The position numbers and the translations under genes are program-made. Shown here one piece after another: positions 1-62,188 of a stretch of DNA of 62,188 nt. Where the stretch lies: positions 1 to 62,188 of the forward strand of contig NZ_STFG01000019.1 in the NCBI RefSeq assembly GCF_004833285.1, written 5' to 3'. Under the pieces are notes generated by a model. That model saw only the letters and a program-made list of their open reading frames with translations. It ran no database searches and was not told the origin of the DNA. Position 1 is the first letter of the stretch; each line of letters starts with the position of its first letter. This DNA comes from Lampropedia puyangensis. GTDB taxonomy: Bacteria > Pseudomonadota > Gammaproteobacteria > Burkholderiales > Burkholderiaceae_C.

Positions 1-353
1 TTGCCCAGCAGCACAAGGCCGGGTTGCTCTTTATCGACCAAGGCTTTGAGGATTTTGGCAACAGCCAGTGGCTGCACTTCTTCTGCGGTTTCCACCAAAA
101 TGGCGCGGTCTGCACCAATGGCCAGCGCTGTGCGCAGGGTTTCTTGCGCTTGGCTCACACCAATGGAGACGACGATGACTTCAGAGGCGGCGCCTTTTTC
201 TTTGAGACGAACAGCTTCTTCTACGGCGATTTCATCGAAGGGGTTCATGCTGTGCTTGACATTGGCTATGTCTACACCGCTGTTGTCAGACTTCACGCGC
301 ACTTTGATGTCTTTGTCGACCACGCGTTTGACGGGTACTAGGACCTTGGTCAT
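1..353 (-). CDS. etfB: Electron transfer flavoprotein beta subunit, partial (C-terminal part off the window)
   Basis: ETF-beta carries electrons from acyl-CoA dehydrogenases to ETF-quinone oxidoreductase as a heterodimer with EtfA. The 117 visible residues begin [13 protein letters not shown] and continue through the family-typical stretches [13 protein letters not shown] and [13 protein letters not shown], which lie around the AMP-binding region of ETF-beta. The family is about 250 residues long, so slightly more than half is cut off by the window edge. The ATG at 353 is preceded by AGGAGAGA, a good ribosome binding site. EtfA would be expected just beyond position 1. The upstream stretch (354-545) has no gene but holds a palindrome described separately. 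Identification is by recognisable family sequence; confidence is high. Confidence 0.92.
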
Positions 354-438
354 TGGGTTGTCTCTCCTAAATGGCCTCGATAGGCAGGTTGATCAGAGCA
401 GGGCACCACCAGCGCCACCGCCTTCAGTTTTAAAAAAT

Positions 439-453
439 CGCACGAACGTTCTA
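439..453. promoter_or_regulatory. Palindrome upstream of etfB, possible operator
   Basis: GAACGTTC (444-451) is a perfect 8-bp palindrome inside CGCACGAACGTTCTA, about 90 bp upstream of the etfB start. TetR-type regulators of acyl-CoA degradation in betaproteobacteria bind palindromes of this general look, so a fatty-acid-responsive operator is an inference only. Confidence 0.3.
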
Positions 454-545
454 TTTTAGTCACTGTTCGCGTGTCTGGAAGAAAATCCTTGTGTGAACAT
501 GGCTTCTTCATGCCTGTTGTTGTGCTGCACGATTGACCTAATGCA

Positions 546-1949
546 TCAATCGATTGGGTTGTCGTTGGCCTGCGGCGCTTGCGAAGCGCTTTTAGACTCG
601 GTAGCCTGCGCCAGCCAAGCATTCAAATCCTGCCAGTTCAAACTGGTTTGCGGTGCCGCAATCGTGACTTGCCCGGCATCAAATGCAGACAAAATGGCCA
701 AATTGATGGCCGAACGCAAGCTCTCGGTGCCACCCGCAGACAAATCCCCAATGTAGTAATTGAGCTTGAACTCCAGCCCAGACGCACTCACATTGAGCAA
801 ATTGGCAAAGGGCGCGGGTGCCGTCAGTACTCTGGGCTGGCTTTGCGCAGCCTCGACCAGCATGCGTGCCACAACTGCCGCATCGTTGCCTCCATCCACA
901 GTCATGGAAATCGATTGCAATGCACGCGAGGCTGTTGTCGAGATTTTTTCGACCATCGTGCTGGTAAGCATGTCGTGCGGAACGATAGCTTGGCGCCCAC
1001 TGCTGGCCAAAATAGCGGTGTAACGCCCCGACATTTCCACCACCGTGCCTTCAAATCCACCGACCTTAATGGTGTCTCCTACACGAATGACACGCTCGGT
1101 AAACAGCACAAACCCACTGACGTAGTTGGCAGCCAAGCGCTGCAACCCCAAACCAATACCGACGCCCAAAGCACCACCAAACACCGACAGCGCAGTCAAA
1201 TCAATGCCCGCCATATTCATGGCCACCAGCAGGCCAATGAAAAGCAGCACCGCGCGCACTGCTGTGGTGATGGCTTTGCGCCCCGGCAAATGGGCTGCAG
1301 AGGCTGACGCCATCAACTTGTTCTCAATGGCTGAAGAAATCCACAAACTGCCCAGCAAAAACAAACCCGCAGTCAAAAGCGATTCCAGCAACCGCAATAC
1401 TGAAACTTGCTTGCCCCCGATGCCCCAATGGATGGCGTCAAGGCTATTGAGTAACGTAGGGCCTAAACCAATGATCCACAGCGCAACACAAGCCCAGATC
1501 AGCCAGGAAAAGCTGCGCGAGACTGGCTCCACCCAACGTTTGCCAGGAAAGGCCAACTTAAGAACCTTTACGCCTGCACGGATCAATAAGAGTGATGTCA
1601 GCAGCGGAATGGCGAGCGTCAACAGCAAAATGCTTTGGTGCGGTGCCAACGCAGTACGTACAACCGATAGCGCCAGTAGCCCCAGCAAAGGGAATAGAAC
1701 ACCATCGACCACCTTGCGACCAAACAGCACAGAGTCTGGATTGTCGTAATCGGCGCCATTGCGCAAGCTACGCAAGGCAAAAAAGATCACCAACAAAGTA
1801 GCTGCAATGATGGCCAATTCAACCAGCGCTTGCGGCCCACTGAATTGGTCAAGCCAATCTAAAAACGACGTTCCGGCCAACGCCTCTCCAACAGGAGGGG
1901 CTGCTATTGAGGTGGAGGAAAGAGCTGAAGTGGTGGATTCGTTTGCCAT
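546..1949 (-). CDS. MscS-family mechanosensitive ion channel
   Basis: A 467-residue membrane protein. Several hydrophobic segments fill roughly residues 30-260, followed by the MscS pore/beta domain signature: a Gly/Ala-rich pore helix (SVFGGALGVGIGLGLQRLA), then NYVSGFVLFTERVIRVGD and IKVGGFEGTVVEMSGRYT, which match the pore helix and beta domain of MscS. It should open under membrane tension to release solutes during osmotic downshock. It is longer than E. coli MscS (286 aa) because of extra N-terminal helices. A TTG at 1964 is in frame, but the ATG at 1949 is the simpler start. The gene follows the crotonase by 28 bp on the same strand, so it is probably co-transcribed. Nothing indicates the precise subfamily. 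Confidence 0.88.
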   Translation of the reverse strand: MANESTTSALSSTSIAAPPVGEALAGTSFLDWLDQFSGPQALVELAIIAATLLVIFFALRSLRNGADYDNPDSVLFGRKVVDGVLFPLLGLLALSVVRTALAPHQSILLLTLAIPLLTSLLLIRAGVKVLKLAFPGKRWVEPVSRSFSWLIWACVALWIIGLGPTLLNSLDAIHWGIGGKQVSVLRLLESLLTAGLFLLGSLWISSAIENKLMASASAAHLPGRKAITTAVRAVLLFIGLLVAMNMAGIDLTALSVFGGALGVGIGLGLQRLAANYVSGFVLFTERVIRVGDTIKVGGFEGTVVEMSGRYTAILASSGRQAIVPHDMLTSTMVEKISTTASRALQSISMTVDGGNDAAVVARMLVEAAQSQPRVLTAPAPFANLLNVSASGLEFKLNYYIGDLSAGGTESLRSAINLAILSAFDAGQVTIAAPQTSLNWQDLNAWLAQATESKSASQAPQANDNPID

Positions 1950-1977
1950 AGACCGTGTGAGCAATCATCAATCAAGC

Positions 1978-2754
1978 TCAAGACCAGTGCGGCGCTCGCT
2001 TTTGTACAAACGCCTGCGCACCTTCTTGCGCCGCATCGTCCATCATATTAATCGCCATAGTTTGCGCTGCCAGCTGATAAGCCGCTTCAATACCCATGTT
2101 TTTTTGTGCATACAGCAGTTCCTTGCCCCGCGCCAACGAAATGCGCGGTTTCGAAACAATCGCGTCGAGTAATGCATCAACGCCTTGCTCCAATTCATCA
2201 GCAGGCACCACCCGGTTGAGCAGTCCTGCCTGAAGCGCCTCTTGAGCAGAGATAAACGCCCCTGTCACCAGCATTTCCATGGCTTTCTTCAAAGGCACGT
2301 TGCGTACCAAAGGAACGCTGGGCGTGGAACAAAACAGACCATATTGAATGCCACTGACCGCAAAACGTGCCTCTTGCGAAGCCACCGCCAAATCGCATTG
2401 CGCCACCAATTGACACCCTGCTGCCGTGGCAATGCCTTGCACTTTGGCAATCACCGGTACTGGCAAATGGTGGATGGCCAGCATCAATCGCGAGCACTGG
2501 GCAAATAGCGCCTGGTACCACTGCATATCAGGGTGCGCGGCCATCTCCTTGAGGTTATGCCCTGCACAAAAGGCCTTGCCATTGCCTGCCAGCACTACTG
2601 CCCTCAGGCTTTCATCAGCAGCTAAGGTTTTAAAGGTGGCAATCAGCTGCTCCAGCATGTCACCGCCAAGCGCATTAAAACGCGCTGGATCGTTCAACGT
2701 TACCTGCACGACCCCTGCACGGGGTTGGCTCAAATGCAGCAAATCGTCACTCAT
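1978..2754 (-). CDS. Enoyl-CoA hydratase/isomerase family protein (crotonase, ECHDC3-like)
   Basis: A 258-residue crotonase-fold protein. The oxyanion-hole segments are visible: AVVLAGNGKAFCAGHNLKEM near residues 55-75 and VQGIATAAGCQLVAQCDLA near residues 105-125. The position of the first catalytic Glu of classical enoyl-CoA hydratase (after AGG..L) is Gln/Leu here, so simple hydratase activity is not assured; ECHDC3-type members share this feature. It would act on an acyl-CoA in the cytoplasm, substrate unknown. The ATG at 2754 follows AAAGGAGACGCC, a strong ribosome binding site. The gene for a MscS channel follows 28 bp downstream. Family assignment is secure; the reaction is not. Confidence 0.88.
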   Translation of the reverse strand: MSDDLLHLSQPRAGVVQVTLNDPARFNALGGDMLEQLIATFKTLAADESLRAVVLAGNGKAFCAGHNLKEMAAHPDMQWYQALFAQCSRLMLAIHHLPVPVIAKVQGIATAAGCQLVAQCDLAVASQEARFAVSGIQYGLFCSTPSVPLVRNVPLKKAMEMLVTGAFISAQEALQAGLLNRVVPADELEQGVDALLDAIVSKPRISLARGKELLYAQKNMGIEAAYQLAAQTMAINMMDDAAQEGAQAFVQKRAPHWS

Positions 2755-2837
2755 GGCGTCTCCTTTATCTTCTCTGATTGATGTTCTGTTCTAAGCCTGC
2801 TCTAGGCTTTTATACGCGCACCAGATGGGCGGCAGTG

Positions 2838-3788
2838 TCACAGTCCTGCCAGAACACGCACATGTGCTTCTACGCTACGGGCCAGAGCATCAGGCACATA
2901 GCCGCCCTCTAGGCTGGAAACGATGCGCCCTTTGGCGTGGCGTTCTGCCACATCCATCACCATGCGGGTGATCCAGGTGTAATCGCTCTCATTGAGCATC
3001 AGTTGCCCCATGTCGTCTTCGCGGTGTGCGTCGAACCCTGCACTGATGAAGATCATCTCTGGCTTGAACGCCTCCAGTCGTGGCGTCCACAACATATCAA
3101 TCATCTCGCGCACATCCATGCCTTTGGTGTAGGCAGGAATGGGGATGTTGAGCATGTTCTCGCCCTTGGCCACTTCACCACTGTTGGGGTAGAAGGGGTG
3201 CTGAAAGAAACCGACCATCAACGCCTTAGGCTCTTTCGCCAAAATGTCTTCCGTGCCATTGCCATGGTGCACATCAAAATCCACCACCGCCACGCGCTGG
3301 AGTTGATAACGGTGCAAGGCATACATCACGCCCACTGCAATGTTGTTGAAAAAGCAAAAGCCCATGGCCTTGTCATGCTCTGCATGATGCCCGGGAGGGC
3401 GAGTCGCGCAAAAGGCATTATTCAACTGCCCCGACATCACCATATCGGTGGCCAACAGCACGGCCCCTGCCGAGCGCAAGGCGGCATTCCACGTATGCGG
3501 GCCCAGCATGGTATCGGTGTCAATTTGCGAATGCCCATCCCCCCCGGCTTGGAGCTCTTCTTGCATCAACAAATCCAAACCACGCATTGCGGCTACGTGC
3601 AAGCGGGTGTGGGCCAACTCCAAATCATGCACAGATGCTTTAGGCGCATCAAAGCGCTGCAAGGCATCCATCACACCGGAGATGAGCAAACGGTCTTCGA
3701 TCGCATCCAGCCGGGCTGCGCACTCGGGGTGTGCCGGCCCCATTTCATGTAACCAGCAATCGCGGTGGGTGATATATCCAGTAGCCAT
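2838..3788 (-). CDS. Histone deacetylase family protein (acetylpolyamine/acyl-lysine deacetylase type)
   Basis: A 316-residue arginase/deacetylase-fold metalloenzyme. The class II HDAC signature is complete: RPPGHHAEHDKAMGFCFFNN carries the catalytic His pair, DFDVHHGNGTEDI supplies two zinc ligands, and SAGFDAHREDDMG supplies the third Asp. Family members remove acetyl groups from lysine or acetylated polyamines; which substrate is used here cannot be read from sequence. The frame extends upstream to 3830, but the ATG at 3788, beginning MATGYITHRDCWLHE and preceded by AAAGAGA, fits the family N-terminus. It lies 83 bp upstream of the crotonase on the same strand and may share its transcript. 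Confidence 0.92.
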   Translation of the reverse strand: MATGYITHRDCWLHEMGPAHPECAARLDAIEDRLLISGVMDALQRFDAPKASVHDLELAHTRLHVAAMRGLDLLMQEELQAGGDGHSQIDTDTMLGPHTWNAALRSAGAVLLATDMVMSGQLNNAFCATRPPGHHAEHDKAMGFCFFNNIAVGVMYALHRYQLQRVAVVDFDVHHGNGTEDILAKEPKALMVGFFQHPFYPNSGEVAKGENMLNIPIPAYTKGMDVREMIDMLWTPRLEAFKPEMIFISAGFDAHREDDMGQLMLNESDYTWITRMVMDVAERHAKGRIVSSLEGGYVPDALARSVEAHVRVLAGL

Positions 3789-3949
3789 GGTTTGTCTCTT
3801 TAGCTCTTTAGAATCAACGCTTTTACGCATTCAATTACAGGCTCTTACACTGCATTGGCTCACATGCATAACCGTCGGTTGCGCTCTGACGGTAGCTCCA
3901 TGATCCGCCTTCTCCCTCGCCTGTGGGTTGTGATTACTGTAACGTCAAA

Positions 3950-4870
3950 ATGTCTATTCAATCTCAAATCAACTCAGTCCTTGCCCAACTCAACACACTG
4001 ATCGTAGGTAAAAACACCCAGGTATTGGATTGCGTTACGTGCCTATTGGCAGGCGGTCATTTGCTGCTGGAAGATGTTCCCGGGGTTGGAAAAACCACGC
4101 TGGCGCACGGTCTGGCACACACCTTCGGACTGCAGTTCTCACGGGTGCAGTTCACCGCTGATTTGATGCCCAGTGACTTGACTGGAGTTTCTGTCTACGA
4201 ACGCAGTCAAGAGGGCTTTGTCTTTCATCCGGGGCCTATTTTTTCGCAAATTCTGCTGGCCGATGAAATCAACCGCGCCAGCCCAAAATCGCAAAGTGCC
4301 TTGCTCGAAGCGATGGAAGAGCAGCAGGTCTCAGCAGAAGGCGCTACCCGGCCATTGCCTCAGCCTTTTTTTGTGATTGCCACGCAAAACCCCCGCGAAC
4401 AATTGGGCACCTACCCTCTTCCAGAATCACAACTGGATCGCTTTCTGATGCGCGTCTCACTTGGCTACCCTGATCGCCAAGCCGAGCGCCAGTTGCTCAG
4501 CGCCAATGGGCACCGCCAACATGTGCAGCAATTGCACGCCATCATGAACGCGCAAGAGATTCAGCACATCCAGCAAGCCGTGCTGCAGGTGCATGCCTCT
4601 GATGCCTTACTCGATTACGTTCTCGATTTGGTTGAGGCCAGCCGTTCTGGCCAATGGTTTGTGCAGGGGTTGAGCCCACGCGCTGCCATTGCTTTGGTGC
4701 GCACGGCCAAAGCGCGCGCCTTGATCCTAGGGCGTGACCATGTCTCCCCCGAAGATGTGCAAGACACCATTGAGCAAACCATTGCACACCGTTTGGTGCC
4801 GCTGGCACAGTCGGGGCGCAGTGCGGGCGCGCAAGTGCAGGCCATGGTTCAAGCCACCCCATTGCGTTAA
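3950..4870 (+). CDS. MoxR-type AAA+ ATPase
   Basis: A 306-residue AAA+ ATPase of the MoxR family. Walker A reads GVGKTTLAHG near residue 45, Walker B reads LLADEINRA near residue 105, and the sensor-1 stretch FFVIATQNP follows. MoxR proteins act as chaperones that insert cofactors or activate partner proteins, and are usually encoded with VWA or DUF58 proteins, as here. An upstream GTG (3923) is in frame, but the ATG at 3950 gives the standard family N-terminus. The DUF58 gene begins 12 bp after the stop, pointing to an operon 3950-9254. The partner specificity is inferred from context. Confidence 0.92.
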   Translation: MSIQSQINSVLAQLNTLIVGKNTQVLDCVTCLLAGGHLLLEDVPGVGKTTLAHGLAHTFGLQFSRVQFTADLMPSDLTGVSVYERSQEGFVFHPGPIFSQILLADEINRASPKSQSALLEAMEEQQVSAEGATRPLPQPFFVIATQNPREQLGTYPLPESQLDRFLMRVSLGYPDRQAERQLLSANGHRQHVQQLHAIMNAQEIQHIQQAVLQVHASDALLDYVLDLVEASRSGQWFVQGLSPRAAIALVRTAKARALILGRDHVSPEDVQDTIEQTIAHRLVPLAQSGRSAGAQVQAMVQATPLR

Positions 4871-4882
4871 AGGCATGCGTCC

Positions 4883-5902
4883 ATGCCCTCCCCCCTCAAA
4901 CGCTTGCTAGGCATTTCGCCTTTCACCCCATTGCGCCTGCGCATTGACCGCTGGATTCAGCAACGCCTGCCACGCACCAACCATTGGGTGCTGTCACAAC
5001 GCAACCTGTATGTGCTGCCTACCCGCGCAGGCTGGATGCTAGGATTGACGGCCACCTTGCTGCTGATTGCCGCAATCAATTACCAAATCAACCTGGGCTT
5101 CTTGTTTACCTTCATGCTCGCAGGCGTGACCTTCATCAGCATCTTGGTGGCCCACAGCAACTTGCGGGGGCTGGAACTCAACACGCACGAGCCCCCCCCA
5201 GTTTTTGCCGCCTCACCAGCGGTGCTGACGGTGTATTTGCAACACACCAGCGCCAACACCAAATTCGCCATTGGTCTGGCGCCGCAACTGCCCGTAACTG
5301 CAGCCCCCCTAGCTAGCCCGCCTTTGCTGGTGGACGCACAAAAGGAACAACCAACCACTGCCCAAGTGCTGCTGCCCATGCCTGTGCGCGGCAGGCATGA
5401 CTGCCCGACCATCAGCGTGGAGACACGCTATCCCATCGGGGCTTTTCGGGTTTGGTCGCTGTGGCGCCCCAATGTGCAACTGTGGGTCTACCCTGCTCCC
5501 GAACCGAATGCGCCCAGCATTGCCCAAAGCGGCTTGGCAGGAGACGCCGGCGTGGCATCCTCACGCTCGCCCTCTTTTGAGATGGAGGGCTTTCGCACCT
5601 ACCAGCGGGGTGATCCGCTCAAATCCATCCTGTGGAAAAAAACCGCCACCGCCATCGCCACGGGCTCAGGCGACTGGATTCGCAGAGACCAAACCCAATT
5701 GGATACGACGCAGGTGTGGCTGGACCACGCCGCCACCGGGCTGCAGCAACCTGAAGCCGTGCTCTCGCGGCTATGCGCCTGGATTTTGATGGCCGACGCC
5801 CAAGGCCTGACTTATGGCCTGCGCCTACCACACCAAAAGATCGAGCCCGCCAACGGGCCAAACCATAAGCACCAATGCCTTAAAGCATTGGCCTTGAGTT
5901 GA
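4883..5902 (+). CDS. DUF58 domain-containing membrane protein
   Basis: A 339-residue protein with two transmembrane segments at about residues 50-90, followed by a periplasm- or cytoplasm-facing region and the DUF58 hallmark FRTYQRGDPLKSILWKKTA near residues 237-255. DUF58 proteins have a degenerate von Willebrand-like fold and almost always sit between a MoxR ATPase and a TgpA-like transglutaminase, as here. The function is unknown in the family; a MoxR-dependent envelope role is the usual suggestion. The gene starts 12 bp after moxR and ends 8 bp before the next ATG, so translation is probably coupled. Confidence 0.9.
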   Translation: MPSPLKRLLGISPFTPLRLRIDRWIQQRLPRTNHWVLSQRNLYVLPTRAGWMLGLTATLLLIAAINYQINLGFLFTFMLAGVTFISILVAHSNLRGLELNTHEPPPVFAASPAVLTVYLQHTSANTKFAIGLAPQLPVTAAPLASPPLLVDAQKEQPTTAQVLLPMPVRGRHDCPTISVETRYPIGAFRVWSLWRPNVQLWVYPAPEPNAPSIAQSGLAGDAGVASSRSPSFEMEGFRTYQRGDPLKSILWKKTATAIATGSGDWIRRDQTQLDTTQVWLDHAATGLQQPEAVLSRLCAWILMADAQGLTYGLRLPHQKIEPANGPNHKHQCLKALALS

Positions 5903-5910
5903 AAGCACAC

Positions 5911-7980
5911 ATGACGGCCGCAACCATTTCTTGGCACCAACGCCTCTCTCGCCAAGCACGAGACGATGTGTTTTTGCTCTCTGTGCTCACCGTACTGACC
6001 CTGCAAATGAGCCGTGTACTGCCCACCTGGGCAGGCGTGTTTGCCTTCGGTCTGTTGGTATGGCGCATCAGCATCAGCTTGCGTGGCAAGTCCCTGCCTA
6101 AACGATGGCAGGTGGTCACGCTGCTGCTGCTGGCCATCGCTGGCATTGCATTTGAGTTGCTCGTCAATGCCTCCATTTCCGGTGCTGCATTAACGTTTTT
6201 GTTACTCTTATTGGCGCTCAAAACACTGGAAATGCAAGCTAGGCGCGACTCGTTCGTTTTATTTTTCCTTGGCTTTTTCAGCATCGTCACAACCTTTCTG
6301 TTCGCCCAAACCATGATGGTGGCGTTGCTGATGGTGCTGGTGTTTTGTGGCCTGCTCACCGCATTGGTCAATGCGCACAAGCCCGTGGGACGACCTCCGC
6401 TGTGGGAATCTGCCAAATCAGCCTTGCTGCTGCTGGTCATTGGCCTGCCGTTGATTGGCGCGCTTTATATTTTGTTTCCACGTTTCGCGCCGCTATGGGG
6501 TGTGCCCAATGCCCCAACACAAGCGCGCACAGGCCTGTCAGGCTCCATGGAAGTGGGCACAATTGCCGACTTGGCCCAAAGCCGAGAAATTGCCCTGCGT
6601 GTGCGCTTTGCACCAGACTCCCCAACGCCAGCGCAGTCTGACATGTACTTCCGCGGCCCGGTGCTCTCACGCATCCAAGGTCGCAACTGGATCGCAAGAG
6701 AAGTCGGCCCCGTCCTCAGTGATGCCAAAGCAGGCACCTACGCCAACCCTTTTGAACCGCAAGGTCCAGCAATTCGGTATGAGACTGTGCTTGAAGCCCA
6801 TCGCCAACGCTGGTTACTGCCGCTGGACTGGATGCCCCAAGCCCCTGAGCGCAGTGAAAGCAGCGTGCCAACCGGCTTGCTCAATCAGGAATTGGTATGG
6901 AACAGCTTTCGCCCCATCAACAACACGACCCGCTACAGCGCTGTCAGCTTCACACAAGGCACCTACGCACGCACGGCCAAACAGCCTGATCTAGCCCCTT
7001 ATTTGGAACTGCCCCCCAACGACAACCCACGCACCCGTGAATGGGCCCATCAACTGCGTGCAGAGATTCAAGCCAACCCCAGCATCGCTGAACATGACCG
7101 CGACAGCGCTTTGGTGGAACACGTGTTGCAGTGGCTGCGCCGTGAACCTTTTCACTACACCCTGCAACCACCGTTGTACGGCAACGATACGGCTGACGAC
7201 TTCTGGTTTGTACACCGTGCAGGTTTTTGTGAGCACATTGCCTCGGCCTACGCCGTTTTGATGCGCGCAGCAGGCATTCCTGCACGCATTGTCACGGGCT
7301 ACCAAGGCGGCGAAGTCAATCCCGTCGATGGGGTGTGGATTGTGCGCCAGTCCGATGCCCATGCCTGGGTTGAGGTGTGGCTCCCAGGCGAAGGCTGGAA
7401 GCGCATTGACCCCACAGGGGCGATTGCGCCAGAACGCATCAGCCTGTCCCAATCTGCCGCACGTTTAGCAGGCGCGGATGCCCGCGCTGCGGGCTGGGAC
7501 GGCAACATGGCCTGGGTTGCCCGCCTGCAAGCCATCAGCGATGCCATGGACTACCGCTGGACACAATGGGTGCTCAACTACGACCAACGCAACCAGCAGT
7601 CGCTGCTAGAGAGTCTGGGCCTGCGCCGCTTGAATTGGGCGCATGTGGCCCTGATCACCGTGGCTTTGGTGGTCGCAACCAGCGCTGCATATATGGTGTG
7701 GCCATACCTACGCCGCCGAAACCGTGACCCTTGGTCACTTCTGTTACGTGACACCCATAGTCGATTAGCACAACTTGGTTTACATATTCCAGTCCAAACG
7801 CCACCTAGACGCATGGCGCAAGCAGCCGAAGGTTTTTTTGGTCCGCAAGCCGCAACCGATGTATCACAATGGTTGCTCGCAATGGATGCACAACGCTATG
7901 CACGCCAGACCACTGAGACATTGCCTGAACTCAAGCGCCGATGGCGGCGCCTGAATTGGCCCACCAAGCCCCATTCATGA
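5911..7980 (+). CDS. TgpA-like transglutaminase (DUF3488 plus transglutaminase core)
   Basis: A 689-residue inner-membrane protein. The N-terminal 190 residues contain about six hydrophobic helices (DUF3488/TgpA_N), then a large extracytoplasmic domain with a transglutaminase core, then one more transmembrane helix near residues 570-595. The catalytic triad is visible: Cys440 in RAGFCEHIASAYAVLMR, His484 in SDAHAWVEVW and Asp500 in RIDPTG. TgpA of Pseudomonas aeruginosa is the best-known relative and is essential there. A TTG at 5899 overlaps the DUF58 stop, but the ATG at 5911 is preferred. The stop codon overlaps the mltB start, supporting an operon. The substrate is not known. Confidence 0.92.
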   Translation: MTAATISWHQRLSRQARDDVFLLSVLTVLTLQMSRVLPTWAGVFAFGLLVWRISISLRGKSLPKRWQVVTLLLLAIAGIAFELLVNASISGAALTFLLLLLALKTLEMQARRDSFVLFFLGFFSIVTTFLFAQTMMVALLMVLVFCGLLTALVNAHKPVGRPPLWESAKSALLLLVIGLPLIGALYILFPRFAPLWGVPNAPTQARTGLSGSMEVGTIADLAQSREIALRVRFAPDSPTPAQSDMYFRGPVLSRIQGRNWIAREVGPVLSDAKAGTYANPFEPQGPAIRYETVLEAHRQRWLLPLDWMPQAPERSESSVPTGLLNQELVWNSFRPINNTTRYSAVSFTQGTYARTAKQPDLAPYLELPPNDNPRTREWAHQLRAEIQANPSIAEHDRDSALVEHVLQWLRREPFHYTLQPPLYGNDTADDFWFVHRAGFCEHIASAYAVLMRAAGIPARIVTGYQGGEVNPVDGVWIVRQSDAHAWVEVWLPGEGWKRIDPTGAIAPERISLSQSAARLAGADARAAGWDGNMAWVARLQAISDAMDYRWTQWVLNYDQRNQQSLLESLGLRRLNWAHVALITVALVVATSAAYMVWPYLRRRNRDPWSLLLRDTHSRLAQLGLHIPVQTPPRRMAQAAEGFFGPQAATDVSQWLLAMDAQRYARQTTETLPELKRRWRRLNWPTKPHS

Positions 7981-9254
7981 TGATTCGCCCTATGCTGTTG
8001 CCCTCCACCTTCGCTTCTGCTCCTCTTGCAATGCACTGCGAGATGCCTGCTTGCAAACGCCCAGCACCAAGCAAAGCGGTGGTGCATGCCACGGCTTTGG
8101 CCATCAGCATCTGGCTTGGTGGCGCAGCATACGCCCAGACCGGGCCAGATGCCCCCATCGCCACACTTGCCCCTGTCAGCGTAACGCCCAGCGAAACAGT
8201 CACCCCCAACATGGAGCCAGCGCCCTCCGTCAGCAGTTGGGCTGAACAAGTACGAGCCTTTGCCGGCACTTTTGCTGCCGACCCAGATATTCCCTCTGAA
8301 TGGGCCAGCCAAATCTTGGCACAGGCGCAGTACAACGCACGTGTAAAACGCCTGATGACACCCGCGCAAGGCAGTACCTCTACAGTGCGCGACTGGCAAG
8401 GCTACCGCGCCCGCCTGGTCAGCCCCGCCCGCATTGATGCTGGCGTGCAGTTTTGGCGGCGCAACCAACAAGTGCTGCAAGAAGTGCAAAAACAGTGGGG
8501 GGTGCCAGCGAGTGTGATTGTGGGAATCATTGGCATCGAAACCTCGTATGGGCAGAACGTGGGCAACATCCGCGTGTTGGACGCGTTGAGCACCCTGGCC
8601 TTTGACTATCCGCAAGAGCACCCGCGCGCCCTTGAGCGTGCCGCTTATTTCCGTAAGGAGCTCGAGCAATTCCTGCGCCTGTGCCGTGCCAACGGCTTGG
8701 ACCCACTGTCCATCACAGGCAGCTTCGCTGGGGCGATGGGCATTCCCCAATTCATGCCATCGAGCTGGATGCTTTACGGCGAAGACTACGACAGCAGCGG
8801 CGGCGTGAACTTGCTCACCAGTGCCCACGATGCGATTGCCTCGGTTGCCAATTACTTGCGCGCGCATGGCTGGAAGCCAGACCAGCCCGCCTATTTCAAT
8901 ATCGATTTAAGGCAAACCACTGCAGCGCAAATGGCCACTTTGCTGGCCCCCGATATCCTGCCCACGTTCGACCAAGCGGCATTGACGGCACTGGGTGCGC
9001 AGCTCATGCCATCAGGCCAGCGCTATGAAGGGCAAATGGCCTTGGTAGAGCTCAAAAACGGTGAAAACCCGCCTGAATACATTGCCGGAACCGAAAACTT
9101 TTACGCCGTCACCCGCTACAACCAGTCGAGCTACTACGCCTTGGCGGTTTTGCAACTCGGTGAAGCTGTGCAGCGCCGCTTCGACCTACTGCAACCTACA
9201 GCGGCACCGGCGGCACCAGTGGCAGCCTCCTCACTGCCTACCGATGCGCCGTAA
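7977..9254 (+). CDS. mltB: Lytic murein transglycosylase B
   Basis: A 425-residue MltB-type lytic transglycosylase that cleaves peptidoglycan glycan strands to 1,6-anhydro-muropeptides. The catalytic Glu lies in VGIIGIETSYGQNVG, followed by the family stretches LDALSTLAFDYP and SFAGAMGIPQFMPSSW. A signal-like hydrophobic segment ending in GGAAYAQT (around residues 35-45) indicates periplasmic export; no lipobox Cys is evident, unlike E. coli MltB. The chosen ATG at 7977 overlaps the upstream stop (ATGATGA); an ATG at 7941 is also in frame. Placement as the last gene of a MoxR-DUF58-TgpA operon ties this cluster to cell-wall remodelling. Confidence 0.9.
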   Translation: MMIRPMLLPSTFASAPLAMHCEMPACKRPAPSKAVVHATALAISIWLGGAAYAQTGPDAPIATLAPVSVTPSETVTPNMEPAPSVSSWAEQVRAFAGTFAADPDIPSEWASQILAQAQYNARVKRLMTPAQGSTSTVRDWQGYRARLVSPARIDAGVQFWRRNQQVLQEVQKQWGVPASVIVGIIGIETSYGQNVGNIRVLDALSTLAFDYPQEHPRALERAAYFRKELEQFLRLCRANGLDPLSITGSFAGAMGIPQFMPSSWMLYGEDYDSSGGVNLLTSAHDAIASVANYLRAHGWKPDQPAYFNIDLRQTTAAQMATLLAPDILPTFDQAALTALGAQLMPSGQRYEGQMALVELKNGENPPEYIAGTENFYAVTRYNQSSYYALAVLQLGEAVQRRFDLLQPTAAPAAPVAASSLPTDAP

Positions 9255-9295
9255 AACCGTGTTTACGTGTTGACGTTCTAAAGCCCTGCGCTCTG

Positions 9296-10654
9296 TCAGC
9301 TAGCGCTAGGCCGCTGCATCTGGCAGCTTTGCGGCATTTCGGCTTGTGCTGGTGTCAGGGATTGAATCACCTCAAACCCATAGCCCGAGCCTTCTACATC
9401 AAACGGCACGGCCTCTGTGCCTGATTTCTGCATCCGCCCAACCAACAACGATTGCTGAAACTGGTGGTCGGCTGCGCGCATATGGCCTTGCTGCCCATAT
9501 AGTGACACGGCTACGTTTTCCAGCGCAAAGGCCACCGCCTTTGGATCCGTGCTCTGCGCCTTTTCCATCGCCGCGGCCACGGACTCAATCAACAGCTGCA
9601 TGCGCATGTGCACATAGTCATCCGCAGGGCGCGGAAAACGCTCGCGAAACGCTTGGTAGAACGCGCGACTTTGTGTCGTTGGATTGTTGGGTAGCCAATC
9701 GGCAACGGCAATCACCTTACCCACACCAGCATCGCCAATAGCCGCTGGCGCGCCCAGTGCATTGCCGTAAAAGGTGTAGAAATTCCCGTTGAAACCCACC
9801 TCATTGGCGGCTTTCACGAACAGCGTCAAATCGTTGCCCCAATTGCCCGTGATCACCGCTTGCGCGCCACTGGCCTTGATTTTGGCACCATAAGGAGCAA
9901 AGTCTTTGATGCGGCCAATCGGGTGGTATTCCTCCGCCACGATCTCAATGTCAGGTCTGCGTTGCTCCAACTGGCGGCGTGCTTCACGCAGCACCGCATG
10001 GCCAAAGCTGTAGTCTTGCCCAAACAAGTAGACTTTTTTCAGGTCACGATCGGCTTGCAACACATCCATTAACGCATTCATGCGCATATTGGCGTGGGCA
10101 TCAAAGCGAAAGTGCCAAAAGCTGCACTTTTCATTGGTTAGCGCCGGATCCACCGCCGAATAGTTCAAAAACAGCATCGATTGCTCAGGCGTGCGCTGGT
10201 TGTTCTTTTCCACCGCATTCAAAATGGCTTCAGCCGTTGCCGATGAATTGCCTTGCAACACAAAATAGGCTCCCGCATCACGGGCAGCTTGCAAAGCGGC
10301 CAAAGCCTCTTCATTTTGGCCCTTGCTGTCAAAACGCAGCAACTTCAATGGACGTGCCCCACCTTGTTCGGCAGGTAAATGCACGCCACCACGGGCATTG
10401 ACACGCTCTATAGCCCACGACAGATTGCGAAACACGGCCTCGCCTGTATTGGCAAAGGGGCCAGAAAGACTTTCCACCAATGCCAGCTCAATGGGCACGC
10501 CCATTGCCGCATGCGATTTGTCCTCTACGGCTTGCGCTGCCGTTTGTGCCAACACCTGTGGCGCAGCCAGCAATACCCCAACAGCGGTGATAGCCAGCAT
10601 CCCCGCCCGAAGTCGGCCTGCTGCGCGAAGCCAACGTTTTTTTCTCAACACCAT
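9296..10654 (-). CDS. Periplasmic substrate-binding protein, branched-chain amino acid ABC type
   Basis: A 452-residue type I periplasmic binding protein (Peripla_BP_6 family). It has a basic N-terminus and a hydrophobic signal ending in LLAAPQVLAQTA. The mature part begins with the usual ELALVESLSGPFANTGEAV and carries RGGVHLPAEQGG and VYLFGQDYSFGH. Family members bind amino acids, amides, urea or aromatic acids for an ABC importer. No permease or ATPase gene lies near, so this is an orphan binding protein and the ligand cannot be named. It converges with mltB (41 bp apart). The 325-bp region upstream is AT-rich and contains palindromes described separately. Confidence 0.85.
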   Translation of the reverse strand: MVLRKKRWLRAAGRLRAGMLAITAVGVLLAAPQVLAQTAAQAVEDKSHAAMGVPIELALVESLSGPFANTGEAVFRNLSWAIERVNARGGVHLPAEQGGARPLKLLRFDSKGQNEEALAALQAARDAGAYFVLQGNSSATAEAILNAVEKNNQRTPEQSMLFLNYSAVDPALTNEKCSFWHFRFDAHANMRMNALMDVLQADRDLKKVYLFGQDYSFGHAVLREARRQLEQRRPDIEIVAEEYHPIGRIKDFAPYGAKIKASGAQAVITGNWGNDLTLFVKAANEVGFNGNFYTFYGNALGAPAAIGDAGVGKVIAVADWLPNNPTTQSRAFYQAFRERFPRPADDYVHMRMQLLIESVAAAMEKAQSTDPKAVAFALENVAVSLYGQQGHMRAADHQFQQSLLVGRMQKSGTEAVPFDVEGSGYGFEVIQSLTPAQAEMPQSCQMQRPSAS

Positions 10655-10979
10655 GTATATCCTTCAATGCATTCAAGCGATCTTGACGTTCGATTGAACG
10701 TGGTGTTTATTATGGTTGTGTGTTTTTGCTTATGTTTGATTATTTAATCTGCATATATGCACACTAAATTAATGATAATTAGAAGAAGTTAGCTGATATT
10801 CAAACAATCAAGCGCATATGTTATTTATTTTCGGCTATCGAATCCAATACAGTACATGGGTCATGTTGTGCAAAATTGAAAATTTATTCTGCATTTTCAA
10901 TAAAACTCAGTAAAACAACTGATGCAAACACTCAGCTGCAGTACATGCTGAACGGCAAATGGCACGATAATCGCGCGCC
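10655..10979. promoter_or_regulatory. Divergent AT-rich intergenic region between the binding protein and the TauE-type permease
   Basis: No gene is seen here. It holds the inverted repeat ACGTTC (10686-10691)/GAACGT (10696-10701) just upstream of the binding-protein gene, the palindrome GCATATATGC (10751-10760), and ATTAATGATAATTAGAAGA (10768-10786), which matches 12 of 19 positions of the classical Fur box. Which of the two genes these control, and whether any is functional, is not determinable from sequence. Confidence 0.4.
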
Positions 10980-11738
10980 ATGGAATGGATCATCGTCTCT
11001 CTCGCATCTCTTTTCGCAGGCTTTGTCGATGCCATCGTTGGCGGCGGAGGTCTGGTGCTTGTACCTGCTCTTTTTGCGGTCTACCCCAGCGCTGTACCAG
11101 CAACGTTATTGGGCACCAATAAGTCTGGCTCCATTTGGGGTACATCGTTTGCTGCATGGAAATACGCCAAGCGCGTTCAATTCCGCTGGCGCACACTTGT
11201 GCCAGCCATTGCGGCAGCGTTTGTGGGCTCCATGCTCGGCGCTTGGGCATTGACCCAAATCTCCGCAGACTTCTTGCGCAAGGCATTGCCTTTTATTCTG
11301 CTGGCCGTGCTTGTTTACACCTTGGCACGTAAAGACATGGGGCAAAACAACCAACCGATTGCAAACCCACACAAGGAAATTGCGTTGGGCATGCTGATTG
11401 GTTTGTTGATTGGTTTTTACGACGGTTTTTTTGGCCCAGGCACAGGCAGTTTTCTGGTCTTCGCTTTTGTACGCATACTGGGGTTTGATTTTCTCAATGC
11501 CTCAGCCAATGCCAAGCTGCTCAACATTGCCACCAATTTCGCAGCCCTGTTGCTATTGGGCTGGAAAGGCCATATTTGGTGGCATTTGGCAATTCCACTG
11601 GCCCTGTCCAACATTATCGGAAGCTTTTTAGGCACGGCCATGGCCTTGCGTTACGGCTCAGGCTTCGTGCGATGGATGTTTATTGCCGTGGTCACGGTGT
11701 TGATTGCCCGCTCTGCTTGGGATGGCTTTTTCAGTTGA
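10980..11738 (+). CDS. TauE/SafE-family membrane permease (sulfite/organosulfonate exporter type)
   Basis: A 252-residue integral membrane protein with about seven to eight transmembrane helices. The two TauE/SafE repeats are recognisable by FAGFVDAIVGGGGLVLVPAL near residues 12-31 and GFYDGFFGPGTGSFLVFAF near residues 145-163, each with the Gly/Asp-rich turn typical of the family. Members move sulfite, sulfoacetate or other small anions. The substrate is not shown by context: the neighbours are an orphan binding protein on the other strand and secA. The ATG at 10980 has no strong ribosome binding site, but the protein matches the family from this point. A bidirectional terminator follows. 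Confidence 0.88.
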   Translation: MEWIIVSLASLFAGFVDAIVGGGGLVLVPALFAVYPSAVPATLLGTNKSGSIWGTSFAAWKYAKRVQFRWRTLVPAIAAAFVGSMLGAWALTQISADFLRKALPFILLAVLVYTLARKDMGQNNQPIANPHKEIALGMLIGLLIGFYDGFFGPGTGSFLVFAFVRILGFDFLNASANAKLLNIATNFAALLLLGWKGHIWWHLAIPLALSNIIGSFLGTAMALRYGSGFVRWMFIAVVTVLIARSAWDGFFS

Positions 11739-11763
11739 GCATCACCATCGAACGGCCATGAAC

Positions 11764-11796
11764 TAAAAAAGGTGCCATATGGCACCTTTTAAAAAA
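11764..11796. terminator. Bidirectional intrinsic terminator between the TauE-type gene and secA
   Basis: Arms AAAAGGTGCC and GGCACCTTTT flank an AT loop (near-perfect palindrome), with A and T runs on both sides, so it can end transcription from both convergent genes. Confidence 0.85.
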
Positions 11797-11847
11797 CAAC
11801 ATAACAAGTCCTCAGTAGGTCTTGCAAGCCTACCGAGGCACTGCCAT

Positions 11848-14574
11848 TCAAGTCAATTGGCCGTGGCATTGCTTGTATTTTTTGCCACTGCCACATGGGC
11901 ACGGATCGTTACGGCCCACACGCGGTACACCATCAGCAGTCGCTTGCTCAAAAGCGGCCTCCGCATTGGTGTGGTCAATGGCGCGCTGGGCCAACGCTTC
12001 AGCGGCATCCTCCATTTGAGCAGCGGCTTGTTCGACCTGCTGCGGATCCTGAATTTTCACGCGCATGATGATGCGGGTGATTTCAGCACTGGCGGTGTTG
12101 ACCATTAAACGGAACAGCTCAAACGACTCGCGCTTGTATTCCTGTTTCGGTTGTTTCTGCGCAAAACCACGCAAATGGATGCCTTGGCGCAAATAATCCA
12201 ATGCGCTGAGATGGTCACGCCATGCATTGTCAAAGGTTTGCAGCAGCACCACACGCTCAAAATTGTTGAATTGTTCAGCCCCTGCACGCGCAACCTTCTC
12301 AGCATAGGCTGCGTTGGCCGCATTCATCACCAAGTCATGGATATCTTCTGCAGAAATGGAGTCCGAAGCTTCTACCTTGGCTGCCAGATTCAAATGCAAG
12401 TCCCATTCATTGGCCAACTCTGCATCCAATGCCACCAAATCCCACTGCTCTTCCATGGACTCTGGCGGCACATGGCGGTTGAGCAAATCGGAGAATGTCG
12501 CCTCTCGCATGCCAGCGATGGTGTCATTCACGCTCGTCGCATCCAAGATTTCATTGCGCTGTGCATAAATGACTTTACGCTGTTCATTGGACACATCGTC
12601 GTAGTCCAGCAATTGCTTGCGAATATCGAAGTTGCGTGCTTCCACCTTGCGCTGAGCTGACTCGATACTGCGTGTCACCATGCCCGCCTCAATAGCCTCA
12701 CCTTCTGGCATTTTGAGTCGGTCCATGATTGCACGCACACGATCGCCAGCAAAAATGCGCATCAGCGGATCATCCAGCCCAAGGTAAAAGCGGGAAGAGC
12801 CTGGATCGCCCTGACGGCCTGAACGACCGCGCAGCTGATTGTCGATGCGGCGTGACTCGTGGCGCTCTGTCGCGATGATGCGCAAGCCACCGAGCTCTTT
12901 GACTTTGGCGTTGTCTTGCTTCCACTGCTCGCGCAAACCCTCGATTTGGATGCGTTTGTCTTCCTCAGAGAGATTTTCGTTGGCTTCAATAGCCGCAACG
13001 TCTTTTTCGATATTTCCGCCCAGCACAATGTCTGTCCCGCGGCCTGCCATGTTCGTGGCAATCGTGATCATGCCCGAGCGACCTGCCTGGGCAATGATGT
13101 CTGCTTCACGCTCGTGCTGTTTGGCATTGAGCACTTGGTGGGGTAACTTGGCCTGATTGAGCAAGTTCGCAATGATCTCAGAATTCTCAATCGAACTGGT
13201 GCCCACCAACACAGGTTGACCGCGCTCATAGCATTCACGGATATCGGCAATGGCTGCGTTGTATTTTTCTTTAGTGGTTTTGTAGACGCGGTCGAGTTGG
13301 TCGTCGCGCACGCTCTTGCGGTTAGGAGGAATGATCACGGTCTCCAGACCGTAGATTTCCTGGAATTCGTACGCCTCTGTATCTGCTGTCCCGGTCATCC
13401 CCGAGAGCTTGTTGTACATGCGGAAGTAATTCTGGAACGTGATGGAGGCCATGGTGGTGTTCTCGGCCTGAATCCGCACGCCCTCTTTCGCTTCAACGGC
13501 TTGGTGCAAGCCATCACTCCAGCGGCGACCAGACATCAATCGTCCTGTGAACTCATCCACAATCACCACTTCGTTGTTTTGCACCACATAGTGCTCATCA
13601 CGGTTGAACAGCGTATGCGCACGCAATGAGGCATACAAATGGTGCACCAGCATGATGTTGCCCGGGTCGTACAGCGAAGTGCCTTCGGCCAGCAAACCCT
13701 GCTCTGACAAAATGCGCTCAGCCGTTTCGTAGCCTTGGTCGGTCAAATGCACCTGACGGGCTTTCTCATCAACCGTGTAGTCACCCGGTGTAATAACGCC
13801 TTCGCCAGTGCGAGGATCCGCCTCGCCTTCTTGCCGCGTCAATTGCGGGGCAATGGCGTTCATCGTCAAATAGATTTTGGTGTTGTCTTCTGCCGGGCCG
13901 CTGATGATCAAAGGCGTGCGTGCCTCATCGATCAAAATCGAGTCCACCTCATCGACAATCGCAAAGTTCAGACCACGCTGCACCCGGTCTGCGGCTTCAT
14001 AGACCATGTTGTCGCGCAAATAGTCAAAGCCATACTCGTTGTTGGTGCCGTAGGTGATGTCTGCCTGGTAAGCGGCTTGTTTGACCTCTTTAGGCAAAGT
14101 CGCCAAGTTGATGCCTACGGTCAAGCCCAAAAAGTTGTAGAGGCGCCCCATACTCTCGGCATCGCGGCGGGCCAGGTAATCATTCACCGTGACCACGTGA
14201 ACGCCTTGCCCTGTCAATGCATTGAGATAGACCGGCAGCGTTGAGGTCAAAGTCTTGCCTTCGCCCGTGCGCATCTCGGCGATTTTTCCGTAGTGCAAAG
14301 CCATGCCACCAATGAGCTGCACATCAAAATGGCGCATTTTCATCACGCGCTTGGAGGCCTCGCGCACAACCGCAAATGCTTCTGGCAACAAATCATCCAG
14401 GCTCTCGCCTTTGTCCAAACGCGCTTTGAAATGCGCGGTTTTCCCGGTCAAGTCTTCATCACTGAGTTTTTCAAATTCAGACTCCATTGCATTGATGCGT
14501 GCAACGGTTTTGCGGTACTGTTTGAGCAACCTGTCGTTGCGGCTGCCGAAAAGCTTGGTGAGAAAGTTCGCCAT
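11848..14574 (-). CDS. secA: Protein translocase ATPase SecA
   Basis: SecA (908 residues) drives post-translational export through SecYEG. Visible landmarks are the nucleotide-binding stretch [15 protein letters not shown] near residues 100-115, [20 protein letters not shown] near residues 205-225, the second nucleotide-binding domain with [15 protein letters not shown], and [20 protein letters not shown]. The C-terminus carries the zinc-binding SEC-C motif ([14 protein letters not shown]), which contacts SecB. The frame is open upstream to 14637, but the ATG at 14574 ([11 protein letters not shown]) is the family start. Length is normal. The M23 peptidase and DciA-like genes upstream are the usual neighbours in this bacterial group. 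Confidence 0.98.
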
Positions 14575-14918
14575 GAAAATTACCGTCCCGCACGCCTGAT
14601 TGGTACGGGCGGCCGGTTCCTCAAAAGTCAAGTCCAAATAAAAAAGTCAAAACCAAACTGTGCTTTCAAGTAGCGGCACGGCGCACTCAATCAATGCAGT
14701 CAGGTTTTGCAGTATCGCGCATTCTAACGCGCAGCTTTCTGGCAGTCAGAAGTCTTGCGCCTTGCAGCGATGTGAACGCAATACGCTCCCCATGCTCCAT
14801 CAGCTTGGGGGCAACCAGTGCTGTTTCAAGACGTGTCCATCAGAAAAAGACTTCGGCCCAACTGCGCAACACAAGTCATGAAGCACCTTGCTAATTGCCA
14901 AGGCCCAGGCGTAATGGC
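14575..14918. other. Gene-free stretch upstream of secA
   Basis: These 344 bp hold no convincing gene. They should contain the secA promoter and the end of the M23 transcript; no clear terminator hairpin or regulatory palindrome is seen. Confidence 0.5.
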
Positions 14919-15881
14919 CTATTGCTGGTGCTGGGCCAGCAAATCTGACCACGACGCTTTTTTACCCGCAGCAAGAAAACGCTGGGGATTTTGCTGCTGG
15001 CCGTTGACCAGCACCTCAAAATGCAAATGTGGGCCAGTGGAACGCCCTGTACTGCCCACTTCAGCCACTTTTTCCCCTCGCCGCACAACATCACCGCGTT
15101 GTGCCAGCAGTTTAGAGGCATGGGCATAGCGGCTGATCACGCCATTGCCATGGTCAATTTCCAGCATGTTGCCGTAAGCCGAGTGGTATTGTTGCGTAAT
15201 CACAATACCGCCAGCAGCGGCCAAAATTGGAGTGCCAGTTGGCGCCTGAAAGTCCAAGCCAGTGTGCCGCGCTTTGCGCCCCGTGAGCGGGTCGATCCGC
15301 GTTCCAAAGGCCGAACCAACCTGCCGACCAGGTACGGGCTCTTGCGTTGGGATCATGCGCCGTGCCAGCACATCTGCATACAAATGCGTTTGGGCAACCA
15401 TCAAATAGTCAGACTGATCCGTCAATTGGCGATCCATGCGCGCAAGCAAATCAAGCAACTCTTGCCGCTCCATCGGTACATCATTGACCAAGGGGCCACC
15501 TGCATCCAAAGACAAAACATCTAAAGCACCATCCGCTGGGGCTGGCACTCCAGCCAAATCAGACACCCGCTCAGACTGAGTTTGCAACTGCACCAGCCTT
15601 GCTTGCATCTCACCGACTTTTCTCGCCATTTCATCCATGCTCTGGCGCATCACCGCCCGCTCTGTCTCCAGCGATTCGCTGGCCCGGTTGGCCAAACCAA
15701 GCACCCGACTCATGGCTGAGGTCTGCACATTCCAATCACTCACACGCGACTGCGCTTGCAACATCAGCAAAGCCGCCGCGCCCGCACACAAAGTGAACAC
15801 CAATGCCAGCACCAGTGCGGCCAACGGAAAGTTCAGCGTGTAGCTGCGCGACCAACGCGCATCAGTCATAATCAATTGCAT
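14919..15881 (-). CDS. M23-family (LytM-type) metallopeptidase, membrane-anchored
   Basis: A 320-residue peptidase with one N-terminal transmembrane helix (about residues 18-42), a coiled-coil-like region rich in Glu/Gln (about 60-105), and a C-terminal M23 domain. Zinc and catalytic residues are visible in KARHTGLDFQAPTGTPI and GPHLHFEVLVNG (HxH). It probably cleaves peptidoglycan crosslinks in the periplasm or acts as an amidase activator. The ATG at 15881 has AGAGG 13 nt upstream; a second ATG at 15869 is possible. It is encoded between secA and a divergent DciA-like gene, a common order in Burkholderiales. Confidence 0.9.
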   Translation of the reverse strand: MQLIMTDARWSRSYTLNFPLAALVLALVFTLCAGAAALLMLQAQSRVSDWNVQTSAMSRVLGLANRASESLETERAVMRQSMDEMARKVGEMQARLVQLQTQSERVSDLAGVPAPADGALDVLSLDAGGPLVNDVPMERQELLDLLARMDRQLTDQSDYLMVAQTHLYADVLARRMIPTQEPVPGRQVGSAFGTRIDPLTGRKARHTGLDFQAPTGTPILAAAGGIVITQQYHSAYGNMLEIDHGNGVISRYAHASKLLAQRGDVVRRGEKVAEVGSTGRSTGPHLHFEVLVNGQQQNPQRFLAAGKKASWSDLLAQHQQ

Positions 15882-15992
15882 AACGGTGTCTTAACCTCTC
15901 GCTTCAATGAAAGAAGCTGCGCAGCGGCGCTCAAACAGCCACCTGCTCGCAGCTTTTCACGCATCAACGCCTACTTGGCACTGGACGTACAC

Positions 15993-16370
15993 GTGCAATC
16001 CGATCGCCCATCACGCCCACGCCCATCGCGCGTAACCCAGCACTACGGCAGCGGCCACACAACAGCGCGCACAGATATTGGCACATTGATCGGCCAGTCC
16101 CCACTGCTGACACAGCTCACCGCACACGCCAAACTGTCCAGTCAATTGCTCGAATGCATACAGCCTGCGCTGCCCATGGGGTTACGCGCCAGCGTTCAAG
16201 CAGGCCCTGTAGAAGGGCACGAGTGGTGTGTGATTGTGCCAAACTCTGCCGTTGCAGCCAAACTTCGCCATCTCAGCCCGCTTCTGCTGGAGGCATTGAA
16301 AGCAGGAAACACTCCTGCCATGCCTACGATTACGCACATTCGATTGCGTGTGGCAACCACCCCAACCTGA
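15993..16370 (+). CDS. DciA-like protein (DUF721 family)
   Basis: A small protein whose C-terminal 100 residues match the DUF721/DciA pattern: LPMGLRASVQAGPVEG, then HEWCVIVPNSAVAAKLRHLSP and a terminal THIRLRV. DciA loads the replicative helicase DnaB at bacterial origins in species lacking DnaC; short betaproteobacterial members are less studied. There is no in-frame ATG in a sensible place. The GTG at 15993 gives 125 residues; TTG codons at 15975 and 15876 are alternatives, the last overlapping the divergent M23 gene. The start is therefore uncertain, while the frame and family are supported. A strong terminator follows. Confidence 0.65.
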   Translation: MQSDRPSRPRPSRVTQHYGSGHTTARTDIGTLIGQSPLLTQLTAHAKLSSQLLECIQPALPMGLRASVQAGPVEGHEWCVIVPNSAVAAKLRHLSPLLLEALKAGNTPAMPTITHIRLRVATTPT

Positions 16371-16420
16371 AAACATATTCAAGAGCATCCACACGCTCTA
16401 CAACCTGCATGCAAAAACGC

Positions 16421-16455
16421 CCCCCCGCAAGGACTACATCCTTGCGGGGGGTTCT
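16421..16455. terminator. Strong bidirectional terminator
   Basis: Arms CCCCCCGCAAGGA (16421-16433) and TCCTTGCGGGGGG (16439-16451) form a 13-bp GC-rich stem with a 5-nt loop, with TTCTTTA on the right and GCGTTTTTG on the reverse strand. It serves the DciA-like gene (+) and the PRC-barrel gene (-). Confidence 0.9.
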
Positions 16456-16472
16456 TTATTCCTTGAAGACGA

Positions 16473-16871
16473 TTACTTCTTGGCGTATTCAAATTTTGGC
16501 AGTGTTTTCAGCGCATCTTTTGTCGCTCCTGCAAGCGTGATTTTGTCGTTATTGATGCGGAAATTTTTAACGGGAATGGCCACATCATGTGCCCCCATGC
16601 CCAAGAATCCACCCACACTCAAAATGGCATAGGAAACGGTGCCATCAGGAGCCACGATCACGTCCTCCACCTTACCAACAGACTCATCCCCATCATTGTG
16701 CACGGTCTTGCCCAAAATCGAATCCTTCAAGCTCCACCCTGAAGCCACGGCCTGAACTTCAGTGGCAGACACACCCAAAGTAGCAGTTCCTGCAACAGGC
16801 TGAGCAGTCGCTACGCCGCAAACCAACCCCAGAGAAATTGCACTCGCAATGAAAAATTTTTGGCTATTCAT
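16473..16871 (-). CDS. PRC-barrel domain protein, exported
   Basis: A 132-residue protein with a cleavable signal peptide (about residues 1-24, ending CGVATAQPVAG) and a PRC-barrel domain (about 50-125) recognisable by LGKTVHNDGDESVGKVEDVI and GTVSYAILSVGGFLGMG. PRC-barrels bind partners or ligands in photosynthetic, RNA-processing and stress proteins; exported versions in proteobacteria are often induced by stress but have no defined role. The ATG at 16871 is preceded by AAGGAGCC, an excellent ribosome binding site. It is transcribed alone. Function unknown. Confidence 0.85.
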   Translation of the reverse strand: MNSQKFFIASAISLGLVCGVATAQPVAGTATLGVSATEVQAVASGWSLKDSILGKTVHNDGDESVGKVEDVIVAPDGTVSYAILSVGGFLGMGAHDVAIPVKNFRINNDKITLAGATKDALKTLPKFEYAKK

Positions 16872-17219
16872 AATGGCTCCTTGATATGTTGCCCTGCAAC
16901 GATTGATAGGAGACTTCATCTTAGAGTCCTGAATACCAAGCGGATGTCAGCTGTATTTGTCTTCTGGCGTACTCATTGTCCTACGTGGCTATAGGACAAG
17001 CTCTACCGGCATGCAGATGATGCAGACCGCTTTGATGGAGGCATTGCTCCTGCCGAAGTTACCTCTTTCGCATAGCTTTTGACGGACTCAAGCCAGCGGG
17101 CGGGCACTGTTTTTTTCATCACCGCAGGGAATACACAAACCCGGGCGCTTTTCAAACGGCTCTTGAACAAACGTACAAAACAAAAAACCCCCATGCAAAT
17201 GCATGAGGGTTTATGTGTT
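16872..17219. promoter_or_regulatory. Gene-free region upstream of the PRC-barrel gene with an inverted repeat
   Basis: About 350 bp without a convincing gene. TGTCCTA (16977-16983) and TAGGACA (16992-16998) form a perfect 7-bp inverted repeat about 110 bp upstream of the PRC-barrel start, a possible operator. A terminator for the tRNA transcript lies at its right end. Confidence 0.4.
17182..17212 (-). terminator. Terminator downstream of tRNA-Thr
   Basis: On the minus strand the arms AACCCTCATGC and GCATGGGGGTT (one mismatch) are followed by TTTTTTG. It lies 8 nt after the tRNA 3' end. Confidence 0.8.
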
Positions 17220-17295
17220 TGGTGCCGGATGTCGGATTCGAACTGACGACCTACCGCTTACAAGGCGGGTGCTCTACCAACTGAGCTAATCCGGC
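17220..17295 (-). tRNA. tRNA-Thr (anticodon TGT)
   Basis: The minus strand gives a 76-nt cloverleaf: acceptor GCCGGAT pairs with ATCCGGC, the D arm is GCTCAGTTGGTAGAGC, the anticodon loop CTTGTAA contains TGT, and the T arm contains GTTCGAATC. The CCA end is encoded (17220-17222). The last pair of the anticodon stem (27-43) is C/T, a mismatch. It lies 45 nt after rbgA on the same strand and may be co-transcribed with it. Confidence 0.95.
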
Positions 17296-17340
17296 GAAAG
17301 ACGGCATTGTATATGAAAAAAATGCGTCTTGAACGAAAAA

Positions 17341-18294
17341 TCATTTTTTCTTGCGGCGCTTCTTATTTTTCTCCCGCTCTTGCTCGTACTGCTCTTTGCG
17401 CAATTGGCGCTCGGCATCCAATCGTTCGCCAGTGGCCAGCCACTCTTGAAACTCTGCTGGGGTTTCAATGGTCAAACGCCCCAAGACCCCTGAGCGGAAG
17501 TCCTGCAAAATAATTTCTGCTGCTTTTTGCGCATTCACCCGCCCACCCGGCAACAACGCACCGCGTTTGCGCCCCACCTCGTCAAACAGCACATGGTCAG
17601 CCATAGCCGTCAAGGCCTGCACATTATCTGCCACAGGGTAGCGGGCCAACAACGCCTGCGGGTAGTGCCGCTGCAAGTACGCAACCAGCTCCAGCGCCAC
17701 CAGTTCATCGTCAAATGCGTTGCGACCAATCGAGCCAGCCGCAGCCAAGTTATAGCCACTTTGCGCCACGATAATGCGCGGCCATAACACCCCCGGTGTA
17801 TCAAATAAATAAAAACCGTCCTGCAAGGAAAACCGCTGCTCTTGCCTAGTTACGCCCGGCTCGTTAGCGGCTTTGGCTGCACGGCGCCCCACCATGGTGT
17901 TGATCAATGTGGACTTGCCCACATTGGGAATGCCACAAATCAGCACCCGCATGGGCTTGTCCATCGTTCCACGCGAAGGCGCCAACGCCATGCATGCATC
18001 AATCAGCGCCCGAGCAGGCGCTGTATGGTGGCCGTCCATCGCCACCGCTTTGGTGTTGTGTTGCTGGTTATACCAATCGAGCCACTCGTGCGTGCGTGCA
18101 GCATCCGCCAAATCGGCCTTGTTAAGCACCTTCAGGTTCGGCTTGTGCTCCAGCAATTCACGCAGCATGGGGTTTGCACTGGACGCAGGCAAACGCGCAT
18201 CGACCATTTCAATCACCACATCAATGGTTTTGACCCGCTCGCCAATGGCTTTGCGGGTCAGGTGCATGTGGCCGGGGAACCATTGGATACTCAT
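17341..18294 (-). CDS. rbgA: Ribosome biogenesis GTPase RbgA/YlqF
   Basis: A 317-residue circularly permuted GTPase that assists late assembly of the 50S subunit. The permuted motif order is visible: G4 LNKADLAD near residue 58, G1 GIPNVGKSTLINTMVG near residue 120, and G3 DTPGVLWP near residue 165. The N-terminus MSIQWFPGHMHLTRKA is diagnostic of the family. The C-terminal tail is extremely Lys/Arg-rich, consistent with rRNA contact. The tRNA-Thr gene follows 45 bp downstream on the same strand. Length and start match the family well. Confidence 0.95.
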   Translation of the reverse strand: MSIQWFPGHMHLTRKAIGERVKTIDVVIEMVDARLPASSANPMLRELLEHKPNLKVLNKADLADAARTHEWLDWYNQQHNTKAVAMDGHHTAPARALIDACMALAPSRGTMDKPMRVLICGIPNVGKSTLINTMVGRRAAKAANEPGVTRQEQRFSLQDGFYLFDTPGVLWPRIIVAQSGYNLAAAGSIGRNAFDDELVALELVAYLQRHYPQALLARYPVADNVQALTAMADHVLFDEVGRKRGALLPGGRVNAQKAAEIILQDFRSGVLGRLTIETPAEFQEWLATGERLDAERQLRKEQYEQEREKNKKRRKKK

Positions 18295-18443
18295 AAAAGC
18301 AAATGTGCTAGGTCAAAAGGAAAGTGCCAAGTATCGCCTAGCTCAGCCCCCTGTGCGGCAAAACGGGAGGCAAACCGCTTACTTGCCCTATATACACTTT
18401 TTGCCAAACTTGCACAGTGCCCCCTAATCGTCACCTTTGAACT

Positions 18444-19271
18444 TCAATCCAGACCGAGCTTACCGCGCAGGGTGGAGAGGTCTTCTGCCAGTTTATTGAT
18501 GGCAGCAGCCATGACGGTGCGGTCTTTGTCGGTCAGCTTTTCGTACGAAACAAAGCCTTTGCCATCGGCGGTGCGGTAGGTTTTCAGAATGTCGAAAACG
18601 GTTTTGAAGTTTTTGTCGACTTCGGCCAAAAATGGAGCTTCCGTTTTCTCGATCAAAGGGCGCACCAGCTCAACGATTTTGTAAGAGCCTTCGGTATTGG
18701 CTTGAAAGTCCCACAGGTCGACTTTGCTGTAGCGGTTTTCTTCGCCGGAGATTTTGGTGGCAGCGACTTCCTCCATCAATACGGCGGCGCCTCCGACGAC
18801 GACTTCCGGCGGGAAAGTCAGCTTGGCAATGCGGCCTTGCAGTTCTTTGACGTTGGCCAGCAGTTTATCGGCAACGTCACCCACGTCTTTAGTGGTGTTG
18901 TGCTGCCACAGGCTGTATTCAATACGGTGAAAGCCGGGGAATGCGGGGTCTTTCTCAGCACCTTCGTAGTCGTCGGCGCGTGAATCAATGGCCACATCCA
19001 TATCGCTGAACAGCTCGGCAATGGGTTCGATACGCTCGTAACTCACGCGGGTAGGTGCATACAAGGCTTTGGCTTTTTCCACATCGCCCTTCTTGACTGC
19101 AGCAACAAAGGCAGCGGTGTCGGTCACGAGTTGGTCCACGTTTTCGGTCACGTAGATTTTGTACTCGGCAATAGGCGCAACCAAGTCGAGAGGCTGGGCT
19201 TTTTGTGCCATGGCGGCGGCACTGGCCACTAAGCCAACGGCCACCAGCAGGTGTTTGAATGGGAATGTCAT
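18444..19271 (-). CDS. EfeO/EfeM-type periplasmic iron-uptake protein (imelysin/M75), no cupredoxin domain
   Basis: A 275-residue exported protein with a signal peptide ending SAAAMAQKA and a single M75/imelysin domain. The family HxxE metal motif is HRIE at residues 115-118 in PGFHRIEYSLW. It lacks the N-terminal cupredoxin domain of classic EfeO, so it resembles the short EfeM type. It should bind iron in the periplasm and pass it to the EfeU permease. It is the last gene of the efe cluster, 229 bp after efeB, with a REP-like repeat in the gap. Since the upstream permease already carries an EfeO-like domain, two M75 domains exist in this locus. The ATG follows AAAGGAGATCACGC. Confidence 0.9.
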   Translation of the reverse strand: MTFPFKHLLVAVGLVASAAAMAQKAQPLDLVAPIAEYKIYVTENVDQLVTDTAAFVAAVKKGDVEKAKALYAPTRVSYERIEPIAELFSDMDVAIDSRADDYEGAEKDPAFPGFHRIEYSLWQHNTTKDVGDVADKLLANVKELQGRIAKLTFPPEVVVGGAAVLMEEVAATKISGEENRYSKVDLWDFQANTEGSYKIVELVRPLIEKTEAPFLAEVDKNFKTVFDILKTYRTADGKGFVSYEKLTDKDRTVMAAAINKLAEDLSTLRGKLGLD

Positions 19272-19384
19272 GCGTGATCTCCTTTGCCATTGCGGCGGTG
19301 GGTGATGAAAAAAAGGGTTAGCAAGTTTTGCGATTGCTCTTGGAAATCTGGGCTTGTTGGTGTTTTGCTTGGTGCTTTATCCAT

Positions 19385-19422
19385 GCCCTTCGACAGGCCT
19401 GTCCTGAGCATGGTCGAAGGGC
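19385..19422. repeat. REP-like palindromic repeat
   Basis: Arms GCCCTTCGAC (19385-19394) and GTCGAAGGGC (19413-19422) enclose AGGCCTGTCCTGAGCATG. The sequence type (CTTCGACAGG...CCTGAGC...GTCGAAGGG) matches interspersed REP-like elements frequent in Comamonadaceae and other betaproteobacteria. It lies in the efeB-efeM gap. Confidence 0.75.
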
Positions 19423-19496
19423 TCAGGGCGAGCGGTGTGTGGTGGCGTCGACTGCATGGTGAACTCGCGCAAAGTACAGGTTTGAGCATCCCCACT

Positions 19497-19520
19497 CCGT
19501 TCAGACTAAGCCAGTCGAAG
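19497..19520. repeat. Second, partial REP-like half overlapping the efeB stop
   Basis: Read on the minus strand, CTTCGACTGGCTTAGTCTGA resembles the 5' half of the element at 19385-19422. It supplies the last codons and the TGA stop of efeB. Confidence 0.55.
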
Positions 19521-20997
19521 TCGGGTTCATAGAAGCGGCATTGTGGGGAGCGGAATTGTTTGCGCCTTTATGCCCGGCATCCCTTACCACCGCCATCAAG
19601 CCACTGCCATAAAAATCGCCTGCATCGCGCACACCGGGCAGCGTGAAGAAGTAGCCGCCACCTACGGGCTTGATGTATTCTTCCAGCGGCTCACCATCCA
19701 AACGGCGCTGCACTTCGATGAAGCCTTTTTCCAGATTAGCCTGATAGCAAATGAACAGCAGGCCCTGGTCAAGCTGGCCGTTCTTGGCTACGCCATTGGA
19801 GTAGTTAAAAGGCCTGCGCAGCATGAGGTTCTCCTCAGACTCTGGTGTACGCGGGTTGGCCAGACGAATGTGCGAATCCAATCGGGTTTGCAAGCCTTCA
19901 GGGTCTTTGGTGTAGTCGGGCACTTCAAACTCTGTGCTCTCTGCCGCATCCAACGGGGCACCTGTCATTTTGGTGCGACCAAAAATCTGCTCCTGTTCAC
20001 GCAGGGGTGTTCTATCCCACCGTTCTACAAAGTTGCGGATGATGCGCACGGCCTGGTATGTGCCGCCCTCGGCCCATGTCGGTTCGTTGCGTGCAGCACC
20101 AACCCACACCACTTGGTTCATGACAGCGGCGTCGCCCGCATCAGGGTTGGCCGAACCATCGCGGAAGCCCAGGAAATTACGGGCGCTGGCGACGCTGCCA
20201 TCCGCACTGGGCTGCACGATAGGCACATGGCCCTCTTGCTTCCAACGCAACACCATTTGATCGGCCAGATTTTTAATCATGTCGCGCAGTGCATGGATGG
20301 CCGTATCGGCGGTATTGGCACAAATTTGCAGGTTCAAATCGCCGTGGCAGAGACTGGCATCAAGCGCATCGTTATGAAAGCGCGTCATACGCTGCAAATG
20401 TCTGGGTTTGTGCGGTGCCAGCCAAGGACGCTCATCAAACAAAGAAGCCCCCAACGAGACCGTGATGGTGAGCGCATCGGGCTCAACCGTAGGGCCTAGG
20501 ATGCCTGAATCCACCGGCGGCAAGCGCGGGTCTTGCTCAGGCACTTCCCCACCTTGGGTGAGGAAAGCGGCCCGTTCGGTTAAGCGTTGAAACAAGCGCT
20601 CCAGCTCCTCAGGCGTATCAGCCAAAACAGCAAAGCTGGCGACCATGCCATTGGCTGGGCGTGCAGTGGTAATGCCTGCTTGGTGTACCCCGTAAAAAGG
20701 CACGCGGTCTTGCGGACGGGCCGCATTACTCAGCGGCGCATTGGTCACGTTGGCTGCATGTGCAGCACTGGCTTGAGTTTGTGCCGTGGCAGCGCAGCCA
20801 GCCAAGCTGGCCCCCGCCAAACCTGCCACCATACCGCCGCCCATGTGCCGCAAAGCAAGCCGTCGCGATGGGTTGCCTGGCCGATTACGTGACGCGTTGG
20901 GTTGCGCGCTTGCTGAGTCCAGGCGCTGTGAATCTGTAGTCTGCCCCAACAGGTTAAACGGGCAACCGCCATGGTTTTGTGGTTCGTTCGTTTTCAT
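19501..20997 (-). CDS. efeB: Deferrochelatase/peroxidase EfeB (DyP-type heme peroxidase)
   Basis: A 498-residue dye-decolorising heme peroxidase. A twin-arginine signal ([16 protein letters not shown], about residues 44-60) targets it folded to the periplasm. The catalytic GxxDG motif is GFRDG at 277-281, followed by SANPD. In EfeUOB systems this enzyme oxidises iron or helps release it from heme. The frame is open upstream to 21054; the ATG at 20997 is preferred. The N-terminal region before the Tat motif is about 25 residues longer than usual. It follows the EfeU-EfeO fusion by 72 bp. Its C-terminal codons lie in a REP-like repeat, which may have changed the original tail. Confidence 0.93.
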
Positions 20998-21069
20998 AAA
21001 AATCGTGGTGGTAACGGGTGTTGTGTTGTCGTTATTCAGAATCTGCAGCCTCAATACTGGTCGTGCACA

Positions 21070-23109
21070 TCACTCCAATCCCAAGGCGGGATTGACTTGT
21101 TCCACACGGCCAGCCAATGCCGCGACCAACGCACTGAGCTGTTGCCGCTGTGTTGCAGTCACCTCCGAATAAGGTAAGAAACTGCTCTGGTCATGGTTTT
21201 TGAGTGCATCGAGTGCGCTTTGCAGCGCCTGAAAATGCTGGCGTACTTCTTCTGCCAACGGGGCTTTGGCGCCTTGCAGCAACTCATCTACCAGCAATAC
21301 GCTTTTTTGCATGCCATCAAGGTTGGCTTGCAGGTCTGCCAAGTCGCTCAAGGCGTATAGGTTTTCTGGCTCTGTGATGCCGCTTTCCTGCAAGCGCTGC
21401 GCTTGCCATACCGCACTGCCAGCTAAATCTTCTGGTGCTTGTTGCCATTGCTTGAGGCGCTGCTGCAGCTGCTCTGCATCAAGGCGCAGTTGTTCGGCCA
21501 CGGCAGCACTGCCCTGCAGGCTACGCTGACCAAACAATTGTTTTTCAAGGCGATGGAATCCGCGGAACTCGGGGTCGTCTTCACCTTGCGCCAAATAACG
21601 CGCTTGAATGTCGATACGGTTGTCTATATCTGCCATACGACCCACCACCGCCTCCATGCGCTTGTAGGGCACGCGAGCGGCTAGCCATTGCACTTGGGCT
21701 TGGGCTAAATCACCTGCGGTAATAGCCTCTTCAAGTGTTTTGATGTGCCGCACCAAGGCGTTGGTTTGCATGATGAGGAACACCCGATTTTCTGACAGCG
21801 GCCCAATGAAAGCCTGTACCGGTGGCCGCAGGCGTTCGGCCTCGGACGAGGCCGATGGCGTCACAACCAATTGGCCACGCGGGTTGGAGAGCAAACCACA
21901 GGTAATGGCAAAAGTACCCGGCTTGAGCTTGACTGTGAGCAACGAATGAAAACCCGGCGCAATGTTTTCCCGCTCAGCCACCACCATCACGCCATCGAGA
22001 ATTTCCCACTCCAGCGTGCGTTTGGAGGCGTTATGGATTTCAAATGTTGTCACGCCAGCAGGCAAGCTGAAGTTCATTGGTTCGCACAACCCATCGCGCA
22101 CCACCACACGGTGCATTTCGCCGCGCTGCGGGCCTTTGGCGGTTTTGGTGGCGTAATAAAACGCCGCAACACCAGCGGCTACCAACAAGGCAGAGCCCAC
22201 AATGGCCCAAGCCACCCACGCAGAAGGCGCAGCCGTTGCTATGCCTTGCGGTACCGTTGCGGGCTTGGCCTCAGCGCGATGGAGCGGCGGTTGCGCTCCA
22301 CGCTCGCGAGTGAGCCACAGCAGCACAGCGGCAGCAACCAAGTACAAAGCCCAAATCAGCACCTCGCCCACCGTTGGGGATTCGTGGTAACCCAACAGGC
22401 CGGAAAGCACGGTGCCAAGTACGCTGGAATTGGGCAGCCACGCACTCCAGTCAAACGCCACTGTTTGCAAACTGTTCCAAGCGCCCGCTTCGTGCAAGTT
22501 GCGCAGTACGCCAGAGAGTAAGCCTGCAGCAACCAGCAAGATGAATAAGCCCGTCCAGCGGAAAAAACGGCGCAAGTCCAAACGCACCCCAGCCCAAAAA
22601 ATCACCACGCCAAGAACTGCGGCCACAACCACCCCTGCCAAAGCGCCCATGGGAGCGCCCCAACCTGAGCTTTGCTGAAAAATCGCCAGCAGGAAAAACA
22701 CCGACTCCAGTCCTTCGCGGGCGACGGCAAAAAAGGCCATTCCAATCAGCCCCCATGTGGCTGAATGCCCCCGCTCAGCAACCATGGCTTGGTCAACGGC
22801 ATGCTGCAACTGCCCTTTGATGGAGCGTGCAGCCTTGCGCATCCACAGCACCATATAGGTCAGTAGCCCAACGGCAACCAGCCCGACAATGGCTTCAAAC
22901 CATTCCTGCGTTTGCTGCGGAAACTCGCGCCCCGCAAACAATACTGCGGCACCTACAAACAACGACAAAGACACTGCCAGTAACACGCCGACCCAGATGG
23001 CGGGTAACCAGCGCGAGCGGCCAGTCTGCTTGAGGTAACTGGCAATGATGCCGACTATCAGCGCGGCTTCAATGCCCTCGCGCAACATGATCAAAAAAGG
23101 AGCCAGCAT
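21070..23109 (-). CDS. EfeU-EfeO fusion: FTR1-type iron permease with cupredoxin and M75 domains
   Basis: A 679-residue three-part protein. Residues 1-270 form an FTR1/EfeU permease with about seven helices and both iron-binding motifs, REGIE (10-14) and REGLE (131-135). After another helix near 298-320, residues 335-420 form a cupredoxin-like EfeO domain with Cys342 in GLCEPMNF and Cys404 in ITCGLLS. Residues 435-679 form an imelysin/M75 domain with HRLE at 519-522. E. coli encodes EfeU and EfeO separately, so this is a fusion of permease and periplasmic donor. ATG 23109 is chosen; a GTG at 23139 is possible. A small hydrophobic ORF lies just upstream. It should import ferrous or ferric iron across the inner membrane. 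Confidence 0.92.
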   Translation of the reverse strand: MLAPFLIMLREGIEAALIVGIIASYLKQTGRSRWLPAIWVGVLLAVSLSLFVGAAVLFAGREFPQQTQEWFEAIVGLVAVGLLTYMVLWMRKAARSIKGQLQHAVDQAMVAERGHSATWGLIGMAFFAVAREGLESVFFLLAIFQQSSGWGAPMGALAGVVVAAVLGVVIFWAGVRLDLRRFFRWTGLFILLVAAGLLSGVLRNLHEAGAWNSLQTVAFDWSAWLPNSSVLGTVLSGLLGYHESPTVGEVLIWALYLVAAAVLLWLTRERGAQPPLHRAEAKPATVPQGIATAAPSAWVAWAIVGSALLVAAGVAAFYYATKTAKGPQRGEMHRVVVRDGLCEPMNFSLPAGVTTFEIHNASKRTLEWEILDGVMVVAERENIAPGFHSLLTVKLKPGTFAITCGLLSNPRGQLVVTPSASSEAERLRPPVQAFIGPLSENRVFLIMQTNALVRHIKTLEEAITAGDLAQAQVQWLAARVPYKRMEAVVGRMADIDNRIDIQARYLAQGEDDPEFRGFHRLEKQLFGQRSLQGSAAVAEQLRLDAEQLQQRLKQWQQAPEDLAGSAVWQAQRLQESGITEPENLYALSDLADLQANLDGMQKSVLLVDELLQGAKAPLAEEVRQHFQALQSALDALKNHDQSSFLPYSEVTATQRQQLSALVAALAGRVEQVNPALGLE

Positions 23110-23225
23110 CAACACACCCGAACGACAAAAAAGAAACACAACAACGCGCAGGCCATGCCGCGCTTTGAATCAATGGCACAAAGGCAGCGCAGAACACCTG
23201 TTCGTGTGCCACCCTCAACCCAACA

Positions 23226-23300
23226 TTAAAGAAGTACCAAAGGCATCAGCGGTAGCAATGGCCACAGCGCCAGCAAATCCATCCAGTGGTTGGTTGGCAT
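23226..23300 (-). CDS. Small hydrophobic ORF (24 codons) between porin and EfeU-EfeO fusion
   Basis: An ATG at 23300 preceded by GGAGG at 9-nt spacing opens a 24-residue frame ending TAA. It starts MPTNHWMD and continues with Leu, Pro and Met in a single predicted membrane-spanning stretch (LLALWPLLPLMPLVLL). The strong ribosome binding site in an otherwise gene-free 211-bp gap is the main evidence that it is translated. It could be a small membrane subunit for the iron permease or a leader peptide controlling it. I know of no named family. Conservation next to EfeU homologues would decide. Confidence 0.5.
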   Translation of the reverse strand: MPTNHWMDLLALWPLLPLMPLVLL

Positions 23301-23320
23301 AGTCAAAACCTCCATTCAAG

Positions 23321-24295
23321 TTAAAAATAGTGGCGCAAGCCTACTCCAAATGAACGGAAATCTTGCCCAGGTGTGTGCACCCCCAAATCCTCGCCATACA
23401 AACCATTGCGGCGGTTGTTCAGCGCGGTGTACTGCGCATAAATTTTGGTGCGCTTGCTCAGATTGTGGTTCCACGCCACCGTCCATTGCGTCGCACCGCT
23501 GCCTGATTGGTTGCTGTAATCATCTGCATAGCCCGCATTGAGGTGGATCTCATTCGCACCCAGGGTGTAAATACCCACGAAACGGTAGTTGTTGCGGTTG
23601 CCTGCATCAGGCAGCAAGCCGTTTTTATCCCGCTGGTAGTAGCCTCCGAACAGGAAGTCACCCATTGCATACAAGGCGCGCAAACTCCATTGATTGGCAT
23701 CGCCATACTTGGCATAGGCTGCGGCCAAGGACCAATTGCCCCAGTCGTAATTGGCAATGGCTTCATAGGCGTTTTTGCGTGTGCCATCTACGGCTTGGCG
23801 GTCGTCTTTGGTGCTGTAACCCAACTCCAGCACCAAGCCCCCGATATCTGGTGAGACATAACCAATATGGTGATCAGCAGGCATCACGTCAGCAAACAAC
23901 CAGTCTGCCGATGTGCCGACGTTGTCGTTATGCAGACTCACGGCCTCAACAATGGTTTTGAACGATTGTCCGCCGTAGTTGCCCAAGCGGATACGCCCCC
24001 AGTCGCCACCCAACCACACCTCAGACTGGGCTTCATAACCAGCTGAAGCTCCATCAGTACTGTCAATATCACGCTCAAACTGGAACCCTGCTTTGAGGCC
24101 AGCGCCCAAGTCTTCTTCGCCTAGAAAACCCAGATTGGAGCCGTTGTTGCGCATTTGATTTTGCGCAGAATCGCCAGACAACTTGCTGCTTTCCACCGTC
24201 GTGTTAACACGGCCATAAATGGTGACCGCACTTTGCGCGAAAGCGCTCACACTCAAAGACAACAGCAGTACTCCCAAACCCACTCTTTTGTGCAT
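23321..24295 (-). CDS. Gram-negative general porin (betaproteobacterial Omp32-like)
   Basis: A 324-residue outer-membrane beta-barrel. A signal peptide (about residues 1-20, ending SVSAFAQ) is followed by SAVTIYGRVNTTVES, the usual first strand of the porin_4/OmpC-like family in betaproteobacteria. Alternating strands such as GFQFERDID and RIRLGNYGGQS follow, and it ends LRHYF with the C-terminal Phe needed for assembly by BAM. It forms trimeric diffusion channels for small solutes. The frame extends to 24433, but the ATG at 24295 gives the standard signal. It is on the same strand as and upstream of the efe genes and might share their regulation; this is inference from position. Confidence 0.9.
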   Translation of the reverse strand: MHKRVGLGVLLLSLSVSAFAQSAVTIYGRVNTTVESSKLSGDSAQNQMRNNGSNLGFLGEEDLGAGLKAGFQFERDIDSTDGASAGYEAQSEVWLGGDWGRIRLGNYGGQSFKTIVEAVSLHNDNVGTSADWLFADVMPADHHIGYVSPDIGGLVLELGYSTKDDRQAVDGTRKNAYEAIANYDWGNWSLAAAYAKYGDANQWSLRALYAMGDFLFGGYYQRDKNGLLPDAGNRNNYRFVGIYTLGANEIHLNAGYADDYSNQSGSGATQWTVAWNHNLSKRTKIYAQYTALNNRRNGLYGEDLGVHTPGQDFRSFGVGLRHYF

Positions 24296-24640
24296 ACCGT
24301 CCACCTGTCCAAGAAGGCTTAAGGCGGTTCGTCCTCTTAAGACTGCGCCTTTGCCCCCAATCGCAAGCCAATAAACTGCCCGGCAAAACAGCGAAGCTGG
24401 CCGCGAGCAACCGCGGTAAAGGCGCGTGCACACGCTGGAGCAGAGGTGTCTTTATCGTTTTTTCAGTATACGCCCAACAAATATTAATGGGAATGGTTGT
24501 TATTTATAAAAATTCTGTATTGAAAATAACCTTCGCATACAAACCTAACCAGCACTGCACCAATGCAGATGGAGTTTGGTATTTCAGACGCACCAAGACG
24601 TTGAAGCGCCACCATGTTCTTGGTGCGTGAAGAACACGTG
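24296..24640. promoter_or_regulatory. Gene-free region upstream of the porin
   Basis: About 345 bp without a gene. An AT-rich core (24478-24530) probably holds the porin promoter. ATTAATGGGAATGGTTGTTA (24483-24502) has a weak resemblance to a Fur box (about half the consensus positions). Confidence 0.35.
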
Positions 24641-25555
24641 CTAAGCAGCTTGGTGTGCCGCCATGGCTTTTTTGATTTCCGACTCACCCTGCGCTTGGCC
24701 GCTGGAGGGCACTGTTTCATTTGCGCGGTCAAGCACCTCATGCAAACGCGCAGCCAAGTCGGTGTCCACGTCAGGCCCTGAGCCCAAATGAATTCCCTGC
24801 GTCAGCGTGATGTGTGCCGCTTCAAAACTGCCAGCCCCAGCACACACAATGGCGCGCGTTGGCGCGCTTTCATGGGCTAAAACCAACATAGCAGGTACCA
24901 CCGCTGCAGGGTTGAGTTGGGCCAATACGGCCTCAGGCATCAAGCCTTCGGTCATGCGTGTAGCTGCCGTAGGGGCCAAAGCATTCACATGGATATGGTG
25001 CTTGGCACCTTCGAGCGCCAGCGTTTGCATCAAGCCCACTTGCGCTAGTTTCGCTGCGCCGTAGTTGGTTTGCCCAAAATTGCCATACAAACCAGAGGAT
25101 GATGTGGTCATCACAATACGGCCGTATTGCTGGGCCACCATGTGTTCCCAAACCGCTTTGGCGCAATGCACGGCCCCCATCAAGTGCACATCAAGCACCA
25201 GACGGAAATCTGCCATGTCCATCTTGGCAAAGCTCTTGTCGCGCAAGATGCCTGCATTGTTGACCAAGATGTCTACCCTGCCCCAGGTCTCCATCACTTG
25301 GGCCACCATGGCTTGCACTGCATCAAAATCAGTAACAGAAGCACCATTGGCCATGGCCTGCCCACCCAACGCGGTGATTTCATCCACCACCTGCTGCGCT
25401 GCAGAGAGGGAGCCGCCTTCGCCCTTGACACTGCCTCCTAAATCATTGACCAACACTTTGGCACCCCGCCGCGCCAACGCCAATGCATGCTCGCGCCCTA
25501 AACCGCCCCCGGCGCCTGTCACAATCGCTACGCGGCCCTGAAAATCCAATGCCAT
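24641..25555 (-). CDS. Short-chain dehydrogenase, multifunctional-enzyme (HSD17B4/FabG) type
   Basis: A 304-residue SDR. The NAD(P)-binding GAGGGLGREHALALARRGA is at residues 15-33, NNAGILRDKS near 100, and the catalytic Ser and YxxxK appear in SSSGLYGNFGQTNYGAAKLAQ. The phrase GRVAIVTGAGGGLGREHAL...NDLGG is typical of the dehydrogenase domain of peroxisomal multifunctional enzyme type 2, here without the hydratase and SCP domains. It probably oxidises a 3-hydroxyacyl-CoA. The C-terminal 60 residues extend beyond the SDR fold. The ATG at 25555 follows AAGGAGCAAAGAGC. It lies near crotonase and thiolase genes, which supports a beta-oxidation role. Confidence 0.9.
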   Translation of the reverse strand: MALDFQGRVAIVTGAGGGLGREHALALARRGAKVLVNDLGGSVKGEGGSLSAAQQVVDEITALGGQAMANGASVTDFDAVQAMVAQVMETWGRVDILVNNAGILRDKSFAKMDMADFRLVLDVHLMGAVHCAKAVWEHMVAQQYGRIVMTTSSSGLYGNFGQTNYGAAKLAQVGLMQTLALEGAKHHIHVNALAPTAATRMTEGLMPEAVLAQLNPAAVVPAMLVLAHESAPTRAIVCAGAGSFEAAHITLTQGIHLGSGPDVDTDLAARLHEVLDRANETVPSSGQAQGESEIKKAMAAHQAA

Positions 25556-25675
25556 GCTCTTTGCTCCTTGTTGTATCGTTGGTGTATGCAGCCAGCGTTC
25601 AAATCAACATCGGATCATCTGAAAATACGCTAGGCCCCACGGAATGCGGCCATCATAACGATCGGAGACTTTTTC

Positions 25676-26593
25676 ATGCGTCAAACTCGTGACCCCCAGG
25701 AACCGGCCAATCAGTCCCAGCACACGCAGGCTCCTGAGCCTATTGCTGCGGCCAGTGTGATTGTGCTGCGCCCCCACGCGCAAGACGGCTTTGAAGTGCT
25801 GTTGATGGAACGCGCGGCCACGTCGCGCAATTTTGCAGGCACCTTGGTGTTTCCTGGTGGCAAGGTCGATGCAGGTGACGAAGCCATCGCCAACGCTGCA
25901 GGTTTTGCCAACGTGTGGGCTGCGCACCAACACGCATTCACTCGCCACCAGCTTGATGCCCCAACAGCAGCCAGCCTATACGGTGCGGCGTTGCGAGAAA
26001 CGTTGGAAGAAGTCGGTCTGGTCTGGACAGCCGATGGCCAAGCCCCACAAACCGCCCAATGGCAGCCGTTGCGCCACGCCTTACTCAACGGCACGCCCTG
26101 GGCCCAAGCCACGCAGGCGCAACCATTGGCCTGTAGCGTGCAAAACCTATTGCCTTTTTCGCGCTGGATCACGCCCAAAGTTCCTAACTTCAGCAGCAAG
26201 CGTTTTGACACTTGGTTTTTATTGGCACAAGCGCCTGCAGAGCAAACTGCACAGGCCGATACCAGCGAAGCTGTACGGCTGGTATGGGGCACACCGCGCG
26301 CCTTGCTTGCAAGCCACCAACGGCGCGAGATATTGCTCCCGCCACCACAAATCATGACCTTGGCACACTTGAGCCGCTTTGCCAGTATTGCTGCTGTGCA
26401 AACGCATGCCAGCACCCAGGCGCCCTACTGCATAACCCCTGTCAGTGTGGATGTGGATGGCCAGCGCATGGTCTGCTTTCCGGGTGATCCGTTGCATGAA
26501 GAAACCACCACCGTGATGCCAGGCCCACAACGGCTGGTCATGCGCAACCGCTGGTTTGAGCCCAAACATGCTTTCGACGATTTGTTTGTGTAA
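25676..26593 (+). CDS. NUDT19-like Nudix hydrolase (probable CoA diphosphatase)
   Basis: A 305-residue Nudix protein. The Nudix box is split: GGKVDAGDE near residues 60-68 and ALRETLEEVGL near 104-114 are separated by an insertion of about 35 residues. Such interrupted boxes characterise NUDT19/RP2p-type enzymes, which hydrolyse CoA and acyl-CoA to acyl-phosphopantetheine and 3',5'-ADP. The catalytic Glu residues of REtlEE are kept. The gene is divergent from the SDR and convergent with a crotonase, in a cluster of CoA-related genes, which fits. The start ATG at 25676 is preceded by CGGAGA. Confidence 0.85.
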   Translation: MRQTRDPQEPANQSQHTQAPEPIAAASVIVLRPHAQDGFEVLLMERAATSRNFAGTLVFPGGKVDAGDEAIANAAGFANVWAAHQHAFTRHQLDAPTAASLYGAALRETLEEVGLVWTADGQAPQTAQWQPLRHALLNGTPWAQATQAQPLACSVQNLLPFSRWITPKVPNFSSKRFDTWFLLAQAPAEQTAQADTSEAVRLVWGTPRALLASHQRREILLPPPQIMTLAHLSRFASIAAVQTHASTQAPYCITPVSVDVDGQRMVCFPGDPLHEETTTVMPGPQRLVMRNRWFEPKHAFDDLFV

Positions 26594-26610
26594 CACCTGC
26601 GCGCAGGCGG

Positions 26611-27435
26611 CTAGACATCGTCAAAAACGGGCGCACGCCTTTGCAACCCTGCTGCCACCGCTTCACGCTGGTTGGGCGAGCCCAATAGCAGCATCTGCTC
26701 AAGCGACTCGGCCATCAGCAAATCGCCAGCTGATGCATCAAAACTGCTGTTGAGCAGGCGCTTAGCAGCACGAATGGCCTGCGGATGAAAGCTGGCCATT
26801 TCAGCAGCCAGGGCTTGCGCGGCCTGCAAAGGCTCTGGTTCAATGCGGGTGGCCAAACCAATCTGGCAAGCTTCTTGTGCATCCACCATGCGCCCGGTAA
26901 ATACCAACTCCCGCGCAATATCCGCACGTACCAATTCACGCAGCAGCGGCATGCCGGCCATATCGGGCACCAAACCCCAATGGATTTCGCGCACTGACAA
27001 GCGCGTGGCCGGTGCAACCAAACGCACATCTGCGCCTAGCGCCAATTGCATGCCTCCACCCAAAGCAACGCCATGCACCGCTGCGACCACGGGAACCTCC
27101 AGCGCACGCCACTGCCAGCCAATGGCTTGGGGCAAGTTAGCAGGGCCAAAACGCCTTTGAGCCAAGCGGCCCAATACCGGGTCAACGCCTTGGCCATGCA
27201 AGATGCCTTCGAAATTGGCCATATCCAGGCCTGCGCAAAAAGCCTTGCCTTCCCCAGCCAGCACCACGGCCCGCAAACCTGCCGCATCGCGCAGCCAGGC
27301 GCCAGCATCCATCAAGCCTTGGAACATCGCCCCATCAAGGGTGTTCATCTTATCGGCCCGCCGCAAGGTCACCGTGGCCACCCCTGTTGGCGCCAAGCAC
27401 ACGCTGACACGGTCTTTAAAACATATTTCTTGCAT
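26611..27435 (-). CDS. Enoyl-CoA hydratase/isomerase family protein
   Basis: A 274-residue crotonase-fold protein. Oxyanion segments AVVLAGEGKAFCAGLDMANF (about residues 55-75) and VHGVALGGGMQLALGADVRL (about 110-130) are clear, and IHWGLVPDMAGMPLLREL follows. Pro/Asp-containing segments near the second catalytic position resemble isomerase-type members rather than classical hydratase. The frame runs upstream to 27555 but the ATG at 27435, preceded by AAGGAG, is the start. It begins 43 bp after the thiolase stop, so the two form an operon. The precise acyl-CoA substrate is unknown. Confidence 0.9.
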   Translation of the reverse strand: MQEICFKDRVSVCLAPTGVATVTLRRADKMNTLDGAMFQGLMDAGAWLRDAAGLRAVVLAGEGKAFCAGLDMANFEGILHGQGVDPVLGRLAQRRFGPANLPQAIGWQWRALEVPVVAAVHGVALGGGMQLALGADVRLVAPATRLSVREIHWGLVPDMAGMPLLRELVRADIARELVFTGRMVDAQEACQIGLATRIEPEPLQAAQALAAEMASFHPQAIRAAKRLLNSSFDASAGDLLMAESLEQMLLLGSPNQREAVAAGLQRRAPVFDDV

Positions 27436-27478
27436 AGAAGACTCCTTGATTGCGGTGCGCATGGCAGTCAGTGCCGCA

Positions 27479-28657
27479 TCACAAACGCTCAAGAATGGTG
27501 ACGTTGGCCATACCGCCGCCTTCGCACATGGTTTGCAAACCCCAGCGCTGGCCACGCGAATGCAGCGCGTGCACCAACGTTGCCATCAGCTTGGCACCAG
27601 ATGCCCCTAACGGATGACCCAATGCGATGGCCCCACCATGGACATTGAGTTTTGCAGGGTCTGCATCCAACGCCTGCAGCCATGCCAGGGGCACCGCAGC
27701 AAACGCTTCGTTGACTTCGTAGAGATCGATATCGGTCAAACGCATGCCCGCCTTTTGCAAAGCACGCTGCGTCGCCGGGATAGGGGCTTCGAGCATGATG
27801 ACCGGATCATGCCCCAGCACTGTCATGTGGTGAATACGCGCCAATGGCTGCGCCCCTAAAGCTTTCAGGCCACGCTCATTCACAATTAACACGCCACTGG
27901 CCCCATCGCACACTTGACTGGCATTGGCCGCAGTGGTCACGCCCCCTTCTTGCAATAGCTTCACGTTGGCGATGGCCTCCAGCGTGGCGTCAGGGCGCAA
28001 ACCTTCATCTTGGGTGTGCCATTGCCCGCTCACTTGGCCTTGAGCATCGCGCATGGCAATCGGCACGATTTCATTTTTGAAAACCCCGGTCTGCGTGGCA
28101 GCAACGCCCTTTTGATGGCTTTGCAGGGCAAAAGCATCGAGCTGCTCTTTATGCAAACCGTATTTGTGCGCCACCATTTCTGCGCCCACAAACTGGCTGA
28201 AATCTTGCGCACCATAGCGCTCCTGTATCGCCGGACTTTGGTAGTAGCCCATGTCCGCTTTGCGCGGCAACACCATGGGACTGCCCATGGGCACACGGCT
28301 CATGGATTCCACACCAGCAGCGATCACCACATCCATCACCCCTGACATGACCGCCTGGGCCGCAAAGTGAATGGCTTGTTGCGACGAACCACACTGCCGA
28401 TCAATGGACGTCCCCGGCACCGACTGGGGCAACTTGGAAGCCAGCACCGCGTTACGCCCTACGTTGGCGGCTTGCTCGCCAATTTGACTTACGCAGCCCA
28501 TGAACACATCCTCCACCAGTGCAGGATCCACGCTATTGCGATCGACCAAAGCATTGAGCACTTGCGCGGCCAAATCCACCGGGTGCCAACCGGAAAGACG
28601 CCCGTTTCGTCGCCCGCCTGCAGTGCGTACTGCATCCACGATGTATGCCTGATGCAT
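27479..28657 (-). CDS. Acetyl-CoA C-acyltransferase (thiolase)
   Basis: A 392-residue type II thiolase. The nucleophilic Cys lies in SIDRQCGSSQQAIHFAAQ (about residue 92), the catalytic His in GGAIALGHPLGASGAK (about 348), and the second Cys in QTMCEGGGMANVTI (about 378). It cleaves 3-ketoacyl-CoA to acetyl-CoA or condenses two acyl-CoAs. The ATG at 28657 follows AAGGAGACAGTG; the frame upstream to 28756 is not needed. The crotonase follows 43 bp downstream. The leader upstream holds a long perfect hairpin and then a DnaA-box-rich stretch. Degradative thiolase is the likely role given its neighbours. Confidence 0.93.
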   Translation of the reverse strand: MHQAYIVDAVRTAGGRRNGRLSGWHPVDLAAQVLNALVDRNSVDPALVEDVFMGCVSQIGEQAANVGRNAVLASKLPQSVPGTSIDRQCGSSQQAIHFAAQAVMSGVMDVVIAAGVESMSRVPMGSPMVLPRKADMGYYQSPAIQERYGAQDFSQFVGAEMVAHKYGLHKEQLDAFALQSHQKGVAATQTGVFKNEIVPIAMRDAQGQVSGQWHTQDEGLRPDATLEAIANVKLLQEGGVTTAANASQVCDGASGVLIVNERGLKALGAQPLARIHHMTVLGHDPVIMLEAPIPATQRALQKAGMRLTDIDLYEVNEAFAAVPLAWLQALDADPAKLNVHGGAIALGHPLGASGAKLMATLVHALHSRGQRWGLQTMCEGGGMANVTILERL

Positions 28658-28682
28658 CACTGTCTCCTTGTCTTGTGTGTTG

Positions 28683-28710
28683 AGGTTTGGGGCGCGCGAG
28701 CCCCAAACCT
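28683..28710. repeat. Perfect hairpin in the thiolase leader
   Basis: AGGTTTGGGGC (28683-28693) pairs exactly with GCCCCAAACCT (28700-28710) around a 6-nt loop. No U-tract follows on either strand, so it is not a standard terminator. It lies 26 nt upstream of the thiolase start. Confidence 0.7.
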
Positions 28711-28799
28711 GCTGTTGGTTGTCGATCGTGCCAGAGTTAGCGAGCAGCGCTGTCACTTACGTGAAAACACAGCCTTGAACAACCCCACGCCAAAACGCA

Positions 28800-29035
28800 T
28801 AAGCTGTGGATAACGCATGTGATGGCTGTTGCATGGTTTGGGGATGACAACCCCCTTTGTGAAAGGGGCTCAAGTTATCCCCAATTCTGTGATCGACATT
28901 GCCCCTATCCACACACAGACTCGTCAATTTCGTAACATATTGATATAAATACAAAATAATTACTTATCCACAGAACGATGGCACCCTTATTACTATCATT
29001 ATTCTTTTATTTATTCAAAAAAAGAAATAGTCAGT
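28800..29035. other. DnaA-box cluster next to AT-rich DNA (candidate replication origin or DnaA-titration site)
   Basis: The gene-free stretch 28658-29097 contains two exact DnaA boxes, TGTGGATAA at 28805-28813 (reverse) and TTATCCACA at 28964-28972, and two one-mismatch copies, TTATCCCCA at 28875-28883 and CTATCCACA at 28905-28913. They sit within 170 bp and flank strongly AT-rich DNA (about 28924-28963 and 28984-29030). This is the composition of bacterial oriC regions, with a possible duplex-unwinding element. dnaA and dnaN are not in the window. Datum sites that titrate or reactivate DnaA have similar clusters. The role is inference. Confidence 0.5.
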
Positions 29036-29097
29036 AGACAACAGGACAACTGCACACAGCATGGGTTTTGATCGTTTCCAACAGGCAATGCCATCAT

Positions 29098-30549
29098 TCA
29101 CGTGGCACGTCCTCTCCTACAAGCCTGCATGCTCTTTGCCAATGCATTGAACACGGCAGGAGAGAGACTTTGGGCCACATTGAAACGCAAATAACCATTC
29201 GCTTGTTGTGAGGGGCTGAAGCTATTGCCCGGCGCAAGTAGCAGTTGATGGTGGTGCAGGGCGTACTCAGATAAGGTGGCCGCATCCAGTCCTTCTGGTA
29301 ACGCACACCAGACAAACATGCCTGCGCTAGGTTGGTGCCATGCATGGACGCCCAATTTCTCTAGCCGCTGCAAGGTCAACCCCATGGCATCTGCCAGTCG
29401 GGCTCGCAAGCTGTTCATGTGCCGCTGGTATGTGCCACTGCCCAGCAAGGTATGCAGCAGTTCCGCTGAAAAATGGCCTGATTCAAAGGCAATGGCCAGC
29501 TTCAAATCCACCAATTGTTCAACCCAATCAGGTCTGGTAGCGATATGCCCCACGCGAACCGAGGCCGATAAGGTTTTGGAAAAACTGCCAACGTACACCA
29601 CACGGCGCAAACCATCGAGCGCGGCATAGCGAGGGGCACGGTGGTTTTCAAAATCGGCAAACACATCGTCTTCAATGATGGTTAAGTCGTGTTGTGCCGC
29701 CAGCACCAAGACTTGGTGCGCAATCTCCACACTCAAACTCGCCCCGGTGGGGTTGTGCAGTGCGGCATTGGTGATGTACACACGTGGGCGGTGTTGGGCC
29801 AGGCACGCGGCCATGGCTTGTACATCAGGTCCGTGCGGGGTATAGGGAACACTCACTACATTCGCACGGTGGGCTCGCAACATTGCCTGAAAACTAAAGT
29901 AGCACGGGTCATCGACCAGCACCGTATCGCCCGGTTGCAGAAAGAACCGGCACAGTAAATCCACGGCTTGGGTGCTGGACTCGGTCAACATCAACTGTTC
30001 TGGCGCTACATGCATGCCACGCTCGCCCAAACGGTGGGCCAGCAGCTGCCGCAAAGCGGGGGAGCCTTGTGGCGTTCCATAGCCTGTTAACGGGGCCAAG
30101 GGTTTGCGTGAAACCGCGCGTAAAGCACGCCGGATTTCTTGCTCAGGCATCCACGAATCAGGCAACCAACCACAGCCTGGCTGCAAGCTGGTTGCAGGGG
30201 CCAACAAGGCTTGGCGTGTAACCCACACCGGATCGCTGGCAGGGCTCAAGCCCGCGGCAGTTTCGGCAACCTTAAATGGGCTGACTTGCCGCCCCACGTA
30301 AAAGCCAGAACCCGGACGCGATTCGATTACCCCTTCAGCCACTAAACGCGCATACGCCTCAACCACCGTAGAACGCGAGACGCCAAGGCTATCGGCTTGG
30401 ACACGAATGGAGGGAAGTTTTTTGCCAACGCACAAATGCCGCATTTGTATCCGCTGGCGAATGTCTTGCATGACTTCTTCCACGCGGGTAAGGGAGGCTG
30501 CGCTTGGGATGTTTTGTGGGACGCTTGCAAGAGGATCGGGCGATGCCAT
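29098..30549 (-). CDS. pdxR: PdxR-type MocR regulator (GntR helix-turn-helix plus aminotransferase-fold domain)
   Basis: A 483-residue regulator. The N-terminal 75 residues form a GntR winged helix (KKLPSIRVQADSLGVSRSTV, then AYARLVAEGVIESRPGSGFYV). The rest is a fold-type I aminotransferase domain that binds PLP, with the PLP Lys in YVGSFSKTLSASVRVG and NAALHNPTGASLS, ESSTQAVDLLCRF and YFSFQAMLRAH as further landmarks. Such proteins activate PLP synthesis when PLP is low. The gene is divergent from pdxS-pdxT with 230 bp between, the standard PdxR arrangement, and half-sites are visible in that gap. The ATG at 30549 is chosen; the frame reaches 30630. Confidence 0.92.
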   Translation of the reverse strand: MASPDPLASVPQNIPSAASLTRVEEVMQDIRQRIQMRHLCVGKKLPSIRVQADSLGVSRSTVVEAYARLVAEGVIESRPGSGFYVGRQVSPFKVAETAAGLSPASDPVWVTRQALLAPATSLQPGCGWLPDSWMPEQEIRRALRAVSRKPLAPLTGYGTPQGSPALRQLLAHRLGERGMHVAPEQLMLTESSTQAVDLLCRFFLQPGDTVLVDDPCYFSFQAMLRAHRANVVSVPYTPHGPDVQAMAACLAQHRPRVYITNAALHNPTGASLSVEIAHQVLVLAAQHDLTIIEDDVFADFENHRAPRYAALDGLRRVVYVGSFSKTLSASVRVGHIATRPDWVEQLVDLKLAIAFESGHFSAELLHTLLGSGTYQRHMNSLRARLADAMGLTLQRLEKLGVHAWHQPSAGMFVWCALPEGLDAATLSEYALHHHQLLLAPGNSFSPSQQANGYLRFNVAQSLSPAVFNALAKSMQACRRGRAT

Positions 30550-30650
30550 AGCGGTATGAAAACAAGAATAAAAATTGATTGTTGAATAGGCCAAAACCAT
30601 GCCAAGTCGACATTTGAGCAAGTCAATCACGCCGTCGCACGCCGCACCAA

Positions 30651-30693
30651 CTGTATGGTTGGATTATCAGTACAGTTTAGGCAAACCGTACTG
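30651..30693. promoter_or_regulatory. Putative PdxR binding array: two direct half-sites and one inverted
   Basis: CTGTATGGTT (30651-30660) and CAGTACAGTT (30668-30677) are direct repeats 17 bp apart, and AACCGTACTG (30684-30693) is the inverted copy (CAGTACGGTT on the other strand). The second and third form a near-perfect palindrome with a short spacer. Direct-plus-inverted half-sites between divergent pdxR and pdxS fit known MocR operators. Confidence 0.6.
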
Positions 30694-30779
30694 CCATCAT
30701 ATCTGGTCATCGCCCAGGCATTTTTCTACCATTGCCGCCTGTTTATCTTTCTCACTCATACCCGAATCGACTGGTTTTT

Positions 30780-31727
30780 ATGACTACTGCAGCAGCATCT
30801 TCAACGCCAGAAATGGCCCATTCCATCAGTACCGAACACCGTTTGAAGGTGGGGTTGGCAGAAATGCTCAAAGGCGGCGTCATCATGGATGTGTGCACGG
30901 TAGAGCAAGCCCATATTGCGCAAGCTGCAGGTGCATGCGCGGTGATGGCACTCGAACGCGTGCCGGCACAAATTCGGGCGCAAGGCGGTGTTGCGCGCAT
31001 GGCCAATCCGCGTTTGATTCAAGACATCATGGCTGCAGTCACCATTCCGGTCATGGCCAAAGCGCGTATAGGTCACTTTGCGGAGGCGCAGGTGTTGGCC
31101 CACCTGGGTGTTGACTTCATTGATGAGAGCGAGGTATTGACCCCAGCAGACGAAGTCCATCACATCGATAAGCAGGCATTCAAAACGCCTTTTGTGTGCG
31201 GGGCGCGCAATTTGGGCGAGGCACTGCGCCGCATCAATGAAGGCGCAGCGATGATCCGCACCAAAGGCGAAGCTGGTACGGGGGACGTTGTGCACGCGGT
31301 GAAACACATGCGCCAGATCATGGCCGACATTCGCGCATTAACTGCATTGCGTGCTGATGAACTGTACGTTGCCGCACGTGACTTGCGTGTACCGTTTGCA
31401 TTGGTACAGCAAGTGGCCAAAACAGGCGCATTGCCGGTCCCCAATTTTTCAGCAGGCGGTATTGCGACACCGGCCGATGCGGCATTGATGCGGCAATTGG
31501 GCGCACAGGCGATTTTTGTTGGTTCAGGCATTTTCATGAACGACGGGCAAATACTGGCCAGTGCGCAAGAAGCGGCCGAACGCGCCAATGCCATCGTCCG
31601 TGCCTGTACCTATTTTGATGATGCAGCCGTTGTGGCTGAATGCAGCGCGCAATGCCAAGGAGCTATGCGCGGACTGGCGGTTTCGACGCTCGAACCGACC
31701 GCGCTGCTGCAAACACGAGGGGACTGA
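30780..31727 (+). CDS. pdxS: Pyridoxal 5'-phosphate synthase lyase subunit PdxS
   Basis: PdxS (315 residues) condenses ribose 5-phosphate, glyceraldehyde 3-phosphate and ammonia into PLP as a TIM-barrel dodecamer with PdxT. Conserved segments are [40 protein letters not shown], the Lys-bearing [17 protein letters not shown] and [20 protein letters not shown]. The start is the ATG at 30780. The C-terminal tail after [12 protein letters not shown] is ordinary length. pdxT follows one base after the stop. Presence of PdxST means the organism uses the DXP-independent route. Regulation by the divergent PdxR is supported by the half-sites upstream. Confidence 0.97.
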
Positions 31728-31728
31728 G

Positions 31729-32352
31729 ATGTTGCCCACGCCTGCTACCTCCAACGTTCCTGTTGTCATTGGCATTTTGGCGTTGCAGGGCGCCTACGAA
31801 GCCCATGTCCGAATGCTGGACGTTATTGGGGCCAAGCATCGGCTGGTGCGTACCGCCGCAGACCTGCAAACCGTGGATGGGTTGATTGTGCCTGGCGGGG
31901 AATCCACCACCATGCTGCACCAATTGCAGCAGGAAGAGGGGTTGTGGCAAGCCTTACTGGCGTTTGTCCACCAATACCCATGCTTGGGCACCTGCGCTGG
32001 TTTGATTGTGTTGGCGCAACAGGTGCAGCCGCCTCAAGCAAGCCTGGGTGCGTTGCAGGTGCGCGTGCAGCGCAATGCCTATGGGCGCCAGCGTGAGTCT
32101 CGTGTTACCACGGCCAGCACAGCATTGGCTGGCGGGCCAATAGAAGTTGTTTTGATTCGCGCGCCACGCATCGTGGCTTGGGGGGCTGATGTGCAGATAC
32201 TGGCGCAGTGCGATGGCGATCCTGTGCTGGTGCAACAGGGCAGGGTGATGGGGTGCAGCTTCCACCCCGAATTGGGCAAAGATACGCGCATCCATACACG
32301 CTTATTGCAGGCCTGCGAGGCGGTGAAAATGAGCCCCGCGTCAGGTTCATGA
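31729..32352 (+). CDS. pdxT: Pyridoxal 5'-phosphate synthase glutaminase subunit PdxT
   Basis: PdxT (207 residues) hydrolyses glutamine and channels ammonia to PdxS. The triad is visible: nucleophilic Cys in LGTCAGLIVLAQQ, and His-Glu in GCSFHPELGKD. The glutaminase start GILALQGAYEAHVRML and IVPGGESTTMLHQLQQEEGL are diagnostic. The ATG at 31729 lies one base after the pdxS stop, so translation is coupled. No other start fits. Nothing unusual apart from a slightly long C-terminus. Confidence 0.96.
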   Translation: MLPTPATSNVPVVIGILALQGAYEAHVRMLDVIGAKHRLVRTAADLQTVDGLIVPGGESTTMLHQLQQEEGLWQALLAFVHQYPCLGTCAGLIVLAQQVQPPQASLGALQVRVQRNAYGRQRESRVTTASTALAGGPIEVVLIRAPRIVAWGADVQILAQCDGDPVLVQQGRVMGCSFHPELGKDTRIHTRLLQACEAVKMSPASGS

Positions 32353-32523
32353 AACCTGCCAACCAGCACACTAAAAGTGACAAAACTTCGTCTTACTAGG
32401 CCAAGGACACCAAAAATCTAGGGATAACACCTACTCAATAACCCTTAACAATCCGATTGAGCAAAAAGCTTCAGGCGTAGGATGCAAGCCTCCATTCTTG
32501 ACCCACGATACAAGAGCGTAGCT

Positions 32524-34041
32524 ATGCCTGAATTCGATCGCATCCAATGCACCGCTTTGCAAAGCAAAATCATGACCGCAGCCCAAGCGGCAGAACTCAT
32601 CCCCGAAGGCGCCAATGTGGGTATGAGCGGTTTCACGGGATCGGGCTCGCCCAAAGAAGTGCCTATGGCTTTGGCTGCCCGCATTGAAAAGCTCTACGAG
32701 CAGGGCAAAACCTTCAAAATTGATTTATGGACAGGCGCCTCTACAGCGCCCGAAATTGATGGTGCGCTGGCCAAAGTCAACGGCATCCAAACGCGCCTGC
32801 CTTACCAGTCCGACCCTATTGGTCGCAAACGCATCAATGAAGGCAGCATGCAATACATTGACATGCACCTCTCACACGTTGCGCAATATGTGTGGTTTGG
32901 CTTCTTTGGAAAATTGGATGTGGCCGTGATTGAAGTGGCCGGTATCTTGCCTGATGGCCGTTTGATTCCATCGACCTCGGTAGGCAATAACAAGACCTGG
33001 CTGGACCAGGCCGATATGGTGATTTTGGAAGTCAACGCATACCCACCTTTGGAGCTGGCCGGTATGCACGATATTTACTACGGTACCCAATTGCCACCGC
33101 ACCGCGTGCCTATTCCATTGATCAAACCCGATGATCGTATTGGTGAACAGTACCTGCGCTGCGATCCGAGCAAAGTGATCGCGGTTGTCCCTACCAACAA
33201 ATCAGACCGCAATTCGCCCTTCAAAGACCCTGACGCGTCCTCAACCCGCATTGCCGGCCATTTGATTGAGTTTTTCAAGAACGAAGTGGCATTGGGCCGG
33301 TTACCAAAAAATCTGCTGCCTTTGCAATCGGGCGTGGGCAATATTGCCAATGCGGTGCTTGCAGGTTTGAACAATGGGCCCTTTGATCATCTCACGGCGT
33401 ATACCGAAGTGCTGCAAGACGGCATGCTGGCCATGCTGCAATCGGGCAAACTGGCCAGCGCGTCATGCACGGCCTTGTCGCTGAGCCCTGAAGGCGAGCG
33501 TGAATTCATCGACAACATCGGTTTTTACCGCGATAAAGTCGTGCTGCGCCCACAGGAAATGAGCAACCACCCCGAGTTGATTCGCCGCTTGGGGGTGATT
33601 GCCATGAATGCCATGATTGAGGCCGATATATACGGCAACGTCAATTCAACCCATGTCAATGGCTCCGCCATCATGAATGGCATTGGCGGCTCAGGTGACT
33701 TTGCCCGCAATGCATACCTGTCCATCTTCATGGCCAACTCCATTGCCAAGAATGGAGATGTTTCCTGCGTCGTGCCATGCGTCTCGCACGTAGACCACAC
33801 CGAACACGATGTGCAAATCATCGTGACCGATCAAGGCTTGGCTGATTTGCGCGGCCTCTCGCCTAAAGAGCGTGCCAAGAGCATCATTGCCAATTGTGCG
33901 CACCCAGATTACCAGCCGTTATTGCAAGACTATTACGACCGTGCGCTGCACCAGTCCGTGGGCAAGCACACGCCCATGCTGCTGACTGAAGCCTTGAGCT
34001 GGCATGACCGTGCGCAACGCACCGGCAGCATGAAACCCTGA
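32524..34041 (+). CDS. Acetyl-CoA hydrolase/succinyl-CoA:acetate CoA-transferase family protein
   Basis: A 505-residue class I CoA-transferase-like protein (Cat1/AarC/ScpC type). Landmarks are GMSGFTGSGSPKEVPMALA, SDPIGRKRINEG, the LPLQSGVGNIANAVLAGL segment near the active site, and GSGDFARNAYLSIF with GLSPKERAKSI. Family members transfer CoA between succinate or propionate and acetate, or hydrolyse acetyl-CoA; the choice cannot be made from sequence. An ATG at 32482 is in frame, but the one at 32524 (MPEFDRI) fits the family N-terminus. It is downstream of pdxT by 171 bp with a probable own promoter. A link to the acetyl-CoA economy seen elsewhere in the window is likely. Confidence 0.9.
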   Translation: MPEFDRIQCTALQSKIMTAAQAAELIPEGANVGMSGFTGSGSPKEVPMALAARIEKLYEQGKTFKIDLWTGASTAPEIDGALAKVNGIQTRLPYQSDPIGRKRINEGSMQYIDMHLSHVAQYVWFGFFGKLDVAVIEVAGILPDGRLIPSTSVGNNKTWLDQADMVILEVNAYPPLELAGMHDIYYGTQLPPHRVPIPLIKPDDRIGEQYLRCDPSKVIAVVPTNKSDRNSPFKDPDASSTRIAGHLIEFFKNEVALGRLPKNLLPLQSGVGNIANAVLAGLNNGPFDHLTAYTEVLQDGMLAMLQSGKLASASCTALSLSPEGEREFIDNIGFYRDKVVLRPQEMSNHPELIRRLGVIAMNAMIEADIYGNVNSTHVNGSAIMNGIGGSGDFARNAYLSIFMANSIAKNGDVSCVVPCVSHVDHTEHDVQIIVTDQGLADLRGLSPKERAKSIIANCAHPDYQPLLQDYYDRALHQSVGKHTPMLLTEALSWHDRAQRTGSMKP

Positions 34042-34057
34042 AACCAAGGGCCAGCCG

Positions 34058-34528
34058 ATGACGACAGAGAAGGATTGGACGCAATGGAGCAAGGATGCTG
34101 TCAACGCCATGTTCGAGAGCAACAAAACATGGCAACAGCGCTTTGCTTTGCAAGGTGCGCCTTACCGCTGGGACTTGAACGCCGCAACTTTGACTTTTGA
34201 CAGCCCGTTGGGCGATGTGGTGGCCACCGTATGCTTGGTTGGTACGACATCGCGCAGTGGTGGCACATTTCTATGGGCATGGGCCAATGATGCGATTCCT
34301 GCGCAGCATGGCCAGGCACTCGCTGCCGTGCGTGAATTTGGCGAAACCCATGGCCTGGCATTACTCACCACCCCAGAAATTTCCGGTGGCCAACCCGAAG
34401 CGCTTGAATGCCTGTGCATTGCCGGGCGGCTGCAAAATGCCTTAGGCACCTTTGTGGATGAAGAAGGTGACGTGACGCTGTACTTCACACTGCTGCATTT
34501 TCAAATGGCGCAGCCTCCACTGCATTGA
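34058..34528 (+). CDS. Small conserved protein, DUF6882-like
   Basis: A 156-residue soluble protein with no signal peptide or membrane segment. The phrases GTFLWAWANDAIP and LECLCIAGRLQNALG resemble the DUF6882 family, whose function is unknown. It starts 16 bp after the CoA-transferase stop on the same strand, so it is probably co-transcribed with it. It converges with the VWA gene. The family assignment comes from memory of the WAWAN pattern and is moderate. No catalytic residues can be proposed. Confidence 0.7.
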   Translation: MTTEKDWTQWSKDAVNAMFESNKTWQQRFALQGAPYRWDLNAATLTFDSPLGDVVATVCLVGTTSRSGGTFLWAWANDAIPAQHGQALAAVREFGETHGLALLTTPEISGGQPEALECLCIAGRLQNALGTFVDEEGDVTLYFTLLHFQMAQPPLH

Positions 34529-34558
34529 CACAACACCGCGTAAAAAGCACCTGCAAAT

Positions 34559-35746
34559 TCATTTTGAGAGCAGGCGCATCGCGTCTTCCAACCCTTTGAG
34601 GGTGAGTGGATACATGCGGTTGCCTACCAATTGCTGAATCAGGGAAATGCTTTGGCGGTAGCCCCAAACGCCTTGGGGCTCGGGGTTGACCCAGGCGTGA
34701 TGGGGAAATGCATTGGTCAGGCGTTGAATCCATTCAGCCCCTGCTTCCGGGTTGTTGTATTCCACACTGCCACCAGGTTGCAGAATTTCATACGGGCTCA
34801 TGGTTGCGTCGCCTACAAAAATCAGTTTGTAGTCTTTGTTGTATTTGCGAATCACATCCCAAGTGTCGAATTTCTCGGCAAAGCGGCGTTTGTTGTTCTT
34901 CCACACGAAGTCGTAAACGCAGTTGTGGAAGTAATAAAACTCCAGATGTTTGAATTCTGTTTTCACAGCGGAAAACAACTCTTCCACGCGCTTGATGTGT
35001 TCATCCATCGTGCCACCTACATCCATGAGCAGCAGTACTTTGACGTTGTTGTGCCGCTCAGGCACCATTTTGATGTCCAGGTAGCCTGCATTGGCAGCAG
35101 TAGATTGGATCGTGCCTTGCAGGTCCAACTCTAACTCATGGCTAGTGCGTGCAAACTTGCGCAAACGCCGCAGCGCGACTTTGATGTTGCGCGTGCCCAG
35201 CTCTTGGGTGTCATCGTAGTCGCGGTACATACGTGCATCCCATACCTTGACTGCGCTTTTGTTGCCCCCTTTGCCGCCAATGCGAATGCCACGTGGGTTG
35301 TAACCACCATGGCCAAAGGGCGAGGTACCTCCCGTACCAATCCATTTGTTGCCGCCTTCATGCCGCTCCTGTTGTTCTTCCAGGCGTTTTTTGAAGGTCT
35401 CCATCAATTCATCCCAGCCCATGGCCTCCAACGCGGCTTTTTCTTCTGCAGTGAGCTCCTTCTCGAGCAGCTTGCGTAACCAGTCATCAGGAATTTCTTT
35501 GCTGTAGTCGGTCAGCATGTCCACGCCCTTGAAGTAAGCGGCAAAAGCGCGGTCAAACTTGTCGTAATGCTTTTCGTCTTTGACAAGAATCGTGCGGCTG
35601 AGATGATAGAAATCATCCAGGCTCGTGCCTTCTGATGCCTTGGGCCCAATCACGCCACGGTCCAAAGCCTCCAGCAGCGCCAGAAACTCTTTCACTGAAA
35701 CCGGTAATTTGCCGGCGCGCAAGGTGTAGAAGAAGTCGATCAGCAT
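34559..35746 (-). CDS. VWA domain protein, CoxE-like
   Basis: A 395-residue protein with an N-terminal helical region and a C-terminal VWA_CoxE domain. It begins MLIDFFYTLRAGKLPVSVKE, the usual start of this family. The metal-site motif is DVGGTMDEH rather than the canonical DxSxS, which is common in this subfamily. A Gly-rich linker (about residues 136-160) separates the halves. Such proteins partner MoxR-type AAA ATPases, as with CoxD/CoxE in CO dehydrogenase assembly. The matching ATPase lies at 37661-38503, separated by three genes including one on the other strand, instead of adjacent. The target complex is not known. Confidence 0.88.
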   Translation of the reverse strand: MLIDFFYTLRAGKLPVSVKEFLALLEALDRGVIGPKASEGTSLDDFYHLSRTILVKDEKHYDKFDRAFAAYFKGVDMLTDYSKEIPDDWLRKLLEKELTAEEKAALEAMGWDELMETFKKRLEEQQERHEGGNKWIGTGGTSPFGHGGYNPRGIRIGGKGGNKSAVKVWDARMYRDYDDTQELGTRNIKVALRRLRKFARTSHELELDLQGTIQSTAANAGYLDIKMVPERHNNVKVLLLMDVGGTMDEHIKRVEELFSAVKTEFKHLEFYYFHNCVYDFVWKNNKRRFAEKFDTWDVIRKYNKDYKLIFVGDATMSPYEILQPGGSVEYNNPEAGAEWIQRLTNAFPHHAWVNPEPQGVWGYRQSISLIQQLVGNRMYPLTLKGLEDAMRLLSK

Positions 35747-35757
35747 GGAAATTTAAT

Positions 35758-35772
35758 AATTGTTTAACAATT
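35758..35772. promoter_or_regulatory. Inverted repeat in the divergent promoter region
   Basis: AATTGTT and AACAATT flank a single T, a 15-bp near-palindrome in the 72-bp gap between the divergent VWA gene and the gene at 35819. It is a plausible operator for either. Confidence 0.35.
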
Positions 35773-35818
35773 GAAGCCTACAGTGGTTCTTTCATCTCGC
35801 GCAGAGAGAGAAAGGCCC

Positions 35819-36400
35819 ATGAACATCGAAAAAACTGCCAGAGGCGTGTTCGCACTGGAAGAGCGAAACAAGATGGCCCCCAAGGAGCGGCAATTGCTGA
35901 TCCTGAGCAATGGCAAGCGCTCGCTGCAGGATCTGGTTGATATTTTTGGGAGCGATTGCCTGGCACTTTTGGAAAAGCTCCAAGCCGATGGTTTGCTGCG
36001 TGGTGTGCAGCGAGCAATGCCCAAAGCATCCTCAGCATCGGCGCCTATCCGTAACGATCTGCCTGCAGGGCCAAAACGGGCTAAAAACCGCAGTTTGGCT
36101 GCCTGCAAAATATATGTGATGGACGTGCTGCAACTGCAGCAAAACGAGGGCGCTCGGCATATTGTCCAGTCACTGCGCGAAAGCGATGACGCCAAGCACA
36201 TTCTGGAGTTGTTATTGGTTGCTCTGGATTTGATCCTAGAGCGCTCGGGCGAGCGGTATGTAGAGCGGGTGGCCAACCGTGTGTTTGAGATCGTGCCTGA
36301 TGAGCACCTCAACCTTTTTATCCGTCTGACCTTTGAGCTGCACATTCCCATTCTGGATCTGGTTGCCCGGCAGTATGTGGGGCTGCTTGAAGCCGTGTGA
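35819..36400 (+). CDS. Hypothetical protein with winged-helix-like N-terminus
   Basis: A 193-residue soluble protein. Residues 9-58 (ALEERNKMAPKERQLLILSN then KRSLQDLVDIFG and LLEKLQADGLLRG) look like a winged helix found in some betaproteobacterial regulators of signalling and type IV pilus systems. The C-terminal 100 residues are predicted helices with repeated Leu/Val and no catalytic signature. The ATG at 35819 is preceded by AAAGG at good spacing. It is divergent from the VWA gene across a palindrome, so autoregulation or control of that gene is possible. I do not recognise a named family. Confidence 0.7.
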   Translation: MNIEKTARGVFALEERNKMAPKERQLLILSNGKRSLQDLVDIFGSDCLALLEKLQADGLLRGVQRAMPKASSASAPIRNDLPAGPKRAKNRSLAACKIYVMDVLQLQQNEGARHIVQSLRESDDAKHILELLLVALDLILERSGERYVERVANRVFEIVPDEHLNLFIRLTFELHIPILDLVARQYVGLLEAV

Positions 36401-36467
36401 GCAGGCCCCAAGCAGGGGGAGAGCAGCCAGAACCTTTGGGACATTGTCATTGTTCTTTCTGGCACGC

Positions 36468-37076
36468 TCAACCAGCGTCCGTGCGATGGTGCATCGCTTG
36501 CCTGTATTGCAATTGCGCACGCGCTTCTGGCCATTCAAATGCGGTCATGCTGTACATCACGGTGTCTCGGATCGTGCCGTCGCGGCGCAGTGCATGCCCA
36601 CGAATCACACCGTCCTTTTTGGCCCCCAACCGCTCAATGGCTTGCTGACTGGCAAAGTTGAATTGGTCGGTGCGCCAGCCCACAACTCGGCACAGCAAAG
36701 TGTCAAAGGCATGGCTGAGCAGCAGTAATTTGCACGTGGTATTGACATGCGAGCGCTGCACGCGTTTGGCGTACCAGGTGTAGCCAATCTCCAGGCGATG
36801 CACTGCAGGCACGATATCGTGGTAGCTGGTGGTGCCCAGCACGGTGTCGGAGGTCTCTTCCAGTACCACAAAGGCAAAACGATGACCTTGCTCACGCGCC
36901 TCAAGTGCCGTTTCAATATAGCTGCGTACTTGTTCGGGTTCAGGCACTCCCGTCACGCGCAGGTTCCACAATTGCCCATCACAGGCGGCAGCACGCAAAC
37001 CTTCTTCGTGTTCCAACGCCAAGGGCTTGAGCACCACACCGTTGGCACTTAAACGCACAGGTTCTACAAAGGCCAT
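36468..37076 (-). CDS. GNAT-family N-acetyltransferase
   Basis: A 202-residue GNAT of the RimJ/RimL type (Acetyltransf_3). It begins MAFVEPVRLSANGVVLKPL, then AFVVLEETSDTVLGTTSYHD and HRLEIGYTWYAKRVQRSHVN match the central strands and acetyl-CoA loop, with NFASQQAIERLGAKKDGVIRG as the C-terminal part. Related proteins acetylate N-terminal residues, small amines or antibiotics; the substrate here is unknown. The frame is open upstream to 37178; the ATG at 37076 is the family start, one base after the stop of the lipoprotein gene. The two genes sit between the split MoxR/VWA pair. Confidence 0.88.
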   Translation of the reverse strand: MAFVEPVRLSANGVVLKPLALEHEEGLRAAACDGQLWNLRVTGVPEPEQVRSYIETALEAREQGHRFAFVVLEETSDTVLGTTSYHDIVPAVHRLEIGYTWYAKRVQRSHVNTTCKLLLLSHAFDTLLCRVVGWRTDQFNFASQQAIERLGAKKDGVIRGHALRRDGTIRDTVMYSMTAFEWPEARAQLQYRQAMHHRTDAG

Positions 37077-37077
37077 C

Positions 37078-37548
37078 TCAATCGTCCTTTTGGGAAAGAA
37101 GTTGGGCAAACGCAGCAAGCTCCTGCGTGGCAATCCAACCGGCCACGGAGCCATCATTGAATGCTGCGCAAGCACCATGGCTGGACAGGTAGTGTCGCGG
37201 CTGGCGATCTGGCACCTGTAGCGTCAATCGCCAGATCGGTTCGCTTGTGTCGCAACGCAATGTATCGGTGGTTTGTAATTGGGCGAATGCTGCCTGTGCG
37301 GCCACACTGGTGCTGCGTATGTTTTGCGCTTGCACTGCTGACTGCGAGTCCCATGAGACTGCCGTCTCTTCACCATAGGATGCCACACGCGTGACTACAA
37401 CGACCAATCCGGGATCGTCATCATCTGGTTGGTTACCCCACACAAAATGGCCGCTGTAGCCATCGCCACACCCAGTTAAAAACAAGGCAATGGCTGGCAG
37501 GCATATCCGCAAACTAAAGGGCATGGAGCAGAACGAAAGCTTGTGCAT
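37078..37548 (-). CDS. Predicted lipoprotein, function unknown
   Basis: A protein of about 156 residues with a lipobox LFLTGC after a short hydrophobic segment, so probably membrane-anchored after lipidation at Cys. The rest is acidic at first (QPDDDDPG) and has two further Cys (LRCDTSEP and SHGACAAF) that could pair. Three in-frame ATG codons are possible (37584, 37548, 37524); none has a good ribosome binding site and the middle one is chosen. It overlaps nothing and ends one base before the GNAT start. No homologue family is recognised. Confidence 0.65.
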   Translation of the reverse strand: MHKLSFCSMPFSLRICLPAIALFLTGCGDGYSGHFVWGNQPDDDDPGLVVVVTRVASYGEETAVSWDSQSAVQAQNIRSTSVAAQAAFAQLQTTDTLRCDTSEPIWRLTLQVPDRQPRHYLSSHGACAAFNDGSVAGWIATQELAAFAQLLSQKDD

Positions 37549-37660
37549 GGTCAGCAGGCATGGAATGGAGATTGCATTGGGCAAGTGAATGCTTAAAGCC
37601 GAAGGCGACCATCCATTAGATGAGTAAACACGTTCTTAGAAATCAACTTGCGGGCACTTA

Positions 37661-38503
37661 TCAGCGGTTGCGTTGATTCATGAACACCAGCTTCTCAAAT
37701 AGCGAAACATCCTGTTCATTTTTCAATAAGGCCCCAAGCAATGGGGGCATGGCAATTTTGTCATCTTGGCTGCGCAAGGCTTCCACAGGAATGTCTTCGG
37801 CCACCAGCAACTTGAGCCAGTCAATCAATTCACTGGTAGACGGTTTTTTCTTCAAGCCAGGAATGCTGCGCACTTCGTAAAAGCTTTTCATTGCAGCAGC
37901 GAGCAACTCCCCCTTGAGGGTAGGGAAGTGCACCTTGACGATGTTTTTCATCGTTTCCGCTTCAGGGAACTTGATGTAATGGAAAAAGCAACGGCGCAAG
38001 AATGCGTCTGGCAATTCTTTTTCGTTGTTCGAGGTGATGAACACGATAGGGCGTTGACGCGCTTTGACCAGCTCACGGGTCTCGTAAACATAGAACTCCA
38101 TGCGATCGAGTTCGCGCAGCAAATCATTGGGAAATTCAATATCGGCCTTGTCGATTTCGTCGATCAACAAGGCCGTAGGTTGTTCGGCAGTGAACGCCTG
38201 CCACAACACTCCCTTGACAATGTAGTTGTGGATATCTTTGACACGATCGTCGCCCAACTGCGAATCGCGTAAACGGCTCACCGCATCGTATTCATACAGG
38301 CCTTGCTGGGCCTTGGTGGTGGATTTGATGTGCCATTGCAGCAGGTTCAACCCCAATGATTTGGCCACTTCTTCGGCCAACATGGTTTTACCGGTACCGG
38401 GCTCGCCTTTGACGAGCAAAGGCCGCTCCAGCGCGATGGCTGCATTGACGGCCAATGTCAAATCTTGTGTAGCGACGTAGTTGTCTGAACCTTGGAACTT
38501 CAT
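37661..38503 (-). CDS. MoxR-type AAA+ ATPase (CoxD-like)
   Basis: A 280-residue AAA+ ATPase. Walker A is GEPGTGKTMLAEEVA near residues 32-46, Walker B is ALLIDEIDKADIEFPND near 110-126, and the sensor region IVFITSNNEKELPDAFLRRC follows. The start MKFQGSDNYVA matches CoxD-like members rather than the MoxR at 3950. It would act with the VWA protein at 34559-35746, which in most genomes is the next gene. Here a lipoprotein, a GNAT and an opposite-strand gene lie between. The ATG at 38503 is chosen over 38545. The client of the pair is unknown. Confidence 0.9.
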   Translation of the reverse strand: MKFQGSDNYVATQDLTLAVNAAIALERPLLVKGEPGTGKTMLAEEVAKSLGLNLLQWHIKSTTKAQQGLYEYDAVSRLRDSQLGDDRVKDIHNYIVKGVLWQAFTAEQPTALLIDEIDKADIEFPNDLLRELDRMEFYVYETRELVKARQRPIVFITSNNEKELPDAFLRRCFFHYIKFPEAETMKNIVKVHFPTLKGELLAAAMKSFYEVRSIPGLKKKPSTSELIDWLKLLVAEDIPVEALRSQDDKIAMPPLLGALLKNEQDVSLFEKLVFMNQRNR

Positions 38504-38693
38504 GTGAAAACAATCCTTAGAGGGCGAAGGCAAGAGGCTGCTCAAAACTATTGTGCCAGCCGCGCTGGCTGCATGGGTACTGCCGCATCAGCGGTAGTTA
38601 GTATCGAGATTGTCTATGCCAGATGGTGTTGACGACAAGCGCCTACATGACAGGCACAGCCTGCCATAACAAAAACTGAAAAAAGTAGGCAAG

Positions 38694-38719
38694 AAAAAAG
38701 GCACGAAGACGTGCCTTTT
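38694..38719 (-). terminator. serS terminator
   Basis: On the minus strand AAAAGGCACG and CGTGCCTTTT form a 10-bp stem with loop TCTT, then TTCTTG. It lies 46 nt after the serS stop. The plus-strand side also has T-rich sequence. Confidence 0.85.
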
Positions 38720-38764
38720 GATGCTTAGTTTAAGCGCGTTTGCGCAATCATGAATAGATGGAGT

Positions 38765-40135
<1,371 letters not shown>

Positions 40136-40244
40136 TCAAACAATGTTCTATTGTCGCTGATGTACTGCTACAAGATCATGCAACACCCGTACAAAGCTTA
40201 GGCCCCTGCCCGAATTCATATGCATTGAGCTGTCAACAATGGGC

Positions 40245-42518
40245 CTACAAATAGCGACTCCAGCGAACCTGAATGAACGTATTGGTGCTGGATGTGTTGG
40301 TATTGGTACTGGGGGTGTAACTGCTAGGGATGTCTCTCAAATCCAGTGTAGTACTCCCACTCAAGCCATTTTTTTGTGTTTCTCCGCCACCCAATGCGCC
40401 GATTTGTCCATGCACCACGGTGCCACCTCCTGTGGAGAGGCTGTTGCCAGCCAATACGCGGCCATAGATAGTGTTAGAGGCTTGTAATTGAATGTCCCCC
40501 CCATGGTATTGGCTGCAACTGCCATTTGCAGCCAATGCCTGGCAACTGCCTGCGAGCAATGCAAAATTGCCTACGCCAAAGGCAAAATTGTGGATCAGTT
40601 CATGTTGGGTGAGGTTACACAGGTTGGTAGGGATCCAGCCTTCTATCGGCAAGTTCTGGCACATCCCTGCGGGGGCATACTGCTTTTTCTGCCCGTCTTT
40701 CATGGAGTACCCGTCGTAACCTGCGTAGTTAGGGGCATACACCTTGGTGGAACCACTGGTTACGATATTGCCCGTTGCGATCAAAGTGCCATAAAAGGTT
40801 CCTGAGCTGACGTTGAGATCTCCGTCAAACCAATGAATACCCGCTGCAAGGGTATTGCCCTGAATGGTCCATTGCCCATTTTTATAGGTAATACAAGGGT
40901 TCTGTGGGCTGTATCCTCGGCACAGCGTACCGATAGAGTCAGTCACTGGCCCTGCGCAGCTGGGATCACTGGCAGATGTCCCGGCCACCAATTGCGTGCA
41001 CAAGTAGTCGAAGACTTTCGCATAAGGGTTTTGTACTGTGCCAGGGTAAGAGCCTAAAAAGTAGGTCCCACTCACAGCAATTCCATTCACACTGACCGCT
41101 TGAATGGTCACGGTGCGGTAGCCGTCTGGATTGACTTCAAAAACATAGTTTGCGACCGACTGGTACGGGTAATTGCTTTTGCTTTGTACAGCCTCTGCAG
41201 TTTCTGGCACTACGGGCCAATATGCGCTGAAATACAGACCAGAAAGCCCTGCGTCTTGCAAAGGTTGTAGTTTGGTGACTTGGACAGGCACATTACTTGT
41301 TCTGGTTGCAGAAGGGTCAAACGATGCATCCAAATCATTCGCCTGGGCCTGCACTTGTTGAGGTAATTTTGCGTTGTAGCGATTGGTGTCTTTGATGCGC
41401 AGTACCTTGCCTACATTGCCATGTAAGTTCTCATTCCAGTTGGCTACTACGAGGTCATCTTGTACTTGTAGGTTATCAACAGCGCCGCTGAGCACACGCA
41501 TTGATTTCATGGTTTTCACGCTGGACGCACCAGAACCGCCTCCACGCAGATCTACGCCGAAAACATTCGCGTAGGCATCAACGGCAAGCGATCCCCAAGA
41601 GCCCACCGTGCACAGTTTGGTAAATGGATGGTCCAGATCGTCTCCGCGACTTGAGATGGCCCCTAATTTTTGACCACTACTGGAGATCACCACCCCATTG
41701 GCTTGAATTTCACCTGAGCCAGAAACACCGCCGTTGACACAGATATTTCCCATCGCCATGATGGACTTGCTCACAGTTACGCCCCCAGTGACTTCGATAT
41801 CTCCGTTGGCATATAGACTCTCAAATGTCGACCCACTGCCAATAGAGACCGATCCGGTAGCGCGAATAGCGTTCACTCCCCGAATGCTGTTGCCCCCAGT
41901 GGTTAAGTCACCATCGACCCAAATGTCGTAGGTTTGGCCAGGAGGTACTTTGACCTCGATGCCTCCACGCAAATCAAGGTTACGCCGGAAATCTAAAACC
42001 CCTCGTAAGCCATCGCTTTGGCCATCGTTGGTGATTTCTTCTCCAATACGGTATACCAGTCGCAAAGTTGAGCTCGATTGTGCGCGTGTGTTTTTGGCGC
42101 TTTCACTGGTGACATCAATCACATACTCGTGTGCGCCAGTATCGATACTGACCACTTGCGCAAACAAGCCAGCAATCCCATCAATAGGCAAGGCGTCTCC
42201 GCTTTGAAGGGTTGTGGAAAGAATTGATAGATTCGGCTCTTTATTCTGTTTCTCATTTTGCAAAAGCATGTCCAGATACCGGCGTACCACTTCAGCGCCA
42301 GTCCATGCCTTGATTTGCGATTGTGATTGCGACTGCAATGCCAATCCTTGTTCTTGGGTCGCTCGCATAAAGCTGCTTAAACCCAAGACGACCGCAGTCA
42401 TAGTCAAGCCTGTCAGCAGGATAATCAGAATGGTCGCAATGCCTTGCTGGTTGCGCGCAATGCGGCTCGAATAGCGCATGCGATTGGCAATGGCTAGCTT
42501 CATGGGAGAGACTTTCAT
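40245..42518 (-). CDS. Large PilX-like type IV pilus protein with beta-helix-like repeats
   Basis: A 757-residue protein at the end of a pilin operon. Its N-terminus has a PilX-like leader and helix: QQG (about residue 26) then IATILIILLTGLTMTAVVLG. Unlike true pilins, no Glu is found at +5. Residues about 175-285 are made of short repeated strands (WVDGDLTTGGN, RATGSVSIGSGS, YANGDIEVTGG, AMGNICVNGGV, EIQANGVVIS), as in bactofilins and right-handed beta-helices, and a second patch follows near 560-600 and 690-740. Usual PilX proteins are about 200 residues. The start ATG overlaps the pilW stop (ATGA). It may be a pilus-tip or surface protein in place of PilY1, which is absent. Confidence 0.8.
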   Translation of the reverse strand: MKVSPMKLAIANRMRYSSRIARNQQGIATILIILLTGLTMTAVVLGLSSFMRATQEQGLALQSQSQSQIKAWTGAEVVRRYLDMLLQNEKQNKEPNLSILSTTLQSGDALPIDGIAGLFAQVVSIDTGAHEYVIDVTSESAKNTRAQSSSTLRLVYRIGEEITNDGQSDGLRGVLDFRRNLDLRGGIEVKVPPGQTYDIWVDGDLTTGGNSIRGVNAIRATGSVSIGSGSTFESLYANGDIEVTGGVTVSKSIMAMGNICVNGGVSGSGEIQANGVVISSSGQKLGAISSRGDDLDHPFTKLCTVGSWGSLAVDAYANVFGVDLRGGGSGASSVKTMKSMRVLSGAVDNLQVQDDLVVANWNENLHGNVGKVLRIKDTNRYNAKLPQQVQAQANDLDASFDPSATRTSNVPVQVTKLQPLQDAGLSGLYFSAYWPVVPETAEAVQSKSNYPYQSVANYVFEVNPDGYRTVTIQAVSVNGIAVSGTYFLGSYPGTVQNPYAKVFDYLCTQLVAGTSASDPSCAGPVTDSIGTLCRGYSPQNPCITYKNGQWTIQGNTLAAGIHWFDGDLNVSSGTFYGTLIATGNIVTSGSTKVYAPNYAGYDGYSMKDGQKKQYAPAGMCQNLPIEGWIPTNLCNLTQHELIHNFAFGVGNFALLAGSCQALAANGSCSQYHGGDIQLQASNTIYGRVLAGNSLSTGGGTVVHGQIGALGGGETQKNGLSGSTTLDLRDIPSSYTPSTNTNTSSTNTFIQVRWSRYL

Positions 42519-43360
42519 GATGGGTAGTTGGCCAAGCACACTGAGCTGCGCGTAACTTCTTGTGCTTTACCATTCACTAACGTGGAGGCAATGGCCTGGG
42601 GGCTCAGTGACTCAGTGTCCTGTGGGCCAATTTCTTTTGTGCGCTGGTCGTAGTACTTTGCGACTTGGTTTGAATTCAATGCAAATAGCGTCAGCTGCGC
42701 TCCCCCATCTCCCTTTTCAATGCCAAAGGGTTTGCAGGGTGTAAAGCGCAATTGCATATCGATACGCGCTTTATCAATCAGTAGTCTGGGCTCTCCCCAA
42801 CTGATACTGGTCCAATTTGAAGCACTGGCGCATGCGCTGTCGGCAGGGCTTCGGTAATGCGCAAGACCCCCTCCATTGCGTACACCATTCAGATTAGGGT
42901 TAGGAACCAAGGCTTCACAAATTTCCTGGCCACTGAGGTCTTTACTGCGCCACACCACTGCCGCGCCATGCACAACCGTGCCTGTGCTGCCATCAGATGC
43001 AACAAGACTCCATTGCGACCAATCGCCACCCCACTCTACGGTACCGTTTGGCAGCCCCAGTACAACCAAGTCTTGTCCGTATTGAGGACTAACCAATTCA
43101 AAACCAGCGCCTTGTGCACTGATGTTGGCAGCCAACAACCCCGATGCCAATTGCCCATCACGCTGCGCACTTTGTGTCGCATCGAGCGCTATAGCGATAC
43201 TGGTGCGGTAGAGCATCACCATGCCTAACACCACAATCAACGAGATCACCATGCCAACCAGTAAACCAATCAGGGTGACTCCTGATTGCTTCATGGCTTG
43301 TTGAGGTTCTCCCCGGATACCTGTGTCTTGAGAAAGAAGCGAAGATGGAATCGACATCAT
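42515..43360 (-). CDS. PilW-like minor pilin
   Basis: A 281-residue prepilin-like protein. The class III signal is MKQSG followed by VTLIGLLVGMVISLIVV. The usual Glu at +5 of the mature protein is replaced by Gly, which is unusual for PilW. The remainder is a globular domain with four or more Cys. The start could be the ATG at 43360, overlapping the upstream stop, or the ATG at 43294, which gives the compact leader. PilW helps prime pilus assembly together with PilV, PilX and FimT. It overlaps both neighbours by 4 bp, so the operon is translationally coupled. Confidence 0.82.
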   Translation of the reverse strand: MMSIPSSLLSQDTGIRGEPQQAMKQSGVTLIGLLVGMVISLIVVLGMVMLYRTSIAIALDATQSAQRDGQLASGLLAANISAQGAGFELVSPQYGQDLVVLGLPNGTVEWGGDWSQWSLVASDGSTGTVVHGAAVVWRSKDLSGQEICEALVPNPNLNGVRNGGGLAHYRSPADSACASASNWTSISWGEPRLLIDKARIDMQLRFTPCKPFGIEKGDGGAQLTLFALNSNQVAKYYDQRTKEIGPQDTESLSPQAIASTLVNGKAQEVTRSSVCLANYPS

Positions 43361-43797
43361 TGGGTTGAAATCACTAGATCACCATCACCACCGTACAGAT
43401 CCGCGTTACTGTCGCTCTCTCCCGTACGAATTGATTTGATTGCATCCATTGAGATGGCCTCGCCATTGACCGTGACAGTGGTGGATTCGCACTCCAGTGC
43501 GAAAGAAATATCACTGTTGTTAAACGGTGATGAACTCACCAGTCCCGTTTCTTCGCTCCCATCGGCTTTGCGGCAAACTTCGCTTGTAGAGAAACCTTTT
43601 TCAACCAACGACTCGCGCATGGTTTGCACGGCCATGTTTTGGGCGTTCATCGTGCGTTGTGCATTGGTCATACGCCCTAAAGAGTAGGTTAGCCCCAAGC
43701 CAATCACTGATGCCAGCAAGAGCGCAACCAGCGCTTCGATTAGTGCGTCGCCTTGTTGACTACGCCCCTTCAACTCAATGCAATTGGCCTGTTTCAT
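43357..43797 (-). CDS. PilV-like minor pilin
   Basis: A 146-residue prepilin-like protein. The leader ends QQG and the mature part starts DALIEALVALLLASVIGLG, with Glu at +5 as needed for assembly. The globular C-terminal part has two Cys (SEVCRKADG and FALECEST) that may form the D-loop. It overlaps fimT by 23 bp upstream and pilW by 4 bp downstream, so all are one transcript. Naming follows position and size; sequence alone gives only a PilV/GspI-like assignment. Confidence 0.8.
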   Translation of the reverse strand: MKQANCIELKGRSQQGDALIEALVALLLASVIGLGLTYSLGRMTNAQRTMNAQNMAVQTMRESLVEKGFSTSEVCRKADGSEETGLVSSSPFNNSDISFALECESTTVTVNGEAISMDAIKSIRTGESDSNADLYGGDGDLVISTQ

Positions 43798-44260
43798 GCT
43801 CAGCCCCTTTCGAAATCTTGAAATCAGCTGCAGCCACTAACATTCCAGCGTAATCGAACCCAATCGTGCCTTGTTCTTTGTCGTTGATGGTCACGGCAAC
43901 ACCTGCGCCGCGGCTTAAATCAGTGCGCCACTGCACGTTGGCGCCACCTTCTGCGCAATTGCTATCAGTAGGGTCACTCTTGCACACCAGTACAACGGCA
44001 TTGGGTAAAAGCTTGATCCCCGCGGTCACTGCTGCTTCTGATGAATCTGTTTTAACGCGCGCAGGATTGCGCAACGCGATCGCCTTCGCTTGACTGGTCG
44101 CCTGCATCAAAAGACCTTTGCTTTTCCCTACTTGTGCGCTATGAATCCAACTGGCCGTCAATGGAACAGCCACCAAGAGGAGGAAAAACATCACCGTGAT
44201 AGTGACCATCAGTTCAATCAGCGAAACCCCTCGCTGCAAGGGTCGACTGCGGCTTACCAT
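43775..44260 (-). CDS. FimT/GspH-type pseudopilin
   Basis: A 161-residue prepilin-like protein with leader MVSRSRPLQRG and mature start VSLIELMVTITVMFFLLLVA (Glu at +5 present). The GspH/FimT domain that follows contains CKSDPTDSNCAEGGANVQWR, the usual Cys pair region. FimT-type proteins are minor pilins involved in priming assembly or DNA uptake. The ATG at 44260 overlaps the pilE stop; an ATG at 44275 is also in frame. Confidence 0.85.
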   Translation of the reverse strand: MVSRSRPLQRGVSLIELMVTITVMFFLLLVAVPLTASWIHSAQVGKSKGLLMQATSQAKAIALRNPARVKTDSSEAAVTAGIKLLPNAVVLVCKSDPTDSNCAEGGANVQWRTDLSRGAGVAVTINDKEQGTIGFDYAGMLVAAADFKISKGAEHETGQLH

Positions 44261-44721
44261 GTTGAAAACCCACAAAATGTTGTTGCTTGTGTGGCTGTCG
44301 AGCCGCTATGTTCGACCGTCATCGTCAGATCACAGCTCGTCAAGGTTTTTATCCCTTGTGCTGTGAGCACATAGTCGTCAGCGTTGAATTTGATGGAAAA
44401 ATTAAAGTACTGCGCTGTAGCCGCATTCCACCCTGGAAAGCGTGCATGGATATCTGCCGTATTGCTTTTGTCCTCACTCGATTGAGGGTAGACCAGCTTG
44501 CGACGGAAGTCATTTTCTACATTGAGACTCAGAGCAGCTAAATCGGCTGCTGCTGTCCGTGCTCGACTTTTGCGGATATAGCTCTCATAAGAAGGCAAGG
44601 CAATGGCCGCCAAAATCGCAATGACGGCAACCACCACCATCACTTCTATCAAAGTGAAGCCGCGTGCGTTGGAAATTTTTTGAATAGGTCGGCACGTTGC
44701 ACGACCACAGAAAGGAAACAC
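44254..44721 (-). CDS. Type IV pilin PilE-like protein
   Basis: A pilin with the canonical GFTLIEVMVVVAVIAILAAI segment, Glu at +5, and a Cys pair near the end (LTSCDLTMT and TTFCGFST). About 155 residues. The start is uncertain: there is no in-frame ATG before the leader. A GTG at 44721 is used here; a TTG at 44739 gives a longer leader; an ATT at 44685 would give the usual short basic leader (QKISNARG). It is first in a five-gene operon with overlapping ends. Upstream is a 400-bp AT-rich region. Confidence 0.78.
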   Translation of the reverse strand: MFPFCGRATCRPIQKISNARGFTLIEVMVVVAVIAILAAIALPSYESYIRKSRARTAAADLAALSLNVENDFRRKLVYPQSSEDKSNTADIHARFPGWNAATAQYFNFSIKFNADDYVLTAQGIKTLTSCDLTMTVEHSGSTATQATTFCGFSTW

Positions 44722-44739
44722 GACAAAACACCCAGGCAA

Positions 44740-45019
44740 GACAATTAATAAATTTTTGACATAATTTTATATGTTTATGTAACAAATATCAATCTTGCAA
44801 ATGAGGATATGTAGATTCTTTTGACTTTTTGCAGTTGATCTAAAAAGACGAGCGATGCAATAAACTCTTTATTTTTCAATTGGTTAATTAAATATTAGAC
44901 CAGAAAAAATGCAAATAAATGTTGCAATAAGCATTTATCATCCTTGACAAAATATTTTCATAAAAAACACAAGGGTACAAATGACAATTTTTAGCTTTTG
45001 CGTTAGGTTAAGTAGTCTG
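44740..45019. promoter_or_regulatory. AT-rich gene-free region upstream of the pilin operon
   Basis: Strongly AT-rich DNA without a gene, presumably holding the pilE promoter. A direct repeat TGCAATAA occurs at 44857 and 44932. No sigma-54 (GG/GC) element is seen. Confidence 0.4.
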
Positions 45020-45141
45020 CTGAGGCGGCCATATCCCAGCATTTGAGCCACAGATGCTGCGTGTTGATCTGGCGCACAGACTGCTGGAGCGCAGAGAGAA
45101 AACTCTGCGCCAGCAGACGGCCGCAATGGCTATTGACTCAG
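45020..45141. other. Nested inverted repeats just after rarA
   Basis: CTGAGGCGGCC (45020-45030) pairs with GGCCGC (45119-45124) and CTCAG (45137-45141), enclosing a 6-bp hairpin (CAGCAT 45037-45042 / ATGCTG 45054-45059) and a long hairpin (CTGCTGGAGCGCAGAG 45081-45096 / CTCTGCGCCAGCAG 45103-45116). It overlaps the rarA stop and has no U-tract, so it is not a standard terminator. It could be a structured RNA end or a repeat element. Confidence 0.5.
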
Positions 45142-46442
45142 GATTCTTGTGCGTCGTTGTCTAGCTGCCTTAAAAAGGCCAGCTTGTCTGCGATTTTGAT
45201 TTCTAACCCTCTAGGAACGGGTTGGTACCAGCCTGGCTCGGCAATGCCTTCAGGGAAATAGGATTCCCCCGCTGCATAGGCATGCGGCTCATCATGTGCG
45301 TAGCGGTAGGCGTGGCCATAGCCAAGCTCTTTCATCAGTTTTGTTGGCGCATTACGTAAATGCACGGGCACTTCGCGACTTTTGTCATTTTTAACAAAGG
45401 CCTTGGCTTGGTTGTAAGCGTTATAGCCTGCATTGCTTTTAGGCGCGATAGCGAGATAGATCACGGCCTGCCCCAAGGCCAGCTCCCCTTCTGGGCTGCC
45501 TAAACGTTCATAGGTCAGCGCCGCGTCATTGGCAATTTGCATAGCTTTGGGGTCAGCCAAGCCAATGTCCTCCCAGGCCATACGCACGATGCGGCGTGCC
45601 AAATAGCGCGCATCGGCTCCGCCATCGAGCATGCGGGTGAGCCAATACAACGCTGCATCGGGGTGTGAGCCTCGCACTGATTTGTGCAGGGCCGAAATCT
45701 GGTCGTAAAAATTGTCCCCGCCTTTGTCAAAGCGCCGTGCATTCAGGGTGAGTGCATTTTCCAAAAAAACGGCAGTGATGGTGGAGATGCCTGATGTTTT
45801 GGCTGCGGTCTGGGTTTGCTCCAGCAAATTCAAAAAGCGCCGTGCATCACCATCAGCATAGCCAATGAGGGTGTCGACGGCTTGCGTTTCAAACTGCAAA
45901 TCAGACAGTGCTTTTTGCTGCGCTCGCGCGAGCAATTGCTTTAACTCCTCATCGGTGAGTGATTGCAGCACATAGACTTGTGCGCGTGACAGCAATGCGG
46001 AATTGACTTCAAAGGAAGGGTTTTCAGTGGTGGCACCAATGAATGTCACCAAACCACTTTCTGCATAAGGCAGCAATGCATCTTGTTGGGATTTGTTGAA
46101 ACGGTGGATTTCATCGACAAACAAAATGGTGTGCTTGCCCATTGCGAGGTTGCGCTCAGCTTGCTCCATCGCCGCACGGATGTCTTTCACGCCTGAGAAA
46201 ACAGCCGAAAGGGCAATGAATTCGCATGCAAAAGCCGTCGCAGTCAACCGCGCCAGGGTGGTTTTGCCCACACCCGGTGGACCCCAGAAAATCATCGAAT
46301 GCGGTTTGCCTGATTGAAAGGCCAAACGCAGCGGTTTGCCAGCACCGAGCAAATGCGTTTGCCCAATGACCTCGTCCAAAGTGTGTGGGCGAAGTGCTTC
46401 GGCAAGCGGGGCAACAGGTTCTTGTGAAAACAGATCAGACAT
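45138..46442 (-). CDS. rarA: Replication-associated recombination protein RarA (MgsA)
   Basis: A 434-residue AAA+ protein acting at stalled replication forks. Walker A is MIFWGPPGVGKTTLARLTA near residues 50-68, Walker B is HTILFVDEIHRFNKSQQDAL near 107, and the family segments FIGATTENPSFEVNSALLSR and SVRGSHPDAALYWLTRMLDGG are present. The start is the ATG at 46442 (MSDLFSQEPVAPLAEALRP); the frame extends to 46508. Length and order of motifs match MgsA well. It is transcribed alone. Confidence 0.95.
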   Translation of the reverse strand: MSDLFSQEPVAPLAEALRPHTLDEVIGQTHLLGAGKPLRLAFQSGKPHSMIFWGPPGVGKTTLARLTATAFACEFIALSAVFSGVKDIRAAMEQAERNLAMGKHTILFVDEIHRFNKSQQDALLPYAESGLVTFIGATTENPSFEVNSALLSRAQVYVLQSLTDEELKQLLARAQQKALSDLQFETQAVDTLIGYADGDARRFLNLLEQTQTAAKTSGISTITAVFLENALTLNARRFDKGGDNFYDQISALHKSVRGSHPDAALYWLTRMLDGGADARYLARRIVRMAWEDIGLADPKAMQIANDAALTYERLGSPEGELALGQAVIYLAIAPKSNAGYNAYNQAKAFVKNDKSREVPVHLRNAPTKLMKELGYGHAYRYAHDEPHAYAAGESYFPEGIAEPGWYQPVPRGLEIKIADKLAFLRQLDNDAQES

Positions 46443-46560
46443 ACGAAGGCTTTTGCAAGCGCGGCAACCATGCGCCGCTAACCATCCAATATCGCATAAA
46501 GCAAGCACTCAAGCAGGGCTAGTACAAAAAGCGTGCAGCTCCCCCTCCTCGTTCGACTCG

Positions 46561-47520
46561 TCAATAGCCCCCGCCACGATCGACCAAACCAGATGGGGTT
46601 TGCCCCGCCGCAATTCGCCGCACATTGTCAGCAATTTGCGCTGCCGCTTGCACTGCTTGTGTTTGTGCAGAAATATGCGGGGTGATTGTGATGCATGGGT
46701 GTGACCAAAATGGGTGCTCTGCAGGCAACGGCTCTTGCTGCGTGACATCCAACATGGCTCCAGCCATATGTCCTTGCTCCAAAAGCTCCAGCAAATCGGC
46801 CTCAACCAAATGGCCTCCACGGGCCACATTGATGAGATACGCGCCACGCTGCAATTGCGACAAATGGTGGCGGTTGAGAATACCCTGAGTTGCCGGTGTT
46901 AAAGGCAGCAGGCACACCAGAATGCGACTGCGCTGTAAAAATTCAGCAAGCGCCTTTTGTCCTGCAAAACTGCTAATGCCATCTATCTGTTTGGCGCTTT
47001 GGCTCCAGCCGTTCACGTTAAAACCAAACCCTCTCAGACACTGGGCGACATGGGTGCCCAACACCCCAAGACCCATGATGCCAATGGGAAAATCTGCCTT
47101 TGCTTGTGCCCGGCGAGGTTGCCATAGCTGCTTGGCTTGACTGCTTGCATAATGGTCAAATTCACGCACATGCCGCAGCACAGCATGGCACACATATTCC
47201 GCCATCTGCGCGGCCATGCCACCATCTTCAATACGCACAATCTGCAGTTGCTGAGGAAGCTGCAAACGCAAGATGGCGTCCACCCCCGCACCCATATTGA
47301 ACAGGTATTGCAACTGTGGATGGTGGTCGACGAATTCTTGCGTAGGGCTCCACGCGACTGCTTGGGTCGCATGTGGTGCAACCTCAGGCCAAACCACAAA
47401 ATGGGCATCGGGCCAAGCCTCTTGCAAAGCTTGCAACCAATGGGCCCGGCCTTCAACGGGAAAAAACACGGCGACCTGGCCTTGATCTGCGGCAGACGTT
47501 GTAGTGTGAGTGTGTGACAT
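46561..47520 (-). CDS. ghrA: 2-hydroxyacid dehydrogenase, glyoxylate/hydroxypyruvate reductase A type
   Basis: A 319-residue D-2-hydroxyacid dehydrogenase. The NAD(P)-binding stretch is IGIMGLGVLGTHVAQCLRGF near residue 138, the catalytic Arg is in NVARGGHLVEADLLE, the Glu follows in DVTQQEPLPAEHPFW, and the His is in ITPHISAQTQ. The N-terminus AVFFPVEGRAHWLQALQEAW is GhrA-like. It would reduce glyoxylate or hydroxypyruvate with NADPH. The ATG at 47520 (MSHTHTTT) is used; the frame runs far upstream. It is divergent from an MFS gene. Confidence 0.88.
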   Translation of the reverse strand: MSHTHTTTSAADQGQVAVFFPVEGRAHWLQALQEAWPDAHFVVWPEVAPHATQAVAWSPTQEFVDHHPQLQYLFNMGAGVDAILRLQLPQQLQIVRIEDGGMAAQMAEYVCHAVLRHVREFDHYASSQAKQLWQPRRAQAKADFPIGIMGLGVLGTHVAQCLRGFGFNVNGWSQSAKQIDGISSFAGQKALAEFLQRSRILVCLLPLTPATQGILNRHHLSQLQRGAYLINVARGGHLVEADLLELLEQGHMAGAMLDVTQQEPLPAEHPFWSHPCITITPHISAQTQAVQAAAQIADNVRRIAAGQTPSGLVDRGGGY

Positions 47521-47733
47521 GGTCGGGAGTATCGCGCAGAACCCATGTTGTTGACCTGTGCGGGGGCATACATAGATTGGGAGGGCAAGACGATTTTGAC
47601 CAGGCCATCTACAATCCGGAGCGACCCCGGCAATGCTGAACATAAGGAGCCATTGCCAGCCCACCATGCATACACCTGCACTGTTGTAATGCTTGTTGAG
47701 CTCTTTTCGCGACACAACGACGGAGACAAGTGC

Positions 47734-48930
47734 ATGTCACGCACTGAACTACTGCGACTGGTTTTCGCCCAGATTTTCTTGCATGCCACGATGACGGGGT
47801 TGCGCCTGGCGGCCCCTCTATTGGCGTTGTCCAAAGGGTATAGCGCAGGGGCAGTGGGAGCCTTGATTGCCTTGTTCGCACTCAGTCAGATTTTTTTGGC
47901 CATTCCTGCTGGCAAGTACGCAGATCACCATGGTGTGCGTCGGCCTATGGGCTTTGCGGTCTTGGCCGCTGCCGTAGCACTTGTGCTGGCAACAGCATTT
48001 CCCACCATCCCCGTGCTGTGTTTAGGGGCCATGCTGACAGGTGCCGCTGCGGGCATCACCGTCATTGTGCTGCAGCGCCATATTGGCCGTGCGGCTACGT
48101 CCAACGCACAACGCAAGCAGTTTTTCAGTTGGCTGGCCATCGCCCCGGCCATCTCCAACTTCATCGGTCCTTTTGGTGCAGGGTTGATCATCGACCATGC
48201 CGGGCAAGCTTCCGGCGACCTGCTGGCCTATCGCATATGTTTTGCCGTACTGGCCGTATTGCCGCTGCTGACTTGGTTACTGGTCATGCGGGTGCGTGAA
48301 TTGCCGTTTGAGCCTTACGACCCGAAAGCTGCGCCAACCCATGCCTGGGATTTACTCAAATCCGCCAACTTCCGCTACATCTTGTTTGTGAACTGGCTGC
48401 AATCGGCCAGTTGGGATATCCACTCTTTTCTGGTTCCAATTTTGGGCTATGAACGCGGTTTAAGTGCTTCGACCATCGGCACCATTCTGGGCGCTTTTGC
48501 TCTTGCAGCTGCTTTGATTCGCATGGCCTTGCCGGTGATTGCTGCGCGCTATTCAGAAAAACGGGTCATCGCTGCCTCCTGCATCATCACCGTAGGCGTA
48601 TTTGCGATTTATCCCATGGTTTCGCATGCTGCCGAGATGGTGGTGTGCGCCATTGTGTTGGGTGCATCCCTTGGCTGCGTGCAGCCTATGGTCATGAGCT
48701 TGCTTACCCAAGTCACGCCAGCGCACCGCCAAGGCGAAGCGCTGGGCATTCGGCTGATGTTCATCAATGCTTCGAGCTTTCTGATGCCGATGGTGGCAGG
48801 TTCATTCGGCGCCCTGATTGGAGTGGGCGCCGTCTTTTGGGTGGTAGCTTCCATCGTGGCTGTGGGCACTCCCGTAGTTGGAAAAATTCAACTGCGGGAC
48901 AACGAGATGCCACCTGAAAAAAACCTCTAG
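47734..48930 (+). CDS. MFS-family transporter
   Basis: A 398-residue integral membrane protein with about twelve transmembrane helices. The MFS loop motif between helices 2 and 3 appears as GKYADHHGVRRPMGFAVLA. Charged linker residues near 185-200 divide the two six-helix halves. Drug or metabolite efflux is likely but the substrate is unknown. The frame opens at 47545, but the ATG at 47734 is preceded by GGAGACAAG and starts MSRTELLRLVFAQIF directly before the first helix. The next gene is osmC on the opposite strand. Confidence 0.88.
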   Translation: MSRTELLRLVFAQIFLHATMTGLRLAAPLLALSKGYSAGAVGALIALFALSQIFLAIPAGKYADHHGVRRPMGFAVLAAAVALVLATAFPTIPVLCLGAMLTGAAAGITVIVLQRHIGRAATSNAQRKQFFSWLAIAPAISNFIGPFGAGLIIDHAGQASGDLLAYRICFAVLAVLPLLTWLLVMRVRELPFEPYDPKAAPTHAWDLLKSANFRYILFVNWLQSASWDIHSFLVPILGYERGLSASTIGTILGAFALAAALIRMALPVIAARYSEKRVIAASCIITVGVFAIYPMVSHAAEMVVCAIVLGASLGCVQPMVMSLLTQVTPAHRQGEALGIRLMFINASSFLMPMVAGSFGALIGVGAVFWVVASIVAVGTPVVGKIQLRDNEMPPEKNL

Positions 48931-48956
48931 CTCAAAACATTCGGTGGCGGGGTGCT

Positions 48957-49406
48957 TTACGCTTCCAATATCTCAAAGCTGGTCGTAATCTCTGCCGTCT
49001 TGCCCAGCATGATGCTGGCCGAGCAGTATTTCTCATGGCTCAATTCCACGGCCCTGGCCACAGCAGCCTCAGGCAAACCGGTGCCCTGCAAGGTGAAATG
49101 CATATGAATTTTGGTGAACACTTTGGGATCGGTTTCGGCCCGCTCTGACGTGAGTTTGACGCTGCAGCCTTTCACGTTGTGGCGGCCCCGCTTGAGAATC
49201 AGCACCACATCATAGGCTGTGCATCCACCGGTTCCGGCCAACAAGGTCTCCATCGGGCGGGGCGCCAAATTTTGCCCACCATTTTCGGGTTTCACAGCAT
49301 CTGGCGCTCCATCCATCGTGAGCACATGGCCGCTGCCAGTTTCTGCAATAAATCCCATCCCAGAGCGCGCACCTGTTGCGCCAGTCCAACTAACTGTGCA
49401 TTCCAT
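48957..49406 (-). CDS. OsmC-family peroxiredoxin
   Basis: A 149-residue OsmC/Ohr-fold protein. The two redox Cys are in GTGGCTAYDVVLILKRGR (residue ~62) and SHEKYCSASIMLGK (residue ~127). Family members reduce organic hydroperoxides or fatty-acid peroxides. The sequence TDPKVFTKIHMHFTLQG is typical of YhfA-like members. It converges with the MFS gene and its promoter faces the ilvA leader. Confidence 0.88.
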   Translation of the reverse strand: MECTVSWTGATGARSGMGFIAETGSGHVLTMDGAPDAVKPENGGQNLAPRPMETLLAGTGGCTAYDVVLILKRGRHNVKGCSVKLTSERAETDPKVFTKIHMHFTLQGTGLPEAAVARAVELSHEKYCSASIMLGKTAEITTSFEILEA

Positions 49407-49483
49407 GTTTGAATCCTTTGTGAATTAGTCAAATGCTTGCTGCAACGCAGCACAAAAATCAAAAACCGATCTACAATAGCGCC

Positions 49484-49616
49484 ATTGTTAAACGGTATTA
49501 ACCCTATTGATCCCAATCTTGGTTTCGATTAATGCCTTTTGACAGCAATTTGTCTCCTCCACCTTCTCAAATGGTGGATTCGCCCCGCAATCAGCAATGA
49601 TTACGGGGCTTTTTTC
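49484..49616 (+). ncRNA. Terminator-ended leader or small RNA upstream of ilvA
   Basis: From the putative promoter (start about 49484) a transcript of about 133 nt would end at the intrinsic terminator 49582-49616. It includes a 22-codon frame (49532-49600, starting MPFDSNLSPPPSQ) whose stop lies in the terminator stem, a small hairpin CCACC/GGTGG (49558-49576), and an exposed CTCCTCC resembling an anti-Shine-Dalgarno sequence. Either an attenuator for the threonine dehydratase gene or an independent sRNA is possible. No transcription evidence exists in the sequence. Confidence 0.4.
49582..49616 (+). terminator. Intrinsic terminator in the ilvA leader
   Basis: GCCCCGCAATCA (49582-49593) and TGATTACGGGGC (49598-49609) form a stem with one mismatch and a 4-nt loop, then TTTTTTCTT. 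Confidence 0.85.
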
Positions 49617-49851
49617 TTGTGCATTGCACCGGAAATTGTGGCTTTGATCGTGCTTTTTAAAGCATTTGGGCAGATTTGTCTGGCGCTCTTTAGCATAGCC
49701 ACACTGAATCGCCCTATGATGGTTCTTTTCACTTAGCGGTAACTCTTGTGCGCTCGGCGCATCAGATGGACCCGCATTGCTGCAACTGCCCATCACTGCC
49801 ATTAGCCATTTTTCATGGCATGGCAGTCACTTGGAACGGTATTTGCCCCAC

Positions 49852-51420
49852 ATGACCACTGTATCTAGCCTCACTCCTTCTGATTATCTGAAGAAAATTC
49901 TCACAGCGCGCGTTTACGACGTGGCTGTGGAAACAGCCTTAGAGCCCGCACGTCAATTATCCGCACGCATTGGCAACCACGTATTGCTCAAGCGCGAGGA
50001 CCAGCAACCTGTCTTCAGTTTCAAGCTGCGCGGAGCCTACAACAAAATGGCCAAACTCACCCCTGCAGAGTTGGAGCGGGGGGTGATTTGTGCCTCAGCG
50101 GGCAACCATGCACAAGGTGTGGCACTGTCTGCGCGCAAACTGGGCGCACGGGCTGTCGTGGTGATGCCCGTTTCAACGCCACAAGTCAAAATTGATGCGG
50201 TGCGAGGTTTTGGTGGCGAAGTGGTGCTCTCAGGCGACAGCTTCAGCGATGCCTACCAGCACGCACTGAAACTGCAAAACGAGCAAGGCTTGACTTTCGT
50301 GCACCCCTTTGACGACCCTGACGTGATTGCAGGGCAGGGCACGATCGCCATGGAAATGCTGCGCCAGTTGCAGAGTTTGGGCAGCAATCGGCTCGATGCC
50401 GTGTTTGTGGCCATTGGCGGTGGTGGGTTGATTTCCGGAGTAGCCAATTACATCAAAGCCGTGCGCCCTGATGTCAAGGTCATTGGCGTACAAATGAACG
50501 ATTCGGACGCCATGCTGCAATCAGCCCAGGCCGGCCACCGGGTTGAGTTGGCTGATGTGGGCCTGTTCTCCGACGGCACGGCCGTGAAGCTGGTTGGCGA
50601 AGAAACCTTCCGTATCAGCCGTGCGCTAGTGGATGGATATGTCACCGTGACCACTGATGAAGTGTGCGCTGCAATTAAGGACATCTTCATCGACACCCGC
50701 AGCATTGTTGAGCCAGCAGGGGCCTTGGCAGTCGCAGCTGCCAAGCAATATGCTGCCCTGCAAAACAAGCAAGGGGAAACCTATGCTGCGATTTTGTGCG
50801 GCGCCAACATGAACTTTGACCGCCTGCGCTTTGTAGCCGAGAGGGCGCTGGTCGGTGAGCAGCGTGAAGCACTGTTTGCCGTCACCATGAAAGAAGAGCG
50901 AGGCAGTTTCCGTAATTTCTGCGAAACCATTGCGCAATTGCCAGGCGCTGCACGCAACGTAACGGAATTCAACTACCGCCTCAATGGCAAACAAGCAGCG
51001 CACGTGTTTGTAGGTCTGTCAACCAACGGGCCAGGGGAGTCTCAGCAAATCGCAGACCATTTGGGCCAAAACGGGTTCAGAACCCTTAATCTGACTGACG
51101 ATGAATTGGCCAAAGAGCATTTGCGCCACCTCATTGGCGGCCCAGCACCTCTGGCCAACAACGAGCGACTTTTGCGCTTTATCTTCCCGGAGCGGCCCGG
51201 CGCACTGTTCAAGTTCCTCAGCCTGATGCAGCCGAGCTGGAACATTTCACTATTCCACTACCGCAACCAAGGCGCTGATTACGGCAAGATTCTGGTAGGT
51301 ATTCAAGTTCCCCAAGAAGACGATGCCGCCTTCCAATCTTTTCTGAATGAACTGGGCTACCCGTATGTAGAAGAAAGCAGCAACCCTGCCTACCAACTCT
51401 TTTTAAGAGCGTCAGACTAA
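49852..51420 (+). CDS. ilvA: Threonine ammonia-lyase, biosynthetic (IlvA)
   Basis: A 522-residue PLP enzyme that deaminates threonine to 2-oxobutanoate, the first step toward isoleucine. The PLP Lys lies in PVFSFKLRGAYNKMAKL near residue 60, the phosphate loop is AIGGGGLISGVANYIKAV near 190, and two ACT-like regulatory domains occupy residues 330-522 (GSFRNFCETIAQLPGAARNV and RLLRFIFPERPGALFKFLSL). This long form is the allosteric, isoleucine-inhibited type. The ATG at 49852 (MTTVSSLTPSDYLKKIL) is used. A terminator-bearing leader precedes it. Confidence 0.96.
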   Translation: MTTVSSLTPSDYLKKILTARVYDVAVETALEPARQLSARIGNHVLLKREDQQPVFSFKLRGAYNKMAKLTPAELERGVICASAGNHAQGVALSARKLGARAVVVMPVSTPQVKIDAVRGFGGEVVLSGDSFSDAYQHALKLQNEQGLTFVHPFDDPDVIAGQGTIAMEMLRQLQSLGSNRLDAVFVAIGGGGLISGVANYIKAVRPDVKVIGVQMNDSDAMLQSAQAGHRVELADVGLFSDGTAVKLVGEETFRISRALVDGYVTVTTDEVCAAIKDIFIDTRSIVEPAGALAVAAAKQYAALQNKQGETYAAILCGANMNFDRLRFVAERALVGEQREALFAVTMKEERGSFRNFCETIAQLPGAARNVTEFNYRLNGKQAAHVFVGLSTNGPGESQQIADHLGQNGFRTLNLTDDELAKEHLRHLIGGPAPLANNERLLRFIFPERPGALFKFLSLMQPSWNISLFHYRNQGADYGKILVGIQVPQEDDAAFQSFLNELGYPYVEESSNPAYQLFLRASD

Positions 51421-51450
51421 AGGTCCCGTAAAAACCAAGTCCTCACCTCC

Positions 51451-51479
51451 AAAAGCGGCCATCCACCATGGCCGCTTTT
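51451..51479 (+). terminator. Terminator after ilvA
   Basis: AAAAGCGGCCAT and ATGGCCGCTTTT form a perfect 12-bp stem with loop CCACC, 31 nt after the stop. The T-tract is within the stem and short. Confidence 0.75.
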
Positions 51480-51561
51480 GTCGTTTGAATATCCCCTGCG
51501 TGACAGTTCCTTGGTAGAAACACCGAAGGCAACTCTAGGCCAAATCCTTAACCTCAGGCCT

Positions 51562-53646
51562 ATGACACAACCTGCCTACACTCCCCAAATTCAGCTCTAC
51601 CAAGAGTGGCTTGAACGCAACCGCGGTTTGCATTTTGAAAATTACGATGCGCTGTGGCAATGGTCCACCAGCGAGATCGAGGCATTTTGGCAAAGCATTT
51701 GGGAGTACTGCGATGTGCAATCTCCCACAGCCTACCAGCAAGTACTCAAAGCCAATGTCATGCCCGGAGCGCAATGGTTTGAAGGCGCGCAAGTGAACAT
51801 GGCCCAGCAAATGCTGCGCCACGTTGAAGCCGCCGATGCGGCAGGTTTGCCTGCCATCATTGCGGACAACGAAGAAGGTCAGGTCACTACACTCACATGG
51901 CCTCAATTGCGCCAGCAAGTAGCTGCGCTGGCGGTGCATTTGCAAGAAATGGGCGTTCAACCCGGAGACCGCGTTGCGGCTTATTTGCCCAATATTGCGC
52001 AAACGGTGGTGGCCTTCATGGCAACCATCAGTGTCGGCGGAGTGTGGAGCGTATGCGCCCCCGATATGGGCACCAATGCGGTGCTTGACCGTTTTAAACA
52101 AATCGAACCGGTGGTGTTATTCACGGTGGATGGCGTGGTCTATGGCGGCAAAGCCATGGAACGACAAACCGTGAGTGCGCAGATTCGGGCGGCCTTGCCA
52201 TCACTGAAACATGCCATTGTGGTGGGCAATCGCACGTCTGCTGTGCAGTGGGATGGTTATCGCAATTTCGCTGAACTCACAGCGCGCCAAGACGATGCCA
52301 CACGCGCTTTTGCCCCGCTGTGGTTGCCGTTTGACCACCCACTCTGGATTGTCTATTCCAGCGGCACGACCGGCTTGCCAAAGCCCATTGTGCACGGCCA
52401 CGGCGGCATGATGATGGTGCAAATGCAACTGGGGACCTTGCACAACGATCTGGGATGCAGCTATGACGCCAATAGCTTTGGTGAACGCTACCACTGGTAC
52501 AGCTCCACAGGCTGGGTCATGTGGAATGCGCAGGTGGCAGGTTTGCAGCGCGGCTGCACTATTGTGATTTACGACGGTAACCCAGGCGGCCCGAAAGACA
52601 AGCCCGACATGACCACACTGTGGCGCTTTGCCGCGCGCCATGGAGTCACGTTTTTTGGTGTTGGTGCCGCGTTTTATGCCTTGTGTGCCAAAGCCAATAT
52701 TGATCCGGCAGATTGCGGAGATTTAAGCCGTATCCGTGCCTTGGGCAGCACGGGCTCGCCATTAAGTGAAGATGTGCAGAACTGGGGCACAGACTTCATG
52801 CGTAAAGCCGGTGTCCATGGCGACAACGGCCAAGGCATTTGGTGGTGCAATATTTCTGGCGGTACCGACTTTGCAGGCGCCTTTCTGGGCGGCAACCGCC
52901 AACTGCCCCAAACACCTGGGCGCATGCAGTGCCGCATGCTGGGTGCTGCCGTGCAAGCGTGGGACGAAGTAGGCCAGCCTGTGCTCGACCAAGTCGGCGA
53001 GCTGGTGTGTACACAACCCATCCCCTCCATGCCGTTGTACCTGTGGAATGACCCCGAAGGCAAGCGCTACCACAGCAGCTACTTCGATAGCTTTCCAGCA
53101 GGCCATGGGCGTAACCCCCATGGTGGTGATTTACCTGCAAGCGCTGGTGCAGTTTGGCGCCATGGGGATTGGATCACGATCGGCTCTGACGGCAGTTGCG
53201 TGATTTACGGCCGATCCGACGCCACCATCAACCGCCATGGTTTGCGCATGGGTACCAGTGAGCTTTACAGTGCCATTGAAGCCTTGCCCGAAGTACTAGA
53301 CTCCATGGTGGTGGACTTGGAATACTTGGGCCGCGAGAGCTATATGCCTTTGTTTGTAGTGCTGCGCGAAGGCCTTGAGCTTGATGACGCTCTCCAGCAG
53401 CGCATGGCCAACGCCATTCGCCAAGCCCTGTCACCACGTTTTGTCCCAGACGCCATCGTACAAGTGGCCCAAATTCCCCGCACCCTCAGTGGCAAAAAGC
53501 AAGAGTTACCCATCAAAAAACTCATGCTCGGCCAACCCGTGGACAAAGTCATCAACCGCGAAACCATGGCCAATCCAGATTGTCTAGATTGGTATGTGGC
53601 GTTTGCCCAGAACCACTTGGCGCACCAATCAAAAGGCCAAGCCTAG
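51562..53646 (+). CDS. aacS: Acetoacetyl-CoA synthetase (acetoacetate-CoA ligase)
   Basis: A 694-residue adenylate-forming ligase activating acetoacetate to acetoacetyl-CoA. The ATP loop is IVYSSGTTGLPKPIVHGHGG near residue 265, the family segments YHWYSSTGWVMWNAQVAGL and LGSTGSPLSEDVQNWG follow, and the catalytic Lys is in TLSGKKQELPIKKL near 650. The N-terminus with LWQWSTSEIEAFWQSIWEYC is diagnostic of AacS. The ATG at 51562 is chosen. Located near phaZ, it would return acetoacetate from PHB breakdown to the CoA pool. It ends just before a convergent gene. Confidence 0.95.
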   Translation: MTQPAYTPQIQLYQEWLERNRGLHFENYDALWQWSTSEIEAFWQSIWEYCDVQSPTAYQQVLKANVMPGAQWFEGAQVNMAQQMLRHVEAADAAGLPAIIADNEEGQVTTLTWPQLRQQVAALAVHLQEMGVQPGDRVAAYLPNIAQTVVAFMATISVGGVWSVCAPDMGTNAVLDRFKQIEPVVLFTVDGVVYGGKAMERQTVSAQIRAALPSLKHAIVVGNRTSAVQWDGYRNFAELTARQDDATRAFAPLWLPFDHPLWIVYSSGTTGLPKPIVHGHGGMMMVQMQLGTLHNDLGCSYDANSFGERYHWYSSTGWVMWNAQVAGLQRGCTIVIYDGNPGGPKDKPDMTTLWRFAARHGVTFFGVGAAFYALCAKANIDPADCGDLSRIRALGSTGSPLSEDVQNWGTDFMRKAGVHGDNGQGIWWCNISGGTDFAGAFLGGNRQLPQTPGRMQCRMLGAAVQAWDEVGQPVLDQVGELVCTQPIPSMPLYLWNDPEGKRYHSSYFDSFPAGHGRNPHGGDLPASAGAVWRHGDWITIGSDGSCVIYGRSDATINRHGLRMGTSELYSAIEALPEVLDSMVVDLEYLGRESYMPLFVVLREGLELDDALQQRMANAIRQALSPRFVPDAIVQVAQIPRTLSGKKQELPIKKLMLGQPVDKVINRETMANPDCLDWYVAFAQNHLAHQSKGQA

Positions 53647-53659
53647 CCAACACAAAAGC

Positions 53660-54211
53660 TCAAGGCGCGGTGGGGCGATAGTAGGTGCGGCCATTGACCA
53701 CCACCGTTTGGTATTGAGGCACGGCAGCCCCCTGTACCGGCATGGCAGTGACTGGTACAGCAGAACCCGATGCATAAGGCTGCGAATAAACGGGTGCTGC
53801 ATACCCATTGGCAGAAGGGGCCACCGGATAGGGCTGGCCATAAGTGGCATCGCCGTAGCTTGGCTGCGGTGCCGTGTAAGAGGGATAAGGCCCAGATAAG
53901 GCAGCACTGGGCGACGCATTCGATTGTGAGATCGCATAGCCCAAAATGCCCCCCACAACCAACGCCCCTAATGCCAAGCCTGCATCACGGCTGCTGCGGC
54001 CCGATGAAGGGCGATGTGAGTAGTCCGGCCGATGAGAGTATCCGTTGTATGGTCGCTGCCCGGGCCCATGCCCATAGGCACCTTGGTAATTCGCGCCCGG
54101 GTAATAGGCGTAACCGCCACGGTCATACCCATGTATGGATTGTGCCGATGCTGCGTTACCCAGCAACAGCGCCACAGACACTGCCGTTGTGGCTACGATT
54201 TTGGAATGCAT
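53660..54211 (-). CDS. Exported Gly/Tyr/Pro-rich protein with a glycine-zipper segment
   Basis: A 183-residue protein with a signal peptide (about residues 1-23, ending NAASAQ). A Tyr/Gly/Pro/His-rich stretch (about 27-70) is followed by a glycine-zipper-like membrane segment (GLALGALVVGGILGYAIS, about 78-95) and a Ser/Tyr/Pro-rich tail. Low-complexity proteins of this type are frequent in betaproteobacteria and have no known function. The ATG at 54211 follows AAGGAG. It converges with aacS. Envelope location is likely. Confidence 0.75.
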   Translation of the reverse strand: MHSKIVATTAVSVALLLGNAASAQSIHGYDRGGYAYYPGANYQGAYGHGPGQRPYNGYSHRPDYSHRPSSGRSSRDAGLALGALVVGGILGYAISQSNASPSAALSGPYPSYTAPQPSYGDATYGQPYPVAPSANGYAAPVYSQPYASGSAVPVTAMPVQGAAVPQYQTVVVNGRTYYRPTAP

Positions 54212-54350
54212 GCGAGACTCCTTCTAATGCAACGCAATCCAGCATACGCATGCTCTGTAAAGCATGCGTTGCGTAAGGTGTCTCATTGGTATGGATTGCA
54301 TCGAACTGCTCAAGACATCGGCTTATGCAGCCCACATCGCCAGCATTCTT

Positions 54351-55568
54351 TCACCCTTGGCTTGCATGGATGAGCTCCCGCACACGCGGGTAGATTTGCT
54401 GCTGCCATTTGCGACCATTGAATACGCCATAGTGGCCTACGCCAGTTTGTACATGGTGCACCTTCTTATAAGGCCGAATGCTGCTGCACAAATCTTGCGC
54501 AGCCACCGTTTGCCCAACGGCGCAAATGTCATCACGCTCGCCTTCTACCGTCAACAAGGCAGCGCGCCTAATGGCTCTGGGGTCGACCACACGCCCCTTT
54601 ACCGTCAGTACCCCACGGGGCAGGTCGTGGGTTTGAAAAATCCGCTCAACCGTCTCCAAATAAAATTCCGCCGGCAAATCATTCACGGCAAAGTACTCTT
54701 TGTAGAACACCTCCGTGGTGGTGGCTTTGTCCATTTCACCTTGGCAGAGGTGGTGGTAAAGGTCTGTAAACGAGTCCTGGTGCCGATCGAGGTTCATGCT
54801 CATGAATGCGCTCAATTGCACAAAACCTGGGTATACACGCCGCATAAACCCACGGTGTGGCAACGGCACATGGCTGATGAGATTTTTTTCAAACCAGTCA
54901 ATCGGTTTACTGGTTGCAAGCTTGTTCACTTCAGTGGGGTTGATACGGCAATCCACCGGGCCCGCCATCAAAGTCAGGCTCAATGGTTGCGCGGGGTCAT
55001 CGTCTTCGGCCAGCAATGCCGTAGCTGCCAACGTTGCAGGGCAGGGCTGGCACACAGCCATCACATGCGTGCCGGGCCCCAGCATGCGTAAAAACTGCAC
55101 CATATAGTCCACGTAGTCGTCAAAGCCAAAAACACCTGCATGCAATGGCACATCGCGGGCATTGTGCCAATCGGTCATATACACATCATGGTCTTGCAGC
55201 AAGGTGCGCAACGTATCGCGCAGCAAGGTGGCAAAGTGGCCCGACAAGGGCGCCATCAGCAACACTTTTGGCAGCTGCTGGTGGCCAGAAGTCGCACGTT
55301 TGAACTGCAACAGACTTGCGAAAGGCTTGCTCGCCACTACCGTTTGCGTCACTGGCATCAATTGGCCATCCACATCCACCGCATCCAGATCGTAGTCAGG
55401 GCGGCCATGGGTGAACTTGAGCTGGGCGAACACGCGGTTGGCCGCACTGAATTGGCGCAGCAGCGTGCGTTCGGTCTGGCCCCACCACGAGGCCGCACTG
55501 TTGTATTGCGCAAGGGCCTGCCAAGGGGCAAGAGAGTCACTGGCGAGTTGGTATGCGTGGTAGAGCAT
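54351..55568 (-). CDS. phaZ: Intracellular polyhydroxyalkanoate (PHB) depolymerase
   Basis: A 405-residue alpha/beta-hydrolase of the PhaZ family. The nucleophile is Cys in VMAVCQPCPATLAATALL (about residue 183), replacing the usual Ser of lipases, as in Cupriavidus PhaZ. Other landmarks are MLYHAYQLASD at the N-terminus, VYMTDWHNARDVPL and the His region HVQTGVGHYGVFNGRKW. It degrades stored PHB granules to 3-hydroxybutyrate oligomers. It lies 0.7 kb from aacS, which would process the derived acetoacetate. It implies the organism stores PHB. Confidence 0.94.
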   Translation of the reverse strand: MLYHAYQLASDSLAPWQALAQYNSAASWWGQTERTLLRQFSAANRVFAQLKFTHGRPDYDLDAVDVDGQLMPVTQTVVASKPFASLLQFKRATSGHQQLPKVLLMAPLSGHFATLLRDTLRTLLQDHDVYMTDWHNARDVPLHAGVFGFDDYVDYMVQFLRMLGPGTHVMAVCQPCPATLAATALLAEDDDPAQPLSLTLMAGPVDCRINPTEVNKLATSKPIDWFEKNLISHVPLPHRGFMRRVYPGFVQLSAFMSMNLDRHQDSFTDLYHHLCQGEMDKATTTEVFYKEYFAVNDLPAEFYLETVERIFQTHDLPRGVLTVKGRVVDPRAIRRAALLTVEGERDDICAVGQTVAAQDLCSSIRPYKKVHHVQTGVGHYGVFNGRKWQQQIYPRVRELIHASQG

Positions 55569-55721
55569 AAGCAGTGTCAGGTTGGCTGTTTCCCTTTACA
55601 CAGCAAGTTTCGCGCCGACATGCCATGCACCCAAACCGTACATACCTGCTGGCACAGTGCTTGCGTCTCTTAGCACAGGTTCTCAACACCGTTTCTGCTT
55701 TTGCCATGAAGGAGACTCGCC

Positions 55722-56423
55722 ATGCCACGCGCCCCATCATCCTCGCCTGCCGCACCTACCAAAAAAGAAAACCTTGCGGTTTTGACCATCAGCAGCAAAA
55801 ACTATGGCGCATGGGCGCTGCGAGGCTGGCTCATGGCAAAAATGGCGCAGTTGCCGTTCAGGGAAGAGACCATTTCGCCCGATGACCCGCGCATGAAAGC
55901 TGAAATTTTGCTGTTGGCCTCGTCCATGCAAGTGCCCAAGTTGGTTCACCAAGGCATCACGGTCTGGGACACCATGGCCATTGGCGAATACCTCAACGAC
56001 ACGTTTCCCAAAGCGGGCTTACTGCCAGCTGGCACCGCCGCCAAAGCACATTGCCGCGCCGTATGCGGTGAAATGCATTCAGGCTTTGCCTCCATGCGTG
56101 GCGCATTGCCCATGAATATCAAAGCACATTGCCCTGGCTTCAAAGTGTGGTCACGTGCGCAATCGGACATTGACCGCATCATTGAAATCTGGGACGACTG
56201 TCTGGCGCAATACGGCGGCCCTTATCTTTTCGGCTCCAAGCCCACACTGGCAGATGCCATGTTCGCCCCAGTCGTTACGCGCTTTCTCACCTACGACATT
56301 GCGTTGAATGCGGCGTGTGCCACTTACTGCAACACCATCATGGCCATGCCTGCCATGCAAGAGTGGGTGGCTGCAGCCAGGTTGGAGCCTGAAGCCATTG
56401 ACGAGTTGGAAGCAGAGTTCTGA
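55722..56423 (+). CDS. Glutathione S-transferase family protein
   Basis: A 233-residue GST-like protein. The N-terminal thioredoxin domain contains SSKNYGAWALRGWLMAKMA, the pattern of GSTs that begin NYSSWSLR, then the cis-Pro in QVPKLVHQGITVWDTMAIGEYLND. The helical C-terminal domain follows (about 95-233), with LFGSKPTLADAMFAPVVTRF. The role could be detoxification or stress; substrate unknown. The first 15 residues (MPRAPSSSPAAPTKK) are an extra tail. The ATG follows AAGGAGA at good spacing. Confidence 0.88.
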   Translation: MPRAPSSSPAAPTKKENLAVLTISSKNYGAWALRGWLMAKMAQLPFREETISPDDPRMKAEILLLASSMQVPKLVHQGITVWDTMAIGEYLNDTFPKAGLLPAGTAAKAHCRAVCGEMHSGFASMRGALPMNIKAHCPGFKVWSRAQSDIDRIIEIWDDCLAQYGGPYLFGSKPTLADAMFAPVVTRFLTYDIALNAACATYCNTIMAMPAMQEWVAAARLEPEAIDELEAEF

Positions 56424-56558
56424 AGCGGCGTCATAAGTCAACCCTGCTGGGTTTACTGCAAACCCACCCACCTCTTTCTCACCACCATGGGCAATGAAAA
56501 AAAACACCATCCAGATGTGGCTGCGATGGTGCTTTTGGTGTGCCTTTTCAACCGTGCA

Positions 56559-56993
56559 TCATGCGGCCTTGGCCTCAGGCCATGGGGTTGGATCGGGAAT
56601 GGCACAAACCGGCTCAACATCGACACTTTTGAAATCCGCAGGGGAGACAATTTCCAAATACTCCATATCTGGGGAGTAATCAAACAAGTAATGCCGAATA
56701 CCTGGCCGTTGGTGCACCACATCACCGGCCTCCACCAAGGTTTCCCGGTCTTCATACATGAAACGTGCCCAGCCCTTTACCATGATGACGATTTGAAAGT
56801 CCGCCTCATGGCGGTGCCACCCGGTGCCTTTTTCTGGTGCCATATTGGCTTTCACCAAATGGGCAATGACCTTGCCGTGCGTGGCCTCGGCAACGCCTAA
56901 GTCACGATAGAGGAAAAAATCCCTCAGCCCTCCACTTTTGAATGCGGTATCGCCGGGTTTAACGTGGGAAAACTCAGTTGCAGAATCGCTCAT
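56559..56993 (-). CDS. Cupin domain protein
   Basis: A 144-residue single-domain cupin. The metal-binding stretch is GTGWHRHEADFQIVIMVKGW near residues 57-76, and the second motif includes AGDVVHQRPGIRHYLFD near 91-107. Such proteins bind a metal and act as small dioxygenases, isomerases or regulators. The substrate is unknown. The ATG at 56993 follows AGAGGAATTGAAT. It converges with the GST gene. A TTG at 56999 is a less likely start. Confidence 0.85.
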   Translation of the reverse strand: MSDSATEFSHVKPGDTAFKSGGLRDFFLYRDLGVAEATHGKVIAHLVKANMAPEKGTGWHRHEADFQIVIMVKGWARFMYEDRETLVEAGDVVHQRPGIRHYLFDYSPDMEYLEIVSPADFKSVDVEPVCAIPDPTPWPEAKAA

Positions 56994-57231
56994 ATTCAAT
57001 TCCTCTCTTCATTTCGACCATGGGGTTGCACACCGGCATGGCAGCACCTGACTCAATGGCCTATGCGGAGTGTGTTTATTTTTTTAAGCACTTTTTGTGC
57101 CTATTGCCGTGCTGCCTTCTGGTGCATCAGCAGGTTTTCACACCGCATTTCCCAGACGCATGTTCACGACCGTAGCAGAACAAATTTGCAGACCTTTCCT
57201 AGTCCGCACTTCCACTGGATAATCACGCCCC

Positions 57232-59112
57232 ATGGCACTGATTACCCTTTTGAACATGCAGCTGGCTTTTGGCGATGTGGCCCTGCTGGACAAGGCGGAT
57301 TTTTCCGTCGAAACCAATGAACGCATCGCCTTTATTGGCCGCAACGGCGCGGGCAAATCCTCGCTGTTGAAAATCATGGCGGGCATTGCCCATGCGGATG
57401 ATGGCACCATCCACCTGCAAAGTGGGCTGCGCATGGCCTATGTGCCACAAGAGCCTGTGCTCGATGTACAGCAAACTATTTTCGAGGCGGTTTCCGCCGG
57501 TTTGGCCGATGTGATTGCGTTGCGTGAACAGTACCTGCGCCATGAAGACGGCGTTGATCTTGATGCGCTGCAAACTCGCATTGAAGCGGCCGACGGCTGG
57601 ACCTGGGAGCAACGCGTTGAAGAAACGCTGCACCGCCTGCACCTTGATAAAGATGCCCTGGTCGGCACCTTGTCTGGTGGGAACAAAAAGCGTGTCGCCT
57701 TGGCGCAAGCACTGGTCACCAAACCCGATTTACTGCTGCTTGACGAACCCACCAACCACCTGGATTTGGACTCTATCGCGTGGCTGGAAGAGCTGCTCAA
57801 AGAATTCAAAGGCAGCATTGTCGTCATCACCCATGACCGGGCATTTCTTGACCACGTGGCCACCCGCGTTGTTGAACTCGACCGAGGAAAATTGCGCTCT
57901 TATCCGGGCAATTATTCACAGTACCGCCAGCAAAAAGAAGACCAGCTGGCACAGGAAGCGGTTGAAAACGCCAAAGCCGACAAACTGCTGGCTCAAGAAG
58001 AAGTCTGGATTCGCAAAGGGGTGGAGGCACGCCGCACCCGCAGTGTCAGTCGCATTGCACGGCTTGAAGCCTTGCGCGCGCAACGTGCTGAGCGACGCAA
58101 CGCCTTGGGCAACGTACGCATGGGCATTCACAGTGGTGAGAGCAGCGGAAAAATCGTCGCCGAACTCACCAACGTCAGCAAATCCTTCGGTGACAAAAAA
58201 CTCATCACTGATTTGAGTACCACCTTGTTGCGCGGTGACAAAATTGGTTTGCTTGGCCCTAATGGGGCTGGTAAATCCACCCTGCTCAAACTCATTTTGG
58301 GTGAACTGCAACCGGACAGCGGCACCATTCGCCAAGGCACAAATTTACGCATTGCCTATTTCGACCAGATGCGCGACGCCATCAACCCCGAAGCCACGCT
58401 CGAAGACTTCATCAGCCCGGGCAGTGAATGGATTGAAATTGGCAACCAACGCAAACACGTGAAAAGCTATTTGGGCGATTTTTTATTCTCGCCCCAGCGT
58501 GCGCACTCTCCGGTCAAATCGCTCTCTGGTGGGGAACGCAACCGCTTGCTGCTTGCACGATTGTTTGCGCAACCGGCCAATGTGTTGGTGCTCGACGAAC
58601 CCACCAACGACCTCGATATGGAAACGTTGGAGTTACTCGAAGAGCTGCTGCAAACCTACGACGGTACGGTCTTTCTCGTCAGCCATGACCGCACCTTTGT
58701 CGACAACGTCGTCACCAGCATTCTGGCCGCTGAAGGCCAAGGCATTTGGCGTGAATACGAAGGCAGCGTGCAAGACTGGCTGGTGCAATCGCAACGCGTG
58801 CGCGAGCAGCAAGCCCTTGCCACACAACGGCAAAGCAGTGCAGCAAAACCGGCCACCCAAACAGCCCCCACCGAGTCCAGCGCCCCTGCAACCAAACGCA
58901 AGCTCAGCTACAAAGACCAGCGCGAGCTCGATGCATTGCCTGCCCGCATTGAAGCCTTGGAAGCAGAACAAAGCCGCATTGCCGCTGAACTGGCCGATGG
59001 CAGCTTGTACGCCAGCAACCACCAGCGTGCAGCTGAATTGACTGAGCGTGCCAGCGCGATTGAAGACGAATTGATGCAAGCCCTGGAACGTTGGGAGACG
59101 CTGGGTGGCTAA
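57232..59112 (+). CDS. uup: ABC-F family ATPase Uup
   Basis: A 626-residue protein with two ABC ATPase domains and no membrane helices. Domain 1 has Walker A GRNGAGKSSLL (near 37), signature TLSGGNKKRVALAQAL and Walker B LLLLDEPTNHLDLDS. Domain 2 has GPNGAGKSTLLK, SLSGGERNRLLLARL and LDEPTNDLDMET. A charged linker and a C-terminal coiled coil (about 560-626) typical of Uup follow. ABC-F proteins act on ribosomes or DNA; Uup affects precise transposon excision and ribosome function. The next gene overlaps its stop. Confidence 0.93.
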   Translation: MALITLLNMQLAFGDVALLDKADFSVETNERIAFIGRNGAGKSSLLKIMAGIAHADDGTIHLQSGLRMAYVPQEPVLDVQQTIFEAVSAGLADVIALREQYLRHEDGVDLDALQTRIEAADGWTWEQRVEETLHRLHLDKDALVGTLSGGNKKRVALAQALVTKPDLLLLDEPTNHLDLDSIAWLEELLKEFKGSIVVITHDRAFLDHVATRVVELDRGKLRSYPGNYSQYRQQKEDQLAQEAVENAKADKLLAQEEVWIRKGVEARRTRSVSRIARLEALRAQRAERRNALGNVRMGIHSGESSGKIVAELTNVSKSFGDKKLITDLSTTLLRGDKIGLLGPNGAGKSTLLKLILGELQPDSGTIRQGTNLRIAYFDQMRDAINPEATLEDFISPGSEWIEIGNQRKHVKSYLGDFLFSPQRAHSPVKSLSGGERNRLLLARLFAQPANVLVLDEPTNDLDMETLELLEELLQTYDGTVFLVSHDRTFVDNVVTSILAAEGQGIWREYEGSVQDWLVQSQRVREQQALATQRQSSAAKPATQTAPTESSAPATKRKLSYKDQRELDALPARIEALEAEQSRIAAELADGSLYASNHQRAAELTERASAIEDELMQALERWETLGG

Positions 59113-59611
59113 GCCCCACACCCCCAGCCACACGAAGCCAAATGCCTTGCACATTCGCTTGGCGGTGCCTGCGGATGTGCCGCGAATTTTTGACATCCGC
59201 ACCAGCGTGCACGACAACCACCTTGGTTTAGATGCGTTGGCCGAACTGGGCATCACGCCTGCGGCCGTGCTTGAACAAATTGAGCACAACGCCAACACCT
59301 GGGTGGCTGAGCTTGAAGCACGCGTACAAGGCTTTGCCATGGTTGATGCCGCTGAAGGCTGGTTGTTTGCCTTGTTTGTCGATCCCCTCTGCGCAGGGCA
59401 AGGCATTGGCAGCACATTGCTCAGCATCGCAGAAAGCAGCCTGTTTCAACACCACCAATGCATTCGGCTGGAAACCGCAGTCAACAGCCCTGCAGCGCGC
59501 TTTTACATGCGTCGGGGCTGGGTACGCAGCAACACTGCGCCTGCCAAGTCAGCACCGGAAGACGCCATCTTCACAAAAAACGCCCCCATACCACCGTTTG
59601 CTGGGGCGTGA
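59105..59611 (+). CDS. GNAT-family N-acetyltransferase
   Basis: A 168-residue acetyltransferase. The acetyl-CoA loop is LFVDPLCAGQGIGSTLLSIA near residues 90-109, preceded by the GNAT strand and followed by NSPAARFYMRRGW. It starts with GTG at 59105, overlapping the last 8 bp of uup, so translation is coupled. The substrate is not shown. The gene converges with hemN. Confidence 0.87.
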   Translation: MAKPHTPSHTKPNALHIRLAVPADVPRIFDIRTSVHDNHLGLDALAELGITPAAVLEQIEHNANTWVAELEARVQGFAMVDAAEGWLFALFVDPLCAGQGIGSTLLSIAESSLFQHHQCIRLETAVNSPAARFYMRRGWVRSNTAPAKSAPEDAIFTKNAPIPPFAGA

Positions 59612-59656
59612 AGGGGCTTGAAGGGTTTGTGCGTGCCGTGCAGGTTATAGCGGCAC

Positions 59657-61165
59657 TCACAAAATTTTTGAGAATTGCGCGCGCCGCTGCGCCTCTTGCA
59701 AATAACGGTCAAACACCATGGCAATCGCGCGTACAAAAGTCCAGCCTTTGGCTGTCACTTCTATACCCTCGTGCGAAAGCTGCACCAAGCCATCACTCTC
59801 GAACGTGCGCATTTGTGCCCATTCACGCGCAAAAGCCGATGCGAAGTCCACCATCCATTGCTGCTCAATGCTGGCAATGTCCAGCACCCCTTGGCACATC
59901 AACCCCATGATGATGTCGCGGCGCATCAGATCATCGCGGCTCAAAGCCAGACCCCGCACCACCGGCAAATGGCCTTGTTCAAGGGCATCGCGGTAGCTTT
60001 CAATATCCTTGGCATTTTGGCTGTACGTAGCGCCTATTTTGCTGATGGACGAAACACCTAAACCAATCAAGTCGGTGTCGGGCTGGGTACTGTAGCCCTG
60101 AAAGTTGCGGTGCAACAAACCTTTGCGTTTGGCCGCGGCCAAGCCATCATCAGGCAGGGCAAAATGGTCCATGCCAATATCTACATAACCTGCCTGGTTC
60201 ATCGCCTGCAAAGCCAGCGCTTGCAACGCCACTTTTTCGTCTGCACTTGGCAGACGCAGGCTATCAATACGGCGCTGCGGTTTAAAACGCTCAGGCAAAT
60301 GCGCATACGCATACAACGCCACGCGATCGGGTTTGAGTGCCACCAGCGTTTGCAATGTTTGGCCAAACGAAGCCTGACTCTGGCCGGGCAAACCGTAAAT
60401 CAAATCCACATTGATAGATTCAAACGCCAATTGCCGCGCAGTGTGAACCAATTCAAACACCTGCTCGGTGGACTGTACCCGGTGTACTGCCTCTTGCACT
60501 GCCGCATCAAAGTCCTGCACGCCAAAACTCAAGCGGTTGAACCCCAATGCACGCAAATGCTGTAAACGTGCTGGGTTCACCGTACGCGGATCAACCTCAA
60601 TCGACACTTCCGCATCAGGCGTAAAGTCAAAATGTTCGCGCAGCCGTGCCATCCATTGGGTCAGCTGCTCATCGCTCAAGAAAGTCGGAGAGCCGCCCCC
60701 GAAATGCAGCTGCGACAGCATGCCCGCCCGCCCTCCATCATCGCCACGGCCACTGGCGCTGCCAGTGTGCATACGCAACTGCTGCACCACCAACGCCAAT
60801 TCACGCTCAAGATCAACCAAGTAAGGTGCAGCCCGCTCTTTGTGCTTAGTAATGATTTTGTTGCACGCGCAGTAATAGCACAGCGCTTCACAAAAAGGAA
60901 TGTGGATATACATGGACAGTGGCCTGTTGGCCAAGGCCGGAATACTGCAGCGCTGCACATACGCGGCTTCCAGATCCGCATGCCCGAAAGCTTCAACAAA
61001 ACGGTCAGCCGTGGGATAAGAGGTATAGCGCGGCCCTGCAATATTGAAGCGCTCAAGCAATGCCGCATCAGGCATGGCAGGCACATCTGAGCGACCTGCG
61101 CAACCTGCGCGATCAGAAGCCACCTCCAGTGGCCGCAAAGGGAAAAGAGTAGGGGACGACATCAT
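59657..61165 (-). CDS. hemN: Oxygen-independent coproporphyrinogen III oxidase HemN
   Basis: A 502-residue radical SAM enzyme that makes protoporphyrinogen IX without oxygen. The cluster motif is CEALCYYCACNK (Cys x3 Cys x2 Cys x Cys), preceded by SMYIHIPF; HFGGGSPTFLSDEQL and EVSIEVDPRTVNPARL follow. The N-terminal AGPRYTSYPTADRFVEAF is the HemN-type lead-in. The C-terminal HemN domain is complete. An FNR-type box lies in the 188 bp between hemN and the divergent fnr, so it is likely induced when oxygen is low. ATG at 61165. Confidence 0.96.
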   Translation of the reverse strand: MMSSPTLFPLRPLEVASDRAGCAGRSDVPAMPDAALLERFNIAGPRYTSYPTADRFVEAFGHADLEAAYVQRCSIPALANRPLSMYIHIPFCEALCYYCACNKIITKHKERAAPYLVDLERELALVVQQLRMHTGSASGRGDDGGRAGMLSQLHFGGGSPTFLSDEQLTQWMARLREHFDFTPDAEVSIEVDPRTVNPARLQHLRALGFNRLSFGVQDFDAAVQEAVHRVQSTEQVFELVHTARQLAFESINVDLIYGLPGQSQASFGQTLQTLVALKPDRVALYAYAHLPERFKPQRRIDSLRLPSADEKVALQALALQAMNQAGYVDIGMDHFALPDDGLAAAKRKGLLHRNFQGYSTQPDTDLIGLGVSSISKIGATYSQNAKDIESYRDALEQGHLPVVRGLALSRDDLMRRDIIMGLMCQGVLDIASIEQQWMVDFASAFAREWAQMRTFESDGLVQLSHEGIEVTAKGWTFVRAIAMVFDRYLQEAQRRAQFSKIL

Positions 61166-61237
61166 GGGGCAACCCGTTATCGGCGTTCAACGCCTGTTTC
61201 AATACCTGCAGTGTCTTGCGCCTGCGGCCCCCGTGCC

Positions 61238-61251
61238 TTGACTTGGATCAA
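61238..61251. promoter_or_regulatory. FNR/ANR box between hemN and fnr
   Basis: TTGACTTGGATCAA matches the consensus TTGAT-N4-ATCAA at 9 of 10 defined positions. It lies 73 bp from the hemN start and 103 bp from the fnr start, suited to control of either or both. Confidence 0.7.
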
Positions 61252-61353
61252 GCTTTGCGCTTGTGCAGCACTGAAAACCTGTTGCTGGGTTTGCAGCCAA
61301 TGCCCTTCCTCCTTGATAATGCGCCATCTTCTGCTGCTGGCCCTATTCTTTTC

Positions 61354-62070
61354 ATGAAAACCTGTGATTCTGCTTTCAACGTGGCGTGTTCTGAATGCAA
61401 CTTGCGCCAGTTGTGTATGCCATCCGGGCTTGATGCTGCGCAAATGCGGCAAATCGAATCGCTGGTCAAAAGCAAGCGGCATATCAAACGCGGGCAAACA
61501 CTTTTTGCCAATGGCATGCCATTTCAAGCACTGTTTGCCATCCGCAGCGGCGCCTTCAAAACATGCGTATTCAATGCGCAAGGGCATGAGCAAGTATTTG
61601 GCTTTCAGATTGCAGGGGAACTGCTGGGTTTAGATGGCTTTGTCAGCAACCGCCATTGCTGTGATGCCATCGCACTGGAAGACGCGCAAGTGTGCGTCAT
61701 GCCCATTCAGGAGCTGCAAACCGTCTCTGAAGAAATCCCCGCGCTGGCCAGCCATTTACACCGCATCATGAGTGCAGAAATTGTGCGCGAAAGGGGCTTG
61801 CTGCTCCTGCTTGGCGGCATGCGTGCCGAAGAGCGTCTGGCCGCCTTTCTGATCCACATGACAGAACGTCTGGCGGCCAGAGGTTTTTCTTCTGCCCAAT
61901 TGATGCTGCGCATGTCCCGCCAAGACATTGGCAGTTGCCTGGGCTTGCAAATCGAAACCGTCAGCAGGGCATTTGGCAAACTGGTCGAGCAAGGGCTGAT
62001 CGCACTGGACAAACGCCACGTCACTATTGTCGATGCGCAGGGGCTCAAAAGCTTAGCGCAACTGGCCTGA
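61354..62070 (+). CDS. fnr: FNR/ANR-type Crp-family oxygen-sensing regulator
   Basis: A 238-residue regulator. The N-terminal cluster Cys pattern is kept: Cys12, Cys15 and Cys21 (CSECNLRQLC) plus Cys114 (QVCVMP), matching Cys20, 23, 29 and 122 of E. coli FNR, so it should bind a [4Fe-4S] cluster sensitive to oxygen. The cyclic-nucleotide-like core (FAIRSGAFKT) and the helix-turn-helix (SRQDIGSCLGLQIETVSRAF) follow. The frame opens at 61216, but ATG 61354 places the Cys correctly. It is divergent from hemN. A strong terminator ends it. Confidence 0.93.
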   Translation: MKTCDSAFNVACSECNLRQLCMPSGLDAAQMRQIESLVKSKRHIKRGQTLFANGMPFQALFAIRSGAFKTCVFNAQGHEQVFGFQIAGELLGLDGFVSNRHCCDAIALEDAQVCVMPIQELQTVSEEIPALASHLHRIMSAEIVRERGLLLLLGGMRAEERLAAFLIHMTERLAARGFSSAQLMLRMSRQDIGSCLGLQIETVSRAFGKLVEQGLIALDKRHVTIVDAQGLKSLAQLA

Positions 62071-62132
62071 AGCGTCCCCCATCTGCCCCCCCTTACCTGC
62101 ATTGCGCGCAGACCTTGTGCCTTCCCCACCCA

Positions 62133-62160
62133 GCCTGCATACCCCATGCAGGCTTTTTTT
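62133..62160 (+). terminator. Terminator after fnr
   Basis: GCCTGCAT and ATGCAGGC form an 8-bp stem with loop ACCCC, followed by TTTTTTT, 63 nt after the stop. Confidence 0.92.
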
Positions 62161-62188
62161 ATGGTTTTCACCCCAAAACAGCGCAAAT

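Follow-up and report, generated by a model that had tools for sequence, protein, structure and literature searches.

An additional oriC-type module away from dnaA in Lampropedia puyangensis, and its homologs across the family

The window analyzed here is a 62,188-nucleotide contig (C11) of the draft genome of Lampropedia puyangensis (G000; 76 contigs, 3.97 Mb). Positions 28658-29097 form a 440-bp gap, correctly described as gene-free in the first-pass annotation, between the start of one gene and the stop of another. On the left lies an acetyl-CoA C-acyltransferase (thiolase) gene (27479-28657, minus strand, start set by a family match from residue 34), and on the right a gene for a MocR/PdxR-like regulator (29098-30630, minus strand; 254 bits, under the PdxR model cut-off of 320). 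The regulator gene is divergent to pdxS and pdxT (29098-32352 in all), belonging to the deoxyxylulose-independent vitamin B6 pathway, which is uncommon in betaproteobacteria.

The gap contains an element designated ori-L (28797-29013, plus strand), with two homologs standing in tandem on contig C25 of G000. It carries four DnaA boxes in 168 bp, two of which are exact copies of TTATCCACA on opposite strands. The exact inverted box (28805-28813, minus strand) is followed 159 bp on by the exact last box (28964-28972, plus strand), and between them lie two plus-strand boxes with one mismatch each, TTATCCCCA (28875-28883), inside a stretch GTTATCCCCAATTC common to both C25 copies, and CTATCCACA (28905-28913). 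An IHF-like site (28933-28945, minus strand; YAANNNNTTGATW on the plus strand) lies 18 bp ahead of the last box, with no mismatch to the IHF consensus. The last box is also the box of the basal unwinding system (BUS): a 14-bp spacer (28973-28986, plus strand) connects it to a DnaA-trio-like run, TTA TTA CTA TCA TTA TTC TTT (28987-29007, plus strand), whose fourth unit is broken, likewise in both C25 copies. The BUS assignment rests on the exact box, the 14-bp spacer and TTA TTA CTA, under a published rule that is permissive (a box with up to two mismatches, a spacer of up to 16 bp and at least three trio units, as given in PMC8287927).

The run falls within the least stable duplex of the region, a candidate DNA unwinding element (28986-29045, no strand assigned). 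Its stability is -64.1 kcal/mol for a 60-mer, where the mean is -87.7, and places it in the top 0.03% of the window; the 60-mer at ∼28986 ranks second least stable in the window among 60-mers at least 200 bp apart. The AT-rich DNA that had been noticed beside the boxes is thus real (23 G+C in the 100-mer at 28924), as is the cluster of two exact and two one-mismatch boxes within 170 bp. Across 1000 simulated sequences as long as the window (first-order Markov), three boxes per 170 bp was the maximum, reached once, and two exact boxes per 170 bp never occurred.

A DNA search of G000 with 28780-29100 gave two more matches, in tandem on C25 (549-768 and 1064-1283), which we refer to as ori-R, the main modules, identified by homology to ori-L. 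Their exact boxes (591/750 and 1106/1265) are 159 bp apart in each case, equal to ori-L. All three modules of ∼205 bp have in common an inverted box, GTTATCCCCAATTC, a last box, a spacer, a TTAYTACTA-type run and then AT-rich DNA, with two further boxes between the outer exact ones. Identity between ori-L and its C25 paralogs is 58-63%, so ori-L is not a fresh copy, and its trio run is weaker than theirs and does not satisfy a strict box-plus-trio pattern. Model R1, trained on six modules from G000 and the same-genus genomes G006 and G003, recovers all three G000 modules, each of them in the training set, at E < 1e-43 (ori-L, 151.6 bits, E 2.7e-44), and gives no match beyond them over G000 at E < 0.001. 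At C21:12133-12431 (L008:3134-3432), in AT-rich DNA that looks intergenic, two exact boxes are separated by 290 bp; the pair was considered as a module of the same kind and rejected, since model R3 (see below) has no match there even with E allowed up to 1.

Contig C25 carries genes for mnmG/gidA, rsmG, parA and parB (named from translations alone), and all three exact parS sites of G000; no exact parS lies near ori-L. In G006, the order on one 180-kb contig is C25 genes, a tandem pair of modules, and window genes, the last running from the right end of the window to its left. Because both gene sets stand there in series, C25 can be placed against the right end of the window, and ori-L is therefore ∼33.7 kb (plus the C11-C25 gap) from ori-R. 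The left end of C25 (L006:1-129) starts inside a reading frame whose end is presumably an IPTL-CTERM-like sorting tail, and a repeat-rich surface protein may lie behind the assembly break between C11 and C25.

The skew switch of G000 falls at this junction. The first-pass annotation took hand counts of 13 G/23 C and 23 G/11 C as in line with a switch near the cluster, without regarding skew as decisive; the counts are exact, but the C excess only weakens at 28.9 kb, and the cumulative GC-skew minimum of the window is at its right end (62179-62188, no strand assigned), where C25 joins by synteny. Over C11 followed by C25, the minimum is at 62,208, that is, at the junction. Raw skew is -0.085 to the left of ori-L, -0.024 between ori-L and ori-R, and +0.079 to the right of ori-R. 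At fourfold sites with strand correction, the change at ori-R is +0.184 (0.052 to 0.331), while that at ori-L ranges from -0.011 to 0.176 and is not significant. The intermediate plateau was considered as proof of two active origins and rejected, since the strand-corrected skew between the sites is not separable from that beyond ori-L. In a comparison of 12 other genomes, the skew of the interval between modules is intermediate in G181, G013, G142, G029, G027 and G006 and not intermediate in G166, G141, G031, G012 and G003; the twelfth, G001, has a left flank of only 2.6 kb. As the first-pass annotation had stated, dnaA is not near the cluster: it lies on C12. An origin at dnaA was rejected, as the gene has a single exact box upstream and skew is positive on both sides of it, in 12 of 12 2-kb steps across 24 kb.

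Other members of the genus show both retention and decay of modules. In G006, a module occupies the place orthologous to ori-L (C75:104185-104389; L018:6185-6389), between homologs of the MocR regulator and an enoyl-CoA hydratase, with no thiolase homolog in the G006 stretch around it. Of the boxes, whose conservation in relatives the first-pass annotation had proposed to check, three are kept there, at -159, -89 and 0 and hence spaced as in ori-L, together with an IHF-like site with one mismatch; the trio run has been lost, leaving boxes and IHF-like site only. The raw skew of G006, mirrored, is -0.062, +0.016 and +0.057 across the three intervals, with a local minimum 8.5 kb from ori-R, and the strand-corrected fourfold-site change is -0.145 (-0.216 to -0.070) at ori-R and ranges from -0.051 to 0.095 at ori-L. 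G003 has its local skew minimum at 965.4 kb. The copy placed much as in the window, at 971.6 kb, is ∼6 kb away, and the one on the gidA side, at 981.5 kb, is ∼16 kb away. The former is intact and lies ∼3 kb from the corresponding CoA-transferase gene, its neighbors being different, whereas the boxes of the gidA-side copy are degenerate. The better copy therefore differs between species. For each of the 16 modules examined from the genus, a search over 50 bp places the best IHF-like match 17-18 bp ahead of the last box, with zero mismatches in three modules, one in nine, two in three and three in one. In a tree of the genus modules, G004 and G009 have orthologous tandem pairs; the two copies of G003, by contrast, group together, as do those of G001 (support 0.99 and 0.98). 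This suggests repeated duplication or exchange between copies, for which a 220-bp tree is weak evidence.

The same module recurs throughout the family. Model R2 was built from 33 modules, with 14 family genomes among its training set, where matches follow by construction; the ori-L of G006, the module of G007, the second modules of G009 and G004 and the first of G169 were excluded from training. Positions that do not vary across the 33-module alignment occur in three places: the last box, the run of trios and the AA-N5-TG core of the IHF-like site. R2 matches ori-L, itself in the training set, at 28801-29003 (94.5 bits). Of the 150 family genomes sampled, 147 have R2 matches, or 133 of 136 once the 14 used for training are set aside. 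R2 also matches 60 of the 120 genomes sampled across the order, at least three being members of the family. Among the best 80 of 551 named loci (names mostly of Comamonadaceae type), the module was found in 10. Model R3, built from 20 modules with the genus itself excluded, finds ori-L at 28859-29003 (51.3 bits, E 1.1e-14) as its only match in the window, and gives the degenerate G006 ortholog 28.1 bits. The strict box-plus-trio pattern, which occurs in 21 of the 150 genomes and not in the control, misses ori-L and was rejected as too strict for a census, R2 being used instead. A looser local scan yields few false matches: it gave 36 matches against three in reversed sequences (1.37 Mb), and eight against one in the control for the named loci. 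The module at G169:C21:450 (L160:450) has an unusually long trio run, TTACTACTACTACTACTACTACTACTA.

The internal geometry is kept to differing degrees in 22 further modules, one of which (G002) is from the genus itself. The 159-bp spacing between inverted and last box is found in 10 of the 22, and the best IHF-like match, sought only 14-21 bp off the last box, is at 17-18 bp in 20. Matches with at most one mismatch occur at 18 bp in seven of the 22, compared with two at any other offset between 0 and 109 bp; the site is poor, with three or four mismatches, in eight.

Classical oriC is positioned directly behind dnaA. This is the arrangement in six genomes of other families, chosen for a match in the first 1.7 kb of contig C1, in which the R2 module is 3-109 bp behind the dnaA match; the module lies elsewhere in G042 and G214, two of the eight other-family genomes whose dnaA was checked. 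Within the family, module and dnaA were compared on one contig in 12 genomes. In 11 of these, the gap between dnaA and the closest of the listed modules is 16 to 630 kb (G149, G013, G181, G012, G141, G168, G166, G027, G107, G100 and G003). In the twelfth, G142, a circular contig would place one module (C1:4936249) beside dnaA, with another (C1:14534) 15 kb away. The matches of G088 and G108, 1.5-1.8 kb from the contig start, may likewise lie behind dnaA. The records G107:C1, G149:C1 and G168:C1 start at dnaA, with module and local skew minimum ∼140, 18 and 99-101 kb further on, respectively. Local cumulative skew minima were taken over stretches of 20 to 140 kb chosen around modules. Of 15 genomes from the family but not the genus, selected for strict-pattern or multi-module matches, 10 have this minimum no more than 3 kb from a module; the exceptions are G181, G012, G064, G029 and G169.

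Possession of more than one module is common. R2 finds one match in 98 of the 150 family genomes, two in 42, three or four in seven and none in three, so that 49 have two or more, a count that in some genomes includes second matches taken from the R2 score alone. Among the matches listed, which were scored with stricter filters and from which all inter-module distances derive, modules 2-46 kb apart on one contig occur in at least 23 genomes. The widest separation among them, 46 kb, is in G181 (C1:48962 and 95365, on opposite strands), a pair located on one large contig with very weak local skew. Two species of genus g19 (G027 and G166) each have a pair separated by 11.2-11.5 kb, and neither module of the pair has lost its unwinding element. 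First copies are 72% and second copies 70% identical between the species, against 49-58% for first with second; two distinct modules have been kept in parallel. The same comparison is weak in genus g23 (61% and 54% for like copies, 48-55% for unlike).

With a box cluster beyond chance, a BUS, an easily melted AT-rich tract and homology to the origins of relatives, ori-L is almost certainly an oriC-type module by descent. The first-pass annotation's proposal of a candidate origin holds as far as an origin-type element far from dnaA is concerned, and fails for a sole or main origin, with better-placed ori-R copies ∼34 kb away. The reading we favor, at a probability of roughly 0.55, is that ori-L is an additional copy of the family origin module, serving as a secondary or reserve start in a multi-module zone whose main site is ori-R. 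Module homology, box geometry, the placement of the IHF-like site, trio-like repeats, low duplex stability and the skew switch at ori-R form its direct basis. Ori-R is probably the usual start, and ori-L would be used less often. The odds that ori-L still works as an initiation site are about even. In the proposed mechanism, DnaA would bind at -159, where the inverted box lies, and at the inner boxes. A protein of the IHF type would bend the DNA that separates these from the last box, and DnaA would then spread from the last box across the spacer onto the trio repeats, so that the AT-rich tract melts and helicase can load; binding of DnaA and IHF at ori-L is predicted from the sites themselves. 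Counted against this reading are the skew switch at ori-R, also after strand correction, the lack of an exact parS near ori-L, the loss of trios in the G006 ortholog and the weaker trio run of ori-L. The poor IHF-like sites of many modules, the five family genomes with a skew minimum further from a module, the modules of G042 and G214 away from dnaA and the weak g23 comparison count the same way, as does the reduced skew between ori-L and ori-R, which is not significant after strand correction. A bolder version, in which ori-R and ori-L both fire in some cells or cycles, and the family has at least two working DnaA-dependent origins in a zone of up to tens of kb whose dominant module is gained, lost or switched by lineage, is conceivable, though we consider it doubtful.

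Of the other readings, DnaA titration is the main rival and a relic ranks third. Ori-L may be a DnaA-titrating or regulating site, either datA-like or a box reservoir near the origin, in which an old origin copy was kept for its boxes and IHF-like site; replicating early, 34 kb from ori-R, it would lower free DnaA after initiation, with its unwinding element idle. Such a role is suggested by the G006 ortholog, which keeps three boxes and the one-mismatch IHF-like site without trios and still matches R3 at 28.1 bits, and by E. coli, which has a region dense in boxes near its origin and titrates DnaA on its chromosome (PMC12371093). It is nevertheless unlikely for ori-L, though deserving of serious weight, as the spacer, trios and very unstable tract retained there are needless for a titration site. 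The datA- or DARS-like alternative of the first-pass annotation meets the same difficulty: a pure site of this type, with boxes and IHF but no unwinding element, would describe the G006 ortholog and fits ori-L less well, because ori-L has the box-spacer-trio arrangement and low-stability tract of the family module. Alternatively, ori-L may be a decaying relic, now without a role, of an origin that was duplicated or moved within the genus, a history in keeping with the loss of the unwinding repeats in the G006 copy, with the degenerate boxes of the gidA-side copy in G003 beside an intact second copy, and with the position of the G000 skew switch at ori-R. The boxes, exact IHF-like site and trio run of ori-L are intact despite only 58-63% identity to the C25 paralogs, and decay without function therefore appears quite improbable.

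That ori-L is instead the main or only chromosomal origin would agree with the weakening of skew at 28.9 kb, and with G003, where the better of the two copies, and the one nearer to the local minimum, is that in a similar position. It is very hard to reconcile with G000, in which the cumulative minimum is at the C11/C25 junction and the clear strand-corrected change is at ori-R; since two better-placed copies adjoin gidA-parAB and parS at the skew switch, ori-L is not taken as the sole or main origin. The location of ori-L upstream of the thiolase gene could also point to a DnaA-regulated promoter for the neighboring genes, or the boxes could have clustered by chance. The cluster was not reached in 1000 simulations and is homologous to origin modules throughout the family, leaving these explanations a practically negligible share.

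With what looks like a complete extra origin copy, this chromosome is a case in which to ask whether a bacterium can, in nature, keep more than one usable copy of its own origin on a single chromosome. The 49 of 150 genomes with multiple matches are natural test cases for origin choice, relocation from dnaA and DnaA titration, with intact and decayed module copies as built-in controls. Numbering chromosomes from dnaA, or assuming one oriC per genome, can misplace the replication start in this family. In a literature search that covered few subscription papers or preprints, we found no report of multi-module origins in this family and no test of the natural use of two homologous DnaA-type origins.

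Among known systems, ori-L resembles in sequence the module that other families in this order carry next to dnaA, and differs from the usual oriC in that it is not beside dnaA, not at the skew switch and one of three copies. The datA and DARS sites of E. coli are not known to contain an origin unwinding element. They share with ori-L the non-coding DnaA-box cluster and, in datA, an IHF site, but ori-L has an unwinding element, which its G006 ortholog does not. In bipartite origins, such as those of Bacillus subtilis and Helicobacter pylori, the sub-regions flank dnaA and share one unwinding region. Several DnaA-box clusters per origin zone are common to both arrangements; in bipartite origins the sub-regions are close together (PMC4403523), whereas here dnaA is on C12 instead of between the modules, each of which has its own trio run and unwinding element.

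The putative double origins of DoriC were predicted in a few bacteria from box clusters and neighboring replication genes, and it was stated in 2015 that there was no evidence for two functional origins used on one bacterial chromosome (Gao 2015, PMC4403523). The modules described here are likewise sequence-predicted, with two origin-like sites per chromosome, but unlike those few single cases they are homologous copies with their own unwinding elements and recur across the family. The fused single-chromosome Vibrio cholerae strains NSCV1 and NSCV2 are a natural case of two origins on one chromosome, both active in NSCV1 (PMC6284228); there, an oriC and a plasmid-type ori2 were joined by fusion, in contrast to homologous DnaA-type modules tens of kb apart. 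A close likeness is to an oriC with a BUS (PMC8287927), with which ori-L shares the box cluster, one strong box, a 14-bp spacer, a low-stability tract, an IHF-like site and, before the break, three trio units with a middle T on the plus strand. The element itself is thus a known one, an oriC module, and its multi-copy, widely spaced arrangement is the unusual part.
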